Part shown: piece by piece, positions 1 to 64,000 of the stretch
Layout of the letters: each line of letters begins with the position of its first letter
Numbering within the stretch: the first letter of the stretch is position 1
Assembly (NCBI RefSeq): GCF_009189165.1
Contig: NZ_CP045118.1
Span: 2,232,001-2,296,000 of the forward strand
Length of the DNA stretch: 64,000 nt
Direction: 5' to 3'
From: Pseudomonas sp. SCB32
GTDB taxonomy: Bacteria; Pseudomonadota; Gammaproteobacteria; Pseudomonadales; Pseudomonadaceae
Position numbers and translations under genes: made by a program
Notes under the pieces: generated by a model
What the model saw: only the letters and a program-made list of their open reading frames with translations
Database searches by the model: none
What the model was told of the DNA's origin: nothing

Positions 1-1
1 G

Positions 2-403
2 CACAAGCGTATCGTCGAGATGATCAATCAGCTGCACGACGCACAGGCGCAGCACGACCGGGCGCTGCTGGGCAGCGTGATCGAGGAGCTGGTCGACTAC
101 ACCCTTTCGCATTTCGCCTTCGAGGAGACCCTGCTGGAGGACTCCGGCTACCAGTTCACCCGCGCCCACAAGAAGGTGCACGAACTGTTCATCAAGCGGG
201 TTTCCGACTACCGCATGCGCTTCGAATCCGGCGAGGACGTGGCCGATGAGCTCAAGGGCCTGCTGGGGCGCTGGCTGTTCAATCACATCCGCAACGATGA
301 CGCCAACTACGTGGAGTCGGTGAAATCCAGCATGCAGGAGCTGACCCGCGACCAGGGCCAGGGAGGCTGGCTGTCGCGCTCGATGAAGCGCTTCTTCGGC
401 TGA
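2..403 (+). CDS. Bacteriohemerythrin, 5' truncated by window edge
   Basis: An oxygen-binding four-helix di-iron protein of the hemerythrin family. The reading frame is open to the left edge and the codons before the first ATG (position 20) read HKRIVE, which fits the family's helix-A iron ligand region, so the true start lies outside the window. The remaining ligand motifs are visible: HFAFEE, the H-x3-H pair in AHKKVHE, and HIRNDD near the C-terminus. Bacterial members bind O2 reversibly and are thought to deliver or sense oxygen. It ends at TGA 401-403. Position next to folE matches PA1673 of P. aeruginosa as recalled. Confidence 0.9.
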
Positions 404-502
404 TTCATCGGGGAAATCGGCCCAACCCCGACGCGAACCCCCCGGGGCTATCTATGCTCAGTGCTACATAACGACAAGGCATGCCATTGGGGGTTCATCG
501 GT

Positions 503-1351
503 ATGAAAACGCTGTTGAAATCGCTGTTGCTGGTTTCCCTGCTGACGTCTGCATTTTCCCTGTTTGCCGCACAGTCCACTGCGCCGAGCGAAGCCAAGCG
601 CGCCCAGGCGCTGCTGGCCAAGGCGGTGGCCTATTACAAGAAGGAGGGCGACCAGGCCTTTGCGGCGTTCAGCCGCCAGGGCGAGTTCGTAGATGGTGAC
701 CTCTACCTCTTCGTGGTGGACAGCAACGGCACCATGCTCGCCAGCGGCGGGCCTTCGGTGGTGCTGATCGGCCGCGATGTGTCGACGACGCTCGATCCCG
801 CCCTGCGCGAGCAGTTCGCCAAGACGCTCGCCCAGCCCGCGACCGGGAAGGTGCAGCAGACGGACTATCGCTGGAAGAACTGGGCCGATGGCCGCACCGA
901 GCACAAGCACGTGTACTACGAGCGGGTCGGCGATCGCTTCATCGCCACCGGCTACTACGTGCCGCGCGCCACGCCGGAGCGGGCGGTGGCGATGCTGGAC
1001 AAGGCGGTGCAGGCCGTCGAAGCCGACCCGGATGGCACCTTCCGCAAGATCAACTCACTCGATCGCAGCTTCATCGAAGACGATCTCTATGTGTTCGCCG
1101 TCGATCTCGATACCTCGAAGTTCGTCGCCCACGGCTTCAACAGCCGCATGGTCGGCACCGATTTCGCCTCGCTGAAGGACCCGGGCGGCAACCCGGTCGG
1201 CCCTGCCATGCTGGAGCTGGCGCGTGCCAAGGGGGACGGGGAGTTCGAATACCAGTGGCGCAACCCTGTGACCACCCGGGTGGAGAACAAGCACGCCTTC
1301 CTGCGCAAGGTCGGCCACTACATGGTCGCGGTGGGTTACTACACGCGCTGA
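503..1351 (+). CDS. Periplasmic double-Cache domain protein
   Basis: A secreted protein of 282 residues made of two tandem Cache (sCache_2-like) ligand-binding modules and nothing else. The first repeat contains DGDLYLFVVDSNGTMLASGG and ends GYYVPR; the second contains EDDLYVFAVDLDT and ends GYYTR, so the halves are paralogous. The N-terminus MKTLLKSLLLVSLLTSAFSL is a signal peptide. The ATG at 503 is preferred over an in-frame upstream codon at 461 because it begins the signal peptide. There is no transmembrane output domain, so it may act as a periplasmic binding partner for a separate receptor (inference). A strong terminator follows. Confidence 0.8.
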   Translation: MKTLLKSLLLVSLLTSAFSLFAAQSTAPSEAKRAQALLAKAVAYYKKEGDQAFAAFSRQGEFVDGDLYLFVVDSNGTMLASGGPSVVLIGRDVSTTLDPALREQFAKTLAQPATGKVQQTDYRWKNWADGRTEHKHVYYERVGDRFIATGYYVPRATPERAVAMLDKAVQAVEADPDGTFRKINSLDRSFIEDDLYVFAVDLDTSKFVAHGFNSRMVGTDFASLKDPGGNPVGPAMLELARAKGDGEFEYQWRNPVTTRVENKHAFLRKVGHYMVAVGYYTR

Positions 1352-1368
1352 TCACGAAAAGCGCTCAG

Positions 1369-1398
1369 AAAAAAACCGGCCTGCGGGCCGGTTTTTTC
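1369..1398. terminator. Bidirectional rho-independent terminator
   Basis: A GC hairpin CCGGCC-TGCG-GGCCGG flanked by an A run on the left and six Ts on the right lies between the convergent Cache gene and folE, so it can serve both strands. Confidence 0.85.
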
Positions 1399-1414
1399 AT
1401 CGCGGTGGTTCGCT

Positions 1415-1960
1415 TCAGCGGATCAGGCTGAGGAACTCGCTGCGGGTGGCGGCGTTTTCGCGGAATTCGCCGAGCATCACCGAGGTGACCATCGACGAGT
1501 TCTGCTTCTCCACGCCACGCATCATCATGCACATGTGCTTGGCCTCGATCACCACGGCCACGCCCAGCGCGCCGGTGACCTGCTGCACGGCCTCGGCGAT
1601 CTGCCGCGACATGTTTTCCTGGATCTGCAGGCGGCGGGCGTACATGTCGACGATGCGCGCGACCTTCGACAGGCCCAGCACCTTGCCGTTGGGGATGTAG
1701 GCGACGTGGGCCTTGCCGATGAAGGGCAGCAGGTGGTGCTCGCACAGCGAGTAGAGCTCGATGTCCTTGACCAGCACCATTTCACTGTTGTCGGAGCTGA
1801 ACAGGGCGCCGTTGACGATCTCCTCCAGCGTCTGCTGGTAGCCACGGCAGAGGTACTGCATGGCTTTGGCGGCACGCTTGGGCGTGTCGACCAGACCTTC
1901 GCGGGTGACGTCCTCACCGAGCTGGCTGAGGATCGCGGAGTAGTGTTGTTCCAGGGACAT
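1415..1960 (-). CDS. folE: GTP cyclohydrolase I
   Basis: Converts GTP to 7,8-dihydroneopterin triphosphate, the first step of tetrahydrofolate synthesis. The 181-residue protein is the standard single-domain length. Zinc ligands are visible as C73 and H76 in the motif CEHH and C144 in KHMCMMMRG; the 71-residue gap equals that of the E. coli enzyme. The family signature around [14 protein letters not shown] is intact. It is convergent with the Cache gene and probably monocistronic. Pseudomonas genomes carry paralogues (PA1674 is labelled folE2 in PAO1), so the number after the symbol is not decidable here. Confidence 0.95.
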
Positions 1961-2092
1961 GGATCTACCTGTGGCAATGACAAATATGAGAACCGTGGCG
2001 CAGGGTAGGGCGCGCGGCCCCGGCTGGCAAGGGTGGAGTGCCGGTTGGCGCCATATGGCGGGCCGGCTGGCGCCAATCGTTGCCCGGCTGGA

Positions 2093-2650
2093 TTACTCGT
2101 CGCGGCCTTCGAGCATGGTGCGGCGCAGCATCACGTAGATGGCGCCGGTACCGCCGTGGCGCGGCAGGCAGGAGGCGAAGCCCAGCACCTGCGGGTGCTG
2201 GCGCAGCCAGGTATTCACGTGGCTCTTCATCATCGGGCTCTTGCCGTCGATGCGCGCGGCCTTGCCATGGGTGACGCGGATGCAGCGGACTTCGAAACGG
2301 GTGGCTTCGGCGATGAAGTCCCAAAGGGTCTCGCGGGCCTTTTCGATCTTCATGCCGTGGAGGTCGAGGCTGCCCTCGAAGCCGATCTGGCCGGCCTTGA
2401 GCTTGCGCATCTGGCCTTCCTGGACGCCGTCGCGGGCCCAGTAGAGCTCGTCCTCGGGGCCGACGTCGATGACGAACTGGTCCGACAGGCCGTCCACCCG
2501 GATGTTCTCGACACGCACGGTCGCGTTCTGCCGCAGCTCCTTGAGCTGCTTGCGGTCGGCCTTGGGCTTGCCGGTATCGGCCTGGTCCACGGTGATGCGC
2601 TTGACGCCGCGCATCTCGCGGGCGAACTGGGAAAAATCGTCGTCTTGCAT
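2093..2650 (-). CDS. Smr domain protein (SmrA/YdaL-like)
   Basis: A 185-residue protein ending in a small MutS-related (Smr) domain. The Smr hallmarks LDLHGM, THGK and RHGGTGAIYV are present in the last 90 residues. Stand-alone Smr proteins of this type are structure-specific or nicking endonucleases, and some act on RNA. The first half is charged and without a recognisable domain. The start at 2650 (MQDDDFSQF) is chosen over an upstream in-frame codon because a GGAGGTG ribosome site precedes it. Neighbours (folE, small membrane protein) match the PAO1 order. Confidence 0.85.
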   Translation of the reverse strand: MQDDDFSQFAREMRGVKRITVDQADTGKPKADRKQLKELRQNATVRVENIRVDGLSDQFVIDVGPEDELYWARDGVQEGQMRKLKAGQIGFEGSLDLHGMKIEKARETLWDFIAEATRFEVRCIRVTHGKAARIDGKSPMMKSHVNTWLRQHPQVLGFASCLPRHGGTGAIYVMLRRTMLEGRDE

Positions 2651-2728
2651 GCGCACCTCCTCGAAGAGCCGCGCAGTGTAGCGGATCACGTTCGTCCTAC
2701 GGAAATTCGCGCATCCGCTTGCAGGAGG

Positions 2729-3049
2729 TCAGTTGCGCTTCTTCATCAGCCGTGGCGACAGGCTCAGGCCCTCGCGGCCGCGTGCCCGGCGGCGGGCGGT
2801 GCGCCAGAACATCACGCCCAGCCACAGGCCCAGCACGCCGATGACCAGCAGCACGGCGCCGGCACCCGGCTCGATGTGCAGCACGCCAACGGCGGGCTGG
2901 CGCCGCAACAGCGCGGCGACGCCGGCCATCGCGGAAAGAATGCCAAGGGTGGCGATTACCGCCGCCAGGGCAGCGGCGAAGCGCCAGCGCCAGCGTCCCG
3001 GGCGCTTGGGACGCAAGGAGCGCGATTTGAAACTATCGGACAACTTCAT
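2729..3049 (-). CDS. Small membrane protein, unknown function
   Basis: A 106-residue protein with a basic N-terminus (KSRSLRPKRPGRWRWR) and two hydrophobic segments, about residues 24-47 and 62-83, followed by a very basic tail (RRRARGR). This predicts an inner-membrane hairpin with both ends in the cytoplasm. No family recognised. Its place between Smr and isochorismatase-like genes corresponds to PA1676 in the recalled PAO1 order, which supports it being a real gene. Confidence 0.6.
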   Translation of the reverse strand: MKLSDSFKSRSLRPKRPGRWRWRFAAALAAVIATLGILSAMAGVAALLRRQPAVGVLHIEPGAGAVLLVIGVLGLWLGVMFWRTARRRARGREGLSLSPRLMKKRN

Positions 3050-3221
3050 CCCGACTTCCTCATCTGTTGAACGAGGCTATGACCGGTCAGGGCTGGATAG
3101 GGTTCCAACCCTGGGCTCGGGAGGCCCGCCAAGCCTGGTTTCCGGCCGGGCCGTGGGCTCTGCGCCTTAGCTGAGCCTAATCGCTGGCGGCTGTCGCTGC
3201 CGTCCGTCGGGACGGACGGTG

Positions 3222-3818
3222 TCAGACCAGTGCGTTCGCCTGGGCGACCACAGCGGCGAAGTTGTCGCCCAGCGCGGCGATCTCGGCGCGATGCAGGTCA
3301 CGGGCGGCAAGCACGCCGCCTTCCGGCGTGGGGATGTCGCGGGTGGCGCAGGCGGCGTCCACCAGGGTGCAACGGTAGCCGTAGTCCTTGGCAGCACGCA
3401 CGGTGGTGCTGATGCTCGAATGGGTCATGAAGCCGCAGACGATCACGTCGAGACGACCGTTGGCTTGCAGGCGGTCATGCAGGTCGGTGCCGGCAAAGGC
3501 GTTGGGCAGGCGCTTGTCCACCACCACCTCGCCCGGCAGCGGGGCGAGTTCGGGAAGGAACTGGCCGCGCGGGCCCTGCGGGTCGAGCACGCCGCCACGC
3601 ACGCCCAGGTGGTGTACATGGACGATCGGAGTGCCCATGGCCCTGGCCGATTCCAGCAGCAGGCGGATCTGTGCCACCGCCGTATCCAGGTCCGGCAGTG
3701 CCAGCACGCCGCTGCGGTACTCCTCCTGGGCATCGATGATCAACAGAGTGCTCTGGCGCAGCGTGGCCGGCGGATAACCGCGTCCACTGATCTGCAGCAT
3801 GCTGAGCGGATGGGACAT
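3222..3818 (-). CDS. Isochorismatase-like hydrolase with Ser in place of catalytic Cys
   Basis: A 198-residue member of the isochorismatase/cysteine hydrolase fold. Of the usual Asp-Lys-Cys triad, D29 (LLIIDAQEE) and K102 (VVVDKRLPNAF) are present. In the nucleophile loop CGFMTHSSISTT, the residue that aligns with the usual Cys is Ser135. Related enzymes act on amides, nicotinamide or isochorismate; isochorismatases proper also lack the Cys. The substrate cannot be inferred. It probably forms its own transcription unit, divergent from prmB. Confidence 0.8.
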   Translation of the reverse strand: MSHPLSMLQISGRGYPPATLRQSTLLIIDAQEEYRSGVLALPDLDTAVAQIRLLLESARAMGTPIVHVHHLGVRGGVLDPQGPRGQFLPELAPLPGEVVVDKRLPNAFAGTDLHDRLQANGRLDVIVCGFMTHSSISTTVRAAKDYGYRCTLVDAACATRDIPTPEGGVLAARDLHRAEIAALGDNFAAVVAQANALV

Positions 3819-3958
3819 GTCTCAACTCCTGATAATCCACGTGCCACCATTGTGGGCTGTAACGCGTCCCCTGTGAATCTTTGCGAACTCGCTCCAAAGT
3901 GGTATTGGCATGAACAACGATAGCTGGTCAGGGGCGCCCCAGTGCGTCGCTGTTCCGG

Positions 3959-3968
3959 TAGAATGCGC
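3959..3968 (+). promoter_or_regulatory. Probable -10 region of prmB (TAGAATGCGC)
   Basis: TAGAAT followed by GCGC, 30 bases before the prmB start. The same ten bases recur upstream of speE (15293) and the LtaS-like gene (16432), which supports a shared housekeeping -10 element. Confidence 0.5.
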
Positions 3969-3997
3969 CCCTTTTTGCGAGCTGCGAGGACTGCGCC

Positions 3998-4912
3998 GTG
4001 ACTCAATCCCGTTTGCTGACCCTGCGTGACCACATCCGCTGGGCGGTCAGCCGTTTCCACGCCGAGGAGCTGTTCTTCGGCCATGGTACCGACAATGCCT
4101 GGGACGAGGCTCGTCAACTTGTGCTCGGTGCGCTGCATCTGCCCTGGGAAATGGCCGATGCCTACCTGGACTGCCGCCTCGAGGACGAGGAGCGCGAGTA
4201 CCTGATGCATCTGCTGCGCCGGCGTATCGAGGATCGCGTGCCGACCGCCTACCTGCTGGGCGAGGCCTGGTTCTGTGGCCTGCCGTTCGTAGTCGACGAG
4301 CGCGTGCTGGTGCCGCGCTCGCCCATCGCCGAGCTGATCGAGCGCCGTTTCGAGCCCTGGCTGGCGGCTGATCCTGCGCGCATCCTCGACCTCTGCACCG
4401 GCTCGGGCTGCATCGGCATCGCCTGTGCCAGCGCCTTCCCCGATGCCGAGGTGGTGCTGGGCGACCTGTCCTTCGACGCCCTGGAAGTGGCCAACATCAA
4501 CATCGAGCGTCATGAGCTGGGCGAGCGCGTCTACACCGTGCAGGGTGATGGCTTCTCCGGCCTGCCGGGGCAGCGCTTCGACCTGATCGTGTCCAACCCG
4601 CCCTATGTCGACGCTGAAGACTTCGCCGACATGCCCGCCGAATACCACCATGAACCGGCGCTGGGCCTGGCCTGCGGCGACGATGGCCTTGACCTGGTGC
4701 GGCGCATGCTGGCGGAGGCCGCGGACCATCTCACCGAGCGCGGCAGCCTGGTCATCGAGGTGGGCAACAGCCAGGTGCACGTGGCGGCGCTCTATCCGGA
4801 AGTGGACTTCACCTGGCTCGAATTCGAGTACGGCGGCCATGGCGTGTTCCTGCTTTCGGCCCAGCAGTGCCGGGATCATCAGGAGCTGTTCAAGGCGCGC
4901 GTAAAGGCCTGA
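3998..4912 (+). CDS. prmB: Ribosomal protein L3 N5-glutamine methyltransferase
   Basis: A SAM-dependent methyltransferase that modifies a glutamine of ribosomal protein L3. The 304-residue protein has the N-terminal helical domain typical of PrmB/HemK, the SAM-binding motif [10 protein letters not shown] at residues 131-140, and the catalytic NPPY at 200-203 that holds the Gln side chain. GTG 3998 is the start. It precedes a convergent gene and a REP half-site. PrmB is preferred over PrmC because there is no release-factor gene context and because PAO1 has prmB in this same order. Confidence 0.93.
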
Positions 4913-4926
4913 TCCGGATCACTCCG

Positions 4927-4950
4927 TAGGAGCGGGCCATGCCCGCGATG
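4927..4950 (+). repeat. REP half-element GTAGGAGCGGGCCATGCCCGCGATGA
   Basis: A single GTAGGAGCG-type REP with an internal GGGC-CAT-GCCC hairpin sits in the 88-bp gap between the convergent prmB and the next gene. The same family recurs at many intergenic sites here. Confidence 0.75.
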
Positions 4951-5000
4951 ATTCGACTGCCGCTCCGATACCCCAGAGGGCCGCAATCGCTGGCCCCCCC

Positions 5001-5786
5001 TCAGTGCGTGGCGATCCAGATCAGCAGGCCCGCCTGGAACACCGCGAACACCGTCAGGCAGGCGATGGTGAAGCGCAGGCTGGTGTCGTCGCGGCGGAAG
5101 GTCTCGATGCGCTGTTCCAGGCGGCGGATTTCATTGGCCTGGGTGGCGAGGTTCTGGTCGGCCTGTTCGAGCATGGTGGCCGCGTCCAGCAGTGGCAGGA
5201 TCTGCACCTTCTCCTTGTGCCAGTCGTCGTACAGCTCGCTGACCCGGCCGGCGTGGTAGCGCGCCTTGAGCAGGCCCGAGTCCTCGTAGATCACATCGAA
5301 GCCCTGGGCGCGCAGGAAATGATCCCTGCGCTGGCGGGCGTCTTCGTTCATCGCGTCCTTCACCGCCAGCGCACCACCCTCGACCCGGTAGTGCGCCCAC
5401 TTCTTCTTTGCCCAGCCCACGCCCTGGGCCAGCAGGAAGCGCCCCAGGCCCCGGTTCAGCGGCTCGGTGGTGAAGCCTGAGTCGGCGCCGAAGCGGATTT
5501 CCTTGTTGCGGTGGTCTGCCCAGACCTCCAGCAGGTTCATTTCCTTGCGCAGCACTTGCCCCGGCAGTTGGATGGTCAGGCGCAGCAGGCTCTGGTCGGC
5601 GCTGTGCCGTTCCACCCGGCCGAGCTGGACGAAGCGTAGCGGGCGCGCGCCGGTCGTGCGGTCGGTGGGCAGCGGCGCCAGGCGCAGCAGGCGGTAGTGC
5701 TCCGGACCCAGTTCCGCCCAGGGGTGGGGACGGGCAGTGCTCTGGGCGGCACTTTCATCGACGGAAGTGGGTTCGGCTTGGTTCAT
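5001..5786 (-). CDS. Tail-anchored protein of unknown function, weakly GNAT-like core
   Basis: A 261-residue protein whose last 25 residues (RFTIACLTVFAVFQAGLLIW) form a single membrane anchor, preceded by a predicted coiled coil (about residues 195-230). The central part contains NRGLGRFLLAQG and HFLRAQGFDVIYED, which resemble the acetyl-CoA-binding motif A and motif B of GNAT acetyltransferases; this is a weak similarity, not an assignment. The start at 5786 (MNQAEPTS) is chosen because GAGGA lies 9 bases upstream; a longer in-frame version to 5873 would overlap the preceding gene's 3' end. Corresponds to PA1679 by position. Confidence 0.65.
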   Translation of the reverse strand: MNQAEPTSVDESAAQSTARPHPWAELGPEHYRLLRLAPLPTDRTTGARPLRFVQLGRVERHSADQSLLRLTIQLPGQVLRKEMNLLEVWADHRNKEIRFGADSGFTTEPLNRGLGRFLLAQGVGWAKKKWAHYRVEGGALAVKDAMNEDARQRRDHFLRAQGFDVIYEDSGLLKARYHAGRVSELYDDWHKEKVQILPLLDAATMLEQADQNLATQANEIRRLEQRIETFRRDDTSLRFTIACLTVFAVFQAGLLIWIATH

Positions 5787-5832
5787 GGAGCGATCCTCGG
5801 GCCCGGAGGGCATGGCCGGGCTGTCCCGAGGG

Positions 5833-6864
5833 TTATCGACGGATTGCCGCGTTACTTGAGACGTCCGCTCCAAATTGCGCCAGGGTGGCGTTCGGCAGGG
5901 TGCGGGTGGTTTTCACGAAGTCGACGATACGCTGCACCAGCTCCCGCGCCAGGGGCAGGTTGGGGTTGTTGTAGGAGGCCAGCTGCTGCGGGCCGCTGGC
6001 CGGGACGATGCGCAGGATGTGGTTCATGCCGTCGATCAGGTACAGCTCGCTGTCGGGTTTGGCTCGCTTGAGCGCCAGGGCGTCTTCCTCGCCGACCTGG
6101 ATGTCGTGCCGGCCCTGGAGGATCAGCGTCGGCATCTTCAGCGCGGCGAAGGCGTGGGCCGGGTCCTGGCGGAACAGGGAGATCAGGTAGGGCTGCACGC
6201 TGGGGCGGAACAGTGCGAGCAGCGGTTGCGACACCTTCGGCTGCAGCTGGCCGGCGTTGAGGCCATCGATCAGCTGGTTGGCCTCCTTCTGCAGCGGCGG
6301 CGGCAGGCGCCCTTGCAGTTGCTCGCGCAGTACGTCGCCGATAGGACGGGAGCTGCCGGAAATCGAGACCAGCTCGTCGGCGTGGGACTTCGGAGCCGCC
6401 AGGCTGGCGATCAGCGCGCCCTCGCTGTGGCCGATCAGAATCTGGCGGCCGAAGCGCGGGTCGCGCGCCAGCCGGTCGCTCCAGGCGACCACGTCGGCAA
6501 CGTAGCCGTCGACGCTGAGTTCCTCTTCGCGCGGCGCGGCCGGCAGGCTGCGGGCCACGCCGCGCTTGTCGTAGCGCACGCTGGCGATGCCGTTCTCCGC
6601 GAGCGCTTCGGCCAGCTTGCTCAGGTAGGCGTTGTTGCCGCCCTCGGGGTTGTTGCCATCGCGGTCGGTGGGGCCGGAGCCGGCGACCAGCAGGGCGACC
6701 GGGGGCGGGGTGGCGCTTTGTGGCAGCAGCAGGGTGCCGCGCAGCACGCCGTGACCGGTGTCCAGGTCGTAGGGACGTTGCAGGATGCTGCTGGGAGCCG
6801 CTTGCGCGGCTGATCCGAGCAGGAAGAGGAAGAGCAGGAGGAGACGGCGCATCGATGACTTCAC
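5833..6864 (-). CDS. Secreted alpha/beta hydrolase
   Basis: A 343-residue serine hydrolase with a signal peptide (MRRLLLLFLFLLGSAAQAA). The nucleophile elbow GHSEG, the acid in GRHDIQV and the His in GMNHILRI give a full Ser-Asp-His triad; AGSGPTDRDGNN is the oxyanion-hole region. The N-terminal beta-strand extension resembles YqiA/dienelactone-type exported hydrolases of Pseudomonas. The start may be 6864 or, for a tidier signal peptide, the ATG at 6852. It ends 47 bases upstream of the preferred start of the next gene on the same strand, so the two may be cotranscribed. Confidence 0.8.
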   Translation of the reverse strand: MKSSMRRLLLLFLFLLGSAAQAAPSSILQRPYDLDTGHGVLRGTLLLPQSATPPPVALLVAGSGPTDRDGNNPEGGNNAYLSKLAEALAENGIASVRYDKRGVARSLPAAPREEELSVDGYVADVVAWSDRLARDPRFGRQILIGHSEGALIASLAAPKSHADELVSISGSSRPIGDVLREQLQGRLPPPLQKEANQLIDGLNAGQLQPKVSQPLLALFRPSVQPYLISLFRQDPAHAFAALKMPTLILQGRHDIQVGEEDALALKRAKPDSELYLIDGMNHILRIVPASGPQQLASYNNPNLPLARELVQRIVDFVKTTRTLPNATLAQFGADVSSNAAIRR

Positions 6865-6905
6865 GATGGGGGTGATGGCGCTTTGATCCTCAATGCCGGC
6901 GAAGG

Positions 6906-6934
6906 TTCGCAGGGCGGATTGACGCAGGTATACT
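6906..6934 (+). promoter_or_regulatory. Probable aroC promoter
   Basis: A TATACT -10 hexamer at 6929-6934 preceded by TTCGCA at a 17-base spacing, about 40 bases before aroC. Seen by eye only. Confidence 0.4.
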
Positions 6935-6974
6935 GGCCGGCCTTTTCGATCCCCTGTCTTCCGCGGAGCCTCGC

Positions 6975-8066
6975 ATGTCCGGCAACACCTACGGCAAGCT
7001 GTTCACCGTCACCACCGCTGGCGAAAGCCACGGCCCGGCGCTGGTCGCCATCGTCGACGGCTGCCCGCCCGGCCTGGAGATTTCCCTGGAAGACCTGCAG
7101 CGCGACCTGGACCGCCGCAAGCCCGGCACCAGCCGCCACACCACCCAGCGCCAGGAAGCCGACGAGGTGGAAATCCTCTCCGGCGTGTTCGAGGGCAAGA
7201 CCACCGGCACCCCGATCGGCCTCTTGATCCGCAACACCGACCAGAAGTCCAAGGACTACTCGGCGATCAAGGACCTGTTCCGCCCGGCCCACGCCGACTA
7301 CACCTACCACCACAAGTACGGCATCCGCGACTACCGTGGCGGCGGCCGTTCCTCGGCGCGCGAAACCGCCATGCGCGTGGCCGCCGGCGCCATCGCCAAA
7401 AAGGTCCTGGCGGGCATGGGCATCAGCGTGCGCGGCTACATGAGCCAGCTCGGCCCCATCGAAATCCCCTTCAAGACCTGGGACTGCGTCGAAGAGAACG
7501 CCTTCTTCAGCCCCGACCCGGACAAGGTGCCGGAGCTGGAGGCCTACATGGACCAGCTGCGCCGTGATCAGGACTCGGTTGGCGCGAAGATCACCGTGGT
7601 CGCCGAAGGCGTGCCGCCGGGCCTGGGCGAGCCGATCTTCGATCGCCTGGACGCGGAACTGGCCCATGCGCTGATGAGCATCAATGCCGTGAAGGGCGTG
7701 GAAATCGGCGCCGGCTTCGCCAGCGTCGCCCAGCGCGGCACCGAGCACCGCGACGAGCTCACCCCGGAAGGCTTCCTGTCGAACAATGCCGGCGGCATCC
7801 TCGGTGGCATTTCCTCCGGCCAGCCGATCATCGCCCACCTGGCGCTCAAGCCGACCTCCAGCATCACCACCCCCGGCCGTTCCATCGACGTCGACGGCAA
7901 CCCGGTGGACGTCATCACCAAGGGTCGCCACGACCCATGCGTGGGCATCCGCGCCACTCCCATCGCCGAGGCGATGATGGCCATCGTGCTGCTTGACCAC
8001 CTGCTGCGCAATCGCGCGCAGAACGCCGACGTGAAGGTCGGCACCCCGGTCCTCGGCCAGCTTTGA
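6975..8066 (+). CDS. aroC: Chorismate synthase
   Basis: Catalyses the last common step of the shikimate pathway, 5-enolpyruvylshikimate-3-phosphate to chorismate, using reduced FMN. The 363-residue protein has the typical N-terminus ([18 protein letters not shown]), the signature [18 protein letters not shown] and the C-terminal block [16 protein letters not shown]. Chorismate from this enzyme feeds pabB and, through the aromatic branch, links to the DAHP synthase gene at 46 kb. The next gene, an MFS transporter, is 55 bases downstream on the same strand. Confidence 0.97.
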
Positions 8067-8121
8067 CCGACCTGAACCGTCCGCGAGCCAGCAGGTTCGC
8101 GGAAGGCTCGTCGCGCCGCCG

Positions 8122-9282
8122 ATGACTCAGGTTCCCTACTGGCGGCTGTCCAGTTTCTACTTCTTCTACTTCTGCCTGCTGGGCGGGACGGCGCCGTTCC
8201 TCGCGCTGTATTTCCATCACCTGGGCTTCTCCAGCGCGCGCATTGGCGAGCTGGTGGCCATTCCGATGCTGATGCGCTGCGTGGCGCCGAACCTGTGGGG
8301 CTGGCTGGGCGACCGCAGCGGCCAGCGGCTGGCCATCGTGCGCTTTGGCGCGGTGTGCACGGCGTTGTGCTTCTCCGGCATCTTCCTCGGCCACAGCTAT
8401 GCCTGGCTGGCGCTGGTGATGGCCGGGCACGCGTTCTTCTGGCACGCGGTGTTGCCGCAGTTCGAGGTGATCACCCTCGCGCACCTGAGCGGGCGCACCG
8501 AGAGCTACAGCCGCATCCGCCTGTGGGGCTCCATTGGCTTCATCTGTACCGTGGTCGGCCTGGGCTGGCTGTTCGAGCGCGCCAGCCTGGATACCTACCC
8601 GCTGGCGCTGCTGGCGATCATGCTCGGCATCGTCGGCGCCAGCGGGTGGGTGCCCAATGCGCAACCTCCTGCGCGCCATGACGAGGCGGATGCCGGCGGC
8701 TTCCTCAAGCAACTGCTCAGGCCCGGCGTGCTCGCGTTCTACCTGTGCGTGTGCCTGATGCAGTTGTCCCATGGCCCGTACTACACCTTCCTGACCCTGC
8801 ACCTGGAGGCCCTCGGCTACGCCCGTGGGCTGATCGGCGAGCTCTGGGCGCTGGGTGTGGTGGCCGAGGTGCTGCTGTTCATGGTCATGCCGCGCCTGCT
8901 GCGGCGTTTTTCCCTGCGCCAGGTGCTGGTGGCGAGCTTCCTGCTGGCGGCGTTGCGCTGGCTGTTGCTGGGCACGCTGGCCGGCCATCTGCCGGTACTG
9001 TTGTTCGCCCAGTTGCTGCACGCCGCCACCTTCGGCAGTTTCCACGCCGCCGCCATTCATTTCGTCCAGCGCAGTTTCCAGGCCCGCCAGCAAGGGCAGG
9101 GGCAGGCGCTCTACGCCGCGCTGGCGGGGACGGGCGGCGCGCTGGGCGCGCTTTACTCCGGCTACAGCTGGGGTAGCCTTGGTCCGGCCTGGACGTTCAC
9201 CATCGCCAGCGTTGCCGCGCTGGCCGCCGCCTTCATCATCTGGACCCGTCTGAACGAGGACCCGCATGAACGACACCCGTGA
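8122..9282 (+). CDS. MFS transporter, HcaT/MFS_1-like
   Basis: A 386-residue protein with about twelve hydrophobic segments and the MFS loop 2-3 motif in GWLGDRSGQR. The N-terminus YWRLSSFYFFYFCLLGGTAP resembles the 3-phenylpropionate transporter (HcaT) group. Its last 17 bases overlap the start of mtnB, so it is likely cotranscribed and translationally coupled with the methionine-salvage genes. This suggests but does not prove a substrate linked to methylthioadenosine metabolism. PAO1 has an equivalent gene (PA1682) between aroC and mtnB. Confidence 0.85.
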   Translation: MTQVPYWRLSSFYFFYFCLLGGTAPFLALYFHHLGFSSARIGELVAIPMLMRCVAPNLWGWLGDRSGQRLAIVRFGAVCTALCFSGIFLGHSYAWLALVMAGHAFFWHAVLPQFEVITLAHLSGRTESYSRIRLWGSIGFICTVVGLGWLFERASLDTYPLALLAIMLGIVGASGWVPNAQPPARHDEADAGGFLKQLLRPGVLAFYLCVCLMQLSHGPYYTFLTLHLEALGYARGLIGELWALGVVAEVLLFMVMPRLLRRFSLRQVLVASFLLAALRWLLLGTLAGHLPVLLFAQLLHAATFGSFHAAAIHFVQRSFQARQQGQGQALYAALAGTGGALGALYSGYSWGSLGPAWTFTIASVAALAAAFIIWTRLNEDPHERHP

Positions 9283-9892
9283 GCATTTGACCCAGCAGAT
9301 CATCGAAGCCGGCCGCTTCCTCTATGGTCGCGGCTGGTCGCCGGCCACCAGCAGCAACTACTCGGCGCGCCTGGCCGCCGATCGCGCGCTGCTCACCGTT
9401 TCCGGCAAGCACAAGGGCCAGCTCGGCGTCGACGACGTGTTGGAGACCGATCTGGCCGGCAACAGCCTGGAGCCGGGCAAGAAGCCTTCGGCGGAAACCC
9501 TGCTGCACACCCAGCTCTACGCCTGGCGTCCGGAGATCGGCGCGGTGCTGCACACCCATTCGGTGAATGCCACTGTGTTGTCGCGGCTGACCGTGGGTGA
9601 TCGCCTGGAGCTGGAGGACTACGAGCTGCAGAAGGCCTTTGCCGGCGTGACCACCCATGAAGGCCGCGTCACCGTACCGATTTTCGACAACGACCAGGAC
9701 ATCGCGCGCCTGGCGCAGAAAGTACAGCCCTGGCTGGATGCCCATCCGGACTGCCCCGGTTATCTGATCCGTGGCCACGGCCTGTACACTTGGGGAGCGC
9801 GCATGGCCGATGCCCTGCGCCAGATCGAAGCCTTCGAATTCCTCTTCGAATGCGAACTGAAAGTCCTGAGCCTTCGCGGCGGCACGCGCTGA
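9266..9892 (+). CDS. mtnB: Methylthioribulose-1-phosphate dehydratase
   Basis: Class II aldolase-fold, zinc-dependent dehydratase of the methionine salvage pathway; converts 5-methylthioribulose-1-phosphate to the diketopentyl phosphate. The 208-residue protein shows the aldolase-II features GWSPATSSNYSAR, the acid in PSAETLLHTQ, the zinc His pair in HTHSVNA and the last ligand in RGHGLYTWG. It overlaps the upstream MFS gene by 17 bases and is followed by mtnD after 46 bases. Confidence 0.95.
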   Translation: MNDTREHLTQQIIEAGRFLYGRGWSPATSSNYSARLAADRALLTVSGKHKGQLGVDDVLETDLAGNSLEPGKKPSAETLLHTQLYAWRPEIGAVLHTHSVNATVLSRLTVGDRLELEDYELQKAFAGVTTHEGRVTVPIFDNDQDIARLAQKVQPWLDAHPDCPGYLIRGHGLYTWGARMADALRQIEAFEFLFECELKVLSLRGGTR

Positions 9893-9938
9893 GCGAATCC
9901 AGCCCGCTTTTGGAAAAAGAGCCCAGAAGGAAACGACC

Positions 9939-10484
9939 ATGAGCAGCCTGACCGTCTACCACGAATCGAGCCCCGAGCAGCCGCTGAAGTTGCTGACCCA
10001 TGCCGAGGACATCGCCTCGACCCTGGAAGCCGTCGGTGTGCGCTTCCAGCGCTGGGCGGCCAACGCGCCCATCGCCCCCGGCGCCAGCCAGGACGAGGTG
10101 CTCGCCGCCTACCAGCACGAGATCCGTCGCCTGCAGGAGGAGGAGGGTTATGTCACCGTCGACGTGGTCAGCCTGAACGCCGATCACCCGCAGAAGGACG
10201 AACTTCGCGCCAAGTTCCTCGACGAACACCGCCATGGGGAGGATGAAGTGCGCTTCTTCGTCGCCGGTCGCGGGCTGTTCACCCTGCACATCGAGGATCA
10301 CGTCTACGCCGTGCTGTGCGAGAAGAACGACCTGATCTCGGTGCCGGCAGGCACCCGCCACTGGTTCGACATGGGTGAGCGTCCGCACTTCGTGGCCATC
10401 CGCCTGTTCAACAATGCCGAAGGCTGGGTCGCGAAGTTCACCGGCGACGACATCGCCAAGCGTTTTCCGTTGCTGGAAGACTGA
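9939..10484 (+). CDS. mtnD: Acireductone dioxygenase
   Basis: Cupin metalloenzyme that oxidises acireductone to the 2-oxo acid precursor of methionine (Fe form) or to an off-pathway product (Ni form). The 181-residue protein has the metal-ligand block DEHRHGEDEVRFFVAG and the distal ligand in AGTRHWFDMG. A GGAAACGACC ribosome site precedes the ATG. It stands second in the mtnB-mtnD-mtnC run. Confidence 0.95.
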   Translation: MSSLTVYHESSPEQPLKLLTHAEDIASTLEAVGVRFQRWAANAPIAPGASQDEVLAAYQHEIRRLQEEEGYVTVDVVSLNADHPQKDELRAKFLDEHRHGEDEVRFFVAGRGLFTLHIEDHVYAVLCEKNDLISVPAGTRHWFDMGERPHFVAIRLFNNAEGWVAKFTGDDIAKRFPLLED

Positions 10485-10497
10485 GTTGTTTATTGGG

Positions 10498-10566
10498 GCC
10501 CCGCGTTCGCGGGGGTGACGATTCGGTTCGCGGCGGTGGCGTCATTCCCGCGAACGCGGGAATCCA
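10498..10566. repeat. Inverted REP pair (GCGTTCGCGGG type) between mtnD and mtnC
   Basis: Two oppositely oriented copies of a CCCGCGTTCGCGGG palindrome, the second with the flank CGTCATTCCCGCG, fill most of the 120-bp mtnD-mtnC gap. A single copy of the same palindrome occurs at 36644-36667. Such pairs usually form stable RNA hairpins and may affect mRNA stability within the operon. Confidence 0.7.
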
Positions 10567-10604
10567 GATGACTGGGCCCGACAGATAACGGGATTACCTT
10601 TTCC

Positions 10605-11291
10605 ATGCCGATCAAAGCCATCCTCACCGACATCGAAGGCACCACCAGCGCGGTGAGCTTCGTCTTCGACGTGCTCTTCCCCTATGCCGCCGCGCATCTG
10701 CCGGACTTCATCCGCAATAACATCGACGATGCTCGTGTTACGGAGCAATTGGCTGCCGTGCAGCGTGAGAGCGGCGAGCGTGAGACGGCCGATCCTGAAC
10801 GCTGCATCGAGATCCTCCTGGGCTGGATCGCCGAAGACCGCAAGGCCACGCCGCTCAAGGCGCTGCAGGGCATGGTCTGGGAGCAGGGCTACCGTGCCGG
10901 CCAGCTCAAGGGCCATGTCTACCCGGACGCCGTGGATGCACTGCGTCACTGGCACGCCGAGGGCTTTGCGCTCTATGTTTATTCCTCCGGCTCGATTCAG
11001 GCGCAGAAGCTGATCTTCGGCTGCTCCGAGGCGGGCGACCTGACTCCGCTGTTCTCCGGCTACTTCGATACCACCAGCGGGCCCAAGCGCGAGGCCGAGT
11101 CCTACCGGCGCATCGCCGCTGCCATTGGCCTGCCGGGCGAGGAGATCCTCTTCCTCTCCGACGTTGTGCAGGAACTGGACGCCGCGCAGCAGGCTGGCAT
11201 GCAGACCATCGGCCTGGCGCGCGAGGGTGGTGTGCTGGCAGGCCATGAAACAGTGGCGAGTTTCGCGCTGATCGACCCTGCACGGGGCTGA
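10605..11291 (+). CDS. mtnC: Enolase-phosphatase E1
   Basis: HAD-superfamily bifunctional enzyme of methionine salvage: enolises and dephosphorylates 2,3-diketo-5-methylthiopentyl-1-phosphate to acireductone, the substrate of MtnD. HAD motif I is TDIEGTTSA, motif II is in [12 protein letters not shown], and motif IV is [13 protein letters not shown]. At 228 residues it has the usual length. Called masA in older Pseudomonas annotation. Confidence 0.95.
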
Positions 11292-11364
11292 GCCACCGCT
11301 CGCGCCGGCGGGGCTTGGGACGGTATCATCAGCGGACCAACTTTCTCATAGAGGGATCTTGAAT

Positions 11365-11553
11365 ATGGGTTTCCTGCGCGACCTGATCGCCCTGGTCATC
11401 TTCGTCGTGGACATCTGGGCCATCCTCAACGTGGCGCGAAGCGACGCTGACATTCCGAAGAAGATCCTCTGGATTCTGGTGGTCGCCGTTCTGCCGGTGC
11501 TGGGGTTGATCGTCTGGGCATTCGCCGGGCCGCGTAGCAAGGCGCGGAGCTGA
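11365..11553 (+). CDS. Small PLDc_N domain membrane protein
   Basis: A 62-residue protein with two transmembrane helices (about residues 5-23 and 33-53) separated by ARSDADIPKK. This is the phospholipase-D-nuclease N-terminal-like (PLDc_N) arrangement, here without any phospholipase domain. ATG 11365 is preferred over the in-frame TTG at 11359 because GAGGGA lies at a good spacing upstream. Function unknown; free-standing PLDc_N proteins are common in Pseudomonas. Confidence 0.75.
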   Translation: MGFLRDLIALVIFVVDIWAILNVARSDADIPKKILWILVVAVLPVLGLIVWAFAGPRSKARS

Positions 11554-11610
11554 GTTTCACTCGCCGATGCTTTGGTAGGGGATCGTGGTCATGCGAATGC
11601 TGCGCTCCCT

Positions 11611-11634
11611 GTAGGAGCGGACTTCGTCCGCGAT
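11611..11634 (+). repeat. REP element (GTAGGAGCGGACTTCGTCCGCGAT)
   Basis: One copy of the GTAGGAGCGGAC-n-GTCCGCGA REP, whose GCGGAC/GTCCGC arms form a hairpin, just 3' of the PLDc_N gene. Confidence 0.75.
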
Positions 11635-11650
11635 GCTCCTGCTCTTCGTA

Positions 11651-11818
11651 GGGCGAATAACGCCTAAGGCGTTATCCGCCGTATTGGGGTTTGGGTGTTT
11701 CTGCGTCGCTTCGGCTTGTGCTGATGTATTTGGTTTCGCCCCCTCGGGCGAGTCACTTTTCCAAACGACGGATGGCCGCCCCCCGCAAAGTAACCAAAAG
11801 GCTTGCCCCTGCATCCGG
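11651..11818 (+). repeat. Dispersed 168-bp intergenic element, copy A
   Basis: This block runs from GGCGAATAACGCC through GGTTTCGCCCCCTCGGGCGA to TTGCCCCTGCATCCGG. A clearly homologous copy in the opposite orientation lies at 51891-52057; sequences flanking both copies differ, which marks the edges of the element. Reading frames in it are not gene-like. Together with the REP and palindrome beside it, it fills the 516-bp gap between the PLDc_N and DHFR-like genes. Confidence 0.75.
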
Positions 11819-11848
11819 TTTTTCGCTTAGGCGAAAAATACCCTCGCT

Positions 11849-11943
11849 GAATCGCAGTTTCAGGGGCCCGCGTCGACGGGCCATCCCTGGCCCGACGACG
11901 CTCTCGCGACATCCATGTCGCTCAACCCCTGAAACTCCGATTC
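11849..11943. repeat. 95-bp palindromic element
   Basis: Bounded by 18-bp inverted repeats starting GAATCGCAGTTTCAGGGG, with one mismatch between arms (11849-11866 and 11926-11943). Inside are the smaller palindromes GGGCCA-TCCC-TGGCCC and GCGACAT-CC-ATGTCGC. The whole can fold into a branched structure. It looks like a non-autonomous or REP-like intergenic element. Confidence 0.6.
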
Positions 11944-12008
11944 CACTCGGCCTCCTGAAGGGGCGCTCCGGTGTGCGCGGATATTCCTCTGGAAACCGCA
12001 TTTTGCTC

Positions 12009-12032
12009 CCGTAGGAGCGTGCCATGCCCGCG
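12009..12032 (+). repeat. REP half-element (GTAGGAGCGTGCCATGCCCGCGAA)
   Basis: A GTAGGAGCG repeat with a GCC-AT-GCCC type hairpin just downstream of the minus-strand DHFR-like gene. Confidence 0.65.
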
Positions 12033-12069
12033 AAATCCATCGCCGCCCCGCAACAACCGGCTCCCCCTC

Positions 12070-12597
12070 TTAATCAAATCGATAATGCAACCGCACGCAC
12101 CCCGGCTCCAGGGTCTTCGCCGACACCAACGTCGGCGACGCCCGCAGCCCGCTGGCAGGGAAGAGCGGAACACCGCCACCGATGATTTCGGGCATCACGT
12201 AGATTTCCAGCTCATCCAGCGCCCCGCGCTCCATGAACGCCATCTGCAGCTGGCCACCGCCGAGCATCCACACGTCCCCATCCTCCAGCGCACGCAACTC
12301 CGCCACCAGTGCGTCGATATCGCTGCGGGTTTCCAGGGGGCCTTTCGGGTGCTCGATGGGCCGTGACGTCAGCACCAGGACTCGCTGCTCACCGTAGGCC
12401 CAGGGGCTGGGATCGGTTTCGAGAAAGTCATAGGTCGCGCGCCCCATGACCACGGTGCGGATGCGCCGGATAAAGAGGTTGTAGTCGTGCTCGCCCAGCT
12501 CCAGCTTGTCGTACTTGAACAGCCACTCCAGGCTGTGCTCCGGGGTGGCGATATAGCCGTCGAGGCTGGTGGCGATGTAGCCGAGAATCCTGGCCAT
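12070..12597 (-). CDS. Dihydrofolate reductase-like (RibD C-terminal fold) protein
   Basis: A 175-residue reductase of the DHFR/RibD_C family. Markers are the N-terminal strand ATSLDGYIA, the NADPH-binding region VVMGRATYDF and the GGG loop WMLGGGQLQMAF. Such stand-alone proteins are called dihydrofolate reductase family or YwjB/YyaP-like and their substrates are unknown. ATG 12597 opens the conserved strand and has an AAGGAG site upstream; a longer in-frame version would run into the divergent regulator. Divergent from, and probably repressed by, the adjacent TetR protein. Confidence 0.85.
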   Translation of the reverse strand: MARILGYIATSLDGYIATPEHSLEWLFKYDKLELGEHDYNLFIRRIRTVVMGRATYDFLETDPSPWAYGEQRVLVLTSRPIEHPKGPLETRSDIDALVAELRALEDGDVWMLGGGQLQMAFMERGALDELEIYVMPEIIGGGVPLFPASGLRASPTLVSAKTLEPGCVRLHYRFD

Positions 12598-12630
12598 GGT
12601 GAATCTCCTTCGATAAGATCTGCCCAAATA

Positions 12631-12652
12631 TATAAATGAATGTTCATTTATA
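12631..12652. promoter_or_regulatory. 22-bp palindromic TetR operator
   Basis: A perfect inverted repeat with 10-bp arms and a 2-base centre, TATAAATGAA-TG-TTCATTTATA, lies between the divergent DHFR-like and TetR genes, ending 12 bases before the TetR start. Its A+T content contrasts with the surrounding GC-rich DNA. The position predicts autorepression and control of the reductase gene. Confidence 0.75.
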
Positions 12653-12664
12653 AAAGAGGAATTC

Positions 12665-13243
12665 ATGGCTCGAACCAAGACGGTCAGCGACGAAGCAATA
12701 CTCGATGCCGCCATGGCGTTGATGGTGCGCGAGGGGCCGGAGGCGGTGACCTTCGCCGCCGTGGGGCGCGAGGTCGGGCTTTCCGCCGCGACCCTGGTGC
12801 AGCGTCACGCGACCAAGGCGGAGTTCCTGCGTGCAGTGCTGCTGCGCGCCTGGGATCAGTTGGATGCGCAGACGGCGCGGCTCGACGAGACCGCCGAGCT
12901 GGGCCCTGAAGGGGCGGTGCAGATGCTGCTGGCGATGTTTCCGGTGGGCGAGGGCGAGACCGATTACGCGGAAGGGCTGCTGATCCTGCGCGAGGATATG
13001 CGCGACCCGCTGTTGCGCGCACGCGGCGCTCAGTGGGGCGCGGCTTTGGCCACAGCGCTGGGGCGGCGATTGAGCCATGACCCGCAAAGGCAGCAGATAC
13101 TCGGCCGCCTGATGGCCAGCCAGTGGCAGGGCGCGCAGCTCTGGTGGGCCTTCGAGCGCAAGGGCGATCCCGCCAGCGTCATCGGTGCTGAGCTGCGTCG
13201 CTGGTGCGAGGTGATCCTGGCCGGCGAAAGGCTTGCGGGATAA
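12665..13243 (+). CDS. TetR family transcriptional regulator
   Basis: A 192-residue repressor with an N-terminal helix-turn-helix: ILDAAMALMVREG begins the first helix and VGREVGLSAATLVQRH is the recognition region, followed by KAEFLRAVLL typical of TetR. The C-terminal ligand-binding domain is not assignable to a ligand. AAGAGGA provides the ribosome site. A perfect palindrome sits directly in front of it and serves as the likely operator shared with the divergent DHFR-like gene. Confidence 0.88.
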   Translation: MARTKTVSDEAILDAAMALMVREGPEAVTFAAVGREVGLSAATLVQRHATKAEFLRAVLLRAWDQLDAQTARLDETAELGPEGAVQMLLAMFPVGEGETDYAEGLLILREDMRDPLLRARGAQWGAALATALGRRLSHDPQRQQILGRLMASQWQGAQLWWAFERKGDPASVIGAELRRWCEVILAGERLAG

Positions 13244-13267
13244 GGCGTGGGGGCGGAGACTCGACCG

Positions 13268-13801
13268 ATGCATTACTGCCTGATCGAAACTCAACTCGGC
13301 TGGTTCGGACTTGCCTGGAGCCCGCAGGGGATCGTGCGCACCTATTTGCCAGGTGACTCCGTGCACAGCATGCGTGAGCGCTTCGATAAGCTCGGCAGCG
13401 AAACTGCGCACTGGCCGGGGTTCATCGGCGAGGCACGCCAGTTGATCCTCGGTTATGCGCGGGGCGAGGCGGTTTCCTTCGACAACCTGCCGCTGGACCT
13501 CTCGGCAGTCAGCGACTTCCATCGCCGCGTCTATGACGACATCCTTCAGCTCGGTCGCGGCGAGACCACCACCTATGGTGAGATCGCCCGGCGCCTGGGG
13601 GACGTCGGCCTGTCCCGCGCGGTGGGGCAGGCGATGGGGTCCAATCCGATTCCGCTGATCATCCCGTGCCACCGCGTGCTGGCCAGCGGCGGCAAGACCG
13701 GCGGCTTCTCCGCCCCCGGTGGCAGTACCTCGAAGATGCGCATGCTGGCGCTGGAAGGCTTCGAGGACCCGCAGGTCGCTCAGACCGCCTTCGACTTCTA
13801 G
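13268..13801 (+). CDS. Methylated-DNA--protein-cysteine methyltransferase-like protein (MGMT type 1)
   Basis: A 177-residue protein of the O6-alkylguanine-DNA alkyltransferase family, which removes alkyl groups onto its own active-site Cys. The acceptor is C134 in IPCHRVL; the helix-turn-helix region is [27 protein letters not shown]. The C-terminal [12 protein letters not shown] loop fits. ATG 13268 is preferred over GTG 13247 because GGAG lies 9 bases upstream. It follows the TetR gene by 24 bases and converges on a second MGMT gene, sharing the four bases CTAG as overlapping stop codons. Confidence 0.85.
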
Positions 13802-14280
13802 CCCTTCTCGATGGCGCCCTCCAGGCGCAACAGCAGTTCCTTGCGCGCCAGCCCGCCCGCGTAGCCGGTGAGACTGCCGTCCCGGCCGATCACCCGGTGG
13901 CAGGGCACGATGATGCTGATGGGGTTGGCGCCATTGGCCGCGCCCACCGCACGTACCGCCTTGGGCCGGCCGATGCGCTGCGCGAGTTCCGCGTAGTAGG
14001 TGGTATAGCCGTAGGGGATCTCGACGAGCGCCTGCCAGACCTGGCGCTGGAACGCGGTGCCGCCGGTATTCAGGCGGACTTCGAAGCGTTGGCGCTTGCC
14101 GGCGAAGTACTCGTCCAGCTGGCGCGCCACCTCGTCCAGCAACGGGCTGCCTTCGCGCCAGTCCGGCTCGGGGTAATGCCGCTGCTCCAGGTCCATGTAG
14201 AGCATCCGCAGGCCGCCTTCGTCGCCGGCCAGCAGCAGGCGTCCGGTGGGGCTGTCGTGATAGCGGTAGTGCATGGTCAT
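13798..14280 (-). CDS. ogt: Methylated-DNA--protein-cysteine methyltransferase
   Basis: A 160-residue O6-methylguanine/O4-methylthymine repair methyltransferase. The acceptor Cys is C127 in [32 protein letters not shown] is split by the expected recognition helix. The N-terminus [19 protein letters not shown] is typical of Ogt. Its start overlaps the alkA stop by four bases (ATGA), so the two are one translationally coupled alkylation-repair operon. A second start ATG at 14274 is possible. Confidence 0.92.
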
Positions 14281-15182
14281 CCTCCGGTGCGGCCGCCCTG
14301 GGAATAGGCGTGCCAGAGATAGACGGCGGCGTAGGCGCGCCAGGGTCGCCAGGCTTCGGCTCGGCGCTGCAGTTCGCGGGCGGTGATGCCGTCGGCACCC
14401 CAGACCGGCGATTTGAGCAGGCCCAGGTCGGCGGTGGGGAATGCGTCCGGATCGCCGAAGGCGCGCAGGGCGACGTACTCGGCGGTCCAGGGACCGATGC
14501 CGGGGAGGGCGCAAAGGCGTTTCACCAGGTCATCGGCGCCATCGTCCACGTGCAGGGCCAGGGTGCCGTTGGCGCAGGCAGCGGCGAAGCGTTGCAGGGT
14601 TTCCACGCGCTTGCCGGGCATGCCGATGCCGGCGAGGTCGGCGTTGGCCAGGGCTTCTGGCGTGGGGAAAAGCCGGGTCGGCTGTTCCTCGCCCGCGCCA
14701 GGCAGTGACTCGCCCAGGCGTTGCACCAGCCGGCCGACGATGGTCACCGCCGCCTTCACCGTGACCTGCTGGCCGACGATGGCGCGAACCGCCTGTTCGA
14801 ACGGATCGAAGGCGGTGGGCAGCCGTAGCCCGGGGGCTTGCAGGATGAGCGGGCCGAGCAGCGGATCGTCGCCCAGGTGGTCGGCGATTTGCGCGGGGTC
14901 GCTGTCCAGGTCGAACATCTTGCGTACCCGCGCTGCCAGCGCATCGGCATGCTGCGGGGCGAGATGGATTTCCAGCTCCAGCTCGGCGCGATCCTCCCGT
15001 GGCCGCACGCTGAACCACCCGGCTTCATCGCCGACGTGCACGCTGCGGGCGTAGCGGTCCGGCGACAGGCATTCGACGCCGGCCAGGCTGCGCAGGGCGA
15101 AGTGATCGTGGAACTGCTGCCAGGTCCACGGCGCGCGGTAGGGCAGGCGGATGATCCGGGGAGTCGGGGATGCGTTTTTCAT
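14277..15182 (-). CDS. alkA: DNA-3-methyladenine glycosylase II
   Basis: Removes alkylated bases (3-methyladenine and others) from DNA. The 301-residue protein has the N-terminal AlkA domain, the helix-hairpin-helix [18 protein letters not shown] and the catalytic Asp at about residue 252 in FPTADLGL. It lacks the Ada-type regulatory domain. The first gene of an alkA-ogt operon; PAO1 places alkA immediately before speE as here. Confidence 0.93.
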
Positions 15183-15292
15183 GGGGCGACCTTACCTGTT
15201 GCGCGCGTGGCTGTCCTCCCGACGCTGACTTTCAAACTGCCCGTCCGCCGGGGCGGACGACAACGGGGTTCGACCTGTCATCGCCAGGCACG

Positions 15293-15302
15293 TAGAATGC
15301 GC
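15293..15302 (+). promoter_or_regulatory. Probable -10 region of speE (TAGAATGCGC)
   Basis: TAGAAT with TTCGAC 18 bases upstream, about 60 bases before speE. Identical ten bases occur before prmB and the LtaS-like gene. Confidence 0.5.
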
Positions 15303-15364
15303 GCCTCTTTCGGGGCGGTGCGTCCGTCCCCTCCTACTGTCTTGTCCCGACGGGAGCCCCCTCC

Positions 15365-16225
15365 ATGCACGATTACCAGGAAACCCTCTACGACGGCTAT
15401 GGCCAGCGTTTCAGCGTCGACAGGATGCTCCACGAGGTGCGCACCGAGCACCAGCACCTGGTGATCTTCGAGAATGCCCGCATGGGCCGCGTGATGGCGC
15501 TGGACGGCGTGATCCAGACCACCGAGGCCGACGAGTTCATCTACCACGAGATGCTCACCCACGTGCCGATCCTCGCCCATGGCGCGGCCAAGCGCGTGCT
15601 GATCATCGGCGGCGGTGACGGCGGCATGCTGCGCGAGGTGTCCAAGCACGCCAGCGTCGAGCACATCACCATGGTCGAGATCGACGGCACCGTGGTCGAC
15701 ATGTGCAGGGAGTTCCTGCCGAACCACTCCAAGGGCGCCTTCGACGATCCGCGTCTGAACCTGGTGATCGACGACGGCATGCGCTTCGTCGCCACCACCA
15801 AGGAGAAGTTCGACGTGATCATCTCCGACTCCACCGACCCGATCGGTCCGGGCGAGGTGCTGTTCTCGGAGAACTTCTACCAGGCCTGCCACCGCTGCCT
15901 GAACGAGGGCGGCGTGCTGGTGACCCAGAACGGTACGCCCTTCATGCAGCTGGATACCGTGCGCAACACTGCCGGCCGCATGAACGGGCTGTTCGCTGAC
16001 TGGCACTTCTACCAGGCGGCCGTTCCGACCTACATCGGTGGCTCGATGACCTTCGCCTGGGGCTCGACCAACCCGGCCCTGCGCCACGTCGACGTCGCGA
16101 CCCTGCAGAAGCGCTTCGCCGCCAGCGGCATCCAGACCCGCTACTACAACGCCGCGATCCACCAGGGCGCCTTTGCCTTGCCGCAGTACGTGCTGCAGGC
16201 CATCGGCAAGCCGACCAACGACTGA
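15365..16225 (+). CDS. speE: Spermidine synthase (polyamine aminopropyltransferase)
   Basis: Transfers the aminopropyl group of decarboxylated SAM to putrescine. The 286-residue protein has the signature [18 protein letters not shown], the catalytic Asp in [18 protein letters not shown], and the N-terminal [11 protein letters not shown] region. Monocistronic with its own promoter. Polyamine synthesis here may be set against the polyamine-type import and catabolism operon at 28-34 kb. Confidence 0.95.
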
Positions 16226-16544
16226 CCTCCGCGTCAGGGGAAGGCAGGCGCCGTTCCCGCATCGCGATGCGGCGCCACGCTGGGCGACCGGTGGTCGGTC
16301 ATGACGGTACCGTCACTCGTCGTCCGGTAATGTAACCGCCCTCCGGCGGTCGTCAGCGCCTTTGCCGGGTGCTCGTATCATCCCGAAACGATTGTCCGCG
16401 CCGGCCTGATGCCGGCTCACGCGGTGCCGAATAGAATGCGCCGCCACGGCTTTTACGGTGTAATGCCGCGTTTTTTCGCGCTTTCGCAGGGCTCCGCCTG
16501 GGCGGCGCGCCTTCGAACCCACACGTTCACAACGGAACCTAGAA
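16226..16544. other. 319-bp intergenic region, speE to LtaS-like gene
   Basis: No convincing gene. It holds a TAGAATGCGC -10-like element at 16432-16441 and a GC hairpin (GCCGG-CCTGAT-GCCGGC, 16400-16415). PAO1 has a small gene (PA1688) at this place; nothing comparable with a ribosome site is seen here. Confidence 0.5.
16432..16441 (+). promoter_or_regulatory. Probable -10 region of the LtaS-like gene
   Basis: TAGAATGCGC, identical to the motif before prmB and speE, 104 bases before the start codon. Confidence 0.4.
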
Positions 16545-18608
16545 ATGGGCCAATCTGAAGTCCTGACCAATCGCCAGAACGGTGCGAGCCTTACGCGGCC
16601 CACCGTCTCCAGCCACCTGGCGTTCACTGCGCTCAGCGTCCTCACGCTGATGGTGATGTTCTCCCTGTTGCGCCTCGCGCTGTTCATCTACAACCGCGAG
16701 CTGATCGGCAACAGCCCGGCTTCCGACTTCGTCGAGGCCTTCATCACCGGCATGCGTTTCGACATCCGCGTGGTGGTCTACATCGTCGCTCCGCTGGCCT
16801 TCGCCATCCTCAGCGCCCGCGCCATGAGCTGGCGCTGGTTGTGGAAAGCCTGGCTGACCGTGGCCGCGAGCCTCACGCTGTTCCTCGGCGTGCTGGAGAT
16901 GGACTTCTACCGTGAATTCCACCAGCGCCTGAACAGCCTGGTGTTCCAGTACATGGCCGAAGATCCCAAGACGGTCATGAGCATGGTCTGGTACGGCTAC
17001 CCGGTGGTCCGCTACCTGCTGGCCTGGGCTTTCGCCACCTGGCTGCTGTACATGCTGTTCCGCGGCATCGACCGCGCGACCCGTCCGAGCGCCGCAGGTC
17101 CGGCCGTTGCCGCCTGGTACATCCGCATCGCGGTGATGCTGGTGGTGGTCGTGCTGTGCGTCGTCGCCGCCCGTGGCACCCTGCGCCAGGGCCCGCCGCT
17201 GCGCTGGGGCGACGCCTTCACCACCGACTCGATGTTCGCCAACCACCTGGGCCTGAACGGCACCATGACCCTGATCAAGGCCGCCGAGGACCGCTTCGGC
17301 GAGGACCGCGCGAACATCTGGAAGTCCACCATGCCGGACGCCCAGGCCCGCGACACCGTGCGCCAGATGCTGCTCACCCCGAACGACAAGCTGGTGGATG
17401 CCGACACGGCCGCCGTCCGTCGTGACTTTACCCCGCCGGCCGAAGGCACCCTGCCGATCAAGAACGTGGTGGTGATCCTGATGGAAAGCTTCGCCGGCCA
17501 CTTCGTCGGCGCGCTGGGTGGGCAGGGCAACATCACCCCGTACTTCGACAAGCTGTCGAAGGAAGGCCTGCTGTTCACCCAATTCTTCTCCAACGGCACC
17601 CACACCCACCAGGGCATGTTCGCCACCATGGCGTGCTTCCCCAACCTGCCGGGCTTCGAGTACCTGATGCAGACGCCCGAGGGCGGCCACAAGTTCTCCG
17701 GCCTGCCGCAGCTGCTGTCGGCGCGCAAGTTCGAGGACGTCTACGTCTACAACGGCGATTTCGCCTGGGACAACCAGTCCGGCTTCTTCGCCAACCAGGG
17801 CATGACCAGCTTCATCGGTCGTAACGACTTCGTGAACCCGGTGTTCTCCGATCCGACCTGGGGCGTGTCCGACCAGGACATGTTCTCCCGCGGCAACGAG
17901 GAGCTGGACAAGCTCGAGAGCACCGGCAAGCCGTTCTACGCCCTGCTGCAGACCCTCTCCAACCACGTGCCCTACGCACTGCCCAAGGACCTGCCGGTGG
18001 AGCCCGTGACCGGCTTCGGCAACCTTGACGAGCACCTGACCGCCATGCGCTACGCCGACTGGTCGCTGGGGCAGTTCTTCGAGAAGGCCAAGAAGTCGCC
18101 GTACTACAAGGACACCCTGTTCATCGTGGTGGGTGACCATGGCTTCGGCGCTCCGGAACAGCTGACCGAGATGGACCTGTTCCGCTTCAACGTACCCTTC
18201 CTGATGATCGCTCCGGGCATCCAGGAGAAGTTCGGCGCTACCCGCAACACCGTTGGCACCCAGATCGACATCGTGCCGACCATCATGGGCCGCCTGGGTG
18301 GCGAGACTCGCAACCAGTGCTGGGGCCGTGACCTGCTGAACCTGCCCGAAGGCGACAAGGGTATCGGCGTGATCAAGCCCTCCGGCAGCGAGCAGGTGGT
18401 GGCGATCATCAATGGCAACCGCATCCTGATCAAACCCAAGGAAGGCGACATTCGCGTCTACGACTACAAGGTCGGCAAGGACTTCGGCGTGACCCGCGTG
18501 GACAACGCGCCGGACCAGGAGGCCCTGCGCGTGCGCCTGGAGGCCTTCATCCAGACCGCGACCAAGAGCCTGCTGGACAACACCGGCGGCGTGGTGGACC
18601 CCAAGTGA
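16545..18608 (+). CDS. LTA synthase family (sulfatase-fold) phosphoglycerol transferase
   Basis: A 687-residue membrane enzyme with about five N-terminal transmembrane helices (to about residue 210) and a periplasmic sulfatase-fold domain. Metal and nucleophile motifs are visible: VVVILMESFAGHFVG, the probable nucleophile Thr in SNGTHTHQGMFATMAC, and the His in VVGDHGFGAPEQ. In Gram-negative bacteria this family modifies membrane-derived glucans or envelope glycolipids with phosphoglycerol or phosphoethanolamine; the exact acceptor is unknown. Corresponds to PA1689 by order. A strong terminator follows. Confidence 0.88.
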   Translation: MGQSEVLTNRQNGASLTRPTVSSHLAFTALSVLTLMVMFSLLRLALFIYNRELIGNSPASDFVEAFITGMRFDIRVVVYIVAPLAFAILSARAMSWRWLWKAWLTVAASLTLFLGVLEMDFYREFHQRLNSLVFQYMAEDPKTVMSMVWYGYPVVRYLLAWAFATWLLYMLFRGIDRATRPSAAGPAVAAWYIRIAVMLVVVVLCVVAARGTLRQGPPLRWGDAFTTDSMFANHLGLNGTMTLIKAAEDRFGEDRANIWKSTMPDAQARDTVRQMLLTPNDKLVDADTAAVRRDFTPPAEGTLPIKNVVVILMESFAGHFVGALGGQGNITPYFDKLSKEGLLFTQFFSNGTHTHQGMFATMACFPNLPGFEYLMQTPEGGHKFSGLPQLLSARKFEDVYVYNGDFAWDNQSGFFANQGMTSFIGRNDFVNPVFSDPTWGVSDQDMFSRGNEELDKLESTGKPFYALLQTLSNHVPYALPKDLPVEPVTGFGNLDEHLTAMRYADWSLGQFFEKAKKSPYYKDTLFIVVGDHGFGAPEQLTEMDLFRFNVPFLMIAPGIQEKFGATRNTVGTQIDIVPTIMGRLGGETRNQCWGRDLLNLPEGDKGIGVIKPSGSEQVVAIINGNRILIKPKEGDIRVYDYKVGKDFGVTRVDNAPDQEALRVRLEAFIQTATKSLLDNTGGVVDPK

Positions 18609-18622
18609 TCACCGTGTGAGCG

Positions 18623-18654
18623 GAAAAAGGGGCCTTCGGGCCCCTTTTTCTTTT
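18623..18654 (+). terminator. Rho-independent terminator of the LtaS-like gene
   Basis: AAAAAGGGGCC-TTC-GGGCCCCTTTTTCTTTT hairpin with U tract, 15 bases after the stop codon. Confidence 0.9.
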
Positions 18655-18688
18655 GGGGTACGAGTGCGGAAAAGCGCCTCGACTCCCC

Positions 18689-18754
18689 GTAGGAGCGGAC
18701 TCCGTCCGCGATCAGCGTCGGCACGAGGTTATCGCGGACGGAGTCCGCTCCTAC
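18689..18754. repeat. REPIN: two REPs as 24-bp perfect inverted repeat
   Basis: Arms 18689-18712 and 18731-18754 are exact reverse complements, starting GTAGGAGCGGACTCCGTCCG, with an 18-base spacer. The clearest paired REP of this family in the window. Confidence 0.85.
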
Positions 18755-18924
18755 AGTCAGGCTCTGGGCGGCGTGCCAGAGGGTTCGGCGTGGGAAAGGA
18801 CAGCCGGGTTTCAGGTGAAAAGAAGTTATAAATTAAGACCACATCGGTCTAATGGATTATAAGAAAAGTCGTTATCCTGCCGCCCACACCACGAGGTGAT
18901 CAGTTCGCCAGTCAGGACGCGTAG

Positions 18925-19710
18925 ATGGAAGTTGGCAATATCGGTTTCGTGATCGCGGGTCTTGTCGTTGGCTTCATCGTCGGTATGACCGGCGTTGGCG
19001 GCGGTTCGCTGATGACCCCCATCCTGCTCTGGTTCGGCATCAACCCCGCTGCCGCGGTGGGCACCGACCTGCTGTATGCCGCCATCACCAAGTCCGGCGG
19101 CGTCCTGGTTCATCGCAAGCACGACAATATCGACTGGCGCATCACCGGCTGGCTTGCCCTGGGCAGCGTACCGGCGGCGGCATTGACCCTGCTGTTCCTG
19201 CACAACCTGCACGCCGATACCGCGGCGATGAACAACATCATCAAGCATGCCCTGGGCATCGTCCTGCTGCTCACCGCGCTGGCGGTCCTGTTCAAGAAGC
19301 AGGCACTGGCCTTCGCCCAGCGCCATGCCGGCGACAGCTTCCATTTCAGCGGTCCGAAGCTGAATACCCTGACCGTCATCACCGGCGCCGTTCTCGGTGC
19401 CATGGTCGCGCTGACCTCCATCGGCGCCGGCGCACTGGGCACCGTTGCACTGTTCGTGCTCTATCCGTTCCTCGCTACCCGTCGCCTCGTAGGCACCGAG
19501 ATCGCCCACGCGGTGCCGCTGACCCTCGTCGCCGGCCTCGGCCATGCCAGCATGGGCAACATGGACTGGGGCCTGCTCGGCTACCTGCTGATCGGCTCGC
19601 TGCCCGGCATCTACGTCGGCAGTCACCTGGCCGGCCGTATTCCGGATGGCGTGCTGCGTCCTTGCCTGGCGGTGATGCTGGCCTCGATCGGCTACAAGCT
19701 GGTCTTCTGA
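18925..19710 (+). CDS. TauE/SafE family sulfite or sulfonate exporter-like permease
   Basis: A 261-residue integral membrane protein with about eight hydrophobic segments and the duplicated TauE/SafE repeat: GFIVGMTGVGGGSLMTPIL in the first half and the AMVALTSIGAGALGTVALF block in the second. Family members move anions such as sulfite, sulfoacetate or sulfolactate; the substrate cannot be told. An A+T-rich promoter region with the imperfect palindrome TAAGACC-ACATC-GGTCTAA (18834-18852) lies upstream. Confidence 0.85.
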   Translation: MEVGNIGFVIAGLVVGFIVGMTGVGGGSLMTPILLWFGINPAAAVGTDLLYAAITKSGGVLVHRKHDNIDWRITGWLALGSVPAAALTLLFLHNLHADTAAMNNIIKHALGIVLLLTALAVLFKKQALAFAQRHAGDSFHFSGPKLNTLTVITGAVLGAMVALTSIGAGALGTVALFVLYPFLATRRLVGTEIAHAVPLTLVAGLGHASMGNMDWGLLGYLLIGSLPGIYVGSHLAGRIPDGVLRPCLAVMLASIGYKLVF

Positions 19711-19719
19711 TCGCAGCGC

Positions 19720-20736
19720 TCAGCTCCGGCGGAAACGCCCCGGCGGTACGCCTTTCCAGCGGCGGAAGGCGTGGATGAAGTTCGACACCTCCCCATAGCC
19801 GAGCCGCTCGGCAATCTCCTCCAGGCGAATCACACCCGTGGCCAGCAGTTCCTCGGCCAGGGCCTGGCGTACCTCATCCACCAGTGCGCGGAAGCTGCTG
19901 CCTTCGGCATCCAGGCGGCGGCGCAGGGTGCGTGACGTCATGTGCATCGCCTCGGCCATCTGCTCCATGTCCGGCAGCCGTCCCGGCGTGGCCAGCAAAC
20001 GGTCGCGGATCTGCCCGGACAACCCGGTGCGCACCTGGCGGCGTGCGAGCAGGGCGCGGCACTGCTCTTCGCAGCGCAGGGCCACTTCCGGATTGGCGCC
20101 GGGCAGCGGCAGTTCGAGGATGCGGCTGTCGAAGATGATGCGATTCTCCGTCTGGCCGAACAGTGGCCGTACCCCCAGTTCGTCGATGTAGGGCTGCACA
20201 TCGCTGGGCGCTTCACGGCGGAAGCTGACCTGGCGCACGGGTGCCGGCTGGTTGGTCAGGTCGCGCTGGATGCGCAGCACGCCGCCGCCGTCGCGTTCGA
20301 TCAGGAAGTCGCGCAGGTCTTCCGGGATGGCTTCGTCGTCCAGCAGCAGGTGCGCCTCGCCGTCATGCTCCTCCAGGCGCATGCGATGGAAGGCGTAGGT
20401 GAGGTCGAGGTAGCGCAGACCCAGGCGCGCGGCGCTGAGGAAGGTGGCGCTGCTGAGCAGCGCGAAGCCCCAGATGCCGTAGGTGTTGAGGTGGTAACGC
20501 AGGCCGGCCTTGAGGCCGATGCCGGGGATGTGTCCCAGGTGCCGGGCGAGGTTGCGCACCAGGCTCAGTTCCTGCTCGGCGTCCACTTCCGCACCGGGGT
20601 CGGCGAGCACGCCGATATCCAGGCCGGTGCCGCCCAGGCACTGCTCCAGATTCAGACCGTGGTCCAGGGCGAATTGGGTCAGCAGCTGCACGCTGACGGC
20701 GCTGCGGCGGGGCGACCAGGGGGCAGGGGTGGACAT
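19720..20736 (-). CDS. AraC family regulator (Arabinose_bd-like N-domain)
   Basis: A 338-residue regulator with an N-terminal ligand domain of the AraC-type arabinose-binding-like group (about residues 20-200) and a C-terminal double helix-turn-helix: MAEAMHMTSRTLRRRLDAEG and IAERLGYGEVSNFIHAFRRW followed by G-x-PP-GRFR. This is the MekR/OruR type of activator. It is divergent from the Baeyer-Villiger monooxygenase operon, and a nested palindrome lies in the shared promoter, so it probably activates that operon in response to a ketone or related compound (inference). Confidence 0.88.
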   Translation of the reverse strand: MSTPAPWSPRRSAVSVQLLTQFALDHGLNLEQCLGGTGLDIGVLADPGAEVDAEQELSLVRNLARHLGHIPGIGLKAGLRYHLNTYGIWGFALLSSATFLSAARLGLRYLDLTYAFHRMRLEEHDGEAHLLLDDEAIPEDLRDFLIERDGGGVLRIQRDLTNQPAPVRQVSFRREAPSDVQPYIDELGVRPLFGQTENRIIFDSRILELPLPGANPEVALRCEEQCRALLARRQVRTGLSGQIRDRLLATPGRLPDMEQMAEAMHMTSRTLRRRLDAEGSSFRALVDEVRQALAEELLATGVIRLEEIAERLGYGEVSNFIHAFRRWKGVPPGRFRRS

Positions 20737-20746
20737 GGGGCTCCTC

Positions 20747-20786
20747 GTCGGACAAAGTGACCGAAAGTCACAATTTTATGTCCGAC
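20747..20786. promoter_or_regulatory. Nested palindromic operator, AraC/BVMO divergent promoter
   Basis: Outer arms GTCGGACA (20747-20754) and TGTCCGAC (20779-20786) enclose an inner palindrome GTGAC-CGAAA-GTCAC (20757-20771). A further CCGGAC copy follows at 20798. It lies in the 131-bp gap between the two divergent genes. Confidence 0.65.
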
Positions 20787-20867
20787 TATGCCATAACCGG
20801 ACGGCGAATGAAGCCCTAGGATGTTCCCATCCGCCACTGGGCGGAGAACACCACCGGGAGCACAACA

Positions 20868-22343
20868 ATGACAAACACTTCCCCCGGGTCGGCTGCCGTG
20901 CGCGTGCTGATCATCGGTGCCGGTTTTGCCAGTCTGGGCCTGGCGATCCGTCTGAAACAGGCGGGCATCGACGACTTCCTGATCCTCGAAAAGGCCGCCG
21001 ACGTCGGCGGCTGCTGGCGCGAGAACCGCTATCCAGGCGCTGCCTGCGACGTGCCCTCGCACCTGTATTCCTTCTCCTTCGAACCCAAGGCCGACTGGTC
21101 GCGCAAGTTCGCGCCACAGGCGGAAATTCTCGATTACGCGCGGCACTGCGCGGACAAGTACGGCCTGCGCGAACGCATCCGTTTCCACTGCGAGGTCAGC
21201 GCGGCGAGCTTCGACGAGGCGGCCGGAGAGTGGCGGGTGACCTGTGCCAACGGCGAGGAGTTGCGCGCCCAGTCGCTGGTCTGTGCGCTCGGCCAATTGA
21301 GCCGCCCGCTGATCCCGCACTTGCCGGGTATCGAGCGCTTCCAGGGCAAGGCTTTCCATTCCGCACAATGGGATGACGAGGCAAAGCTGCAAGGCAGCCG
21401 CGTGGCGGTGATCGGCACCGGCGCCAGCGCCATCCAGTTCGTGCCGCAAGTCGCGCCGAAAGCCGCCGAGCTGCTGCTGTTCCAGCGCAGCGCGGCCTAC
21501 GTGATCCCGAAGCCGGACCGTCCCTACGCCGCCTGGGAGCGTCGCCTGAAGGCGCGCCTGCCATGGCTGCAGCGGCTGGACCGGGGGCTCAAGTACGTCC
21601 AGCACGAGGCACGGGCGCTGGCCTTCACGGTGTTCCCGGCGCTGATGAAGATGATGCGCCTGAGCTTCCACCGCCATCTGCACCGGGGCATTCCCGACGC
21701 CGACCTGCGTGCGCGCCTGGAGCCGGACTACCCGTTGGGCTGCAAGCGCATCCTGATCAGCAACGACTACTACCCGGCGCTGGCGCGCAGCAATGTGAAG
21801 CTGGTCGACACCGGCATCCGCGAAGTCACCGAGGACGCCATCGTCACCCGTGACGGCCAACGCCATCCGGTGGATACGATCATTTACGGCACTGGTTTCG
21901 CCGCTACCGAGTTCCTCGCGCCTATGCGCGTCCAGGGGCTGGGCGGACGCGAGCTGAACCAGGCCTGGAAAGAGGGCGCGGAAGCCTACAAGGGCATCAG
22001 CGTGAGTGGTTTTCCCAACCTGTTCATCCTCTATGGGCCGAACACCAACCTGGGGCACAACTCGATCATCTACATGCTGGAAAGCCAGTTCCCCTACGTG
22101 CTCGGTTGTCTGCAACGAATCCGGCGCGAGGGTCTGAAGTACCTGGACGTGAAACCCCAGGTGCAGCAGCGCTTCAACCAGCACCTGCAGCACGAGCTGC
22201 GCCAGACCATCTGGGAGCGCGGCTGCAACAGCTGGTACAAGACCGCCAGCGGCCGCAACACCGTCAACTGGCCGGGCTTCACCTTCCGCTATCGTCAACA
22301 GACTCGTCAGCCGGAGTTCGCCGACTATGACTGCATCCGTTGA
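20868..22343 (+). CDS. Flavin-dependent Baeyer-Villiger monooxygenase
   Basis: Oxidises ketones to esters with NADPH and O2. The 491-residue protein has the FAD site GAGFAS (residues 17-22), the NADPH site GTGASA (about 183-188) and between them the Baeyer-Villiger fingerprint FQGKAFHSAQWD (158-169). First gene of an operon with an esterase and a short-chain dehydrogenase; its last 17 bases overlap the esterase gene. The trio matches alcohol to ketone to ester to acid plus alcohol degradation as in the mekAB type loci of Pseudomonas. Substrate not predictable. Confidence 0.92.
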   Translation: MTNTSPGSAAVRVLIIGAGFASLGLAIRLKQAGIDDFLILEKAADVGGCWRENRYPGAACDVPSHLYSFSFEPKADWSRKFAPQAEILDYARHCADKYGLRERIRFHCEVSAASFDEAAGEWRVTCANGEELRAQSLVCALGQLSRPLIPHLPGIERFQGKAFHSAQWDDEAKLQGSRVAVIGTGASAIQFVPQVAPKAAELLLFQRSAAYVIPKPDRPYAAWERRLKARLPWLQRLDRGLKYVQHEARALAFTVFPALMKMMRLSFHRHLHRGIPDADLRARLEPDYPLGCKRILISNDYYPALARSNVKLVDTGIREVTEDAIVTRDGQRHPVDTIIYGTGFAATEFLAPMRVQGLGGRELNQAWKEGAEAYKGISVSGFPNLFILYGPNTNLGHNSIIYMLESQFPYVLGCLQRIRREGLKYLDVKPQVQQRFNQHLQHELRQTIWERGCNSWYKTASGRNTVNWPGFTFRYRQQTRQPEFADYDCIR

Positions 22344-23274
22344 GCCCCAGGTGCCGCTGTCCCTTGGCCAGAAGTTTCTCACCGCCGCCCTGCGGGGCCT
22401 GCTCAACCTGCTGTTCCGTGGCCTGATGGGGCCGCAGTTGCCGGTCAAGGCGCAGCGCGCGCTGCTGCGCGGATTGACCGCCGCGACCCTCACACCGCGC
22501 GGTGTGCATCGTGAGCAGACGACGCTGGGCGGGCTGCCCTGCGAGGTCTGGCGGCCTCGCGAGGGCGGGGCGGGGACGGTGATTCTCTACCTGCACGGCG
22601 GCGCCTATCTGGTCGGTTCGCCGGCCACCCACCGGGCCATCACCGCTAACCTGGCGCGCTTCTGCAGGGCTGAGGTGTGGGTGGTGGATTACCGGCTGGC
22701 GCCGGAGTACGGATTCCCGGCCCAGCGCGACGATGCCGTGGCGGCCTACCGCGCGTTGCTGGAAAAGGACATCCCGCCCTCGGCCATCGCCGTTGCCGGG
22801 GATTCCGCCGGCGGCCACCTGACCCTGCAGCTCGCGTTGCAGGCGAAGGCGCTCGGCTTGCCGGCTCCCGGCGCGCTGGTGACCTTCTCGCCGGTGACCG
22901 ATCTGACCGCCGAGCACCTGCACGCGCCGGCGGCGGGCGACCCGCTGATCACCCGCGCCTGGCTGGATAGCGCGATGGCGATGTTCTGTCCGCCGGAGGT
23001 GAGTCGGAGCGATGCGCAGCTGTCGCCGCTGCATGCTGATCTCACCGGCCTGCCGCCGTTGCTGATCCAGGTCGGTGAGGATGAAGTGCTGCGCAACGAC
23101 AGCCTGCGTTTCGTCGATGCCGCGCGGCGCTACGGCGCCGTCGTCAAGCTGCAGCGCTTCCCGAACTGCTGGCACGTGTTCCAGGCCCACGCCGGAGTAC
23201 TGAAGGTGGCCGACCGCGCCTTGCAGGACGTCGCCAATTTCATTGCCCAACATCTGCAGGGAGTGCGTCGATGA
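22327..23274 (+). CDS. Alpha/beta hydrolase, hormone-sensitive lipase (HSL) type esterase
   Basis: A 315-residue esterase. The oxyanion-hole motif HGGA is at residues 90-93 and the nucleophile Ser160 lies in GDSAGGH, both typical of HSL-family (PF07859) enzymes; the acid and His are in GEDEVLRND and WHVFQAH. It overlaps the monooxygenase by 17 bases and the dehydrogenase by 4, so expression is coupled. It probably hydrolyses the ester made by the monooxygenase. Confidence 0.92.
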   Translation: MTASVEPQVPLSLGQKFLTAALRGLLNLLFRGLMGPQLPVKAQRALLRGLTAATLTPRGVHREQTTLGGLPCEVWRPREGGAGTVILYLHGGAYLVGSPATHRAITANLARFCRAEVWVVDYRLAPEYGFPAQRDDAVAAYRALLEKDIPPSAIAVAGDSAGGHLTLQLALQAKALGLPAPGALVTFSPVTDLTAEHLHAPAAGDPLITRAWLDSAMAMFCPPEVSRSDAQLSPLHADLTGLPPLLIQVGEDEVLRNDSLRFVDAARRYGAVVKLQRFPNCWHVFQAHAGVLKVADRALQDVANFIAQHLQGVRR

Positions 23275-24032
23275 ACACCATCCTCATCAGTGGCGCGGCC
23301 TCGGGAATCGGCGCCGCGACCGCACGGCTGTTCCACCGCAACGGCTGGCGTGTCGGCCTGATCGATCTGAATCCCGAGCCGCTGGCGGAGCTTGCCGTCG
23401 AACTCGGTGGCGCCTGGCGACGGGCACTGGATGTCACCGATGCCGAGGCGGTAGCTGCGGCCGTGCAGGCGTTCGCCGAGGCCTGCGGCGGTGGCTTGCG
23501 TCTGCTGTTCAACTGCGCAGGCATCCTGCGTTTCGGCCGTTTCGAGGACATCAGCCTGGCGGAGCACAACCGGATCATCGCGATCAATGTGCAGGGCGTG
23601 CTCAACTGCTGCTACGCCGCGCTGCCGTTCCTCAAGCGCACGCCGGGCGCGCAGGTGCTGAACATGGGCTCGGCCTCCGGGCTGTATGGCGTACCGCAGA
23701 TGGCCAGTTATTCCGCCTCCAAGTTCGCCGTACGCGGGCTGACCGAGGCGCTGGAACTGGAGTGGCGCGAGCAGGGTATTCGCGTTGCCGACCTGATGCC
23801 GCCCTTCGTGCGCACGCCGATGGTCGCCAGCCAGACCGTCGAGCCGCCGGTGCTGCGCCGCCTGGGGGTGACCCTGAGCGCCGAGGACATTGCCGAGGCG
23901 GCGTGGCGCCAGGCCCAGAGCAGGGCGGTGCACCGGCCCATCGGGGCGCTGTTCCGGGCGATGTACTGGTCCGGCCAGCTGTCGCCGCCGGCGCTCAATC
24001 GCTGGGTAATGGCCTGGCTCAGCCGCGCCTGA
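23271..24032 (+). CDS. Short-chain dehydrogenase/reductase
   Basis: A 253-residue NAD(P)-dependent classical SDR: cofactor motif SGAASGIG (residues 7-14), NCAG, catalytic Ser in NMGSASG, and Y147-x3-K151 in YSASK. Its ATG overlaps the esterase stop (ATGA). It likely oxidises the alcohol that is the precursor of the ketone or recycles the alcohol released by the esterase. Confidence 0.92.
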   Translation: MNTILISGAASGIGAATARLFHRNGWRVGLIDLNPEPLAELAVELGGAWRRALDVTDAEAVAAAVQAFAEACGGGLRLLFNCAGILRFGRFEDISLAEHNRIIAINVQGVLNCCYAALPFLKRTPGAQVLNMGSASGLYGVPQMASYSASKFAVRGLTEALELEWREQGIRVADLMPPFVRTPMVASQTVEPPVLRRLGVTLSAEDIAEAAWRQAQSRAVHRPIGALFRAMYWSGQLSPPALNRWVMAWLSRA

Positions 24033-24183
24033 GGTTCGCCGCGAGCGGTCGCGCACGCTCTGCCTCCAGGGTTTGCGCGATTTTCTTCGTGGGACTCCCA
24101 CTGATGGCCGGGGCCTCGTAGACTCCCTCGCCGGCGCCGTGGATGCGGTCGCCGGTTCGTACGGTCTTCGAGGAGTCTGCGCC

Positions 24184-24867
24184 ATGCAGCGCCCCCGCCT
24201 ATCCTGGAAAGCGGCCTGGCAACAGGCCTGGAATGACGTCACCAGCCCTTTCGACCGCCTCAGCGAAGGGGCTTTCGGCGTTGTCATGGCCCTGACCATC
24301 ATCTCGGTCATCCCGGCCGCCGCCGAAGGCGCTGGCCGCCAGGACCTGATCGTCGCCGCGCTGGGTTGCAACCTGGCCTGGGGAATCGTCGATGCCTTGA
24401 TGACGCTGGTGGGCATCCGTGTGCGCCTGGATCACGCCCACGAACGCCTGCACGCCCTGCGTGAAGCGCAGCAGGAGCGCGGTTTCCGCGAAGGACTGCG
24501 CGACTTTCTTCCGGACGTGGTGGTCGATGGCATGCTGCCCGACGAGGTGCAACGCATGCGTCGCAACCTGCTCGCCTCCAGGATCGGCACCGGTGCCGCG
24601 CCACGGCTGGGACGCGAGCACTGGCTGGCCTGGCTGGTGCTGGGCTCGCATACCTTTGCCGCCACGCTCCCGATCATCCTGCCGTTGCTGCTGATCCATG
24701 ACGACCTGCTGGCACTGCGTGCCGCCCAGTCGGTCGGGTTGGCCATGCTGTCCATCCTGGGCTGGCGGCTGGCGCGCTGGGCCGGCGGCTCGCCCTGGAA
24801 ATCCTCGCTCGGCTTCACCGCTCTGGGCGTGGTGATGACCGGCATCTGCCTGGCCCTGGGGGGATAG
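24184..24867 (+). CDS. Five-helix membrane protein, VIT1/CCC1-like architecture
   Basis: A 227-residue protein with predicted helices at about 25-45, 52-75, 150-175, 180-200 and 206-226. A charged cytoplasmic loop of about 75 residues rich in Glu, His and Arg (for example HAHERLHALREAQQERG) lies between helices 2 and 3. This is the layout of VIT-type iron/manganese transporters, but their sequence motifs are not clearly seen, so the assignment is tentative. GAGGAG precedes the chosen ATG 24184; an upstream in-frame start at 24073 lacks one. Confidence 0.6.
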   Translation: MQRPRLSWKAAWQQAWNDVTSPFDRLSEGAFGVVMALTIISVIPAAAEGAGRQDLIVAALGCNLAWGIVDALMTLVGIRVRLDHAHERLHALREAQQERGFREGLRDFLPDVVVDGMLPDEVQRMRRNLLASRIGTGAAPRLGREHWLAWLVLGSHTFAATLPIILPLLLIHDDLLALRAAQSVGLAMLSILGWRLARWAGGSPWKSSLGFTALGVVMTGICLALGG

Positions 24868-24971
24868 TGTTTCAGGCCGTTTCAGCGCTTGCGCCACGGG
24901 TGGCCGGCCCGGATGCTGGAACGTCGTCCCGCCTGCCGGGGCGCCTCATCACCTGATGCAAGGATGCCGTC

Positions 24972-25880
24972 ATGCCATTCGCCTTCGCCTGCCTGGCCCT
25001 GTCGATGCTGCTCGTCGGGGGCAACATTGCCATCGGCAAGCTGATCCTCGCCGACGTCCCGGTCTACCTGTTCGCCGCCTTGCGCTTTCTCATCGCCAGC
25101 CTGGTACTGCTGCCGGGCATGTGCCTGCGCGATGTCCGCCGCGGACTCGACCGTCGGGCCTGCGGCGGGCTGTTCCTGCAGGCCTTCTTCGGCTGTTTCC
25201 TGTTCAGCCTGTGCATGCTGCATGGCGTGCTGCTGACCTCTGCGACAAGCGCCGGGATCATCACCAGCGCCACGCCGAGCGTGATCGCGCTACTCGCCTG
25301 GCTCTGGCTGCGTGAGCGGATCAGCGCCCCGCAGCTGTTGGCGATCGTGCTGGCGGTAACGGGAATTGCCGCGCTGAACCTGCTGGAGCACCCGGAGAGC
25401 CGCAGCGGCAGCGTGGCCGGCAACCTGCTGGTGCTCGGGGCGGTGCTGGCCGAGGCACTGTTCGCGGTGTTTTCGCGCCGCCTGTCGCTCAGCGTGCGGC
25501 CCTGGGCCATGGCCTTTGGCGTCAATCTGGCGGGCCTGCTGCTGTTCCTGCCGTTCGCCGTGCCGCAGGCGCTGGCCTTCGATTGGAGCCTGCCCAGCGC
25601 GTCGACCTGGGGCTGGCTGCTGTTCTATGCGCTGAGTGCCAGCGTGTTGTCCTTCCTGTTCTGGTATCGCGGTATCTCGCAGGTTCCGGCGAATGTCGCC
25701 GGGTTGTTTACCGGCCTGATGCCGGTCAGCTCCGCGTTGGTCGGCGTCCTGCTGCTGGGCGAGCATTTCGGTGGTGGACACGCGCTGGGCATGCTGCTGG
25801 TCCTGACCGCGCTGGTGCTGGGCACACGTCGCGCCGGGCTGCCGCCTGTCGCCACCGCTGGGGCCGACGTGGCGAAGTAG
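24972..25880 (+). CDS. EamA/DMT family transporter
   Basis: A 302-residue inner-membrane protein with ten hydrophobic segments in two EamA repeats, typical of drug/metabolite or amino-acid exporters (RhaT/YdcZ group). The first repeat ends TSAGIITSATPSVIALLAW and the second VAGLFTGLMPVSSALVGV. AAGGA stands upstream of ATG 24972. Substrate unknown. Confidence 0.88.
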   Translation: MPFAFACLALSMLLVGGNIAIGKLILADVPVYLFAALRFLIASLVLLPGMCLRDVRRGLDRRACGGLFLQAFFGCFLFSLCMLHGVLLTSATSAGIITSATPSVIALLAWLWLRERISAPQLLAIVLAVTGIAALNLLEHPESRSGSVAGNLLVLGAVLAEALFAVFSRRLSLSVRPWAMAFGVNLAGLLLFLPFAVPQALAFDWSLPSASTWGWLLFYALSASVLSFLFWYRGISQVPANVAGLFTGLMPVSSALVGVLLLGEHFGGGHALGMLLVLTALVLGTRRAGLPPVATAGADVAK

Positions 25881-26029
25881 CGGCAACTCGCTGGCGGAGG
25901 CGCTACGCTGGAAGAGTGGCCTTTGAAGTCCGTCACGGTTGCGCGCCTTTTAGCGCGTTCGGCGGACTTGGCTTCCAGTTGGGGGACGTTGATCGACTTG
26001 GCGTTTCCTGTGGCACATAGAGGTGCCCG

Positions 26030-26061
26030 GAACGCATGCCTGCCACCGGCAGGGTGCGTTC
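26030..26061 (+). promoter_or_regulatory. Hairpin in the rraB leader
   Basis: GAACGCA-TG-CCTGCC-ACC-GGCAGG-G-TGCGTTC forms a long near-perfect stem about 45 bases before the rraB start. No T run follows. It may be a leader structure or an upstream terminator element. Confidence 0.5.
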
Positions 26062-26106
26062 GTTGGCGGGGAATAACTCTGAACGTCTCGACAGGAGGTG
26101 CGTACC

Positions 26107-26448
26107 ATGGAAAAGCCCCTCTCGGAAGATATCAGCGTCAACGTGTTGCGCAGGATGAAGGAAGGTGGCTTCGATTTCGCTCGTATTCATCCCATTGATT
26201 TTTTCGCCATCTTTCCTGATGAACAGAATGCCCGTAAGGCCGCCCGGCAATTCCGCGGCGAGTCGCTGAGGGTGCAGGTCGAAGCCCGCGACGATGGCGG
26301 GTGGAACCTGCAGATCAGCAAGGTGATGTTCGCGACTCATGCGGGCATCGGCGCTTTCGAACACGACCTGGAGGAAGTCGTGGCGCCACTGGGAGGTATT
26401 CTGGACGGCTGGGGCGTGACCCAGGAAGTGAGCTCCCTGCGTCCCTAG
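26107..26448 (+). CDS. rraB: Regulator of RNase E activity B
   Basis: A 113-residue RraB-fold protein; in E. coli RraB binds the C-terminal region of RNase E and inhibits cleavage of some mRNAs. Features are the acidic, aromatic N-terminal half (IHPIDFFAIFPDEQNARKAA) and the conserved WNLQISKVMFATHAGIGAFE block. ATG 26107 is chosen because the strong site AGGAGGTG lies just upstream; an in-frame GTG at 26098 is part of that site. Confidence 0.8.
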   Translation: MEKPLSEDISVNVLRRMKEGGFDFARIHPIDFFAIFPDEQNARKAARQFRGESLRVQVEARDDGGWNLQISKVMFATHAGIGAFEHDLEEVVAPLGGILDGWGVTQEVSSLRP

Positions 26449-26463
26449 CGGCAATGCGTTCCG

Positions 26464-26491
26464 AGCCGTCGTCCGACGGCTGTGATTTTGT
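26464..26491 (+). terminator. Likely terminator after rraB
   Basis: Perfect AGCCGTCG-TC-CGACGGCT stem followed by GTGATTTTGTTT, 16 bases past the rraB stop. Confidence 0.6.
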
Positions 26492-26510
26492 TTACCCGCA
26501 ACGATTGTCT

Positions 26511-26566
26511 ACCCGCAACCGCACGCGCGCCGTCACCCACCGTGACGGCGCGGTTTCCGTGCGGGT
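26511..26566. repeat. 56-bp nested hairpin upstream of the amidotransferase
   Basis: Outer arms ACCCGCA and TGCGGGT enclose a perfect inner stem CGCGCCGTCAC-CCACC-GTGACGGCGCG (26526-26552). It lies 57 bases before the next start codon and could be a regulatory hairpin or operator. Confidence 0.55.
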
Positions 26567-26622
26567 ACGCCGGGGGTTTATGACGCCTGCGCGATACGGC
26601 AGACTGCCGTGCGGAGGTGACC

Positions 26623-27327
26623 ATGACCGATATTCTGATTCTGACCCACGTCGATTTCTGCCCGCCGGGCCATCTGGCCACGGTGCTGGACCGTTGCAAC
26701 CTGTCGTTCGAGGTGCGTCGCGCCGACCTCGATGAACTGCAGGGCTATGACCTGGAGCGGCCGAAGGCGGTCGCCATCATGGGCGGGCCGATGAGCGTCA
26801 ACGACGATACGCCGTGGCTGCGAGCGGAGATCGCCGCGATCCGTCGTTTCATCGAGCGCGACGTGCCGATGATCGGCCACTGCCTGGGCGGACAACTGCT
26901 GGCCAAGGCGCTGGGCGCGGATATCCGCCGCCTGCCCTATACCGAGATGGGCTGGCAGCCGATGCGCCGCCTGGAGTCGCAGAGCCCGTGGCTGGCGCAC
27001 CTGCCGGACGAATTCCCGATCTACCAGTGGCATGGCGATACCTTCGAGCTGCCCGAGGGCGCGACGCACCTGCTCTCCAGCCCCTGGTGCGAGAACCAGG
27101 CGTTCAGCTTCGGCGAGCGTATCCTCGGCCTGCAAGGGCACCCGGAAATGACCGAGGAGCTGGTGAGCGGCTGGATCAACGGCTGGCCGGAATATCTCGA
27201 CCCCAGCCAGCCGAGCCAGGAAAGCGCGGACGTGATGCTGGCCGAGCTGCCGCGGAAGATTGCGGCGATGAATCGCGTGGCGGAAGGGTTCTACGGCCAC
27301 TGGCTGAAGCTGGCTGGGCTGGTCTGA
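26623..27327 (+). CDS. Class I glutamine amidotransferase-like protein
   Basis: A 234-residue GATase1 protein with the complete triad: nucleophile C87 in GHCLGGQL, and H173 and E175 in LQGHPEM. Stand-alone members include gamma-glutamyl hydrolase-like enzymes of polyamine or purine metabolism; no synthetase partner is adjacent. ATG 26623 is used because GGAGG at 26613-26617 is correctly spaced; an in-frame GTG at 26617 overlaps that site. A hairpin lies upstream and the 143-bp repeat array downstream. Confidence 0.85.
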   Translation: MTDILILTHVDFCPPGHLATVLDRCNLSFEVRRADLDELQGYDLERPKAVAIMGGPMSVNDDTPWLRAEIAAIRRFIERDVPMIGHCLGGQLLAKALGADIRRLPYTEMGWQPMRRLESQSPWLAHLPDEFPIYQWHGDTFELPEGATHLLSSPWCENQAFSFGERILGLQGHPEMTEELVSGWINGWPEYLDPSQPSQESADVMLAELPRKIAAMNRVAEGFYGHWLKLAGLV

Positions 27328-27365
27328 TCACTTGATGCCGGGATACGGCATCGCGGAGAGAGTCC

Positions 27366-28207
27366 GCTCCTACGAGGCCGTGGGCCAGGACTTGAGTTGC
27401 CGCAATTCGTAGGATGGGTGGAGCGAAGCGATACCCATGCTGTCGGTGCACGATGTTGATGGGTTTCGCTTCGCTCTACGCCATCCTACAAGGGCACAAA
27501 AGACAGTTGCTCCTACGAGGCCGTGGGCCAGGACTCGAGTTGCCGCAATTCGTAGGATGGGTGGAGCGCAGCGATACCCATGCTGTTGGTGCACGGTGTT
27601 GATGGGTTTCGCTTCGCTCTACGCCATCCTACAAGGGCACAAAAGACAGTTGCTCCTACGAGGCCGTGGGCCAGGACTCGAGTTGCCGCAATTCGTAGGA
27701 TGGGTGGAGCGCAGCGATACCCATGCTGTCGGTGCACGGTGTTGATGGGTTTCGCTTCGCTCTACGCCATCCTACAAGGGCACAAAAGACAGTTGCTCCT
27801 ACGAGGCCGTGGGCCAGGACTTGAGTTGCCGCAATTCGTAGGATGGGTGGAGCGCAGCGATACCCATGCTGTTGGTGCACGATGTTGATGGGTTTCGCTT
27901 CGCTCTACGCCATCCTACAAGGGCACAAAAGACAGTTGCTCCTACGAGGCCGTGGGCCAGGACTTGAGTTGCCGCAATTCGTAGGATGGGTGGAGCGCAG
28001 CGATACCCATGCTGTTGGTGCACGATGTTGATGGGTTTCGCTTCGCTCTACGCCATCCTACAAGGGCACAAAAGACAGTTGCTCCTACGAGGCCGTGGGC
28101 CAGGACTTGAGTTGCCGCAATTCGTAGGATGGGTGGAGCGCAGCGATACCCATGCTGTTGGTGCACGATGTTGATGGGTTTCGCTTCGCTCTACGCCATC
28201 CTACAAG
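27366..28207. repeat. Tandem array of six 143-bp hairpin units
   Basis: Units start at 27366, 27509, 27652, 27795, 27938 and 28081; the last is about 125 bp. Each unit carries an 81-bp imperfect inverted repeat from GTAGGATGG to CCATCCTAC (27409-27489 in unit 1) plus a constant linker of about 60 bp. Units 4-6 are identical and units 1-3 differ at a handful of bases, which suggests recent expansion. Overlapping 62-102 residue frames on both strands are by-products of the repeat. This fills the 922-bp gap before the aldehyde dehydrogenase gene. Confidence 0.95.
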
Positions 28208-28249
28208 TACGCAAAAGACTGTGTGCGTGGTGCTCTTACAGGCCGCCCC

Positions 28250-29674
28250 TCAATGCTTGATCATGATGTGCCGCGCCACGGTGTAGTCCTCCAGCCCGTA
28301 CATCGACAGGTCCTTGCCGTAGCCCGACTGCTTGAACCCGCCGTGGGGCATTTCGCTGCACAACATGAAGTGGGTATTCACCCAGGTGCAGCCGTATTGC
28401 AGGCGCGCGGCCATCCGTGAAGCACGACCGACGTCGCGGGTCCAGACCGAGGAGGCGAGGCCGTACTCGGAGTCGTTGGCCCAGCGAATCGCCTCTTCCG
28501 CATCGCTGAAGGGGGTCACCGAGACCACCGGGCCGAATACCTCGCGGCGGACGATCTCGTCATCCTGCTCGGCATTGGCCACCACCGTCGGTTCGTAGAA
28601 GAAGCCCTTGCCGCTCACCACATTGCCGCCAGTGGCGATGCGGATGTGCGGGCTGGCCTTGGCCCGCTCGACGAAGCCGGAGACACGCTCGCGCTGGGCC
28701 GCGGTGATCAGCGGGCCGAGTTCGGTATTCGGGTCGTTCTGCAGCCCGATCTTCAGGCTGCCGACCGCGCTGGCGAGGTCGGCGACGAAGTTGTCGTAGA
28801 TCTTCCTGCCGGCGTAGATGCGGCAGGCGGCGGTGCAGTCCTGCCCGGCGTTGTAGAAGCCGAAGGTGCGGATGCCGGCCACCACGTCCTGCAGGTCGGC
28901 GTCGTCGAAGACGATCACCGGAGCCTTGCCGCCCAGTTCCATGTGCAGGCGCTTCACGCTGTCGGCGGCGCTGCGGATGATCGCCTTGCCGGTGCCCACC
29001 GAACCGGTGAGGGAAACCATGCGCACGAGGTCGTGGCTCACCAGCGGCGAGCCCACGGTCGGGCCGCGGCCGAAGACCAGGTTGACCACTCCGGCGGGGA
29101 ACAGCTCGGCGATGAATTCGGCAAGGCGCAGCGCAGTCAGCGGGGTCTGCTCCGATGGCTTGAGTACCACGCAATTGCCGGCGGCCAGGGCCGGGCCGAG
29201 TTTCCAGGCGGCCATCATCAGCGGGTAGTTCCACGGCGCGATGGAGGCGATCACCCCCACCGGGTCGCGGCGGATCATCGAGGTGAAACCGGGCAGGTAC
29301 TCGCCAGCAGCTGAGCCGGGCATCACGCGGCAGGCGCCGGCGAAGAAGCGGAAGACGTCGGCAATGGCCGGGATCTCGTCGTTCAGCGCGGCGGCGTAGG
29401 GCTTGCCGCAGTTGTCGGACTCCAGGCGGGCCAACTCCTCGGCGTGTGCCTCGATGCGGTCGGCCAGGCGCAGCAGGAGCATGGCGCGGTCCTTCGGCGC
29501 GGTCTGCGACCAGCTGTCGAAGGCGCGGTCGGCGGCGCGCACGGCGATGTCCACCTGGGCTTCGCTGGCTTCGGCGATCTGGCCGATCACCTCGCCGGTG
29601 GCGGGGTTGAGGATGTCCAGCTTCTCGCCTTCGCCGGCGACGAACTGGCCGTTGATCAGGAGTTTGGTTTGCAT
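28250..29674 (-). CDS. patD: Gamma-aminobutyraldehyde dehydrogenase-like aldehyde dehydrogenase
   Basis: A 474-residue NAD-dependent aldehyde dehydrogenase. The catalytic Cys lies in [11 protein letters not shown] and the general-base Glu in HMELGGKAP; the cofactor loop is [12 protein letters not shown]. Length, the cysteine context and the upstream ydcSTUV-like ABC genes match PatD (YdcW), which oxidises 4-aminobutanal from putrescine breakdown. Last gene of the operon. The symbol rests on synteny, since other aminoaldehydes are possible. Confidence 0.85.
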
Positions 29675-29711
29675 CGCGTCCTCCGTGCAGGTGCGGTTGT
29701 CGGTTCGCGGG

Positions 29712-30524
29712 TTACTTGCCGCTCCCCGCCACGTCGCTGGTCCCTCGCGTCAGGTAGTAGGCGCCGAGGATCGGCAGCATGGTGGCGAGCATCACCAGCA
29801 TGGCGACGACGTTGGTGATCGGCACGTCGCGGGGGCGGGTCAGCTGGTTGAGCAGCCACAGCGGCAGGGTGCGCTCGTGGCCGGCGGTGAAGGTGGTGAC
29901 GATGATCTCGTCGAACGACAGGGCGAAGGCCAGCATGCCGCCGGCCAGCAGGGCCGTGGCGATGTTCGGCAGGATGATGTAGCGGAAGGTCTGCCAGCCG
30001 TCGGCGCCCAGGTCCATGCTCGCCTCGATCAGGCTGTGCGAGGTGCGGCGGAAGCGGGCGATCACGTTGTTGTAGACGATCACCACGCAGAAGGTGGCGT
30101 GGCCGATGACGATGGTCAGCATGCCCGGCTCGATGCCGAGGGTCTTGAACGCCGAGAGCAGGGCGATACCGGTGATGATGCCGGGCAGGGCGATCGGCAG
30201 GATCAGCATCAGCGAGATGCCCTCCTTGCCGAAGAAGTCGCGGCGGTACAGCGCACCGGCGGCCAGGGTGCCCAGCACCATGGCGATCAGCGTGGCTACG
30301 CAGGCGATCTTCACCGACAGCCAGATGGCGTCGAGCACATCGCCGCGCTGGAAGGCGATGCTGAACCATTTCAGGGTGAAGCCCTGCAGCGGGAAGCTGT
30401 AGGCCGACTCCTCGGTGTTGAAGGCGTAGAGCAGGATCACCAGGATCGGGAAATGCAGGAACACCAGCCCGCCCCAGGCGGCCAGGCGCAGGAACCAGGA
30501 CGGGCGATTGTCGTCAGAGCGCAT
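29712..30524 (-). CDS. ydcV: ABC transporter permease, spermidine/putrescine type
   Basis: A 270-residue inner-membrane permease with six hydrophobic segments and the EAA loop region [21 protein letters not shown]. Pairs with the adjacent permease in a PotBC/YdcUV-like complex. Its start overlaps the end of that gene by 11 bases. The downstream aldehyde dehydrogenase begins 37 bases later. Confidence 0.88.
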
Positions 30525-31425
30525 CGAAGGCTCCCAGCCGCTTGGCGATGGACAGGTAGACGGCGATCAACACGATGGGCACCAGGGTGAAGGCCGCCGC
30601 CAGTGGCATGTTGCCCACCGCGCCCTGTTGCACGTAGACCATGGTGCCGATGAACAGCCCGCTGGGGCCGACCAGCTGGGGGATGATGAAGTCGCCCAGG
30701 GTCAGGCTGAAGGTGAAGATCGAGCCGGCCACCACGCCGGGGAAGGCCAGTGGCAGGATCACCTGGAAGAAGGTCTGCCGCGGGTGGGCGCCGAGGTCCG
30801 CCGAGGCCTGCAGCAAAGAGGGCGGCAGGCGCTCCAGGGCGGCCTGGATCGGCAGGATCATGAATGGCAGCCAGATGTAGGTGAACACCCAGAAGCGCCC
30901 GATGTGCGATGTGGACAGGGTGTTGCCGCCCACGCCGGGTACGTCGAGCAACAGGCCGAGCGGGCCGAGCAGGTGCAGGCGCTCGATCACCCAATAGAGG
31001 ATGCCGCCCTTGGCCAGGATCACTGTCCAGGCGTAGGCCTTGACGATGTAGCTGGCCCACATCGGCAGCATCACCGCGATGTAGAAGAAGGCCTTTTCCT
31101 TGGGCCCGGCGTAGCGCGCCATGTAGTAGGCGATGGGGAAGGCGAGGATGGCGCTGGCGATGGAGACGCTGATGGCCATGCCCAGGGTGCGCAGCACGAT
31201 GTCGTAGTTGGCCGGGTTGATAAGCGCCTTGTAGTTGGCGAAGGTCAGCTCCGGCGTCACCGCCATGGTGAAGTCGTCGAAGGTGTAGAAGCTCTGCCAG
31301 AGCAGGGCGAACAGCGAGCCGATGTAGATCACCCCGAACCACAGCAACGGCGGAATCAGCAGCATCAACAGGTACATCGTGCTGCGCCGGTAGAGGAAGC
31401 TTGCGATGCCGCGTATCGGGCTCAT
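30514..31425 (-). CDS. ydcU: ABC transporter permease, spermidine/putrescine type
   Basis: A 303-residue permease with a long periplasmic stretch after the first helix, typical of PotB/YdcU. The EAA loop is [20 protein letters not shown]. It overlaps the ATPase gene by 4 bases at its start and the second permease by 11 bases at its end, so the four transporter genes are coupled. Confidence 0.88.
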
Positions 31426-32441
31426 GGCGCCGGTTCCTCCAGCAGCGGCACCAGCGCGCTGCGCGCCCAGCAGGCCACGACCGGCTCGCCCGGTTGCGGC
31501 CGGTGTTCCTCGCGCTCGCCGTTGGGCAGCGCGGCGACCAGGCGCGAGCCGTTGTCCAGCTCGATTTCGTAGCGGCTGCTGGCGCCCATGTACTGCACGT
31601 CGAACAGGGTGCCGCTGACTTCCAGCTCGCCGTCACCGGCGCGGCCGAAGCGCACGTGTTCGGGACGTAGCGAGTACGGCCGGGCTTCGCCGATCAGGCG
31701 TTGCGCCAGTTCTCCCCGCAATACGTTGGCGGTGCCGACGAACTCGGCGACGAAGCGTGTGGCCGGTTTCATGTAGAGGTTGCGCGGGGTGTCGACCTGC
31801 TCGATGCGGCCTTTGTTGAACACCGCGACGCGGTCGGACATGGACAACGCCTCGCCCTGGTCATGGGTGACGAAGATGAAGGTGATGCCCAGTTGGCGTT
31901 GCAGCTTCTTCAACTCCACCTGCATCTGTTCGCGCAGCTTGAGGTCCAGCGCGCCCAGGGGTTCGTCCAGCAGCAGCACGCGCGGACGGTTCACCAGGGC
32001 TCGGGCCAGGGCCACGCGTTGGCGCTGGCCACCGGACAATTGGGCCGGCTTGCGGCCGCCGTAGCCACCCAGGGCGACCATCGACAGGGCTTCTTCGGCG
32101 CGCCTCAGGCGTTCGGTCTTGGCCACGCCCTTGACCTTGAGGCCGTAGGCGACGTTGTCCAGCACATTCATGTGCGGGAACAGCGCGTAGTCCTGGAACA
32201 CCGTGTTGACGTCTCGCTCGTAGGGCGGCAACCCGGCGGCTTCATGGCCGTGGATGCGAATGGAGCCCGAGGTCGGCTGCTCGAATCCGGCGATCAGGCG
32301 CAGGCAGGTGGTCTTGCCCGATCCGGAGGGGCCGAGCATGGAGAAGAACTCGCCATCACGGATCTCGATGGACACCCGGTCGACGGCGCGGACATCGCCG
32401 TAGTGACGGCTCACCTCGGTGAACTGGACGGCTGTGGTCAT
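31422..32441 (-). CDS. ydcT: ABC transporter ATP-binding protein, PotA/YdcT type
   Basis: A 339-residue ATPase with Walker A LGPSGSGKTTCLR, Q-loop, signature LSGGQRQRVALARAL, Walker B VLLLDEPLGAL and the switch His in FVTHDQGEAL. The C-terminal TOBE region (about 260-335) is present. Energises the polyamine-type importer. The symbol is by order within a ydcSTUV-patD layout. Confidence 0.9.
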   Translation of the reverse strand: MTTAVQFTEVSRHYGDVRAVDRVSIEIRDGEFFSMLGPSGSGKTTCLRLIAGFEQPTSGSIRIHGHEAAGLPPYERDVNTVFQDYALFPHMNVLDNVAYGLKVKGVAKTERLRRAEEALSMVALGGYGGRKPAQLSGGQRQRVALARALVNRPRVLLLDEPLGALDLKLREQMQVELKKLQRQLGITFIFVTHDQGEALSMSDRVAVFNKGRIEQVDTPRNLYMKPATRFVAEFVGTANVLRGELAQRLIGEARPYSLRPEHVRFGRAGDGELEVSGTLFDVQYMGASSRYEIELDNGSRLVAALPNGEREEHRPQPGEPVVACWARSALVPLLEEPAP

Positions 32442-32528
32442 GCTGCTGGCTACCTGAATGGCGGGGCTGCTTCAGAAAAGGTAGCGCATGGGGGCGAGGG
32501 CGCCTGATCAGGCGTTCGCGGAAACGAA

Positions 32529-32562
32529 AACGGCGGACAACCGCGACCGGTCATCCGCCGTT
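32529..32562 (-). promoter_or_regulatory. Intra-operon hairpin after the binding-protein gene
   Basis: AACGGCGGA and TCCGCCGTT form a perfect 9-bp stem with a 16-base loop, just 3' of the binding-protein stop codon and before the ATPase gene. No T run follows. It may let the binding protein be made in excess by partial termination or mRNA protection. Confidence 0.55.
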
Positions 32563-32576
32563 GGGAGGACGTTACG

Positions 32577-33749
32577 TCACCTTCCGCCCATGATCGCGAT
32601 GTAGTCCTGCGTCCAGCGGCTGTACGGCACGCACTGGCCCTGGCTGCACTTGGCCTGCGGGGTCTTCCAGAAGGCGATGCGGTCGAACTGGTCGTAGCCG
32701 TTGGTGGCGCAGCCCTGGGCACCGAGCAGCTGGCTGCCGCTGCAGCCGGCGGGGGAGGCGGGCACCGAGCCGAACCAGGCCGCCACGTCGCCCTGCACTT
32801 TGGGTTCCAGCGACCAGTTCAGCCACTTGTAGGCGCAGGTCGGGTGCTTGGCGTCGACGTGCATCATGGTGGTGTCGGCCCAGCCGGTCACCCCTTCGAC
32901 CGGGATGGTCGACTGGATCGGCTGCTTCTCGCCCACCAGTGCGTTGACCTGGTACGGCCAGGAGCCGGAGGCGGCCACGCCTTCGTTCTTGAAGTCGCTC
33001 ATCTGCACTGTCGCGTCATGCCAGTAGCGGTGGACCAGCTTCTGCTGGTCGCGCAGCAGCTTGAGCGTGGCGGCGTACTGTTCCTCGTTGAGCTCGTAGG
33101 GGTCCTGGATGCCCAGCGCGGGGTTGGTGGTCTTCAGGTAGAGCGCCGCGTCGGCAATGTAGATCGGTCCGTCGTACGCCTGCACTCGACCCTTGTTGCT
33201 CTTGCCGTCGGGCAGCTTCTGCTCGCTGAACACCACGCTCCAGCTGAGTGGCGCCTTGGGGAAGACCTTGGTGTTGTACATCAGCACGTTCGGCCCCCAC
33301 TGGTAGGGCGTGCCGTAGTGCTTGCCGTCCACCGTATGCCACGGTGCGTTCTGCAGGCGCGGGTCGACGTTCTTCCAGTTGGGGATCAGGGCGGTGTTGA
33401 TCGGTTGCACGCGCTTGCCGTAGACAAGCCGCAGGGATGCATCGCCGGAGGCGGTGACCAGGTCGTAGCCGCCCTTGGCCATCAGGCTGACCATCTCGTC
33501 GGAGGTGGCGGCGGTCTTCACGTTGACCTTGCAGCCGGTGTCCTTCTCGAACTGGGTGACCCAGTCGTAGTTCTTGTCGCTCTCACCGCGTTCGACGTAG
33601 CCGGGCCAGGCGATGATATCGAGGGCGCCTTCGGGCTGGCCCAGTTGCTTGAGGGCGTCGGCGGCCTGGAGGGAGGCGCTGCTGAGCAGGCTGACGCCGG
33701 CGAAGGCCAGCGCCGCGACCTTCCCTGAAAACAATTGCACTGATGACAT
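32577..33749 (-). CDS. ydcS: Extracellular solute-binding protein, PotD/YdcS type
   Basis: A 390-residue periplasmic binding protein with a signal peptide (GKVAALAFAGVSLLSSASLQ, cleavage near ADA). The fold features IIAWPGYVERG and VNVKTAATSDEMVSLMAKGGYDLV are typical of polyamine-binding proteins. First gene of the ydcSTUV-patD-like operon and separated from the ATPase gene by 135 bases with a hairpin. The E. coli YdcS homologue also has a reported polyhydroxybutyrate link; that is not tested here. Confidence 0.88.
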   Translation of the reverse strand: MSSVQLFSGKVAALAFAGVSLLSSASLQAADALKQLGQPEGALDIIAWPGYVERGESDKNYDWVTQFEKDTGCKVNVKTAATSDEMVSLMAKGGYDLVTASGDASLRLVYGKRVQPINTALIPNWKNVDPRLQNAPWHTVDGKHYGTPYQWGPNVLMYNTKVFPKAPLSWSVVFSEQKLPDGKSNKGRVQAYDGPIYIADAALYLKTTNPALGIQDPYELNEEQYAATLKLLRDQQKLVHRYWHDATVQMSDFKNEGVAASGSWPYQVNALVGEKQPIQSTIPVEGVTGWADTTMMHVDAKHPTCAYKWLNWSLEPKVQGDVAAWFGSVPASPAGCSGSQLLGAQGCATNGYDQFDRIAFWKTPQAKCSQGQCVPYSRWTQDYIAIMGGR

Positions 33750-33918
33750 GAATCGACTCCTGTTGTTTTGGTTCTGGGAGCCGTTGCGGCCGAATTGCGC
33801 CGAACGTTGGCACCTACGTTGATGGCAATGTGCTCACAGCGGGAGGGCACGCTCTAGCAGAGTAGTTCTGGCCTCTGGGGCTGACAAGAATGCGCCTGCC
33901 AGCCCCCTGTGCGGGGCG

Positions 33919-34725
33919 TCAGTTGCCGGCGCTCTTCACCTTGCGCCTGGCCATGTGCTGCAGGTACGCCACCACCTGATCGAGCTCCGCATCGCTGATC
34001 ACCTCCGGCGCGAAGCCTTTCATTCGTGCTTCCGGCCAGCGCCGCAGGCTCTGCGGATCGCGGATGTACTGCTTGAGGTAGCCGGCGGCGAAGTACTCGG
34101 TCGGGTTGTGCGGCACGTTCAGGTCCGGCCCGAACTGCGAGTCGCCGGCGCCATTGAGGCGGTGGCAGGCCAGGCAGTTCTTCTGGAACTGGGCAAAGCC
34201 CGCCTGGACCTTCTTCGACGCGTCCTTGGCTGGCAGCAGGGCCGGGAAGCGTTCGGCCAGCGGCTTCAGGTAGCGGATGCTGGCGACCTGGAAGGGCCAC
34301 TGCTCGGGCCCGATGCCGGCGACCTTGGGGGCGGTCCAGACCAGATAGAACGGGCCGGCCGAGGGCTTGCCGGCGGCCAGCTCCGGCCAGGGCTTGCCCG
34401 GCTCTTCGATGGCCAGCCAGGCGCGCGAGCCCTGGGTCGCCAGCAGCGGCGCGGCCGGTAGTTCGGCGGCGAAGCCGTCCAGCGCTACCGCCTGCAGGTG
34501 GTCGGCGGCTTTCACCCCACCCAAGAGCGCGGCCAGCGGTACAGCGCGGTAATGCATGGTGCGGTTGTAGGAGACGTCAGCGGGAATCTCGATGTCCTGC
34601 GCCTTGGGGTTGGCCAGCAGCTGTTCGGTGGTCAGGCGGTGAGGGCCATCGGGCAGTTCGAGGTTCAGGGTGGCGGCGAAAACTGGAGGGCAGAGCAGGA
34701 GAAAGGACAGCAGCAGTGGGCGCAT
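33919..34725 (-). CDS. Exported oxidoreductase-like domain fused to cytochrome c
   Basis: A 268-residue secreted protein. After the signal peptide (MRPLLLSFLLLCPPVFAA) comes about 150 residues resembling a molybdopterin oxidoreductase (SUOX/YedY-like) fold without an evident cofactor Cys, then a class I cytochrome c domain with haem motif CLACH at about residue 187 and a distal Met in EARMKGF. The start is taken at ATG 34725, which begins the signal peptide. It probably passes electrons in the periplasm; partner enzyme unknown. It is upstream of the ydcS-like gene on the same strand, 169 bases away. Confidence 0.7.
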   Translation of the reverse strand: MRPLLLSFLLLCPPVFAATLNLELPDGPHRLTTEQLLANPKAQDIEIPADVSYNRTMHYRAVPLAALLGGVKAADHLQAVALDGFAAELPAAPLLATQGSRAWLAIEEPGKPWPELAAGKPSAGPFYLVWTAPKVAGIGPEQWPFQVASIRYLKPLAERFPALLPAKDASKKVQAGFAQFQKNCLACHRLNGAGDSQFGPDLNVPHNPTEYFAAGYLKQYIRDPQSLRRWPEARMKGFAPEVISDAELDQVVAYLQHMARRKVKSAGN

Positions 34726-34869
34726 GGACGGTCGGTTCCGTGAACGGAGAGGGCGGCCGAACCATAGCAGAAGGTGAGCCGAGGAGGAGGTGACTCCCGC
34801 GCTGCGTTGACCGTGGCTCGCGAGTGGCGGCACGCGGTGCGCAGCAACGGGATCGCCGGTTTGTTGTCC

Positions 34870-34971
34870 CTAGCCGACCAGGCGACTCAGGTTGGGGATG
34901 ATAAGTACCACTGTGGTGGCAAAGACGATCAGGCTAGCCTGACGCCATTTTCTTGATTGTTGATGATCCAT
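34870..34971 (-). CDS. Putative 33-residue single-helix membrane protein
   Basis: A short reading frame beginning MDHQQSRKWRQASLIVFATT, with a basic N-terminus and one hydrophobic helix (about residues 12-28), ending at TAG 34870. The site GGCGGAAGG precedes it by 5 bases; an ATG immediately upstream (34974) is an alternative start. Typical of bacterial single-helix small proteins, but too short for certainty and no family is recognised. Confidence 0.45.
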   Translation of the reverse strand: MDHQQSRKWRQASLIVFATTVVLIIPNLSRLVG

Positions 34972-34974
34972 CAT

Positions 34975-35407
34975 AGCCTTCCGCCTTTCTTGTTGTTGGC
35001 CTGGTTCCTATCCGCACTCACGGCCTGTCGGCAGTGGAGCCAGGGCCTTGGCTTCTGGTTCCGTAACCGCCCCGGCAAAACCCGGCAGCGGCACTTTTCG
35101 CAGTGTCTGCAAAATGGAGTCTAAGCCTAGAGCGACGCGGGCTTAGACCATCTGGCAACAAGTCCTGCAGTTCCAGGCTTATTCCATCTATATGACTGCA
35201 GCGTGACAGCTCTGGCCCGCAACTCGACCGTTTGTCCGGAGTCTTGGGCATGCCTTTCATAGAGCCCTCGCACCCTCGGCCGCCGGTCGGAGGTTGAGCG
35301 TGCCGGTCAATGCGCCTGAGCGCTGCGGTCATTGTCGGTGTCCGCCACGCCGCTAAGGTAGGTCGACACGCCACGCCTGCGTGACGACAACTCTAAGAGA
35401 GAACGCC
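34975..35407. other. Intergenic region upstream of the thiolase gene
   Basis: No gene beyond the small reading frame at its left end. It contains a perfect 9-bp inverted repeat GTCTAAGCC/GGCTTAGAC at 35119-35148 with a 12-base loop, which may be an operator or a terminator-like hairpin. The thiolase promoter should lie in its right half. Confidence 0.5.
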
Positions 35408-36613
35408 ATGACCGAAGCATTCATTTACGACGCGGTGCGTACTCCCCGCGGCAAGGGCAAGAAGGACGGCGCGCTGCACAGCGTCAAGCCGGTCAACCTG
35501 ATGGCCGGTGTCCTGCGCGCGCTGCAGCAGCGCAACCAGCTCGACACCGCGCAGGTCGACGACATCGTCCTGGGCTGCGTGACCCCGGTGGGCGACCAGG
35601 GCGCGGACATCGCCAAGACCGCCGCGCTGGTGGCCGACTGGGACGAGCAGGTCGCCGGCGTACAGATCAACCGCTTCTGTGCCTCGGGCCTGGAGGCGGT
35701 CAACCTGGGCGCCATGAAGGTGCGTTCGGGCTTCGAGGACCTGGTGGTGGTCGGCGGCGTGGAATCCATGTCCCGCGTACCCATGGGCTCCGACGGCGGC
35801 GCCTGGGCGCTGGACCCGGAAACCAACCTGCACACCAGCTTCGTGCCCCAGGGCATTGGTGCCGACCTGATCGCCACTCTGGAAGGTTTCAGCCGCGGCG
35901 ACGTCGACGCCTTCGCCCTGCGTTCCCAGCAGAAGGCCGCCAAGGCCCGCGCCGAAGGGCTGTTCGCCAAATCGCTGGTGCCGGTGACCGACCAGAACGG
36001 CATCGTCCTGCTCGACCATGACGAATTCATCCGTGCCGACTCCACCCTCGAAGGCCTCGGCGCGCTCAAGCCCAGCTTCGAGATGATGGGGCAGATGGGC
36101 TTCGATGCCAGCGCGCTGCGCAAGTACAGCTTCGTCGAGCGCATCGAGCACGTGCACACGCCGGGCAACAGCTCCGGCATCGTCGACGGCGCCGCCGCCA
36201 TGCTCATCGGCTCCGAGGCCAAGGGCCGCGAACTGGGCCTCAAGGCCCGTGGGCGCATCGTCGCCACCGCGGTGACCAGCACCGACCCGACCATCATGCT
36301 CACCGGCCCCGCGCCGGCAACCCGCAAGGCGCTGGCCAAGGCCGGGCTGAAGGCCGAGGACATCGACCTCTACGAGGTCAACGAAGCCTTCGCCTCGGTG
36401 GTGATGAAGTTCATGAAGGACATGGGCGTGCCGGAGAGCAAGGTCAACGTCAACGGCGGCTCCATCGCCATGGGCCACCCCCTGGGCGCCACCGGCTGCA
36501 TGATCCTCGGCACGCTGCTGGATGAACTGGAGCGGCGCAACCTGCGCTACGGCCTGGCCACCCTCTGCGTGGGCGGCGGCATGGGTATCGCCACCATCAT
36601 CGAACGAATCTGA
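35408..36613 (+). CDS. Acetyl-CoA C-acyltransferase (thiolase)
   Basis: A 401-residue thiolase that cleaves 3-ketoacyl-CoA in beta-oxidation. The nucleophile Cys is in [12 protein letters not shown], the His base in [25 protein letters not shown], and the second Cys in [11 protein letters not shown] 35408 has a GAGAG site upstream. It heads a two-gene operon with a multifunctional 3-hydroxyacyl-CoA dehydrogenase, the order of PA1736-PA1737 in PAO1, which is distinct from fadBA5. Confidence 0.93.
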
Positions 36614-36643
36614 ACCGGCTTGCAGGAGCGCTGATTGTCGATT

Positions 36644-36667
36644 GGGTTCCCGCGAACGCGGGAACCC
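36644..36667. repeat. Palindromic REP within the thiolase operon
   Basis: A perfect palindrome GGGTTCCCGCG-AA-CGCGGGAACCC in the 98-bp gap between the thiolase and dehydrogenase genes; same family as the pair at 10498-10566. Confidence 0.75.
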
Positions 36668-36711
36668 AGAGACAGCCGCTCCTGCTCCCGCTGTCGAATA
36701 GGACTGGAAAA

Positions 36712-38856
36712 ATGACTGACGCCATCCGTTACGAGAAGGGCCAGGACAACATCGTCGTCCTGACCATGGACATGCCCGGCCAGAGCGCCAACACCATGAA
36801 CGGTGTATACCGCGAGGCCATGGCCGCCACCGTGGCGCGCCTGGAAGCCGAGAAGGATTCGATCGCCGGCGTGGTGATCACCTCCGCGAAGAAGACCTTC
36901 TTCGCTGGCGGCGACCTGAATGAGCTGATCAAGGTGACCAAGGCCGACGCCCAGGCTTTCTACGAAGGCATCCTGGTGCTCAAGGGCCAGTTGCGCCGCC
37001 TGGAGACCCTCGGCAAGCCGGTGGTCGCCGCCATCAACGGCGCAGCCCTGGGCGGCGGCTGGGAAATCTGCCTGGCCTGCCACCACCGCATTGCCCTGGA
37101 CGAAAGCCACGTCCAGCTCGGCCTGCCGGAAGTCACCCTGGGCCTGCTGCCCGGTGGCGGTGGCGTGGTGCGCATGGTGCGCCTGCTCGGCCTGGAGAAG
37201 GCCCTGCCGTACCTGGCCGAAGGCAAGAAGGTGCGTCCGGAACAGGCGCTCAAGGCCGGCCTGATTCACCAACTGGCTTCCAGCCGCGAAGAGATGCTGA
37301 GCAAGGCCCGCGAGTGGATCGCAGCCAATCCGGCCGCCAAGCAGCCGTGGGACAGTGCCGGCCACAAGATCCCCGGCGGCACGCCGGCAAGCCCGGCCGT
37401 GGCGCAGATGCTGGCCATCGCCCCGTCCGTGCTGCGCGACAAGACCAAGGCCTGCTTCCCGGCGCCGGAGAAGATCATGTGCGCCGCCGTCGAAGGCGCG
37501 CAGGTGGATTTCGATACCGCGCAGCTGATCGAGGCGCGCTACTTCACCGAGCTGACCACCGGCCAGGTGGCAAAGAACATGATCGGTACCTTCTGGTTCC
37601 AGCTGAACGAGATCAATGCCGGCAAGTCGCGTCCGCAGGGCATCCCGCCACAGCAGACGAAGAGGGTTGGCGTCGTCGGCGCCGGCATGATGGGCGCGGG
37701 CATCGCCTACGTCTCCGCCGCCGCTGGCATCGAGGTGGTGCTCAAGGACGTTTCCGTCGAAGCGGCGGAAAAGGGCAAGGCCTACTCGGCCGGCCTGCTG
37801 GACAAGAAAGTCGGCAAGGGCCAGATGAGCGCCGAGAAGCGCGACGCCTTCCTCGCACGGATCAAGCCGACTGCCAGCGATGCCGACTTCGCAGGCTGCG
37901 ATCTGATCATCGAAGCCGTGTTCGAGGACCGCGGCCTGAAGGCCAAGGTCAGCGCCGCCGCCGAATCCGCCGCGCTGCCGGATGCGGTGATCGCCTCCAA
38001 CACCTCGACCCTGCCGATCACCGGCCTGGCCCAGGCGGTCGCGCAGCCGCAGAAGTTCATCGGCCTGCACTTCTTCAGTCCGGTGGACAAGATGCCGCTG
38101 GTGGAGATCATCCGTGGCGAGAAGACCGACGACGTCACCCTGGCCCGCGCCTTCGACTATGTCCTGCAGATCAAGAAGACCCCGATCGTCGTCCACGACA
38201 GCCGTGGCTTCTTCACCTCCCGCGTGTTCGGCACTTTCACCAACGAAGGCCTGGCCATGCTCGGCGAGGGCGTGTCGGCGGCGATGATCGAGAACCAGGC
38301 ACGCCAGGCCGGTATGCCGGTGGGCCCGCTGGCGATCAGCGACGAAGTGTCGATGAGCCTGATGAGCCACATTCGCGAGCAGACCCGCAAGGACCTGGAG
38401 GCCGACGGCAAGCAGTTGCCCAGGCATCCGGCTTTTGCCGTGGTCGACCTGATGGTCAAGGAGTACAAGCGTCCGGGCAAGGCCGCCGGCGCCGGCTTCT
38501 ACGACTATCCCGCCAACGGCAGGAAGCACCTGTGGCCGGAGCTGAAGCAGCGCTTCGAAAAGGCTGATGCGCAGATCTCTGCCGAAGACGTGCGCGACCG
38601 CATCCTCTTCGTACAGGCCATCGAGACGGTGCGCTGTGTGGCGGAGGGCGTGCTGACCTCCACCGCCGACGCCAACATCGGCTCGATCTTCGGCATCGGC
38701 TTCGCGGCCTGGAGCGGTGGTGCGCTGCAGTTCATCAACCAATATGGCCTGAAGGACTTCATCGCCCGCGCCGAATACCTGGCCGAGCAGTACGGTGAGC
38801 GCTTCCTGCCGCCGGCGCTGCTGCTGGAGAAGGCCGCGCGGGGGGAGGTGTTCTGA
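36712..38856 (+). CDS. Multifunctional enoyl-CoA hydratase/3-hydroxyacyl-CoA dehydrogenase
   Basis: A 714-residue FadB/FadJ-type protein. The N-terminal crotonase domain (to about 190) has INGAALGGGWEICLAC and the active-site pair in LPEVTLGLLPGGGG; the dehydrogenase domain (from about 320) has the NAD motif GAGMMGAGIAYVSA and the catalytic His in GLHFFSPVDKMPLVE. It carries out hydration and oxidation steps for the thiolase next to it. The fatty-acid type handled is unknown. A terminator follows. Confidence 0.93.
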   Translation: MTDAIRYEKGQDNIVVLTMDMPGQSANTMNGVYREAMAATVARLEAEKDSIAGVVITSAKKTFFAGGDLNELIKVTKADAQAFYEGILVLKGQLRRLETLGKPVVAAINGAALGGGWEICLACHHRIALDESHVQLGLPEVTLGLLPGGGGVVRMVRLLGLEKALPYLAEGKKVRPEQALKAGLIHQLASSREEMLSKAREWIAANPAAKQPWDSAGHKIPGGTPASPAVAQMLAIAPSVLRDKTKACFPAPEKIMCAAVEGAQVDFDTAQLIEARYFTELTTGQVAKNMIGTFWFQLNEINAGKSRPQGIPPQQTKRVGVVGAGMMGAGIAYVSAAAGIEVVLKDVSVEAAEKGKAYSAGLLDKKVGKGQMSAEKRDAFLARIKPTASDADFAGCDLIIEAVFEDRGLKAKVSAAAESAALPDAVIASNTSTLPITGLAQAVAQPQKFIGLHFFSPVDKMPLVEIIRGEKTDDVTLARAFDYVLQIKKTPIVVHDSRGFFTSRVFGTFTNEGLAMLGEGVSAAMIENQARQAGMPVGPLAISDEVSMSLMSHIREQTRKDLEADGKQLPRHPAFAVVDLMVKEYKRPGKAAGAGFYDYPANGRKHLWPELKQRFEKADAQISAEDVRDRILFVQAIETVRCVAEGVLTSTADANIGSIFGIGFAAWSGGALQFINQYGLKDFIARAEYLAEQYGERFLPPALLLEKAARGEVF

Positions 38857-38879
38857 GGGGCTCCTACAAGTTATCCAGC

Positions 38880-38906
38880 AAACCGGCCCTCGCGGCCGGT
38901 TTTTTC
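38880..38906 (+). terminator. Terminator of the beta-oxidation operon
   Basis: AAACCGGCC-CTCGC-GGCCGGTTTTTTC hairpin with U tract, 24 bases past the stop. Confidence 0.9.
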
Positions 38907-38956
38907 TTGTCCGGGCAAGTCGTAGGATGATGCGTTCGCCCACAAGGACCGTTCCC

Positions 38957-39520
38957 ATGACTTCGCCGATACCGCCCGCCTTGTTGATCATCGACCAGCA
39001 GAAGGGCATGCAGGACAGCCCCGTGCTGCGCAATAACCCGCAGGCCGAGCTGCGCATCGGCGAGCTGCTGGCAGCTTGGCGCCGGGCCGGCTGGCCGCTG
39101 GCGCACATCCGGCACATTTCGCGTACGCCGGGCTCGCCGTTCTGGCCAGGCCAGCCGGGAGCGGAGTTCCAGGAGGCGCTGGCGCCGCTGGAGCACGAGC
39201 ATGTGGTGGAAAAGAACGTCCCCGATGCATTCATCAACAGTGGCCTGGAACGTTGGCTGCGGGTACGCGGCGTCGACTCGGTGGTGATCTGCGGCGTCAG
39301 CACCAATAATTCGGTGGAGGCCACGGCGCGCACGGCGGGCAATCTGGGCTTCTTCACGCAGGTGGCGGCGGACGCCTGCTTCGCCTTCGACAAGCGCGAT
39401 TTCAACGGCGTGCAGCGCAGCGCGGAGGAGGTTCACGCCATGTCCCTGGCCAACCTGCAAGGTGAATATGCGCAGGTGCTGGAGGCGAACTCGATCCTGC
39501 GAACTCTGTCCCTGAGCTGA
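38957..39520 (+). CDS. Isochorismatase-like hydrolase with Ser in place of catalytic Cys
   Basis: A 187-residue isochorismatase-fold protein. D13 (LLIIDQQKG) and K86 (VVEKNVPDAF) of the triad are present, but the nucleophile loop reads CGVSTNNSVEAT, so Ser119 stands where Cys is expected. A conserved Cys sits seven residues earlier, as in the paralogue at 3222-3818. It is not closely similar to that paralogue, so the Cys loss appears in two separate subfamilies here. Substrate unknown; monocistronic. Confidence 0.8.
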   Translation: MTSPIPPALLIIDQQKGMQDSPVLRNNPQAELRIGELLAAWRRAGWPLAHIRHISRTPGSPFWPGQPGAEFQEALAPLEHEHVVEKNVPDAFINSGLERWLRVRGVDSVVICGVSTNNSVEATARTAGNLGFFTQVAADACFAFDKRDFNGVQRSAEEVHAMSLANLQGEYAQVLEANSILRTLSLS

Positions 39521-39724
39521 ATCCTTGCCGACCGGCCGTCACCCTTGTGCGTCCATGCAATTGAAGGGTGATGGGTTTTCCGGTATTTCCCCTGAAATTC
39601 CTGCACAAGAATCGGCTTCGGCATCTTGTGCGGTGAAAAAAATGGGCGTAATTTTCACGCGCGTTTCATCAGTGTCAGGAAAACCATTCTTATCAGCCGC
39701 TAACCCCCCAGGAATCACCCCTGC

Positions 39725-40462
39725 ATGTCGTTGCACATCTGCATTCTGGAAACCGACATCCTCCGCCCCGAACTCATCGATCAGTACAAGGGCTATGGCT
39801 GGATGTTCCAGCAACTGTTCGCCAAGCAACCCGTTCCGGCCGAGTTCAAGGTCTATAACGTGGTGGAAGGGCATTACCCGCCCGAAGATGAGAAGTTCGA
39901 CGCGTACCTGGTGACCGGCAGCAAGGCGGACTCCTTCGGCACTGATCCCTGGATACAGACCCTCAAGGACTACGTGCTCAAGCTCTACGAGCGTGGCGAC
40001 AAGCTGCTGGGCGTGTGCTTTGGCCACCAGTTGCTGGCCCTGGTGCTGGGTGGCAAGACCGAGCGCGCCAGCCAGGGGTGGGGTGTGGGCATTCACGACT
40101 ACCACATCGAGGAGCAGCCGGAGTGGATGAGCCCGGCACCGGGCGATGGCCTGACCCTGCTGGTCAGCCACCAGGACCAGGTCACCGAGCTGCCCCACGG
40201 CGCGCGCCGCATCGCTTCGAGCGATTTCTGCCCGAACGCCGCCTACGCCATTGGCGACCAGGTGCTGTGCTTCCAGGGTCACCCGGAGTTCCAGAGCGAT
40301 TACTCCCAGGCCATCCTTGAGCTGCGCAAGCACATCTTCAGCGAGCCGGTGTTCCAGTCCGGCATCGACAGCCTCGTCCGTCCGCACCAGGGCACAGCCG
40401 TTGGTGAGTGGATGATGCGCTTCGTGCAGCAGGGCCGCGAGAAGAAGCAGAACGCTGCCTGA
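39725..40462 (+). CDS. Class I glutamine amidotransferase-like protein
   Basis: A 245-residue GATase1 protein with C98 in GVCFGHQLLA, H186 and E188 in FQGHPEF. Homologous to PA1742 by position. Not adjacent to a synthetase; may be a stand-alone gamma-glutamyl hydrolase or amidase. An intergenic region of 204 bp upstream holds no gene. Confidence 0.88.
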   Translation: MSLHICILETDILRPELIDQYKGYGWMFQQLFAKQPVPAEFKVYNVVEGHYPPEDEKFDAYLVTGSKADSFGTDPWIQTLKDYVLKLYERGDKLLGVCFGHQLLALVLGGKTERASQGWGVGIHDYHIEEQPEWMSPAPGDGLTLLVSHQDQVTELPHGARRIASSDFCPNAAYAIGDQVLCFQGHPEFQSDYSQAILELRKHIFSEPVFQSGIDSLVRPHQGTAVGEWMMRFVQQGREKKQNAA

Positions 40463-40480
40463 TTCCTGTCGTGCTGACTG

Positions 40481-40513
40481 AAAACGCCGCTCAATCGAGC
40501 GGCGTTTTCGTTT
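40481..40513 (+). terminator. Terminator of the amidotransferase gene
   Basis: AAAACGCCGCTC-AATC-GAGCGGCGTTTTCGTTT hairpin, 19 bases past the stop. Confidence 0.9.
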
Positions 40514-40552
40514 GTGGGGCGTCTTCGGTGAGCTCCGTGCGATCCCGACCCT

Positions 40553-40617
40553 ATCGCGGACGGAGTCCGCTCCTACGAATGGTTCCGATGAGCGCAGGAG
40601 CGGACTCTGTCCGCGAT
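40553..40617. repeat. REPIN: inverted pair of GTAGGAGCGGAC REPs
   Basis: ATCGCGGACGGAGTCCGCTC (first copy, 40553-40576) faces GCAGGAGCGGACTCTGTCCG (second copy, 40594-40617), with one changed base in each arm relative to the copy at 18689. Confidence 0.8.
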
Positions 40618-40639
40618 CGCTTCCCGGCCCGTACGCGGC

Positions 40640-41611
40640 CTAGAGCCACTCCGCCTGCTTGAAGCTGATGTACAGCCCGACACAGCCCAGCGTCAGCAGG
40701 CCCATACATAGGAAGTAGCCGTAGTGCCAGTGCAGCTCTGGAATGTATTCGAAGTTCATGCCATAGATGCCGGCCACCGCCGTGGGAAACGCGAGAATCG
40801 CCGCCCAGGCGGCGAACTTGCGCTGCACAACGCTCTGCCGTGAAGACTCCAGCGCCAGCCCGACGTCGATGGTCTGGGTGGCCACGTCGCGCAGGGTGGT
40901 GAGGTCTTCCAGCAGGCGATTCACGTGAATCGCCACGTCGCGGAAGTAGGGGCGCATCTGTTTGTCGATGAAGGGGAAGTCCAGGCGCTGCAGCTCCTGG
41001 CAGATCTCCACCATGGGCGCGGCATAGTGCTTGAGCCTGAGCACCTCGCGGCGCAGGCCGTAGATCTTCTCGATCTGCTCCTGGGTCAGCGGCTTGCGCA
41101 GTACCTGTTGCTCGACTTCCTCGATTTCCCCGCGAATGGCTTCCACCAGCGGCTCGTAGTTGCTCACCACGAAGTCGAGCAGGGCATAGAGCACGAAGTC
41201 GGTGCCGTGGGCCAGCAGCAGCGGCCGAGCCTCGCAGCGCTGGCGCACCTGGGCATAGGACTGCGAGAAACCGTGGCGGGCGCTGATGATGTAGCCGACA
41301 CCGGCGAACAGGTGGGTTTCCACGAACATCAGTCGGTTGTCGGCGCGGATTGGCGAATAGATCACCATGAACAGCGCGTCGCCGAAGGTCTCGAGTTTCG
41401 GTCTGCTGTGCTTGTCGAGGGCGTCGGAAACCGCCAGTTCGTGCAGGTTGAACTGCCGTTGCAGGTTGAACATTTCCTCCGGTGTCGGCTCCTGCAGCCC
41501 CGTCCAGACAAAGTGGTCGGGTTGGCAGGCCCAGCGGTAACCGTCTTCCAGGGGAATATCGGAGACCTTGCGGCCCTTGCTGTAGACGGCGGATGCGATG
41601 ACGCGGCCCAT
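40640..41611 (-). CDS. corA: CorA-family divalent metal ion transporter
   Basis: A 323-residue inner-membrane Mg2+/Co2+ channel of the CorA family. The large N-terminal cytoplasmic domain is followed by two C-terminal helices; the first ends with the selectivity signature YGMNFEYIPEL. The short C-terminal tail (FKQAEWL) is basic. ATG 41611 (MGRVIAS) is preferred; a longer in-frame version to 41689 is possible. Pseudomonas has several CorA paralogues, so the symbol means the family. Confidence 0.85.
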   Translation of the reverse strand: MGRVIASAVYSKGRKVSDIPLEDGYRWACQPDHFVWTGLQEPTPEEMFNLQRQFNLHELAVSDALDKHSRPKLETFGDALFMVIYSPIRADNRLMFVETHLFAGVGYIISARHGFSQSYAQVRQRCEARPLLLAHGTDFVLYALLDFVVSNYEPLVEAIRGEIEEVEQQVLRKPLTQEQIEKIYGLRREVLRLKHYAAPMVEICQELQRLDFPFIDKQMRPYFRDVAIHVNRLLEDLTTLRDVATQTIDVGLALESSRQSVVQRKFAAWAAILAFPTAVAGIYGMNFEYIPELHWHYGYFLCMGLLTLGCVGLYISFKQAEWL

Positions 41612-41717
41612 GGTGAACCCCCGCAACTGGCTGGCGCGTGGGGCAGGCATCCCCACGGCACGGACTCTCAAGCCAAGAGTGTTGGACATGGTGGCCGGCT
41701 ACGCCAGCCGCTGAGCA

Positions 41718-41939
41718 TCAGGAATGGGGGCGAAGTGCTTCCTGCAGACCTTGCAGGGCTACCGGCAGCGCCTGGTTGACGCGGTTGAAGAGCCCGGTCC
41801 TGTCGATATTGTCCATCGGCGCGTGGCGGACGCTTGCGTAACCCGCGGTCAGTGCCATGACGACCAGGATCACCATGGTGTAGAGCCCCAGGGCGGCGAG
41901 GGCGCCATTGCGGGCGTAGCGGTGGGCTTGGCGGTTCAT
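41718..41939 (-). CDS. Small single-helix membrane protein
   Basis: A 73-residue protein starting MNRQAHRYARNGALAALGLY with one transmembrane helix (about residues 11-33) and a soluble tail outside (NIDRTGLFNRVNQALPVAL). An in-frame extension upstream to 42113 has no gene-like composition. No family recognised. It lies between the corA-like and macrodomain genes. Confidence 0.5.
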   Translation of the reverse strand: MNRQAHRYARNGALAALGLYTMVILVVMALTAGYASVRHAPMDNIDRTGLFNRVNQALPVALQGLQEALRPHS

Positions 41940-42217
41940 GGTGGCGACCTGGGCGGTTGGAAACGATGACTCAGTGTCACCGCCGCCCTGTTCGCTGAAT
42001 AACGAAGCCGGTTGCTTTCGACTATCAGGATTATTGATGGGCGCTCGGGGGGGACGCCGCCGCGACGTACGGGCGGAGTGCTCGGAGGTTTCCGAGAGCT
42101 GGACTGCGTTCATGGGCGTTTGACCCGCATAAAAAATGGCGAGGCCACCGGGCGTAACGTGGGAATCAGGTGGTGGCGCAACGCGGCCACGGACGCTCCG
42201 AACGCAAGGAACCTCCC

Positions 42218-42715
42218 ATGATTCGATACGTTGAAGGCGACATTCTGCTCAGCAAGGCCCAGGTCATCGCGCACGGCATCGCGCCGCAGGACCATTTCGA
42301 TTCCGGTCTTGCGCTGGCGCTGCGCGAGCGCTGGCCGTCCATGGTGCGCGACTACCGCCATGCGGCCCATTCGGATGCGCCGCAGTCTGGCTCGATCTGG
42401 GTCTGGTTGGGGGTCGATGCCGATGGTGGTACCCGTTGCATCGCCAATCTGCTGACCCAGGGCATGCAAGGCTCGGGACGCAGTGCGCGTCCGGCGAAGG
42501 CAACGCTGGAGAACGTCGGCCACTGCCTGAAGGAGCTTGCCCGGTACCTGCAGAGCGAGCGGGTGAGCAGCGTGGCGCTGCCTTGCCTGGCGACCGGTGT
42601 GGGCGGGCTCGACTGGAAGGAGGTGAAGCCGTTGGTGGAGCGATACCTGGGCGACCTGGGTAGCGCGGTGGTGGTCTACGAGGTCTACCGCAAGGGTGTG
42701 GCTGCAGCTGAGTGA
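42218..42715 (+). CDS. TARG1/OARD1-like macrodomain protein
   Basis: A 165-residue single macrodomain. The strand MIRYVEGDILLSKAQVIAHG, the loop LATGVGGLDWKEV and the Lys in RPAKATLENV align with the ADP-ribosyl-glutamate hydrolase TARG1 (OARD1), whose catalytic residues are that Lys and the Asp of GLD. It thus probably removes ADP-ribose from proteins or DNA or binds ADP-ribose. Not next to a DarT-type toxin, so not an evident DarTG module. An AAGGAACC site precedes the ATG. Confidence 0.72.
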   Translation: MIRYVEGDILLSKAQVIAHGIAPQDHFDSGLALALRERWPSMVRDYRHAAHSDAPQSGSIWVWLGVDADGGTRCIANLLTQGMQGSGRSARPAKATLENVGHCLKELARYLQSERVSSVALPCLATGVGGLDWKEVKPLVERYLGDLGSAVVVYEVYRKGVAAAE

Positions 42716-42732
42716 CGACACCCCGTCGCCCT

Positions 42733-42763
42733 GGAAAAGCCCGGCCGCAAGCCGGGCTTTTCG
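42733..42763 (+). terminator. Terminator of the macrodomain gene
   Basis: AAAAGCCCGGC-CGCAA-GCCGGGCTTTTC hairpin shortly after the stop. Confidence 0.85.
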
Positions 42764-42810
42764 CATCGGGCTGGACGGCATGATGTCACCTGCTGCGGGC
42801 GAGGCTGGCG

Positions 42811-42996
42811 TTAGCCCTGCTTGGCGGCGGCTTCCACCGAGTGGCTGGCTGCCTGCTCGGTCGGCTGCTGCTGCACGCTCTGGGTCAGGTTGAGCATGCG
42901 GTTCTGCATCAGCGGGGATTCTTCGGCGAAGCTGGCCTGGGCGGCGATGGCGGTGGCAGCGGCGAAGAGGGTTGCGGCGATTACCTTGAGTTTCAT
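42811..42996 (-). CDS. Small secreted protein
   Basis: A 61-residue protein with a signal peptide (MKLKVIAATLFAAATAIAAQ) and a short polar mature region (residues 22-61, ESPLMQNRMLNLTQSVQQQP...). ATG 42996 has a strong GGAGGTG site; a longer in-frame version to 43035 is less likely. The mature part is rich in Gln and Ala and without Cys. No family recognised. Confidence 0.65.
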   Translation of the reverse strand: MKLKVIAATLFAAATAIAAQASFAEESPLMQNRMLNLTQSVQQQPTEQAASHSVEAAAKQG

Positions 42997-43130
42997 GATG
43001 AACACCTCCGATGGTGTTGCTTTGGGTTCATCCATAGGTTAATCCGCAATAATTTTTGAAAAATAGCAGTTCGGATTAATGAGTTTTTACAAAAACGCAA
43101 CAGTCGCCTGGCGCAACGAGTCTTCCTGAC

Positions 43131-43163
43131 ATAAAAAAGCCCGGCGCGGGGCCGGGCTCTTTC
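43131..43163 (-). terminator. Terminator downstream of the enoyl-CoA hydratase gene
   Basis: AGCCCGGC-GCGGG-GCCGGGCT hairpin with a T run on the minus strand, 11 bases past the stop of the gene at 43174-43863. Confidence 0.8.
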
Positions 43164-43173
43164 ATGTCTGACG

Positions 43174-43863
43174 TCAGGCGAGGTGCTGCTTGTCCAGCTC
43201 GATTGAGCGGTCGAGGGTTTCCAGCAGCTGCTTGCGCACTTTCAGCTTGGTGTTACGGTGGGCGGTCATGTTGAGCTTCTTCAGGTGGCGTGCCGCTTCC
43301 AGGGCAGCCTCCTGCAGTTGCTCGGCCGGTACTACCTTGTCGAGGAAGCCGGCGTCCACGGCATCGCGTGGGCTGAACATTTCCGCGTTCACCACCGAAC
43401 GGGTGAAGGCGGAGCGGCGCAGGCGGTCGCGGGCCAGTTCGATACCCACGTGGTGCATGGTCATGCCGATGGCGACTTCGTTGAGACCGATCTGGAACGG
43501 GCCGTCGACGCCAACGCGGTAATCCGCCGAGAGCAGCAGGAAGGCGCCTTTGGCCACCGCATGGCCGGTGCAGGCCACGATGACCGGATAGGGGTGGGCG
43601 AGCATGCGGCGCGCCAGGGTCGAGCCGGCGGCCACCAGGTTGACGGCGTTGTCCGGGCCGGAGGTCATCACCTTCAGGTCGTAGCCGCCGGAGAGGATGC
43701 CCGGCTGGCCGGTCACGATGACCACCGCGCGATCCTGTACCGCCTGGTCCAGTGCCTGATTGAAGGCCTCGATCACCGCGGGGGAGATCGCGTTCACCTT
43801 GCCGTTGTTCAGGGTCAGGGTGGCGATGCCGTCTTCGAGTTGGTAGGTGATCAGCTCACTCAT
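43174..43863 (-). CDS. Crotonase/enoyl-CoA hydratase family protein
   Basis: A 229-residue crotonase-fold protein: N-terminal MSELITYQLEDGIATLTL, oxyanion motif PGILSGGYDLKVM and second NH donor in HAVAKGAFLLLSADYRVG. In PAO1 the equivalent gene is annotated as enoyl-CoA hydratase (PA1748). The acidic catalytic Glu positions of true hydratases are not clear (LNEVAIGMT), so activity on a specific CoA ester is uncertain. Confidence 0.85.
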   Translation of the reverse strand: MSELITYQLEDGIATLTLNNGKVNAISPAVIEAFNQALDQAVQDRAVVIVTGQPGILSGGYDLKVMTSGPDNAVNLVAAGSTLARRMLAHPYPVIVACTGHAVAKGAFLLLSADYRVGVDGPFQIGLNEVAIGMTMHHVGIELARDRLRRSAFTRSVVNAEMFSPRDAVDAGFLDKVVPAEQLQEAALEAARHLKKLNMTAHRNTKLKVRKQLLETLDRSIELDKQHLA

Positions 43864-44073
43864 GGCGGTAGTCCTTGGTTGGAAATGCGCCAGAACATAC
43901 TGACGGGGGGAGCGGGCGTAAAGCACTTTGGCTGACCGGTGAGTCACCCGTAATCCGGGTTCTGTGGGGAGTCGTACGCATTTCTGGGAAGCTGTCGTGG
44001 AGGGCATCGATCCGTACTGTTAAGCTGCCACTATTGCCCGTGACATCCTCGTTCTCGCAAGGACCGCCGCTGT

Positions 44074-45348
44074 ATGTCGAAACTCGCCAAATGGATATTC
44101 CTCGCACTGGTCGCCATTGCCCTGATCATCAAGGCGTCCTTGTGGCTGTCCGTGCGCAGCATCGTCGATGATGCGATTGCCCAGTTGTCGCCAATCATGG
44201 AAGTCAGCTACGGCGGCATTTCCTCGTCCTTCGACGGTCGGGTGGGGCTGAAGAATGTGGTGATCAGGGTGCCCCTGGCCCACGACAGCCTCAAGGTGGC
44301 CCATGCCCAGTTGAAGTTCAACGGCTTGCGCGAGCTGCTGAGCTTCAAGGAGCGCCTGGCCGAGCACAAGTTGCCCGAGCAGTTGGCGCTGGAGCTGCAA
44401 GGTGTGGAGCTCGAGGTGGCCGGCCCGTTCGTGCAGCAGTTGTATGCCGTGCCTGCCGAGAAGAGTGCGTTCACCGCGCTGAGCGAAGTGGCCTGCGGCA
44501 GTGTCCGAAATATCGGCGTCGATGAGCTGCTGCAGATGGGCTATCGCACGCTGCAGTCGGACCTCGAGTTCTCCTACCGCTTCGATCCTGGTGCGCAGAA
44601 GCTCACCTTCAACCTGCGCAACGATGCCCGCGACATGCTGGACCTGCACCTGAGCATGATGCTGATGAATGTGTCCGAGCGTCCGGGCGATATGCGCGTG
44701 AACCCGCCTCGGGTCGAGCAGGTCACCGTGCAGATGGACGACAACCAGTATCAACGTCGGGTCAGCGAGTTCTGCCGTAGCAAGCTCGGCCTTGACCAGA
44801 AGGCTTACGTGGCGCTGTCGCTGGAGAAGTTCGACAATGCCCTGCGTCAGCAGCGCGTTGCCCTGGACAAGCCGGTACTCGATGCCTACGGCCGCTACCT
44901 GAGCGATCCCCGTTCGCTGCGCATCGAGCTGACGCCCACCGAGGGGATGGCCTGGGGTGGTCTACAGTTCTTCGCACCCAAGGACGTGATCGGGATGCTA
45001 CGGCCGAGCGTTCTGGTCAATCAGGAGGCGGTAACGCAGTTGGGGTTCACCTGGGTTGACCCTCTGAAACGCAAAATCACTCCTGAAAACGACCTTCAAA
45101 TGGTTTCGGCTGAAGAAACGGTTGAGTCGAAGCCTAGAACGCAGCAATATGAGTTCGTTAGCGTTGACAGCCTTGCCCAGTACACCGGCAAGCGCCTGCA
45201 GTTCATCACGTTTGATGGTGCCTATTATCAGGGTGTGCTGCACAAGGTGGAGAACGGTCGAGCCTATATCACGGTCCTGCTTGGGACTGGCTCGGCGGAA
45301 ATGTTCCTCCGCCTGAACAAGATCAATCAGGTGCGGGTCATGAAGTGA
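44074..45348 (+). CDS. Membrane-anchored periplasmic protein with Sm-like C-terminus
   Basis: A 424-residue protein with a single N-terminal helix (KWIFLALVAIALIIKASLWL) and a large presumed periplasmic domain with beta-rich repeats reminiscent of AsmA/YhdP-type proteins. Residues from about 360 (SLAQYTGKRLQFITFDGAYY to the end) look like a small SH3/Sm-like barrel. No family assigned with confidence. Located upstream of an acetyltransferase gene and conserved in place (PA1749 by order). Confidence 0.55.
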   Translation: MSKLAKWIFLALVAIALIIKASLWLSVRSIVDDAIAQLSPIMEVSYGGISSSFDGRVGLKNVVIRVPLAHDSLKVAHAQLKFNGLRELLSFKERLAEHKLPEQLALELQGVELEVAGPFVQQLYAVPAEKSAFTALSEVACGSVRNIGVDELLQMGYRTLQSDLEFSYRFDPGAQKLTFNLRNDARDMLDLHLSMMLMNVSERPGDMRVNPPRVEQVTVQMDDNQYQRRVSEFCRSKLGLDQKAYVALSLEKFDNALRQQRVALDKPVLDAYGRYLSDPRSLRIELTPTEGMAWGGLQFFAPKDVIGMLRPSVLVNQEAVTQLGFTWVDPLKRKITPENDLQMVSAEETVESKPRTQQYEFVSVDSLAQYTGKRLQFITFDGAYYQGVLHKVENGRAYITVLLGTGSAEMFLRLNKINQVRVMK

Positions 45349-45369
45349 GGCCCCAGAAGGAGAGAGCAA

Positions 45370-45654
45370 GTGAGTGAGTCGTTGTCCATCCATCACGATG
45401 AAACCAGCCACCAGTTCGTCACGACGGTGGACGGCCATCGCGCCTATCTGGCCTATATGGATCTGGGCAAGCAGACGCTCGACATCTACCGCACCTTCGT
45501 CCCGGACACCCTGCGTGGCCGTGGCATCGCCGCCGCGCTCACCGAGCATGCCCTGCAGTATGCCGAGCGCAAGGGCTACAGCGTGATCCCGTCGTGCTCC
45601 TACGTGGAGCGCTATCTGGAGCGCCGCCAGCGTCATACCGACACCGCGCTCTGA
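45370..45654 (+). CDS. GNAT family N-acetyltransferase (YjdJ-like)
   Basis: A 94-residue minimal GNAT protein. The acetyl-CoA-binding segment is PDTLRGRGIAAALTEHALQYAERKG and the C-terminal CSYVERYLERR fits the GNAT_C/Acetyltransf_CG group. The start is GTG 45370 with AGGAGAGAG upstream. It probably shares a transcript with the gene before it (21-base gap). Acceptor unknown. Confidence 0.8.
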   Translation: MSESLSIHHDETSHQFVTTVDGHRAYLAYMDLGKQTLDIYRTFVPDTLRGRGIAAALTEHALQYAERKGYSVIPSCSYVERYLERRQRHTDTAL

Positions 45655-45672
45655 TCCTCGGAGCGCAGGCAA

Positions 45673-45704
45673 GAAAAAGCCGGGCTGATGCCCGGCTTTT
45701 TTGT
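45673..45704 (+). terminator. Terminator of the acetyltransferase gene
   Basis: AAAAAGCCGGGC-TGAT-GCCCGGCTTTTTTG hairpin, 18 bases past the stop. Confidence 0.9.
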
Positions 45705-45745
45705 TTTCGTCTGTAGCGTGTGCCGCGCTGGCGATTGGGCATCCT

Positions 45746-45788
45746 GTAGGGCGGATGATGGGTATCGCTTCGCTCCACGCCATCCTAC
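45746..45788. repeat. Single relative of the 143-bp array unit
   Basis: GTAGGGCGGATGATGGGTAT... to CGCCATCCTAC matches the right arm of the hairpin in the array at 27366-28207, so the element exists outside the array as a solo copy. Confidence 0.65.
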
Positions 45789-45825
45789 AAAAACACGTCA
45801 TGCCTGGCGCGGACGCTGGGCCAAA

Positions 45826-45856
45826 GAAAAAGCCGGGCATTTGCCCGGCTTTTTCG
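45826..45856. terminator. Terminator between acetyltransferase and DAHP synthase genes
   Basis: AAAAAGCCGGGC-ATTT-GCCCGGCTTTTTC hairpin with A and T runs on both sides, usable by the minus-strand DAHP synthase gene that ends 14 bases away. Confidence 0.85.
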
Positions 45857-45869
45857 TGCCTGTGAAGCC

Positions 45870-46946
45870 TCAGCCGCGCTGACGCTTGGGCAGGACTTCC
45901 TTGAGCTTGGTGTGCATGCTGCGCACGGCCTTCTCGGTGGCGTCCCAGTCGATGCAGGCGTCGGTGACGGACACACCGTACTGCAGTTGGCAGAGGTCTT
46001 TCGGGATCGACTGGTTGCCCCAGTTCAGGTGGCTTTCCACCATCAGGCCGACGATGGAGTTGTTGCCTTCGGCGATCTGGTTGGCGACGTTGTCCATCAC
46101 CAGCGGCTGCAGGGCCGGGTCCTTGTTGGAGTTGGCGTGGCTGCAGTCGACCATGATGTTCAGCGGGATTTTCGCCTTGTTCAGTTCCTGCTCGCACAGG
46201 GCGACGCTGACCGAGTCGTAGTTCGGCTTGCCATTGCCACCGCGCAGCACCACATGGCCATAGGGGTTGCCCTTGGTGGTGACGATGGACACACCGCCCA
46301 GCTGGTTGATGCCGAGGAAGCGGTGCGGGCTGGAGACCGACTGCAGGGCGTTGATCGCCACGGTCAGGCTACCGTCGGTGCCGTTCTTGAAACCGACCGC
46401 CGAGGACAGGCCGGAGGCCATCTCGCGGTGGGTCTGGGATTCGGTGGTGCGCGCGCCGATGGCTGACCAGCTGATCAGGTCCTGCAGGTACTGCGGGGAG
46501 ATCGGGTCGAGCGCCTCGGTGGCGGTGGGCAGGCCCATCTCGGCGAGGTCGCGCAGCAGCTGGCGGCCGATGTGCAGGCCATCCTGGATCTTGAAGGAGT
46601 CGTCCAGGTAGGGGTCGTTGATCAGACCTTTCCAGCCGACGGTGGTACGCGGCTTCTCGAAGTACACGCGCATCACCAGGAACAGCGTGTCGGAGACTTC
46701 CGCGGCCAGCACCTTCAGGCGCTCGGCGTATTCGTGGGCGGCCTTGATGTCGTGGATCGAGCAGGGGCCAATCACCACGAACAGGCGGTGGTCCTTGCCG
46801 TCGAGAATGTCGCGGACGACCTGGCGGCCGTTGGCGACGGTGCGCAGGGCGGCGTCGGTCAGGGGGATTTCGCGCTTGAGCTGCTCCGGCGTGATCAGGG
46901 TCTCGTTGGAGGCAACGTTAAGGTCGTCGATCTGTAAATCAGCCAT
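45870..46946 (-). CDS. 3-deoxy-7-phosphoheptulonate (DAHP) synthase, class I-alpha
   Basis: Condenses phosphoenolpyruvate and erythrose-4-phosphate, the first step of the shikimate pathway. The 358-residue enzyme shows VVIGPCSIHD, KPRTTVGWKG, the KNGTDGSLTVAI region and metal-ligand His in CSHANSNKD. ATG 46946 starts the conserved MADLQIDDLN; a TTG at 46958 is a weak alternative. Which amino acid inhibits it (Tyr, Phe or Trp) cannot be told. PAO1 PA1750 equivalent. Confidence 0.93.
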   Translation of the reverse strand: MADLQIDDLNVASNETLITPEQLKREIPLTDAALRTVANGRQVVRDILDGKDHRLFVVIGPCSIHDIKAAHEYAERLKVLAAEVSDTLFLVMRVYFEKPRTTVGWKGLINDPYLDDSFKIQDGLHIGRQLLRDLAEMGLPTATEALDPISPQYLQDLISWSAIGARTTESQTHREMASGLSSAVGFKNGTDGSLTVAINALQSVSSPHRFLGINQLGGVSIVTTKGNPYGHVVLRGGNGKPNYDSVSVALCEQELNKAKIPLNIMVDCSHANSNKDPALQPLVMDNVANQIAEGNNSIVGLMVESHLNWGNQSIPKDLCQLQYGVSVTDACIDWDATEKAVRSMHTKLKEVLPKRQRG

Positions 46947-47126
46947 CGTGGTACTCAATCAGGTCACGGGTGCCGGCCGCCAGATATCCCCGTGCGATGG
47001 GGCGCAGGCAGGTATGTCGCTAAGGGGAACCCGAACCTTAACCGTTCCGGCGCCGGCTCGACAATGGGCTGAGGCAGGAAAATGCCCGGAACACGGGCTT
47101 TTGCGCGACTTTCTGCGCGAGTGGCG

Positions 47127-47546
47127 TCAGACCGCGCAAAACAATGGGAAGTCTGCGGCGTTGTGCGCGATCCACTCCAGGGCGAGATCCTCGATCGACT
47201 GAGCGGTGCCCAGTTCCTGCTCGCGCTGGCGCCGGTAGCTCTCAATCTGGCACACCTGCTCGACCATACGGGCGCGGAACAGCGTGTCCTCGTCGATGAA
47301 AGCGACGCCTACGAGGTAGTCGTTGTCCAGCTTGCGACTCCAGGCCACCACGCCCGGGTAACGCGCCGCATCGCCCAGCAGGGGAATGCGCAGCTCGATG
47401 GACGTGCCACGGCGAAAGCCCCGTGGTGAGTTGCACGCCACACCGCCGAGGCTGATATTGTGCAGGCGCTGGCGCGGCAGGAAGGTCTGCTTGCGAATGA
47501 CCAGCTCAACCGGAAGGTCACAGGGGTGACGCAGGAACTGACGCAT
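47127..47546 (-). CDS. PilZ domain protein
   Basis: A 139-residue single PilZ domain, a receptor for cyclic di-GMP. The binding motifs are RQFLRHP (R-x3-R) and NISLGGVAC (N-x-S-x-G-G). Target partner unknown. Its start codon overlaps the start of the divergent thioredoxin-like frame by two bases; GGAG lies 8 bases upstream for this gene. Confidence 0.85.
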   Translation of the reverse strand: MRQFLRHPCDLPVELVIRKQTFLPRQRLHNISLGGVACNSPRGFRRGTSIELRIPLLGDAARYPGVVAWSRKLDNDYLVGVAFIDEDTLFRARMVEQVCQIESYRRQREQELGTAQSIEDLALEWIAHNAADFPLFCAV

Positions 47547-47931
47547 GACGGAATGCTCCGACTGCAATCTTTCTAGTATTGGCCATTTGAGTATAGTGCC
47601 GGCCCTGGAGCTGACAGACCTGGATGCCGACCGCCGGCTGCTTTCCCTGCCGGGTGTGTCGCTGCTGGTGTTCACCAGCGAGGGGTGCTCCTCCTGTCGC
47701 TGGGCGCGGGCGAAGCTGCCGGAGTTCGGCCTTCCCGTGGATCGCCTGTGCTGGATCGACGCCGGCCACAGCGGTGGATTGGTGGCGCGCTACGGCGTGT
47801 TTCACCTGCCGGCGATGTTCCTGGTGCGCGACGGCCATTTTCTTGGGCCGATCCACGCCGCCCTGCGCCCCGAACCCTTGATCGAAGCCCTGCGCGCTGG
47901 TCTTTCGCGCCCGGCTGAGGAGTTGCCTTGA
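47545..47931 (+). CDS. Thioredoxin-like protein
   Basis: A 128-residue thioredoxin-fold protein with active-site CSSC in SEGCSSCRWARAKLPEF and a cis-Pro in HLPAMFLV. No signal peptide. The true start is uncertain: ATG 47545 would overlap the divergent PilZ start, whereas TTG 47587 or GTG 47596 would leave room for a promoter. Its stop overlaps the next gene's ATG by one base, giving a coupled pair. Confidence 0.78.
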   Translation: MTECSDCNLSSIGHLSIVPALELTDLDADRRLLSLPGVSLLVFTSEGCSSCRWARAKLPEFGLPVDRLCWIDAGHSGGLVARYGVFHLPAMFLVRDGHFLGPIHAALRPEPLIEALRAGLSRPAEELP

Positions 47932-48878
47932 TGAATCTGCGAATCGGCATCATTGGAACCGGCGCCATCGGTGGTTTCTATGGCCTGATGCTGGCCCGCG
48001 CCGGCCACGACGTGCACTTCCTGCTGCGCAGCGAGTACCCGGACGTGGTGCGCAATGGCCTGCGCCTGAACAGCCAGGTGCATGGCGAGCTGAGCCTGTC
48101 GCCGGTGAATGCCTATGACGATGTCGCGCGCATGCCGCCGTGCGATTGGCTGCTGGTCGGCGCCAAGACCACCAGCAATGCCAGCCTTGCGCCTCTGATC
48201 GCCCAGGCGGCCGCCCAGGGCGCCAAGGTCCTGCTGCTGCAGAATGGCCTGGCTGTGGAGGACGAACTGCGGATGCTGTTGCCGGATCACCTGCATCTGC
48301 TGGGCGGCCTCTGCTTTATCTGCGTGCACCGTACCGCGCCGGGCGTCATCGAGCACCAGGCCTTCGGAGCGGTGAACGTCGGTTATCACTCCGGCCCGGC
48401 CATGGACGAGCCGGCACGCCAGGCCGTCGTCGAGGAGGGGGTCGGGCTGTTCCGTAGCGCCGACCTGGGCTCCAACGCCATGCACAGCCTCGAGCATGCG
48501 CGCTGGCAGAAGCTGGTGTGGAACATCCCCTACAACGGTCTTTCGGTGCTGCTCGATAGCGGCACCCGGGCGATCATGGACAACCCCGACAGTCGGGCGC
48601 TGGTGGCCGAACTGATGGAGGAAGTGGTGGCGGGTGCGAAGGCCTGCGGGCATTCACTTCCGCCGAACATCGTTGGCGCGATGCTGGCCTCGACCGATGC
48701 CATGCCCGACTACCTGCCGAGCATGTACCACGACTTCGCCCAGCACCGACCGCTGGAGCTGGGCGCGATCTACGCCGCGCCCCTGGAAGCCGCACGCGAG
48801 GCCGGGCGCGAGATGCCGAAGATCGAGGCGCTGTACCGCGCCTTGCGCTTCATCGACGCGCGTAACCAGGCTCGCTGA
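47931..48878 (+). CDS. panE: 2-dehydropantoate 2-reductase (ketopantoate reductase family)
   Basis: A 315-residue NADPH-dependent reductase of the KPR family. Features: Rossmann motif IGIIGTGAIGGFYG, LLVGAKTTSNASL, LLLQNGLAVEDEL, and catalytic Lys in HARWQKLVWNIPYNG. Reduces ketopantoate to pantoate in coenzyme A synthesis, but Pseudomonas has several KPR-family paralogues, so the symbol is provisional. Coupled to the thioredoxin-like gene upstream. Confidence 0.8.
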   Translation: MNLRIGIIGTGAIGGFYGLMLARAGHDVHFLLRSEYPDVVRNGLRLNSQVHGELSLSPVNAYDDVARMPPCDWLLVGAKTTSNASLAPLIAQAAAQGAKVLLLQNGLAVEDELRMLLPDHLHLLGGLCFICVHRTAPGVIEHQAFGAVNVGYHSGPAMDEPARQAVVEEGVGLFRSADLGSNAMHSLEHARWQKLVWNIPYNGLSVLLDSGTRAIMDNPDSRALVAELMEEVVAGAKACGHSLPPNIVGAMLASTDAMPDYLPSMYHDFAQHRPLELGAIYAAPLEAAREAGREMPKIEALYRALRFIDARNQAR

Positions 48879-48899
48879 GCCCAAGCATCGGAGAGCCAC

Positions 48900-49811
48900 A
48901 TGGCGAAGGGACTGGGTGACAAGCTGGTAGTGGCGATCTCCTCGCGGGCGCTGTTCGACCTGCGCGAGAGCCACCAGGTGTACGAGCGCGAAGGCGTCGA
49001 AGCCTATCGCCAATACCAGATCGCCCGTGAGGACGAGGTATTGCCGCCCGGTGATGCCTTCGCCCTGGTGCAGAAGCTGCTGGCGCTCAACGGCGCCTCG
49101 GACAGTGCACCCGTGGAAGTCATCCTGGTTTCGCGAAACAGCGCCGATACCGGCCTGCGCGTATTCAACTCCATCCAGCACTACGGCCTGGGCATTTCCC
49201 GCGCCGCCTTCGTCGGCGGTCGCAGCCCGTATCCGTACCTGAAAGCGTTCAACTGCCACTTGTTCCTCTCCACCCACATCGACGATGTGCGCAACGCGCT
49301 GGAGGCCGGCTTCGCCGCCGCTACAATCCTCTCCGGCGGCACCCGGCGCGAGAGCAATGGCGAGTTGCGCTTCGCCTTCGATGGCGACGCCGTGCTGTTC
49401 TCCGATGACTCCGAGCGCGTCTATCAGCGGGGCGGGCTGGAGGCCTTCCAGACCCATGAACGTGAGTCCGCCCGCGAGCCCCTGGGTGGTGGTCCGTTCA
49501 AGCCTTTCCTTGCCGCACTCAACCGCGTGCAGCAGGCATTCCCACAGGAGTCCTGCCCGATCCGCACCGCGCTGGTCACCGCACGCTCGGCACCGGCTCA
49601 CGAGCGGGTAATCCGCACGCTGCGTGAGTGGGATATCCGCCTCGACGAGTCGCTGTTCCTCGGCGGCCTGGACAAGGCGGCATTCCTCGAAGCCTTCGCC
49701 GCCGACGTGTTCTTCGACGACCAGGCCGGGCATTGCGAGAAGGCCCGCGAAGTGGTCGCCACCGGGCATGTGCCGCACGGCGTGAGCAACGAAAAACAGC
49801 TCGCCCGATAG
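48900..49811 (+). CDS. 5'-nucleotidase family protein (PF06189)
   Basis: A 303-residue member of the bacterial cytosolic 5'-nucleotidase family. The motifs VVAISSRALFDL at the N-terminus, EVILVSRNSADTGLRVFNS and FAFDGDAVLFSDDSE are typical of this family; the usual HAD DxD at the start is replaced by SSR, as elsewhere in the family. Removes phosphate from nucleoside monophosphates (inference from the family). Confidence 0.82.
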   Translation: MAKGLGDKLVVAISSRALFDLRESHQVYEREGVEAYRQYQIAREDEVLPPGDAFALVQKLLALNGASDSAPVEVILVSRNSADTGLRVFNSIQHYGLGISRAAFVGGRSPYPYLKAFNCHLFLSTHIDDVRNALEAGFAAATILSGGTRRESNGELRFAFDGDAVLFSDDSERVYQRGGLEAFQTHERESAREPLGGGPFKPFLAALNRVQQAFPQESCPIRTALVTARSAPAHERVIRTLREWDIRLDESLFLGGLDKAAFLEAFAADVFFDDQAGHCEKAREVVATGHVPHGVSNEKQLAR

Positions 49812-49903
49812 CCGCAAGGCCCTGATATTCGGTCCCTGCGGAGCGCCGCGCGTTCTGCTGCTACGCTGCTGATAGGCCCGCCGCGTAGGCAGTAGGAGGC
49901 CGC

Positions 49904-50389
49904 ATGATTCGATCGATTCTTTACGCCACCGACCTTGGTCTTTATGCACCCTATGTCCTCCAGCATGCCCTCTCGCTGGCGCGGGCCTATGGGGTCCAGC
50001 TGTACGTGGTGCACGCCGTGGAGCCGCTCGGGCTGTTCGCCGAGTCAGTGCTGCAGACTTATCTTGACGAGAACACCCTCAATGAAATGCGCGCCAATGG
50101 CCTGCACAACGTCATGGGCAGCATCGAGCAACGCGTGATGGAAGGGTTCCGCGACGAGCTGGGGGAGCTGCGTCAGGATGCCGAACTGATCCACTCGGTG
50201 CGAGTCATTCAGGGGGACCCGCCGATGGTGATCCTCGATGAGGCGCGGCGCCTGGGGGTGGACCTGATAGTGGCTGGCAGCCACAGCCACGGGGAGGGGC
50301 TGAACACGCCGCTGGGGCGCACCGCGGGGCGACTAGTGCAATTGGCGGAGGTGCCGGTGTACCTGGTGCCGATGCTGCTGCACCGTTGA
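49904..50389 (+). CDS. Universal stress protein family
   Basis: A 161-residue single Usp domain. MIRSILYATDL is the N-terminal strand, and the nucleotide-binding G-x2-G-x9-G region is approximated by AGSHSHGEGLNTPLGRTAG. Probably binds ATP or AMP under stress. Upstream of cysB, separated by a 164-bp promoter region. Confidence 0.87.
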   Translation: MIRSILYATDLGLYAPYVLQHALSLARAYGVQLYVVHAVEPLGLFAESVLQTYLDENTLNEMRANGLHNVMGSIEQRVMEGFRDELGELRQDAELIHSVRVIQGDPPMVILDEARRLGVDLIVAGSHSHGEGLNTPLGRTAGRLVQLAEVPVYLVPMLLHR

Positions 50390-50484
50390 AGCCATTGTGA
50401 CAGTGCGTCGCAAAACCTGATTTTTCGTAAGGCTTTAGACGAGTGGCATGCAGGGCTAAAAAAAACGTCTAGTTTTATTCCTTA

Positions 50485-51528
<1,044 letters not shown>

Positions 51529-51569
51529 TTGCGTTCGAGTTTCCGGTATCTGCCGAAGTCTGCTTGCTC

Positions 51570-51611
51570 AAAAAACGCCGCGATTCTCAAGAGAGTCGCG
51601 GCGTTTTTTAT
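51570..51611 (+). terminator. Terminator of cysB
   Basis: AAAAAACGCCGCGA-TTCTCAAGAGAG-TCGCGGCGTTTTTTAT hairpin, 41 bases past the stop. Confidence 0.9.
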
Positions 51612-51675
51612 TGGCTGTTTTCCGGTCGAAGAGGCGGCGTATAACGCTGCGAGTTTTCGCTCCGTGAAGAGCAAG

Positions 51676-51790
51676 AGCATCGCGGACGGAGTCCGCTCCT
51701 ACGTAGGCGTACAGCACCGGCATTTCCCTGTAGGAGCGGAATTATCCGCGATGCCTTTTACAAGAGCTTCGCGGACAAGGTCCGCTTACA
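51676..51790. repeat. Cluster of three REP elements
   Basis: ATCGCGGACGGAGTCCGCTC (51678), GTAGGAGCGGAATTATCCGC (51731) and GCGGACAAGGTCCGCTTAC (51770) occur in alternating orientation, all of the GTAGGAGCG family. Confidence 0.8.
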
Positions 51791-51890
51791 TCGATTTCTG
51801 GGTGATTCCCCTTCGGGCCAGCGCAAGCGCTGAACGCACTTCAGTGCGCCCGAAGGGGGAGCGCAGCGCATCAGTCCCGCGAAGCGGGAC

Positions 51891-52057
51891 CCGGATGCAG
51901 GGGCAAGACCTTTGGTTACTTTGCGTGGGGCGGCCATCCGTCGTTTGGCAAAGTGACTCGCCCGAGGGGGCGAAACCGAATACATCAAAACACGCTAAAG
52001 CGGCGCAGAAACACCTAACCCCAAAACGGCGGATAACGCTTGAGGCGTTATGCGCCC
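51891..52057 (-). repeat. Dispersed 168-bp intergenic element, copy B
   Basis: Homologue of 11651-11818 in opposite orientation: CCGGATGCAGGGGCAAG to GGCGGATAACGC, aligned along its full length with small differences. The boundaries are set by loss of similarity at both ends. It is part of a 643-bp gene-free stretch after cysB. Confidence 0.75.
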
Positions 52058-52073
52058 TCCGTGGTTCTTGCAG

Positions 52074-52147
52074 GGGCGAGCTTGCTTGCTAACAGAATTA
52101 CCCGGTCACATCGGTGTTGGGCGGTTCGCGAGCAAGCTCGCTCCTAC
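52074..52147. repeat. Imperfect REP pair, GAGCTTGCTTGC type
   Basis: GGGGCGAGCTTGCTTGC and GCGAGCAAGCTCGCTCCTAC face each other around a 45-base spacer just downstream of the MFS gene's stop. Confidence 0.65.
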
Positions 52148-52171
52148 GAAAAGCGAACGGGCTTTGTCGTC

Positions 52172-53365
52172 TCAGCGAATACGCCAGCGCAACAGCAACA
52201 GTGCGACGAAGGCCAATCCCGCGCCAGCGAGGAAGGTGGCACTGGCGCCAAAGCCCTGCCAGAGCCAGCCCGCCAACACACTGGCCAGCAGCATGGCGAT
52301 GCCGCTGGCGAGGTTGAATACGCCGAAGGCGGTGCCCTTCAGATCGGCCGGCGTGGTGTCGGCAATCAGCGTGGCCAGCAGGCCCTGGGTGAAGCCCATG
52401 TGCAGGCCCCAGACCGCCACGCCGATCAGCATCAAGGTCGTGGAGTCGGCCCAGGCCAGCAGCAGGTCTGCTGCAGTGAGCAGGAGCATGCCGATGGCCA
52501 GCAGACCGGTGCGGTTGGTGTGGTCCGACCACCAGCCCACCGGGTAGGCCGAGAGCATGAACAGCAGCGACATCACCACCATCACCACCGGCGTCCAGGC
52601 CATCGGCAAACCCAGGCTCTGCGCGCGCAGCACGAGGAAGGCCTCGCTGAAACGGGCGAGGGTGAACACCGCGCCGATCCCGACCACCCACCAGTAACGC
52701 GCCGGGAAGCTGCGCAGCGCATCGCGGTGGATCGGCGAGCGAAAGCGGTGAGGGCCGGCGGCGTGCTCCGGTTCCTTGACGAAGACGATGATTGCCAGCA
52801 CCGCGAGGCCCGCGGGGATGCAGGCGAACCAGAAAACCAACGGCAGGTTGTTGCCCAGCCAGAGCATCAGGACGATAGCCAGCAAGGGGCCTGCGAAGGC
52901 GCCGACGGTGTCCATGGACTGGCGCAGGCCGAAGCAGGCACCGCGGATCGAAGGCGGCGCCACATCGGCGATCAGCGCATCGCGCGGTGCGCCGCGAATG
53001 CCCTTGCCGATGCGGTCGAGCAGGCGGGCGGTGAAGATGGCTTCACCGGAGGTGGCCAGCGGGAACAGCGGCTTGGACAGCGCGGCCAGGCCATAACCGA
53101 ACAGCACCAGGCCCTTGCGGCGGCCGAGGAAGTCGCTGATGGCGCCCGAGAACACCTTGACTATCAGCGCGCTGGCCTCGGCGACCCCCTCGATCAGACC
53201 TACCGTGACCATGCTCAGCCCCAGGCTGCCCACCAGGAACAGTGGCAGCAGGCTGTGCAGCAGCTCGGACGAGACGTCCATGAACAGGCTGACGAAACCC
53301 AGTGCCCAGACGGTGCCGGGGATGCGGGGGCGGGAGCGTTCCGAGCCGTCGGGCATGGCCGACAT
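52172..53365 (-). CDS. MFS transporter
   Basis: A 397-residue protein with about twelve hydrophobic segments and the MFS motif in GAISDFLGRRKGL. LDRIGKGIRGAPRDALIAD is characteristic of a group of efflux proteins close to the YjiJ/DHA1 families. No substrate can be named. A second start at ATG 53356 is possible. Followed on the same strand by nothing; flanked by repeat elements. Confidence 0.85.
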   Translation of the reverse strand: MSAMPDGSERSRPRIPGTVWALGFVSLFMDVSSELLHSLLPLFLVGSLGLSMVTVGLIEGVAEASALIVKVFSGAISDFLGRRKGLVLFGYGLAALSKPLFPLATSGEAIFTARLLDRIGKGIRGAPRDALIADVAPPSIRGACFGLRQSMDTVGAFAGPLLAIVLMLWLGNNLPLVFWFACIPAGLAVLAIIVFVKEPEHAAGPHRFRSPIHRDALRSFPARYWWVVGIGAVFTLARFSEAFLVLRAQSLGLPMAWTPVVMVVMSLLFMLSAYPVGWWSDHTNRTGLLAIGMLLLTAADLLLAWADSTTLMLIGVAVWGLHMGFTQGLLATLIADTTPADLKGTAFGVFNLASGIAMLLASVLAGWLWQGFGASATFLAGAGLAFVALLLLRWRIR

Positions 53366-53431
53366 CCTTCTGCGATGCAGGGGCGGTCAGTATCGCGGTG
53401 AGGGAATCAAAAAAGCGTCAAGCAGGCCAGC

Positions 53432-53776
53432 TCAGAGACGGTCGAGATCATCCCGGCTGGCCAGCTCCGCCAGCGCCTCGCGGGAATCCAGCGGCAGCTC
53501 GCCACGGCCCTCCAGCACTTCGTGGAGGAAGCTCATGAACACGGTGTAGACGACCTCGCGGCCGTCATCGTGACGGACGACGAAGAAGGGCGCGGTGTCC
53601 ACGCCGTATTGCGCAGCGACCATCCAGCCGGCGCTGGAGGGGTTGCGCTCGTCGGCAACCAGGGTGCGGTCGATGCGGTCCAGATAACCGCCTTTCGCCA
53701 ATCGCTCGTGGACTTCGCGGCATTTGCGGCAGTCCTGGCCATCGGCCAGGACTTTCTTCACCAGGGTGATGCGCAT
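53432..53776 (-). CDS. Glutaredoxin-like protein with CxxC motif
   Basis: A 114-residue thioredoxin-fold protein with active-site CRKC in DGQDCRKCREVHERL and a cis-Pro in TAPFFVV. ATG 53776 starts the conserved MRITLVKKVL; the longer frame to 53893 enters a palindromic repeat and is rejected. Its place between cysB and cysH suggests a redox role in sulfur assimilation (inference); PAO1 has PA1755 here. Confidence 0.75.
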   Translation of the reverse strand: MRITLVKKVLADGQDCRKCREVHERLAKGGYLDRIDRTLVADERNPSSAGWMVAAQYGVDTAPFFVVRHDDGREVVYTVFMSFLHEVLEGRGELPLDSREALAELASRDDLDRL

Positions 53777-53828
53777 GGAATCGGCTCCGCCGCAGACGTG
53801 CAGGCGTCCGATCCTGGGCTGCGGGCTG

Positions 53829-53970
53829 AGAACCTGCTTACGATCTGCTGCGCGTCGGCATGACTGCGTTGAAAACGGGCTCGGAATGCTCATTTACCGA
53901 TCGTAAACTGCGCTTCCTCGCCTGTTTTCGCCTTGTCCTGCTCTAGCTCGCAAGATCGTAAACAGGTTCT
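53829..53970. repeat. 142-bp palindromic element with 18-bp terminal inverted repeats
   Basis: Ends are AGAACCTGCTTACGATCT (53829-53846) and AGATCGTAAACAGGTTCT (53953-53970), matching at 17 of 18 positions. Inner arms GAAAACGGGC and GCCTGTTTTC and a central TTTAC-CGATC-GTAAA continue the pairing, so nearly the whole element can form one hairpin. It lies between the glutaredoxin-like gene and cysH and looks like a miniature transposable or REP-like element. Confidence 0.75.
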
Positions 53971-54004
53971 GATAGGGAAATTTCCGTCAGCCGAGGGTAA
54001 GGCC

Positions 54005-54739
54005 TCAGGCCTTGCTGATCAAATTGCCGGAGTGCAGACCGCATTCCTTCTGCGTGGCTTCTTCCCACCACCAGCGGCCTTCGCGTTCGTGCTGGTTGGG
54101 CAGCACGGGGCGGGTGCAGGGTTCGCAGCCGATGCTGATGAAGCCGCGCTCGTGCAGGCTGTTGTAGGGGATTTCCAGCATGCGGATGTAGGCCCAGATG
54201 TCCTCGCTGCTCATGTTGGCCAGCGGATTGAACTTGTACAGCGGCTTCTCCGGGGTGGAGAACGCGCTATCGAGTTCCACCACGGCTACCTGGCTGCGGG
54301 TGCCGGGGCTCTGGTCCTTGCGCTGGCCGGTGGCCCAGGCGGTAACGGTGGAGAGCTTGCGCTTGAGCGGCTCGATCTTGCGGATGCCGCAGCACTCGCC
54401 GTGGCCGTCCTTGTAGAAGCTGAACAGGCCCTTTTCCTTGACGAGGGCTTCCAGCAGGCGCGGGTCGGGCGACATCACTTCGATGGCGATGCCGTAGTGC
54501 TCGCGCACCTGCTCGATGAAGCGGTAGGTCTCGGGGTGCAGGCGCCCGGTATCCAGGCTGAACACCTTCACGTTCTTGTTGAGCTTCCAGGCCATGTCCA
54601 CCAGCACCACGTCCTCGGCGCCGCTGAAGGAGATCCACAAGTCGTCGCCGAAGTGCTCGAAGGCGAACTTCAGGATGTCCTGGGGGGATTTGCTGGCATA
54701 GCTCGCGGCGATTTCCGCGATGTCGAACGGATGGCTCAT
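54005..54739 (-). CDS. cysH: Adenylyl-sulfate (APS) reductase
   Basis: Assimilatory reductase forming sulfite. The 244-residue enzyme carries the four Cys of an iron-sulfur cluster (ECCGIRK and GCEPCTRP), which marks it as an APS reductase, not the cluster-free PAPS type of enteric bacteria. The PP-loop [12 protein letters not shown] is the nucleotide-binding part. Expected to be under CysB control. Confidence 0.95.
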
Positions 54740-54928
54740 CAGGCGGTATTCCTAGTTTTAATGGCGCAGGGCGCTCTGTGGTCGCGATGGTAGCAAAGAG
54801 GCGAATATGCCCCTAAATAACCTTCAGGAAGGTGCACTGTGGTGTTCGGGTATAAGTGCCGCGTTGCGCCGCCCCGAGCGAGCCGCTAGAGTGCCGCCTC
54901 TCAAGTCAAACCTGCGGGGAAATCGTTC

Positions 54929-55546
54929 GTGGAAATCGCCTGTCTCGACCTGGAAGGGGTTCTGGTTCCGGAAATCTGGATCGCCTTCGCTGAAAAAACC
55001 GGTATCGAAGCGCTCAAGGCGACAACTCGCGATATTCCGGACTACGACGTGCTGATGAAGCAGCGTCTGCGCATCCTCGATGAGCACGGCCTGAAGCTGT
55101 CCGACATCCAGGAAGTGATCGCCACCCTGAAGCCCCTGGAAGGCGCAGTGGAATTCGTCGACTGGCTGCGTGAGCGCTTCCAGGTCGTGATCCTCTCCGA
55201 CACCTTCTACGAATTCTCCCAGCCGCTGATGCGCCAGCTCGGTTTCCCGACCCTGCTGTGCCACAAGCTGATCACCGACGAGACCGACCGCGTGGTTGGC
55301 TACCAGCTGCGCCAGAAAGACCCGAAGCGCCAGTCGGTTATCGCCTTCAAGAGCCTGTACTACCGTGTGATCGCCGCTGGCGACTCCTACAACGACACCA
55401 CCATGCTCTCCGAAGCCCACGCCGGCATCCTGTTCCACGCGCCGGACAACGTGATCCGCGAGTTCCCGCAGTTCCCGGCGGTGCACACCTATGAGGACCT
55501 GAAGAAGGAATTCCTCAAGGCGTCGAACCGTCAGCTCAGCCTGTAA
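54929..55546 (+). CDS. thrH: Phosphoserine/homoserine phosphotransferase
   Basis: HAD-fold enzyme that can dephosphorylate phosphoserine and transfer phosphate to homoserine. The 205-residue protein has motif I CLDLEGVLVPE, motif II ILSDTFYEF and motif IV GDSYNDTTMLSEA. Start is GTG 54929 with GGGGA upstream, and a TATAAG -10-like element lies at 54853. A terminator follows. Confidence 0.95.
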   Translation: MEIACLDLEGVLVPEIWIAFAEKTGIEALKATTRDIPDYDVLMKQRLRILDEHGLKLSDIQEVIATLKPLEGAVEFVDWLRERFQVVILSDTFYEFSQPLMRQLGFPTLLCHKLITDETDRVVGYQLRQKDPKRQSVIAFKSLYYRVIAAGDSYNDTTMLSEAHAGILFHAPDNVIREFPQFPAVHTYEDLKKEFLKASNRQLSL

Positions 55547-55559
55547 GACTGGCTGTGAC

Positions 55560-55591
55560 GAAAAAGCCCCGCGATTGCGGGGCTTTTTTAT
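55560..55591 (+). terminator. Terminator of thrH
   Basis: AAAAAGCCCCGC-GATT-GCGGGGCTTTTTTATT hairpin, 14 bases past the stop. Confidence 0.9.
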
Positions 55592-55619
55592 TTCGGTGGG
55601 AAGCAGTGCAGCGATCAGT

Positions 55620-55665
55620 GTAGGAGCGCGCCATGCGCGCGATCGCGGGCATGGCGCGCTCCTAC
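55620..55665. repeat. REP inverted pair with 16-bp perfect arms
   Basis: GTAGGAGCGCGCCATG (55620-55635) and CATGGCGCGCTCCTAC (55650-55665) flank GCGCGCGATCGCGGG; in the gap between thrH and the convergent pabB. Confidence 0.8.
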
Positions 55666-55681
55666 AGGTGGGCACTGAGGT

Positions 55682-57025
<1,344 letters not shown>

Positions 57026-57188
57026 GAGTGAAAGCGTGCAAGGCGAATGGGAGGTTTCAGATCGTCTGAATCATCGATCCTAGAGCCATTTCTTCAGTTT
57101 ACGTAGGGAATGCATTCTGTTAAGAATTGAATTATCCCGCGGGGATTATGCTCCGTACCACAACGATAATGACACAGGGATACAGGCC

Positions 57189-59897
57189 GTGGATGTAGTA
57201 CTTGAGCCCGCAGCCGGCAGCCTTTCGCGCTCCAGATTAACACCCCCTCAGGTGCCTGCTGATTATTTGATGCGTCCCCGACTCCAGAACGCTCTGGATC
57301 GTCATCCATACGCCTCCGTGCTTTCGTTCACCGCGCCGGTCGGTTTTGGCAAGACCACCGCCCTCGCGGCGCTGGCCAGGGCGCGTGAACATAGCGGCGA
57401 AGCCGTCGCCTGGATTTCGCTAGAGGAACAGGACGACGACCCCGGCCGCTTCTGCCTGAAGCTCATCCAGGCCTTGTCCGGCGCCTTGCCGGGCATCGGC
57501 GAGGATGCGCAGGGTTACCTGCAGAACACCATGCGCGTGCCGGTGGTGGCGGTGATGGAAAGCCTGCTGATCGACCTGTCGCGCCATGAGCACAAGGTCC
57601 TGCTGGTGCTGGACGACCTGCACGCGATCAACCACGCCGACGTGTTCACCGGCCTCAACCGTCTGGTGCAGTACGCACCAGACGGGCTCACCCTGGCCAT
57701 TGGCAGCCGCTCGCAACCGCCGCTGAACCTGGCTACCTGGCGCGCCAAGGGCCTACTCCTGGAAATCGGCCTGGACGAGCTGCGCCTGAGCCAGGACGAA
57801 ACCCGCGAATACCTCGCCCGCGACGGCCTGCAACTGGACGATAGCTGCCTGCAGAGCCTGCACAGCCAGACCGAAGGGTGGGTGGCCGGTGTGCACCTGG
57901 TCAGCCTGTGGCTGCGCCAGCAGCCGGGCACCCCGGAAGACCTCAAGCCGCTCAGCGCCGACAAGGCTGCCGTCGGCGATTACCTGCTGCGGGTGGTGTT
58001 CGAACGCCTGCCGGGCGATACCCAGGACGCGCTGCTGGCGCTGGGCATCGCCAATCGCCTGAGTGGCGACCTGGCCAACACCCTGACCGGCCGCCAGGAT
58101 GGCCAGGCCTTGCTGGAGCGTCTGGACAGCATGCAGCTGTTCCTCCTGCCGCTGGACCGTGACCGCCACTGGTACCGCTTCCACCAACTGTTCGCCGACT
58201 TCCTCCGTGAGCGTCTGCGCGAGCGTGATCCGGAGCGCTTCAAGCAACTGCACTTCAACGCCAGCCTGTGGTTCACCAACCACCACATGCCGACCCTGGC
58301 CATCGAGCACGCGTGCCTCGCCGAGGACCCGGAGATGCTTGCCGCGCTGGTGGATGGCTGCGGCCTGGAGCTGATCAACCGCGGCCAGCTGTACCTCATC
58401 TCGCGCTGGCGCCGCCATGTGCCCAACGAGATCGCCGAGCGCTATCCGATCCTGGTGCTCAGCGATGTCTGGACCCGCGCCTCGGAGCTCAGCCTGCCCG
58501 AAGCCAACCGCATGATCGATGAGCTGCTGGCGCGCTGGGGCGACCACAAGGGCAGCGGCCCGATGGGTGACCAGTACCTCTCTGCGTTGGCGGTCAAGGC
58601 CGTGCTGGCGCTGCAGAAGGACGACCTGGAGCAGTGCATCACCCTGGCCCGCAAGGTCGAGAGTCAGCTGGGGCGCAATTCGGCATTCCTTGAGGGTGCC
58701 GTGTTGCTGATCGCCGCCTTCGCCCAGGTGGTGCGCGGACAGGCCGACCAGGCTCGGCGGCTGATGGGGCTGGCGCAGCAGCGCAATCATTTCCTCGATG
58801 GCCGCTACCTGCACATGCAGCTCTCCACCATCGAGGTGCTGCTGGCGCTGGAGCAGGGCCAGGTGAAGCAGGCGCAGTTGCTTATCGAGCGCCTCCGCCA
58901 GCAGGCCATGCCGCTGTTCGACAAGCGTTCCCAGGCCCTGGCGCTGCCGACTATCGCCGAGGCGCTGACCGCCTACTACCGCACCGACATCGACGGCCTC
59001 GAAGAGCGCCTGCGCTGGGCGCTGGGGCGGGTCGACGTGATCAACCCGATCGATCTCTATGCCCAGGGCATGCAGTGCCTGGCGCGCATCCAGCGCCTGC
59101 AGGGGCGCGGCAAGGAGGCTTTGAGCACCCTCGGGCTGATGCAGACCCTGGCCTCGCGCAACCACTCCTGGCGCTTCTTCGCCATGGCAGTGGGCGAGGA
59201 AATCAACCTGATCCTCCAGGAGCCGGCCGCCGATCGCTGCAAGCGTGCCGAGCAGCGCCTGAAGGCCATCGACTGGCAGAAGCTCGCCAGCCACTACAAG
59301 CAGATGCCGTTCAACCCGGTGCTCTGGGTACTGGGCATCAGTCGTGTGCGCCTGTTGCAGGCGCGCGGGCATTTCAGCGAGGCGCTGCACGAGATCACCC
59401 AGCTGCGCGGCATGCTGCAGCCGGGGTGGCATGGCCTGCAGCGTCTGCGTCTGGACCTGCTGGCGGCGTTGAGCTACCAGCGCCTGGGGTACCAGGAACG
59501 TTCCCATAGCCTGCTCGGACAATGTCTGGTCGGCGCCGAGCGGGAAGGGGTGCGGAGCATTTTCATCGAAGAAGGTGAGGGGATTCGCCAGCTGTTGCAG
59601 CAGCTGGAATCCACTGAGCGACAACCGGCCTTGCAGGCATTCATTCGGGGAATGCTGAGCGTATGGCCGGGGCAGGAAGCACGCAGGTCGCCCGAAGCGC
59701 TCGAGGAAGGTCTGACCGACCGTGAGTGCGAGGTGGTGTGCCTGGCCGCGCAGGGGCTCTCCAACGAGGAGATCGGCCGACAGCTGTCGCTGGCGCTCGG
59801 TACCGTCAAATGGCACCTGCACAACATCTACGAGAAGCTCAAGGTACGCAATCGTACCCAGGCGATCCGCCGTGCCCGCGAGCTGAGTCTGCTCTGA
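57189..59897 (+). CDS. MalT-type ATP-dependent LuxR transcriptional regulator
   Basis: A 902-residue STAND-type activator. The N-terminal ATPase has Walker A GFGKTT (residues 52-57) and Walker B LLVLDDLHAI; the middle is a long alpha-helical repeat region; the C-terminus (about 838-900) is a LuxR helix-turn-helix, LTDRECEVVCLAAQGLSNEE with GTVKWHLHNIYEKL. Start is GTG. Directly followed without gap by a second regulator of the same type. The pair probably senses a small molecule and controls the fil-like genes downstream. Confidence 0.92.
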   Translation: MDVVLEPAAGSLSRSRLTPPQVPADYLMRPRLQNALDRHPYASVLSFTAPVGFGKTTALAALARAREHSGEAVAWISLEEQDDDPGRFCLKLIQALSGALPGIGEDAQGYLQNTMRVPVVAVMESLLIDLSRHEHKVLLVLDDLHAINHADVFTGLNRLVQYAPDGLTLAIGSRSQPPLNLATWRAKGLLLEIGLDELRLSQDETREYLARDGLQLDDSCLQSLHSQTEGWVAGVHLVSLWLRQQPGTPEDLKPLSADKAAVGDYLLRVVFERLPGDTQDALLALGIANRLSGDLANTLTGRQDGQALLERLDSMQLFLLPLDRDRHWYRFHQLFADFLRERLRERDPERFKQLHFNASLWFTNHHMPTLAIEHACLAEDPEMLAALVDGCGLELINRGQLYLISRWRRHVPNEIAERYPILVLSDVWTRASELSLPEANRMIDELLARWGDHKGSGPMGDQYLSALAVKAVLALQKDDLEQCITLARKVESQLGRNSAFLEGAVLLIAAFAQVVRGQADQARRLMGLAQQRNHFLDGRYLHMQLSTIEVLLALEQGQVKQAQLLIERLRQQAMPLFDKRSQALALPTIAEALTAYYRTDIDGLEERLRWALGRVDVINPIDLYAQGMQCLARIQRLQGRGKEALSTLGLMQTLASRNHSWRFFAMAVGEEINLILQEPAADRCKRAEQRLKAIDWQKLASHYKQMPFNPVLWVLGISRVRLLQARGHFSEALHEITQLRGMLQPGWHGLQRLRLDLLAALSYQRLGYQERSHSLLGQCLVGAEREGVRSIFIEEGEGIRQLLQQLESTERQPALQAFIRGMLSVWPGQEARRSPEALEEGLTDRECEVVCLAAQGLSNEEIGRQLSLALGTVKWHLHNIYEKLKVRNRTQAIRRARELSLL

Positions 59898-62621
59898 ATG
59901 ACGACCCTGACCTCCCTGCCGCAGCCGCCGATGCCGCTGCTGCGTACCAAACTGTTCCCGCCGCGCACCGACAGCACCGTTCTACTGCCGCGCCGTGCGC
60001 TGATCGATCGCCTGTTCGCCGCCCGCCAGCAGCGGGTACTGGTGCTCAGCGCGCCGGCGGGGTTCGGCAAGAGCACCGCGCTCAGCCTGTTCCGCCAACG
60101 CCTGCAGCAGAGCGGGGCGCGGGTGGCCTGGCTGTCCTGCGATGAGGGCGACAGCGAGCCGCAGCGCCTGGTGCAGTATTTGGTGGCGAGCATCAGCAGC
60201 GTCGAGGAAGGCTTCGGCGTCAACACCTCGAACCTGTTGCAGTCGGACATGACGTTGCCGCTGGAGGGCATCATCGATGCCTTTCTCTCCGACCTGCGGC
60301 GGCTCGATGGCCCGCTGTACCTGATCCTCGATGACTTCCACCAGATTCGCCATCCGGCCCTGGCCCACGGTGCGCGCTACCTGATCGAGCACCTGCCGGA
60401 GAACGTGAGGCTGGTCACCAGCACTCGTTATCGCCCGCGCTTTCTGGTCGATGAGCCGGCGCTCGCGCCGCTGACCTTCTGCCTGAGCGGCGACGACCTG
60501 CGCCTGACCCGCGAGGAGACCGATACCTACCTCATCGAGCTCAAGGGGCTGTCGCTCAGCGACGCCGAGCTCAAGCTGCTGCACAAGCGCACCGAGGGCT
60601 GGATCACCGCGCTGCACCTGGCGGCGCTGGCGCTGGCGCGACATCCGGACCGTGCGGCGTTCCTCAAGGGCTTGTCCGGCTCCGAGCGCGACCTTGCCGA
60701 CTACCTGGCCGAGGACGTGCTGTGCAGCCTGCCTGAGTCGCTTCAGCAGTTCCTCGACCAGACTTCGGTACTGGACGAGTTCTGCGCCGAGCTGTGCAAC
60801 GCACTGACCGGGCGCCGCGATGGCCTCGACATGCTGATGCGGCTGCAGAACGAGCAGTTGTTCATCATCCCGCTGGACGATCAGCGCGAATGGTTCCGCT
60901 ATCACCACCTGTTCGCCGAGTTCCTCCAGGGAAGGCTGGCCCGGCACTCGGACCCGACGCCGCTGCTGCACGCCGCCGCGCGCTGGTGCGAGAGCCACGA
61001 CATGGCCGACCGCGCGATCAAGTACGCATTGCGCGCCCGCGACTACGGTTTCGCCGCCGACCTGCTGGAGCGCCAGGGCGCCAGGCTGATTGCCGGCAAC
61101 CGTGTGTACGGCATCCTCGGCATGCTCGGCAGTATCCCGGCGGAGGTGATCCGCGAGCATCCGGTATTCCAGATCTTCTATGCCTGGCAACTGGCCTTCG
61201 AGCAGAAGTTCGCCGAGGCCGAGGCGCTGATCGAGGAGCTCAGCGTCCGGCTGCTGCAGGGGCAGGGTAAGGTGCGCAATTTCGGCCTGGCCGAGTTGCT
61301 GGCGGTGGCCCAGGTGCTCAAGGCGCTGGTGCTGCTGTATCAGGACAAGCTGGAGGGTTGCCTGAAGGTGGCCCGCCAGTGGCTGGCGCTGGTGCCGGGC
61401 AACCAGCCGGTGTTCCGCGCCAGCCTGTCGTGCATCCAGGCGGCGGCCTACGCGCTGCTGGGGGACTATGCCGATGCGGCGAGCGCCATCGGGGTCGCCC
61501 GCGAATGCCTGCGCATGGCCGACAGCGAATACCTGCAGGTCGTGGCGAGCATGATCGAGTCGCTGATCTGCAAGGAGCGCGGCGAGCTGGAGCGCGGTCG
61601 CACCATTGCCGAAAGCGCGCGCGGCCGGGTGGAGCGGGTGTTCGGCCGTCGCAGCCGGGTCGGTGGGCCGTTGTCGCTGGCCTATGCGGACATTCTCTAT
61701 GAGCAGGATCGGCACGCCGCGATTCTCGCCGAGCTGCCGTTGGCGACCACCTGGCGCGACGTCGCCACGCCCGTGGAGCTGCTCAGCCGTGGTCAGTTGG
61801 TAATGGCCAAGGCGCGCTTCTTCGCCGGCGAGTCCGAGCAAGGGTTGGCCCAGCTCGACGAATGGCTGGTCGGCCTGCAGTCGCCGGGCTACGAGCGGGT
61901 CTATGCGCTGGCCATGAGCTGCAAGGTGCAACTGCTGTTGTGGATGCGCCGGCCGAACGAGGCGGAGCGAGTGTGCCTGCAACTGGGGCGGCATCTTTCC
62001 GGGCTCTCCACCGAGCGTTACGCCGATGCCCAGGCCGCGCTGGTGATGGCGGAGGCGCGCCTGGCGCTGTCCGAGCGCCATGCCGAGCGTGCGCAACAGC
62101 GTCTGGAAGCCTGCCTGGCGGGCTTCACCTCACCCTTCCAGCGCGACCGGCGGTTGCGTCTGTCGTTGTTACTTTCTGTGGCGTTTTGGCAGAAAGGTAA
62201 CAGCGAAAAGGCCTTTGCCCTGTTCGCGCCAACGCTGGAAGAGGCGTGGAACCTGGGTTACCGCCGGCTGTTCCAGGACGATGCCCTGTGGCTGCTACCG
62301 CTGTGGGAAGCCTGGAAGGTCGCCGAGCCCAAGCGGGCCTCGGCCTGGCAAGGGGTGGCGGAAATGCTTCGCGAGCAATGCCGACGGCTCTCTGTTGACC
62401 CTGAAAGTTTCGATGAAAATCAAGATGTTAGTCACCGAGAGCGGGAGATCCTGCGGCTCGTGGCGGCGGGCTTGTCGAACCGGGATATCGCCCAGGCGGT
62501 GCATCTGTCGGAGGCCACCATCAAGTGGCACCTGCACAACCTGTTCGCCAAGCTCGGCGTGCGCAGCCGGACCCAGGCGGTACTCAAGGGCAAGAGCCTG
62601 GGGCTGCTCAGCGAAGCCTGA
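59898..62621 (+). CDS. Second MalT-type LuxR transcriptional regulator
   Basis: A 907-residue regulator of the same architecture, with Walker A GFGKS (residues 55-59), Walker B LYLILDDFHQI and LuxR domain REREILRLVAAGLSNRDIAQ... ATIKWHLHNLFAKL near the C-terminus. Its ATG follows the TGA of the first regulator at once, so the two are cotranscribed and translationally coupled. The two proteins are only moderately similar, so this is an old duplication; a heteromeric complex is possible. Confidence 0.92.
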   Translation: MTTLTSLPQPPMPLLRTKLFPPRTDSTVLLPRRALIDRLFAARQQRVLVLSAPAGFGKSTALSLFRQRLQQSGARVAWLSCDEGDSEPQRLVQYLVASISSVEEGFGVNTSNLLQSDMTLPLEGIIDAFLSDLRRLDGPLYLILDDFHQIRHPALAHGARYLIEHLPENVRLVTSTRYRPRFLVDEPALAPLTFCLSGDDLRLTREETDTYLIELKGLSLSDAELKLLHKRTEGWITALHLAALALARHPDRAAFLKGLSGSERDLADYLAEDVLCSLPESLQQFLDQTSVLDEFCAELCNALTGRRDGLDMLMRLQNEQLFIIPLDDQREWFRYHHLFAEFLQGRLARHSDPTPLLHAAARWCESHDMADRAIKYALRARDYGFAADLLERQGARLIAGNRVYGILGMLGSIPAEVIREHPVFQIFYAWQLAFEQKFAEAEALIEELSVRLLQGQGKVRNFGLAELLAVAQVLKALVLLYQDKLEGCLKVARQWLALVPGNQPVFRASLSCIQAAAYALLGDYADAASAIGVARECLRMADSEYLQVVASMIESLICKERGELERGRTIAESARGRVERVFGRRSRVGGPLSLAYADILYEQDRHAAILAELPLATTWRDVATPVELLSRGQLVMAKARFFAGESEQGLAQLDEWLVGLQSPGYERVYALAMSCKVQLLLWMRRPNEAERVCLQLGRHLSGLSTERYADAQAALVMAEARLALSERHAERAQQRLEACLAGFTSPFQRDRRLRLSLLLSVAFWQKGNSEKAFALFAPTLEEAWNLGYRRLFQDDALWLLPLWEAWKVAEPKRASAWQGVAEMLREQCRRLSVDPESFDENQDVSHREREILRLVAAGLSNRDIAQAVHLSEATIKWHLHNLFAKLGVRSRTQAVLKGKSLGLLSEA

Positions 62622-62699
62622 GTCAGACGGTGGGGTTGCGCCATCCCTTGGATGGGCTGGCAGGTGGGGGGCGGGTCAGTAGCTTGGAGATCAGGACGC

Positions 62700-62809
62700 G
62701 AAGCATGGTGCTTCACGAATCCATACCCACGACGCCTAGGGAAGCAGTCGTGGGTCTGGACGGCCGGCGTAGCTGGCCGACCTGCAGCGGGGCAGGACGC
62801 CCCTTGCAG
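62700..62809 (+). promoter_or_regulatory. Structured leader of the FilA-like gene, four hairpins
   Basis: In the 228-bp gap before the FilA-like gene: GAAGCA-TGG-TGCTTC (62700-62714), ACCCACGAC-13-GTCGTGGGT (62725-62755), CGGCC-ggcgtagct-GGCCG (62761-62779) and CTGCA-gc-GGGGC-aggac-GCCCC-t-TGCAG (62782-62809). They are stacked with 1-10 base spacers and end 40 bases before the start codon, like a cis-acting mRNA leader. No known riboswitch is recognised. Confidence 0.55.
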
Positions 62810-62849
62810 TGCCTGGGGCAACCCACCTGAACACTGGAGAGAAATAACA

Positions 62850-63308
62850 ATGAAAAAAATCAAGCAACTGGTTCTTGCAAGCGCAGTTCTGGCTACTCCG
62901 TTCCTGGCACATGCCGACATGCAATCCATGGATGACGCTGCTCTGTCCGGTGTGACCGGCCAGGACGGTATCAGCATCGCCGGTACCTTCAACGCACAGA
63001 TCGGCTCCATCACCTACAAGGACGCCGACGCCGGCGGCGGTTCCCTGGTTCTGTCGGGCATCCACCTGCCCAGCATCACCATCGCCGACAACGCCCCGAT
63101 GACCATCGACGTGGTGACCACCAACATCACCCCGGCCGGTGGCGGCACCGCTGTTGCCACCCAACAGCTCGCTATCGGCCTGCCCTCCGTGACTGGCGAC
63201 GTGACCGTCGACGCCATCAAGGTTGGCGCTACTGGCAACAGCATCGGCTCCCTGACCGTTTCCAACCTGAACCTGGCGGGCTCCACCGTGAAGGTCTGGG
63301 GTCACTGA
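62850..63308 (+). CDS. filA: FilA-like secreted protein (DUF6160)
   Basis: A 152-residue exported protein. The signal peptide MKKIKQLVLASAVLATPFLA is followed by DMQSMDDAALSGVTGQDGIS, the N-terminal signature of DUF6160/FilA-type putative pilus-system proteins of Acinetobacter and Pseudomonas. The rest is a Gly/Thr/Ser-rich beta-strand repeat-like region. ATG 62850 has GGAGAG upstream; longer in-frame starts lie inside the leader hairpins. Symbol is by family analogy only. Confidence 0.72.
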   Translation: MKKIKQLVLASAVLATPFLAHADMQSMDDAALSGVTGQDGISIAGTFNAQIGSITYKDADAGGGSLVLSGIHLPSITIADNAPMTIDVVTTNITPAGGGTAVATQQLAIGLPSVTGDVTVDAIKVGATGNSIGSLTVSNLNLAGSTVKVWGH

Positions 63309-63333
63309 TCCCCGAGGTTGCACGCGCAGTAAC

Positions 63334-63357
63334 CCTTGCCGGCGCCTGCCGGCAAGG
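63334..63357 (+). promoter_or_regulatory. Hairpin between FilA-like and C39-like genes
   Basis: A perfect 10-bp stem CCTTGCCGGC-GCCT-GCCGGCAAGG without a T run, 26 bases after the filA stop and 32 bases before the next start. It may be a partial terminator or mRNA-stability element that allows more FilA than downstream product. Confidence 0.6.
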
Positions 63358-63388
63358 TCCTTCCGGGTGTTGAGTAGTAGGGGGTGGG

Positions 63389-64000
63389 ATGTTCGAGATT
63401 CTGCTGGGAAGCCTGCTGGGGCTGTTCGGATTTACCCAGGCCGTGGATACCAAGCCACAACCGCAGGGCACAGTGAACATCTCGCAACAGCTCACACCCA
63501 ATGGTCCGCTCCGCGAGTCGGTGCAGCTTGAACCGATGAGCCAGGTGCAGTTCCGCAATGTCATCCACCAGGCCTATGACTACAGCTGCGGCTCGGCGGC
63601 GCTGACCACACTGCTGGACTACTACCTGGGGCGCAATTTGGAAGAGCGTCAGGTCATGGAGGGCCTGATCAAGTACGGCGAGGCCGACAAGATCGTCCAG
63701 CGCCGTGGGTTCTCGCTTCTGGACATGAAGCGCTACGCCGCCGCACTCGGCTACAAGAGTGGTGGCTTCCGTGCCGAGTTCTCCGACCTGGACTCGCTCG
63801 AACACCCGGCGCTGGTGCCGATCCACTATGCCGGCTTCAAGCATTTCGTCGTGGTCCGCGACGTCTACAACGACCACGTTTTCGTTGCCGATCCTGCCTT
63901 GGGCAACATCAGTTTCACCCGCGCCCGTTTCGAAGATATCTGGGACCAGAACGTCCTGTTCGTCATCTACCCCAGTGGCCAGGAGCCCAGGAATGCCCTG
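63389..64000 (+). CDS. filB: C39-peptidase-like protein (FilB-like), 3' truncated by window edge
   Basis: The first 204 codons of a gene that runs off the window. After a hydrophobic N-terminus (MFEILLGSLLGLFGFTQA, probable signal or anchor) comes a C39-type papain-fold domain with Q61 and C67 in HQAYDYSCGSAALTTL, H152 in FKHFVVVRD and D168 in VADPALGN, the full catalytic set. C39 peptidases usually cut double-glycine leaders, but in Fil loci the related protein is annotated only as a putative pilus component. GGGGGTGG lies before ATG 63389. Confidence 0.72.
   Translation, partial: MFEILLGSLLGLFGFTQAVDTKPQPQGTVNISQQLTPNGPLRESVQLEPMSQVQFRNVIHQAYDYSCGSAALTTLLDYYLGRNLEERQVMEGLIKYGEADKIVQRRGFSLLDMKRYAAALGYKSGGFRAEFSDLDSLEHPALVPIHYAGFKHFVVVRDVYNDHVFVADPALGNISFTRARFEDIWDQNVLFVIYPSGQEPRNAL

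Follow-up and report, generated by a model that had tools for sequence, protein, structure and literature searches.

The locus described here raises the question of what is made by two regulators of some 900 residues, a secreted protein and a peptidase that lie one behind the other in the genome of Pseudomonas sp. SCB32. The window (i.e. the whole 64,000-nucleotide stretch that was analysed) covers positions 2232001-2296000 of a single-contig genome of 6.31 Mb, and the contig was extended past the window end to read the 3' genes. Judging from the results below, it is quite probable that the locus encodes a pilus-like filament with its own export core, with signal removal in two steps, exit through a FapF-type channel, and dispersed proteins that share the peptidase FilB. 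The genes and elements concerned are:

R1, 57189-59897, plus strand, MalT/LAL-type LuxR regulator of 902 aa with a GTG start
R2, 59898-62621, plus strand, MalT/LAL-type LuxR regulator of 907 aa
Inverted repeat CCATCCnTTGGATGG with flank, 62641-62663, plus strand, in the R2-filA spacer, candidate regulator site
filA, 62850-63308, plus strand, DUF6160 protein and probable pilin precursor of 152 aa
Second leader MDDAALSGVTGQ, 62928-62963, plus strand, FilA residues 27-38, predicted cut Q38/D39
filB, 63389-64150 (the window ends at 64000), plus strand, C39 peptidase of 253 aa
filC, 64196-65203 in continued numbering, outside the window, Phenol_MetA_deg
filD, 65222-66820 in continued numbering, outside the window, Toluene_X/FadL
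filE, 66832-68016 in continued numbering, outside the window, DUF4124 and MalM

The sequence-only reading had taken this for a Fil-type pilus/secretion locus, and rightly so: filC, filD and filE follow downstream, and the best NCBIfam matches of four of the five locus proteins are FilA, FilB, FilC and FilD of the 'putative pilus system' (NF050077-NF050080), all four lying under the curated cut-offs (score/cut-off of 57/220, 297/475, 317/630 and 524/970). Its suggestion that genes of the FilC-F type would appear past 64000 holds for FilC, FilD and FilE but not for FilF, which was not found 3' of filE within the locus; an opposite-strand ATP-grasp gene comes after filE. No chaperone or usher Pfam match was obtained among the locus proteins scanned, and no ABC gene was found in the locus. 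The Acinetobacter fil locus is alike in having FilA, a C39 FilB, FilC, a FadL-type FilD and FilE in the same order beside pabB, but it has a FilF, whereas the Pseudomonas locus is without FilF and has the two LuxR regulators.

Conservation was read from the 47 relatives of the C39 protein that a single scan of named genomes returned. The order pabB-R1-R2-FilA-C39-FilC-FilD-FilE is kept around 41 of these 47, which speaks against chance, and FilC and FilD matches lie 3' of the C39 gene in all 47. Two of the 41 have a partial regulator match (R2 residues 279-907 only in L016, R1 residues 1-827 only in L035), and these may be decayed or mis-assembled copies. In L043 the contig begins within R2, that of a Moraxellaceae MAG (L052) is too short to judge regulator presence, and no regulator match was found in L051 (Mangrovitalea), L054 (an unclassified MAG) or the two Acinetobacter loci (L055 and L056); in L051 FilA is absent within 10 kb. 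Since pabB also flanks both Acinetobacter loci and L054, the chromosomal site is probably old, with the regulators probably added as a feature of the Pseudomonas group. L054 has three tandem FilA-type genes ahead of filB (6800-9794), the last two being nearly identical.

The two ~900-residue LuxR regulators without a gap were read correctly from the letters: no base lies between the two genes, and both products match GerE and TPR_MalT above the Pfam thresholds. They are 30% identical, each has a Walker A motif, and the hallmarks of the MalT/LAL type (Walker A NTPase, MalT TPR region, GerE helix-turn-helix) are all present in both. That they stand 'directly upstream' of filA is true of their adjacent position, but the R2 stop and the filA start are 228 bases apart, and this spacer holds a conserved inverted repeat. 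The repeat is exact in 37 of 42 spacers and has at most one mismatch in 40 of 42, while its 19-base pattern has a single exact match genome-wide and 11 other places at 2-3 mismatches (against 4 for the backward control). The shuffles run with the spacer counts are not corrected for common descent. R1 and R2 would activate filA onward via this repeat.

FilA matches DUF6160 at E=4.7e-24 (84.9 bits versus a cut-off of 27), which bears out its earlier assignment as a signal-peptide protein of the DUF6160/FilA type. Straight after its Sec signal sits a second, 12-residue leader with a Gly-Gln end, i.e. with Q at -1. D28, G37, Q38 and G40 are invariant across 44 FilA sequences, and the leader was present (tblastn) in all 43 FilA of the named-genome scan, e.g. 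as ADLKA-MDDSALSGVTGQ just past the signal peptide. The consensus of double-glycine leaders is LSxxELxxIxG(G/A/S). Compared with it without gaps, the FilA leader agrees in the hydrophobic residues at -12, -7 and -4 and in the Gly at -2, and departs from it at -11, -8 and -1; at the level of sequence it thus resembles the double-glycine class that C39 enzymes cut. The AlphaFold model of FilA has a single helix over residues 2-36 (at low confidence), followed by strands from residue 45. Among solved structures, FilA has one significant relative, PDB 9xfv ('pilus-like-alpha'), a solved filament whose subunit belongs to DUF6160 and whose chain begins exactly past ...SGQ of its precursor. No paper was found for 9xfv, which is known by its title, molecule name and sequence; its precursor is of Burkholderiales type and ends in ...MWAH versus ...VWGH in FilA. 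The C-terminal WGH (63297-63305 in the window) is found in 42 of 43 FilA, and this WGH/WAH terminus is possibly an assembly or exit signal.

The earlier description of the next gene product as C39-peptidase-like with a full Q-C-H-D set stands as well. FilB matches Peptidase_C39 at E=1.4e-20, has a papain-like fold with Cys-His-Asp and an oxyanion Gln, and keeps each of Q61, C67, H152 and D168 in 47 of 47 relatives. Its core matches 6mpz, a C39 domain that was solved together with a leader peptide. After Sec export of FilA and removal of its signal, FilB, for which a periplasmic location is predicted, would bind the second leader and cut past Gln38, this being its candidate activity.

Whether DUF6160 and FilB go together was read from three genome samples. 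Strong FilB were defined as the C39 matches above a wide gap in E-value, the line being drawn after the results had been seen. It fell at <=1e-97 in the order sample, <=3.9e-130 in the family sample and <=2.2e-78 in the class sample, the next matches being at 1.6e-55, 2.7e-39 and 2.1e-44, respectively. A strong FilB is present in 16/145 order, 49/198 family and 4/185 class genomes, and DUF6160 is found in every one of these (16/16, 49/49 and 4/4, in G346 through sub-cut-off matches only), compared to 3/129, 1/149 and 0/181 of the genomes without a strong FilB. The exceptions are G002 (75% complete), G016 (C39 at 1.6e-55), and G057 and G226 (one sub-cut-off match each). The corresponding Fisher values (1e-18, 6e-46 and 2e-8) ignore phylogeny, and the three samples share genomes. 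Genomes with only a weaker FapD-like C39 are mostly without DUF6160 (present in 1/43 family, sub-cut-off, 0/19 class and 1/6 order genomes, the last being G016), so the link of DUF6160 is to FilB rather than to any periplasmic C39. In G474 and G346 the best NCBIfam matches of the C39 and channel genes are pilus_FilB and pilus_FilC.

The second leader is found outside the locus as well. The genome of SCB32 encodes at least four further leader proteins, one at L057:6349-6897 and three from consecutive genes at L058:10555-7391 (within genome positions 5193001-5210000, minus strand). This trio, of 352, 527 and 174 aa with a second leader on each, is likely a second leader-protein operon, and a like trio occurs in two genomes of the same genus (L124 and L128). 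G474, which falls outside the order, has 15 DUF6160 matches over ten contigs, in small proteins of 94-141 aa from the match start, whose mean pairwise identity falls from 0.50 within the leader to 0.16 in the six residues that follow and 0.09 in the next thirty. Because these proteins share little beyond that stretch, what they have in common is, going by sequence, a leader and not a domain. Among 18 leaders (15 from G474 and 3 from G346) that were picked by the DUF6160 HMM without a motif filter and aligned by eye, G is at -2 in 18/18, Q at -1 in 16/18, L/M at -7 in 18/18 and E/D at -8 in 15/18. In the order sample 80 of the 92 listed DUF6160 matches fit a loose motif when counted by pattern, 10 do not (five with Y/F at -4, four with A at -2, one without a leader) and 2 were not fetched. 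A motif-filtered set of 66 sequences (69 ORFs minus two false ones and one duplicate) has G at -2 in 66/66, a count that is partly circular. A control set of 429 distinct signal-peptide-like ORFs, taken from the fetched loci and thus mostly fil or fap neighbours in related genomes, gave 34 strict matches, 30 being FilA-type and 4 DUF6160-type from L054/L058; the loose matches include 19 FapE. The leader proteins encoded elsewhere would use the same FilB, and may share the exit through FilC.

Partial conservation extends to the +2 and +3 residues in the 66-sequence set, more than would be required of a pure leader. This partial conservation in the order set is in line with another explanation, namely that export requires FilB but the component that it cuts is a different one (e.g. 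FilC), the Gly-Gln leader being a docking signal that is either removed by another protease or kept; in Fap, too, cutting of FapF has been proposed as an alternative in the available passages of PMC5557850. It is nevertheless unlikely, given that the leader is like those which C39 enzymes recognise, that the FilB core matches the leader-bound 6mpz, that leader bearers follow FilB more than FapD-like C39s, and that the 9xfv chain starts at the predicted site.

Once freed by FilB, as preferred here, the beta-rich FilA domain would leave via FilC and polymerise into the filament. The second-best NCBIfam match of FilB is FapD (119.6 bits, below the equivalog cut-off of 330) and that of FilC is FapF (68.8 bits, below the equivalog cut-off of 700), while the FapF crystal chains (E=1.1e-12) are the only clear PDB sequence match of FilC, by which FilB and FilC are relatives of FapD and FapF from the Fap amyloid exporter. 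In G346 (L193:5113-7860) FilC has an N-terminal OmpA domain and lies behind a separate OmpA-family gene, which suggests peptidoglycan anchoring of the channel there.

In Fap, the target of FapD is described as unclear in the passages available from PMC5557850 and PMC6173800, FapE being suspected from GG/GA motifs and missing peptides; the same passages state that the Fap proteins are without canonical C39 sequences and that the class may recognise another sequence, and the review (PMC6173800) mentions fapD-fapF pairs from five further phyla. Twenty-three loci were fetched around weaker FapD-like C39 (21 of 66 places in the family sample and 2 from the order sample). FapE is present in 22 of the 23, and by eye all 22 have a leader past the signal peptide (e.g. 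ELSDSELAQLRGR) in which -2 is G and -1 is R or K; FapA, likewise read by eye, is present in 21 of these loci, in many with a ELSDSDFAGVTSG-like stretch deeper in. The leader is a concrete candidate for the site in FapE and predicts a cut near residue 40, in agreement with the missing N-terminal peptides, although it does not alone account for peptides being absent as far as residue 70. At the 23rd locus, L151, the C39 genes are accompanied by two tandem copies of a Sec-type protein that has a true GG (LSDPELSEYRGG); only residues 9-60 of this protein match the first 52 positions of FapE, i.e. the leader-bearing stretch (NCBIfam, E=1.2e-4). The duplicated tandem unit (L151:3988-10465) consists of an N/D-rich repeat protein, a 126-aa protein (MSADQLADSSGR), the C39 gene and the 167-aa GG-leader protein; the best NCBIfam matches of the C39 and the adjoining channel gene are FapD and FapF, and the cluster is an unnamed Fap relative.

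Fap thus shares with the present locus a Sec-exported C39 peptidase, a related outer-membrane channel and a leader after the signal peptide (on FapE). It differs in that the probable Fil substrates are DUF6160 proteins, both scattered and in the locus, and in that -1 is Q in Fil and R/K in FapE. From the kinship of FilB to FapD and of FilC to FapF it might be argued that the locus makes a functional amyloid, as Fap does, and not a pilus of folded subunits, and in A. baumannii biofilm FilC is 71-fold and FilF 12-fold up (according to the part of PMC8792954 available). However, a search of the locus gave no gene like FapA/B/C/E, and the one structure significantly related to FilA carries a pilus-like annotation, which makes an amyloid very unlikely. 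From the kinship to FapD and FapF, the conservation of the leader, the co-occurrence with FilB, the start of the 9xfv chain and the leader of FapE, it follows that FilA is probably a pilin, the leader of which would be trimmed by FilB before export by FilC.

FilD (FadL-type) and FilE (MalM-type) would be accessory to this filament. FilD is a clear member of the FadL family (E=5.6e-113) with a weak AupA match besides, the sole Pfam label of FilC is Phenol_MetA_deg, and the structural kin of FapF are hydrophobic-uptake channels (in the available passages of PMC6173800). The locus could then serve the uptake of hydrophobic compounds, with FilD and FilC importing lipids or hydrocarbons, FilE in the periplasm, the MalT-type pair sensing the substrate and FilA as a minor surface binder. 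Expression in P. aeruginosa points the same way. In the window thrH (TIGR02137) is at 54929-55546, 5' of pabB; thrH is PA1757 (table in PMC12431658) and the FadL homologue is PA1764 (table in PMC6137939), and since counting from one to the other fits the gene order and the PA7 locus (L018), we infer that FilA and FilB of P. aeruginosa are PA1761 and PA1762. A rubB mutant, whose lipid-use genes are also up, has these two raised 13.5-fold and 17.9-fold, respectively (data given in PMC12431658). Uptake is nonetheless quite unlikely: both the second NCBIfam match and the only clear PDB sequence match of FilC are to FapF, an exporter, FilB-FilC in G474 are without an adjoining FilD or FilE (in the surroundings of that locus), FilA has a filament-forming relative, and the leader would be left unexplained.

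For a C39 peptidase combined with a FapF-type channel and leader peptides, the Neisseria nap island is the nearest published precedent found. It has the C39 NapP, the FapF-like channel NapF, leader-bearing products and proposed periplasmic cutting, and differs in that its products are small cationic true-GG peptides with a role in autolysis, no pilin being described in the available passages (PMC11798529). PCAT/bacteriocin C39 exporters (PCAT1, ComA, 6mpz) share the C39 fold and catalytic set with FilB. Judged by the consensus, their leaders belong to the same class as that of FilA. Their C39 domains are cytosolic, within ABC transporters (as described in part of PMC5557850), whereas the Fil leader follows a Sec signal.

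It is somewhat likely that these cases reflect one general pathway, consisting of a Sec signal, a second leader readable by C39 (Gly-Gln in Fil, Gly-Arg/Lys in FapE, Gly-Gly in L151), a periplasmic peptidase and a FapF-type channel, in which a single peptidase acts on many surface proteins from unlinked genes of a genome (up to 15 matches were seen), and that P. aeruginosa has an undescribed pilus of this kind. It would be an N-terminal counterpart of PEP-CTERM/exosortase sorting. The leader predicts a cleavage target for a whole class of uncharacterised peptidases and, being common to FilA, the dispersed DUF6160 proteins and FapE, offers one testable answer as to the target of FapD-type enzymes, with the bond predicted. 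If this is true, DUF6160 would gain a role, an orphan cryo-EM filament would be tied to its likely assembly genes, and the locus would point to a little-studied filament of Pseudomonas species.
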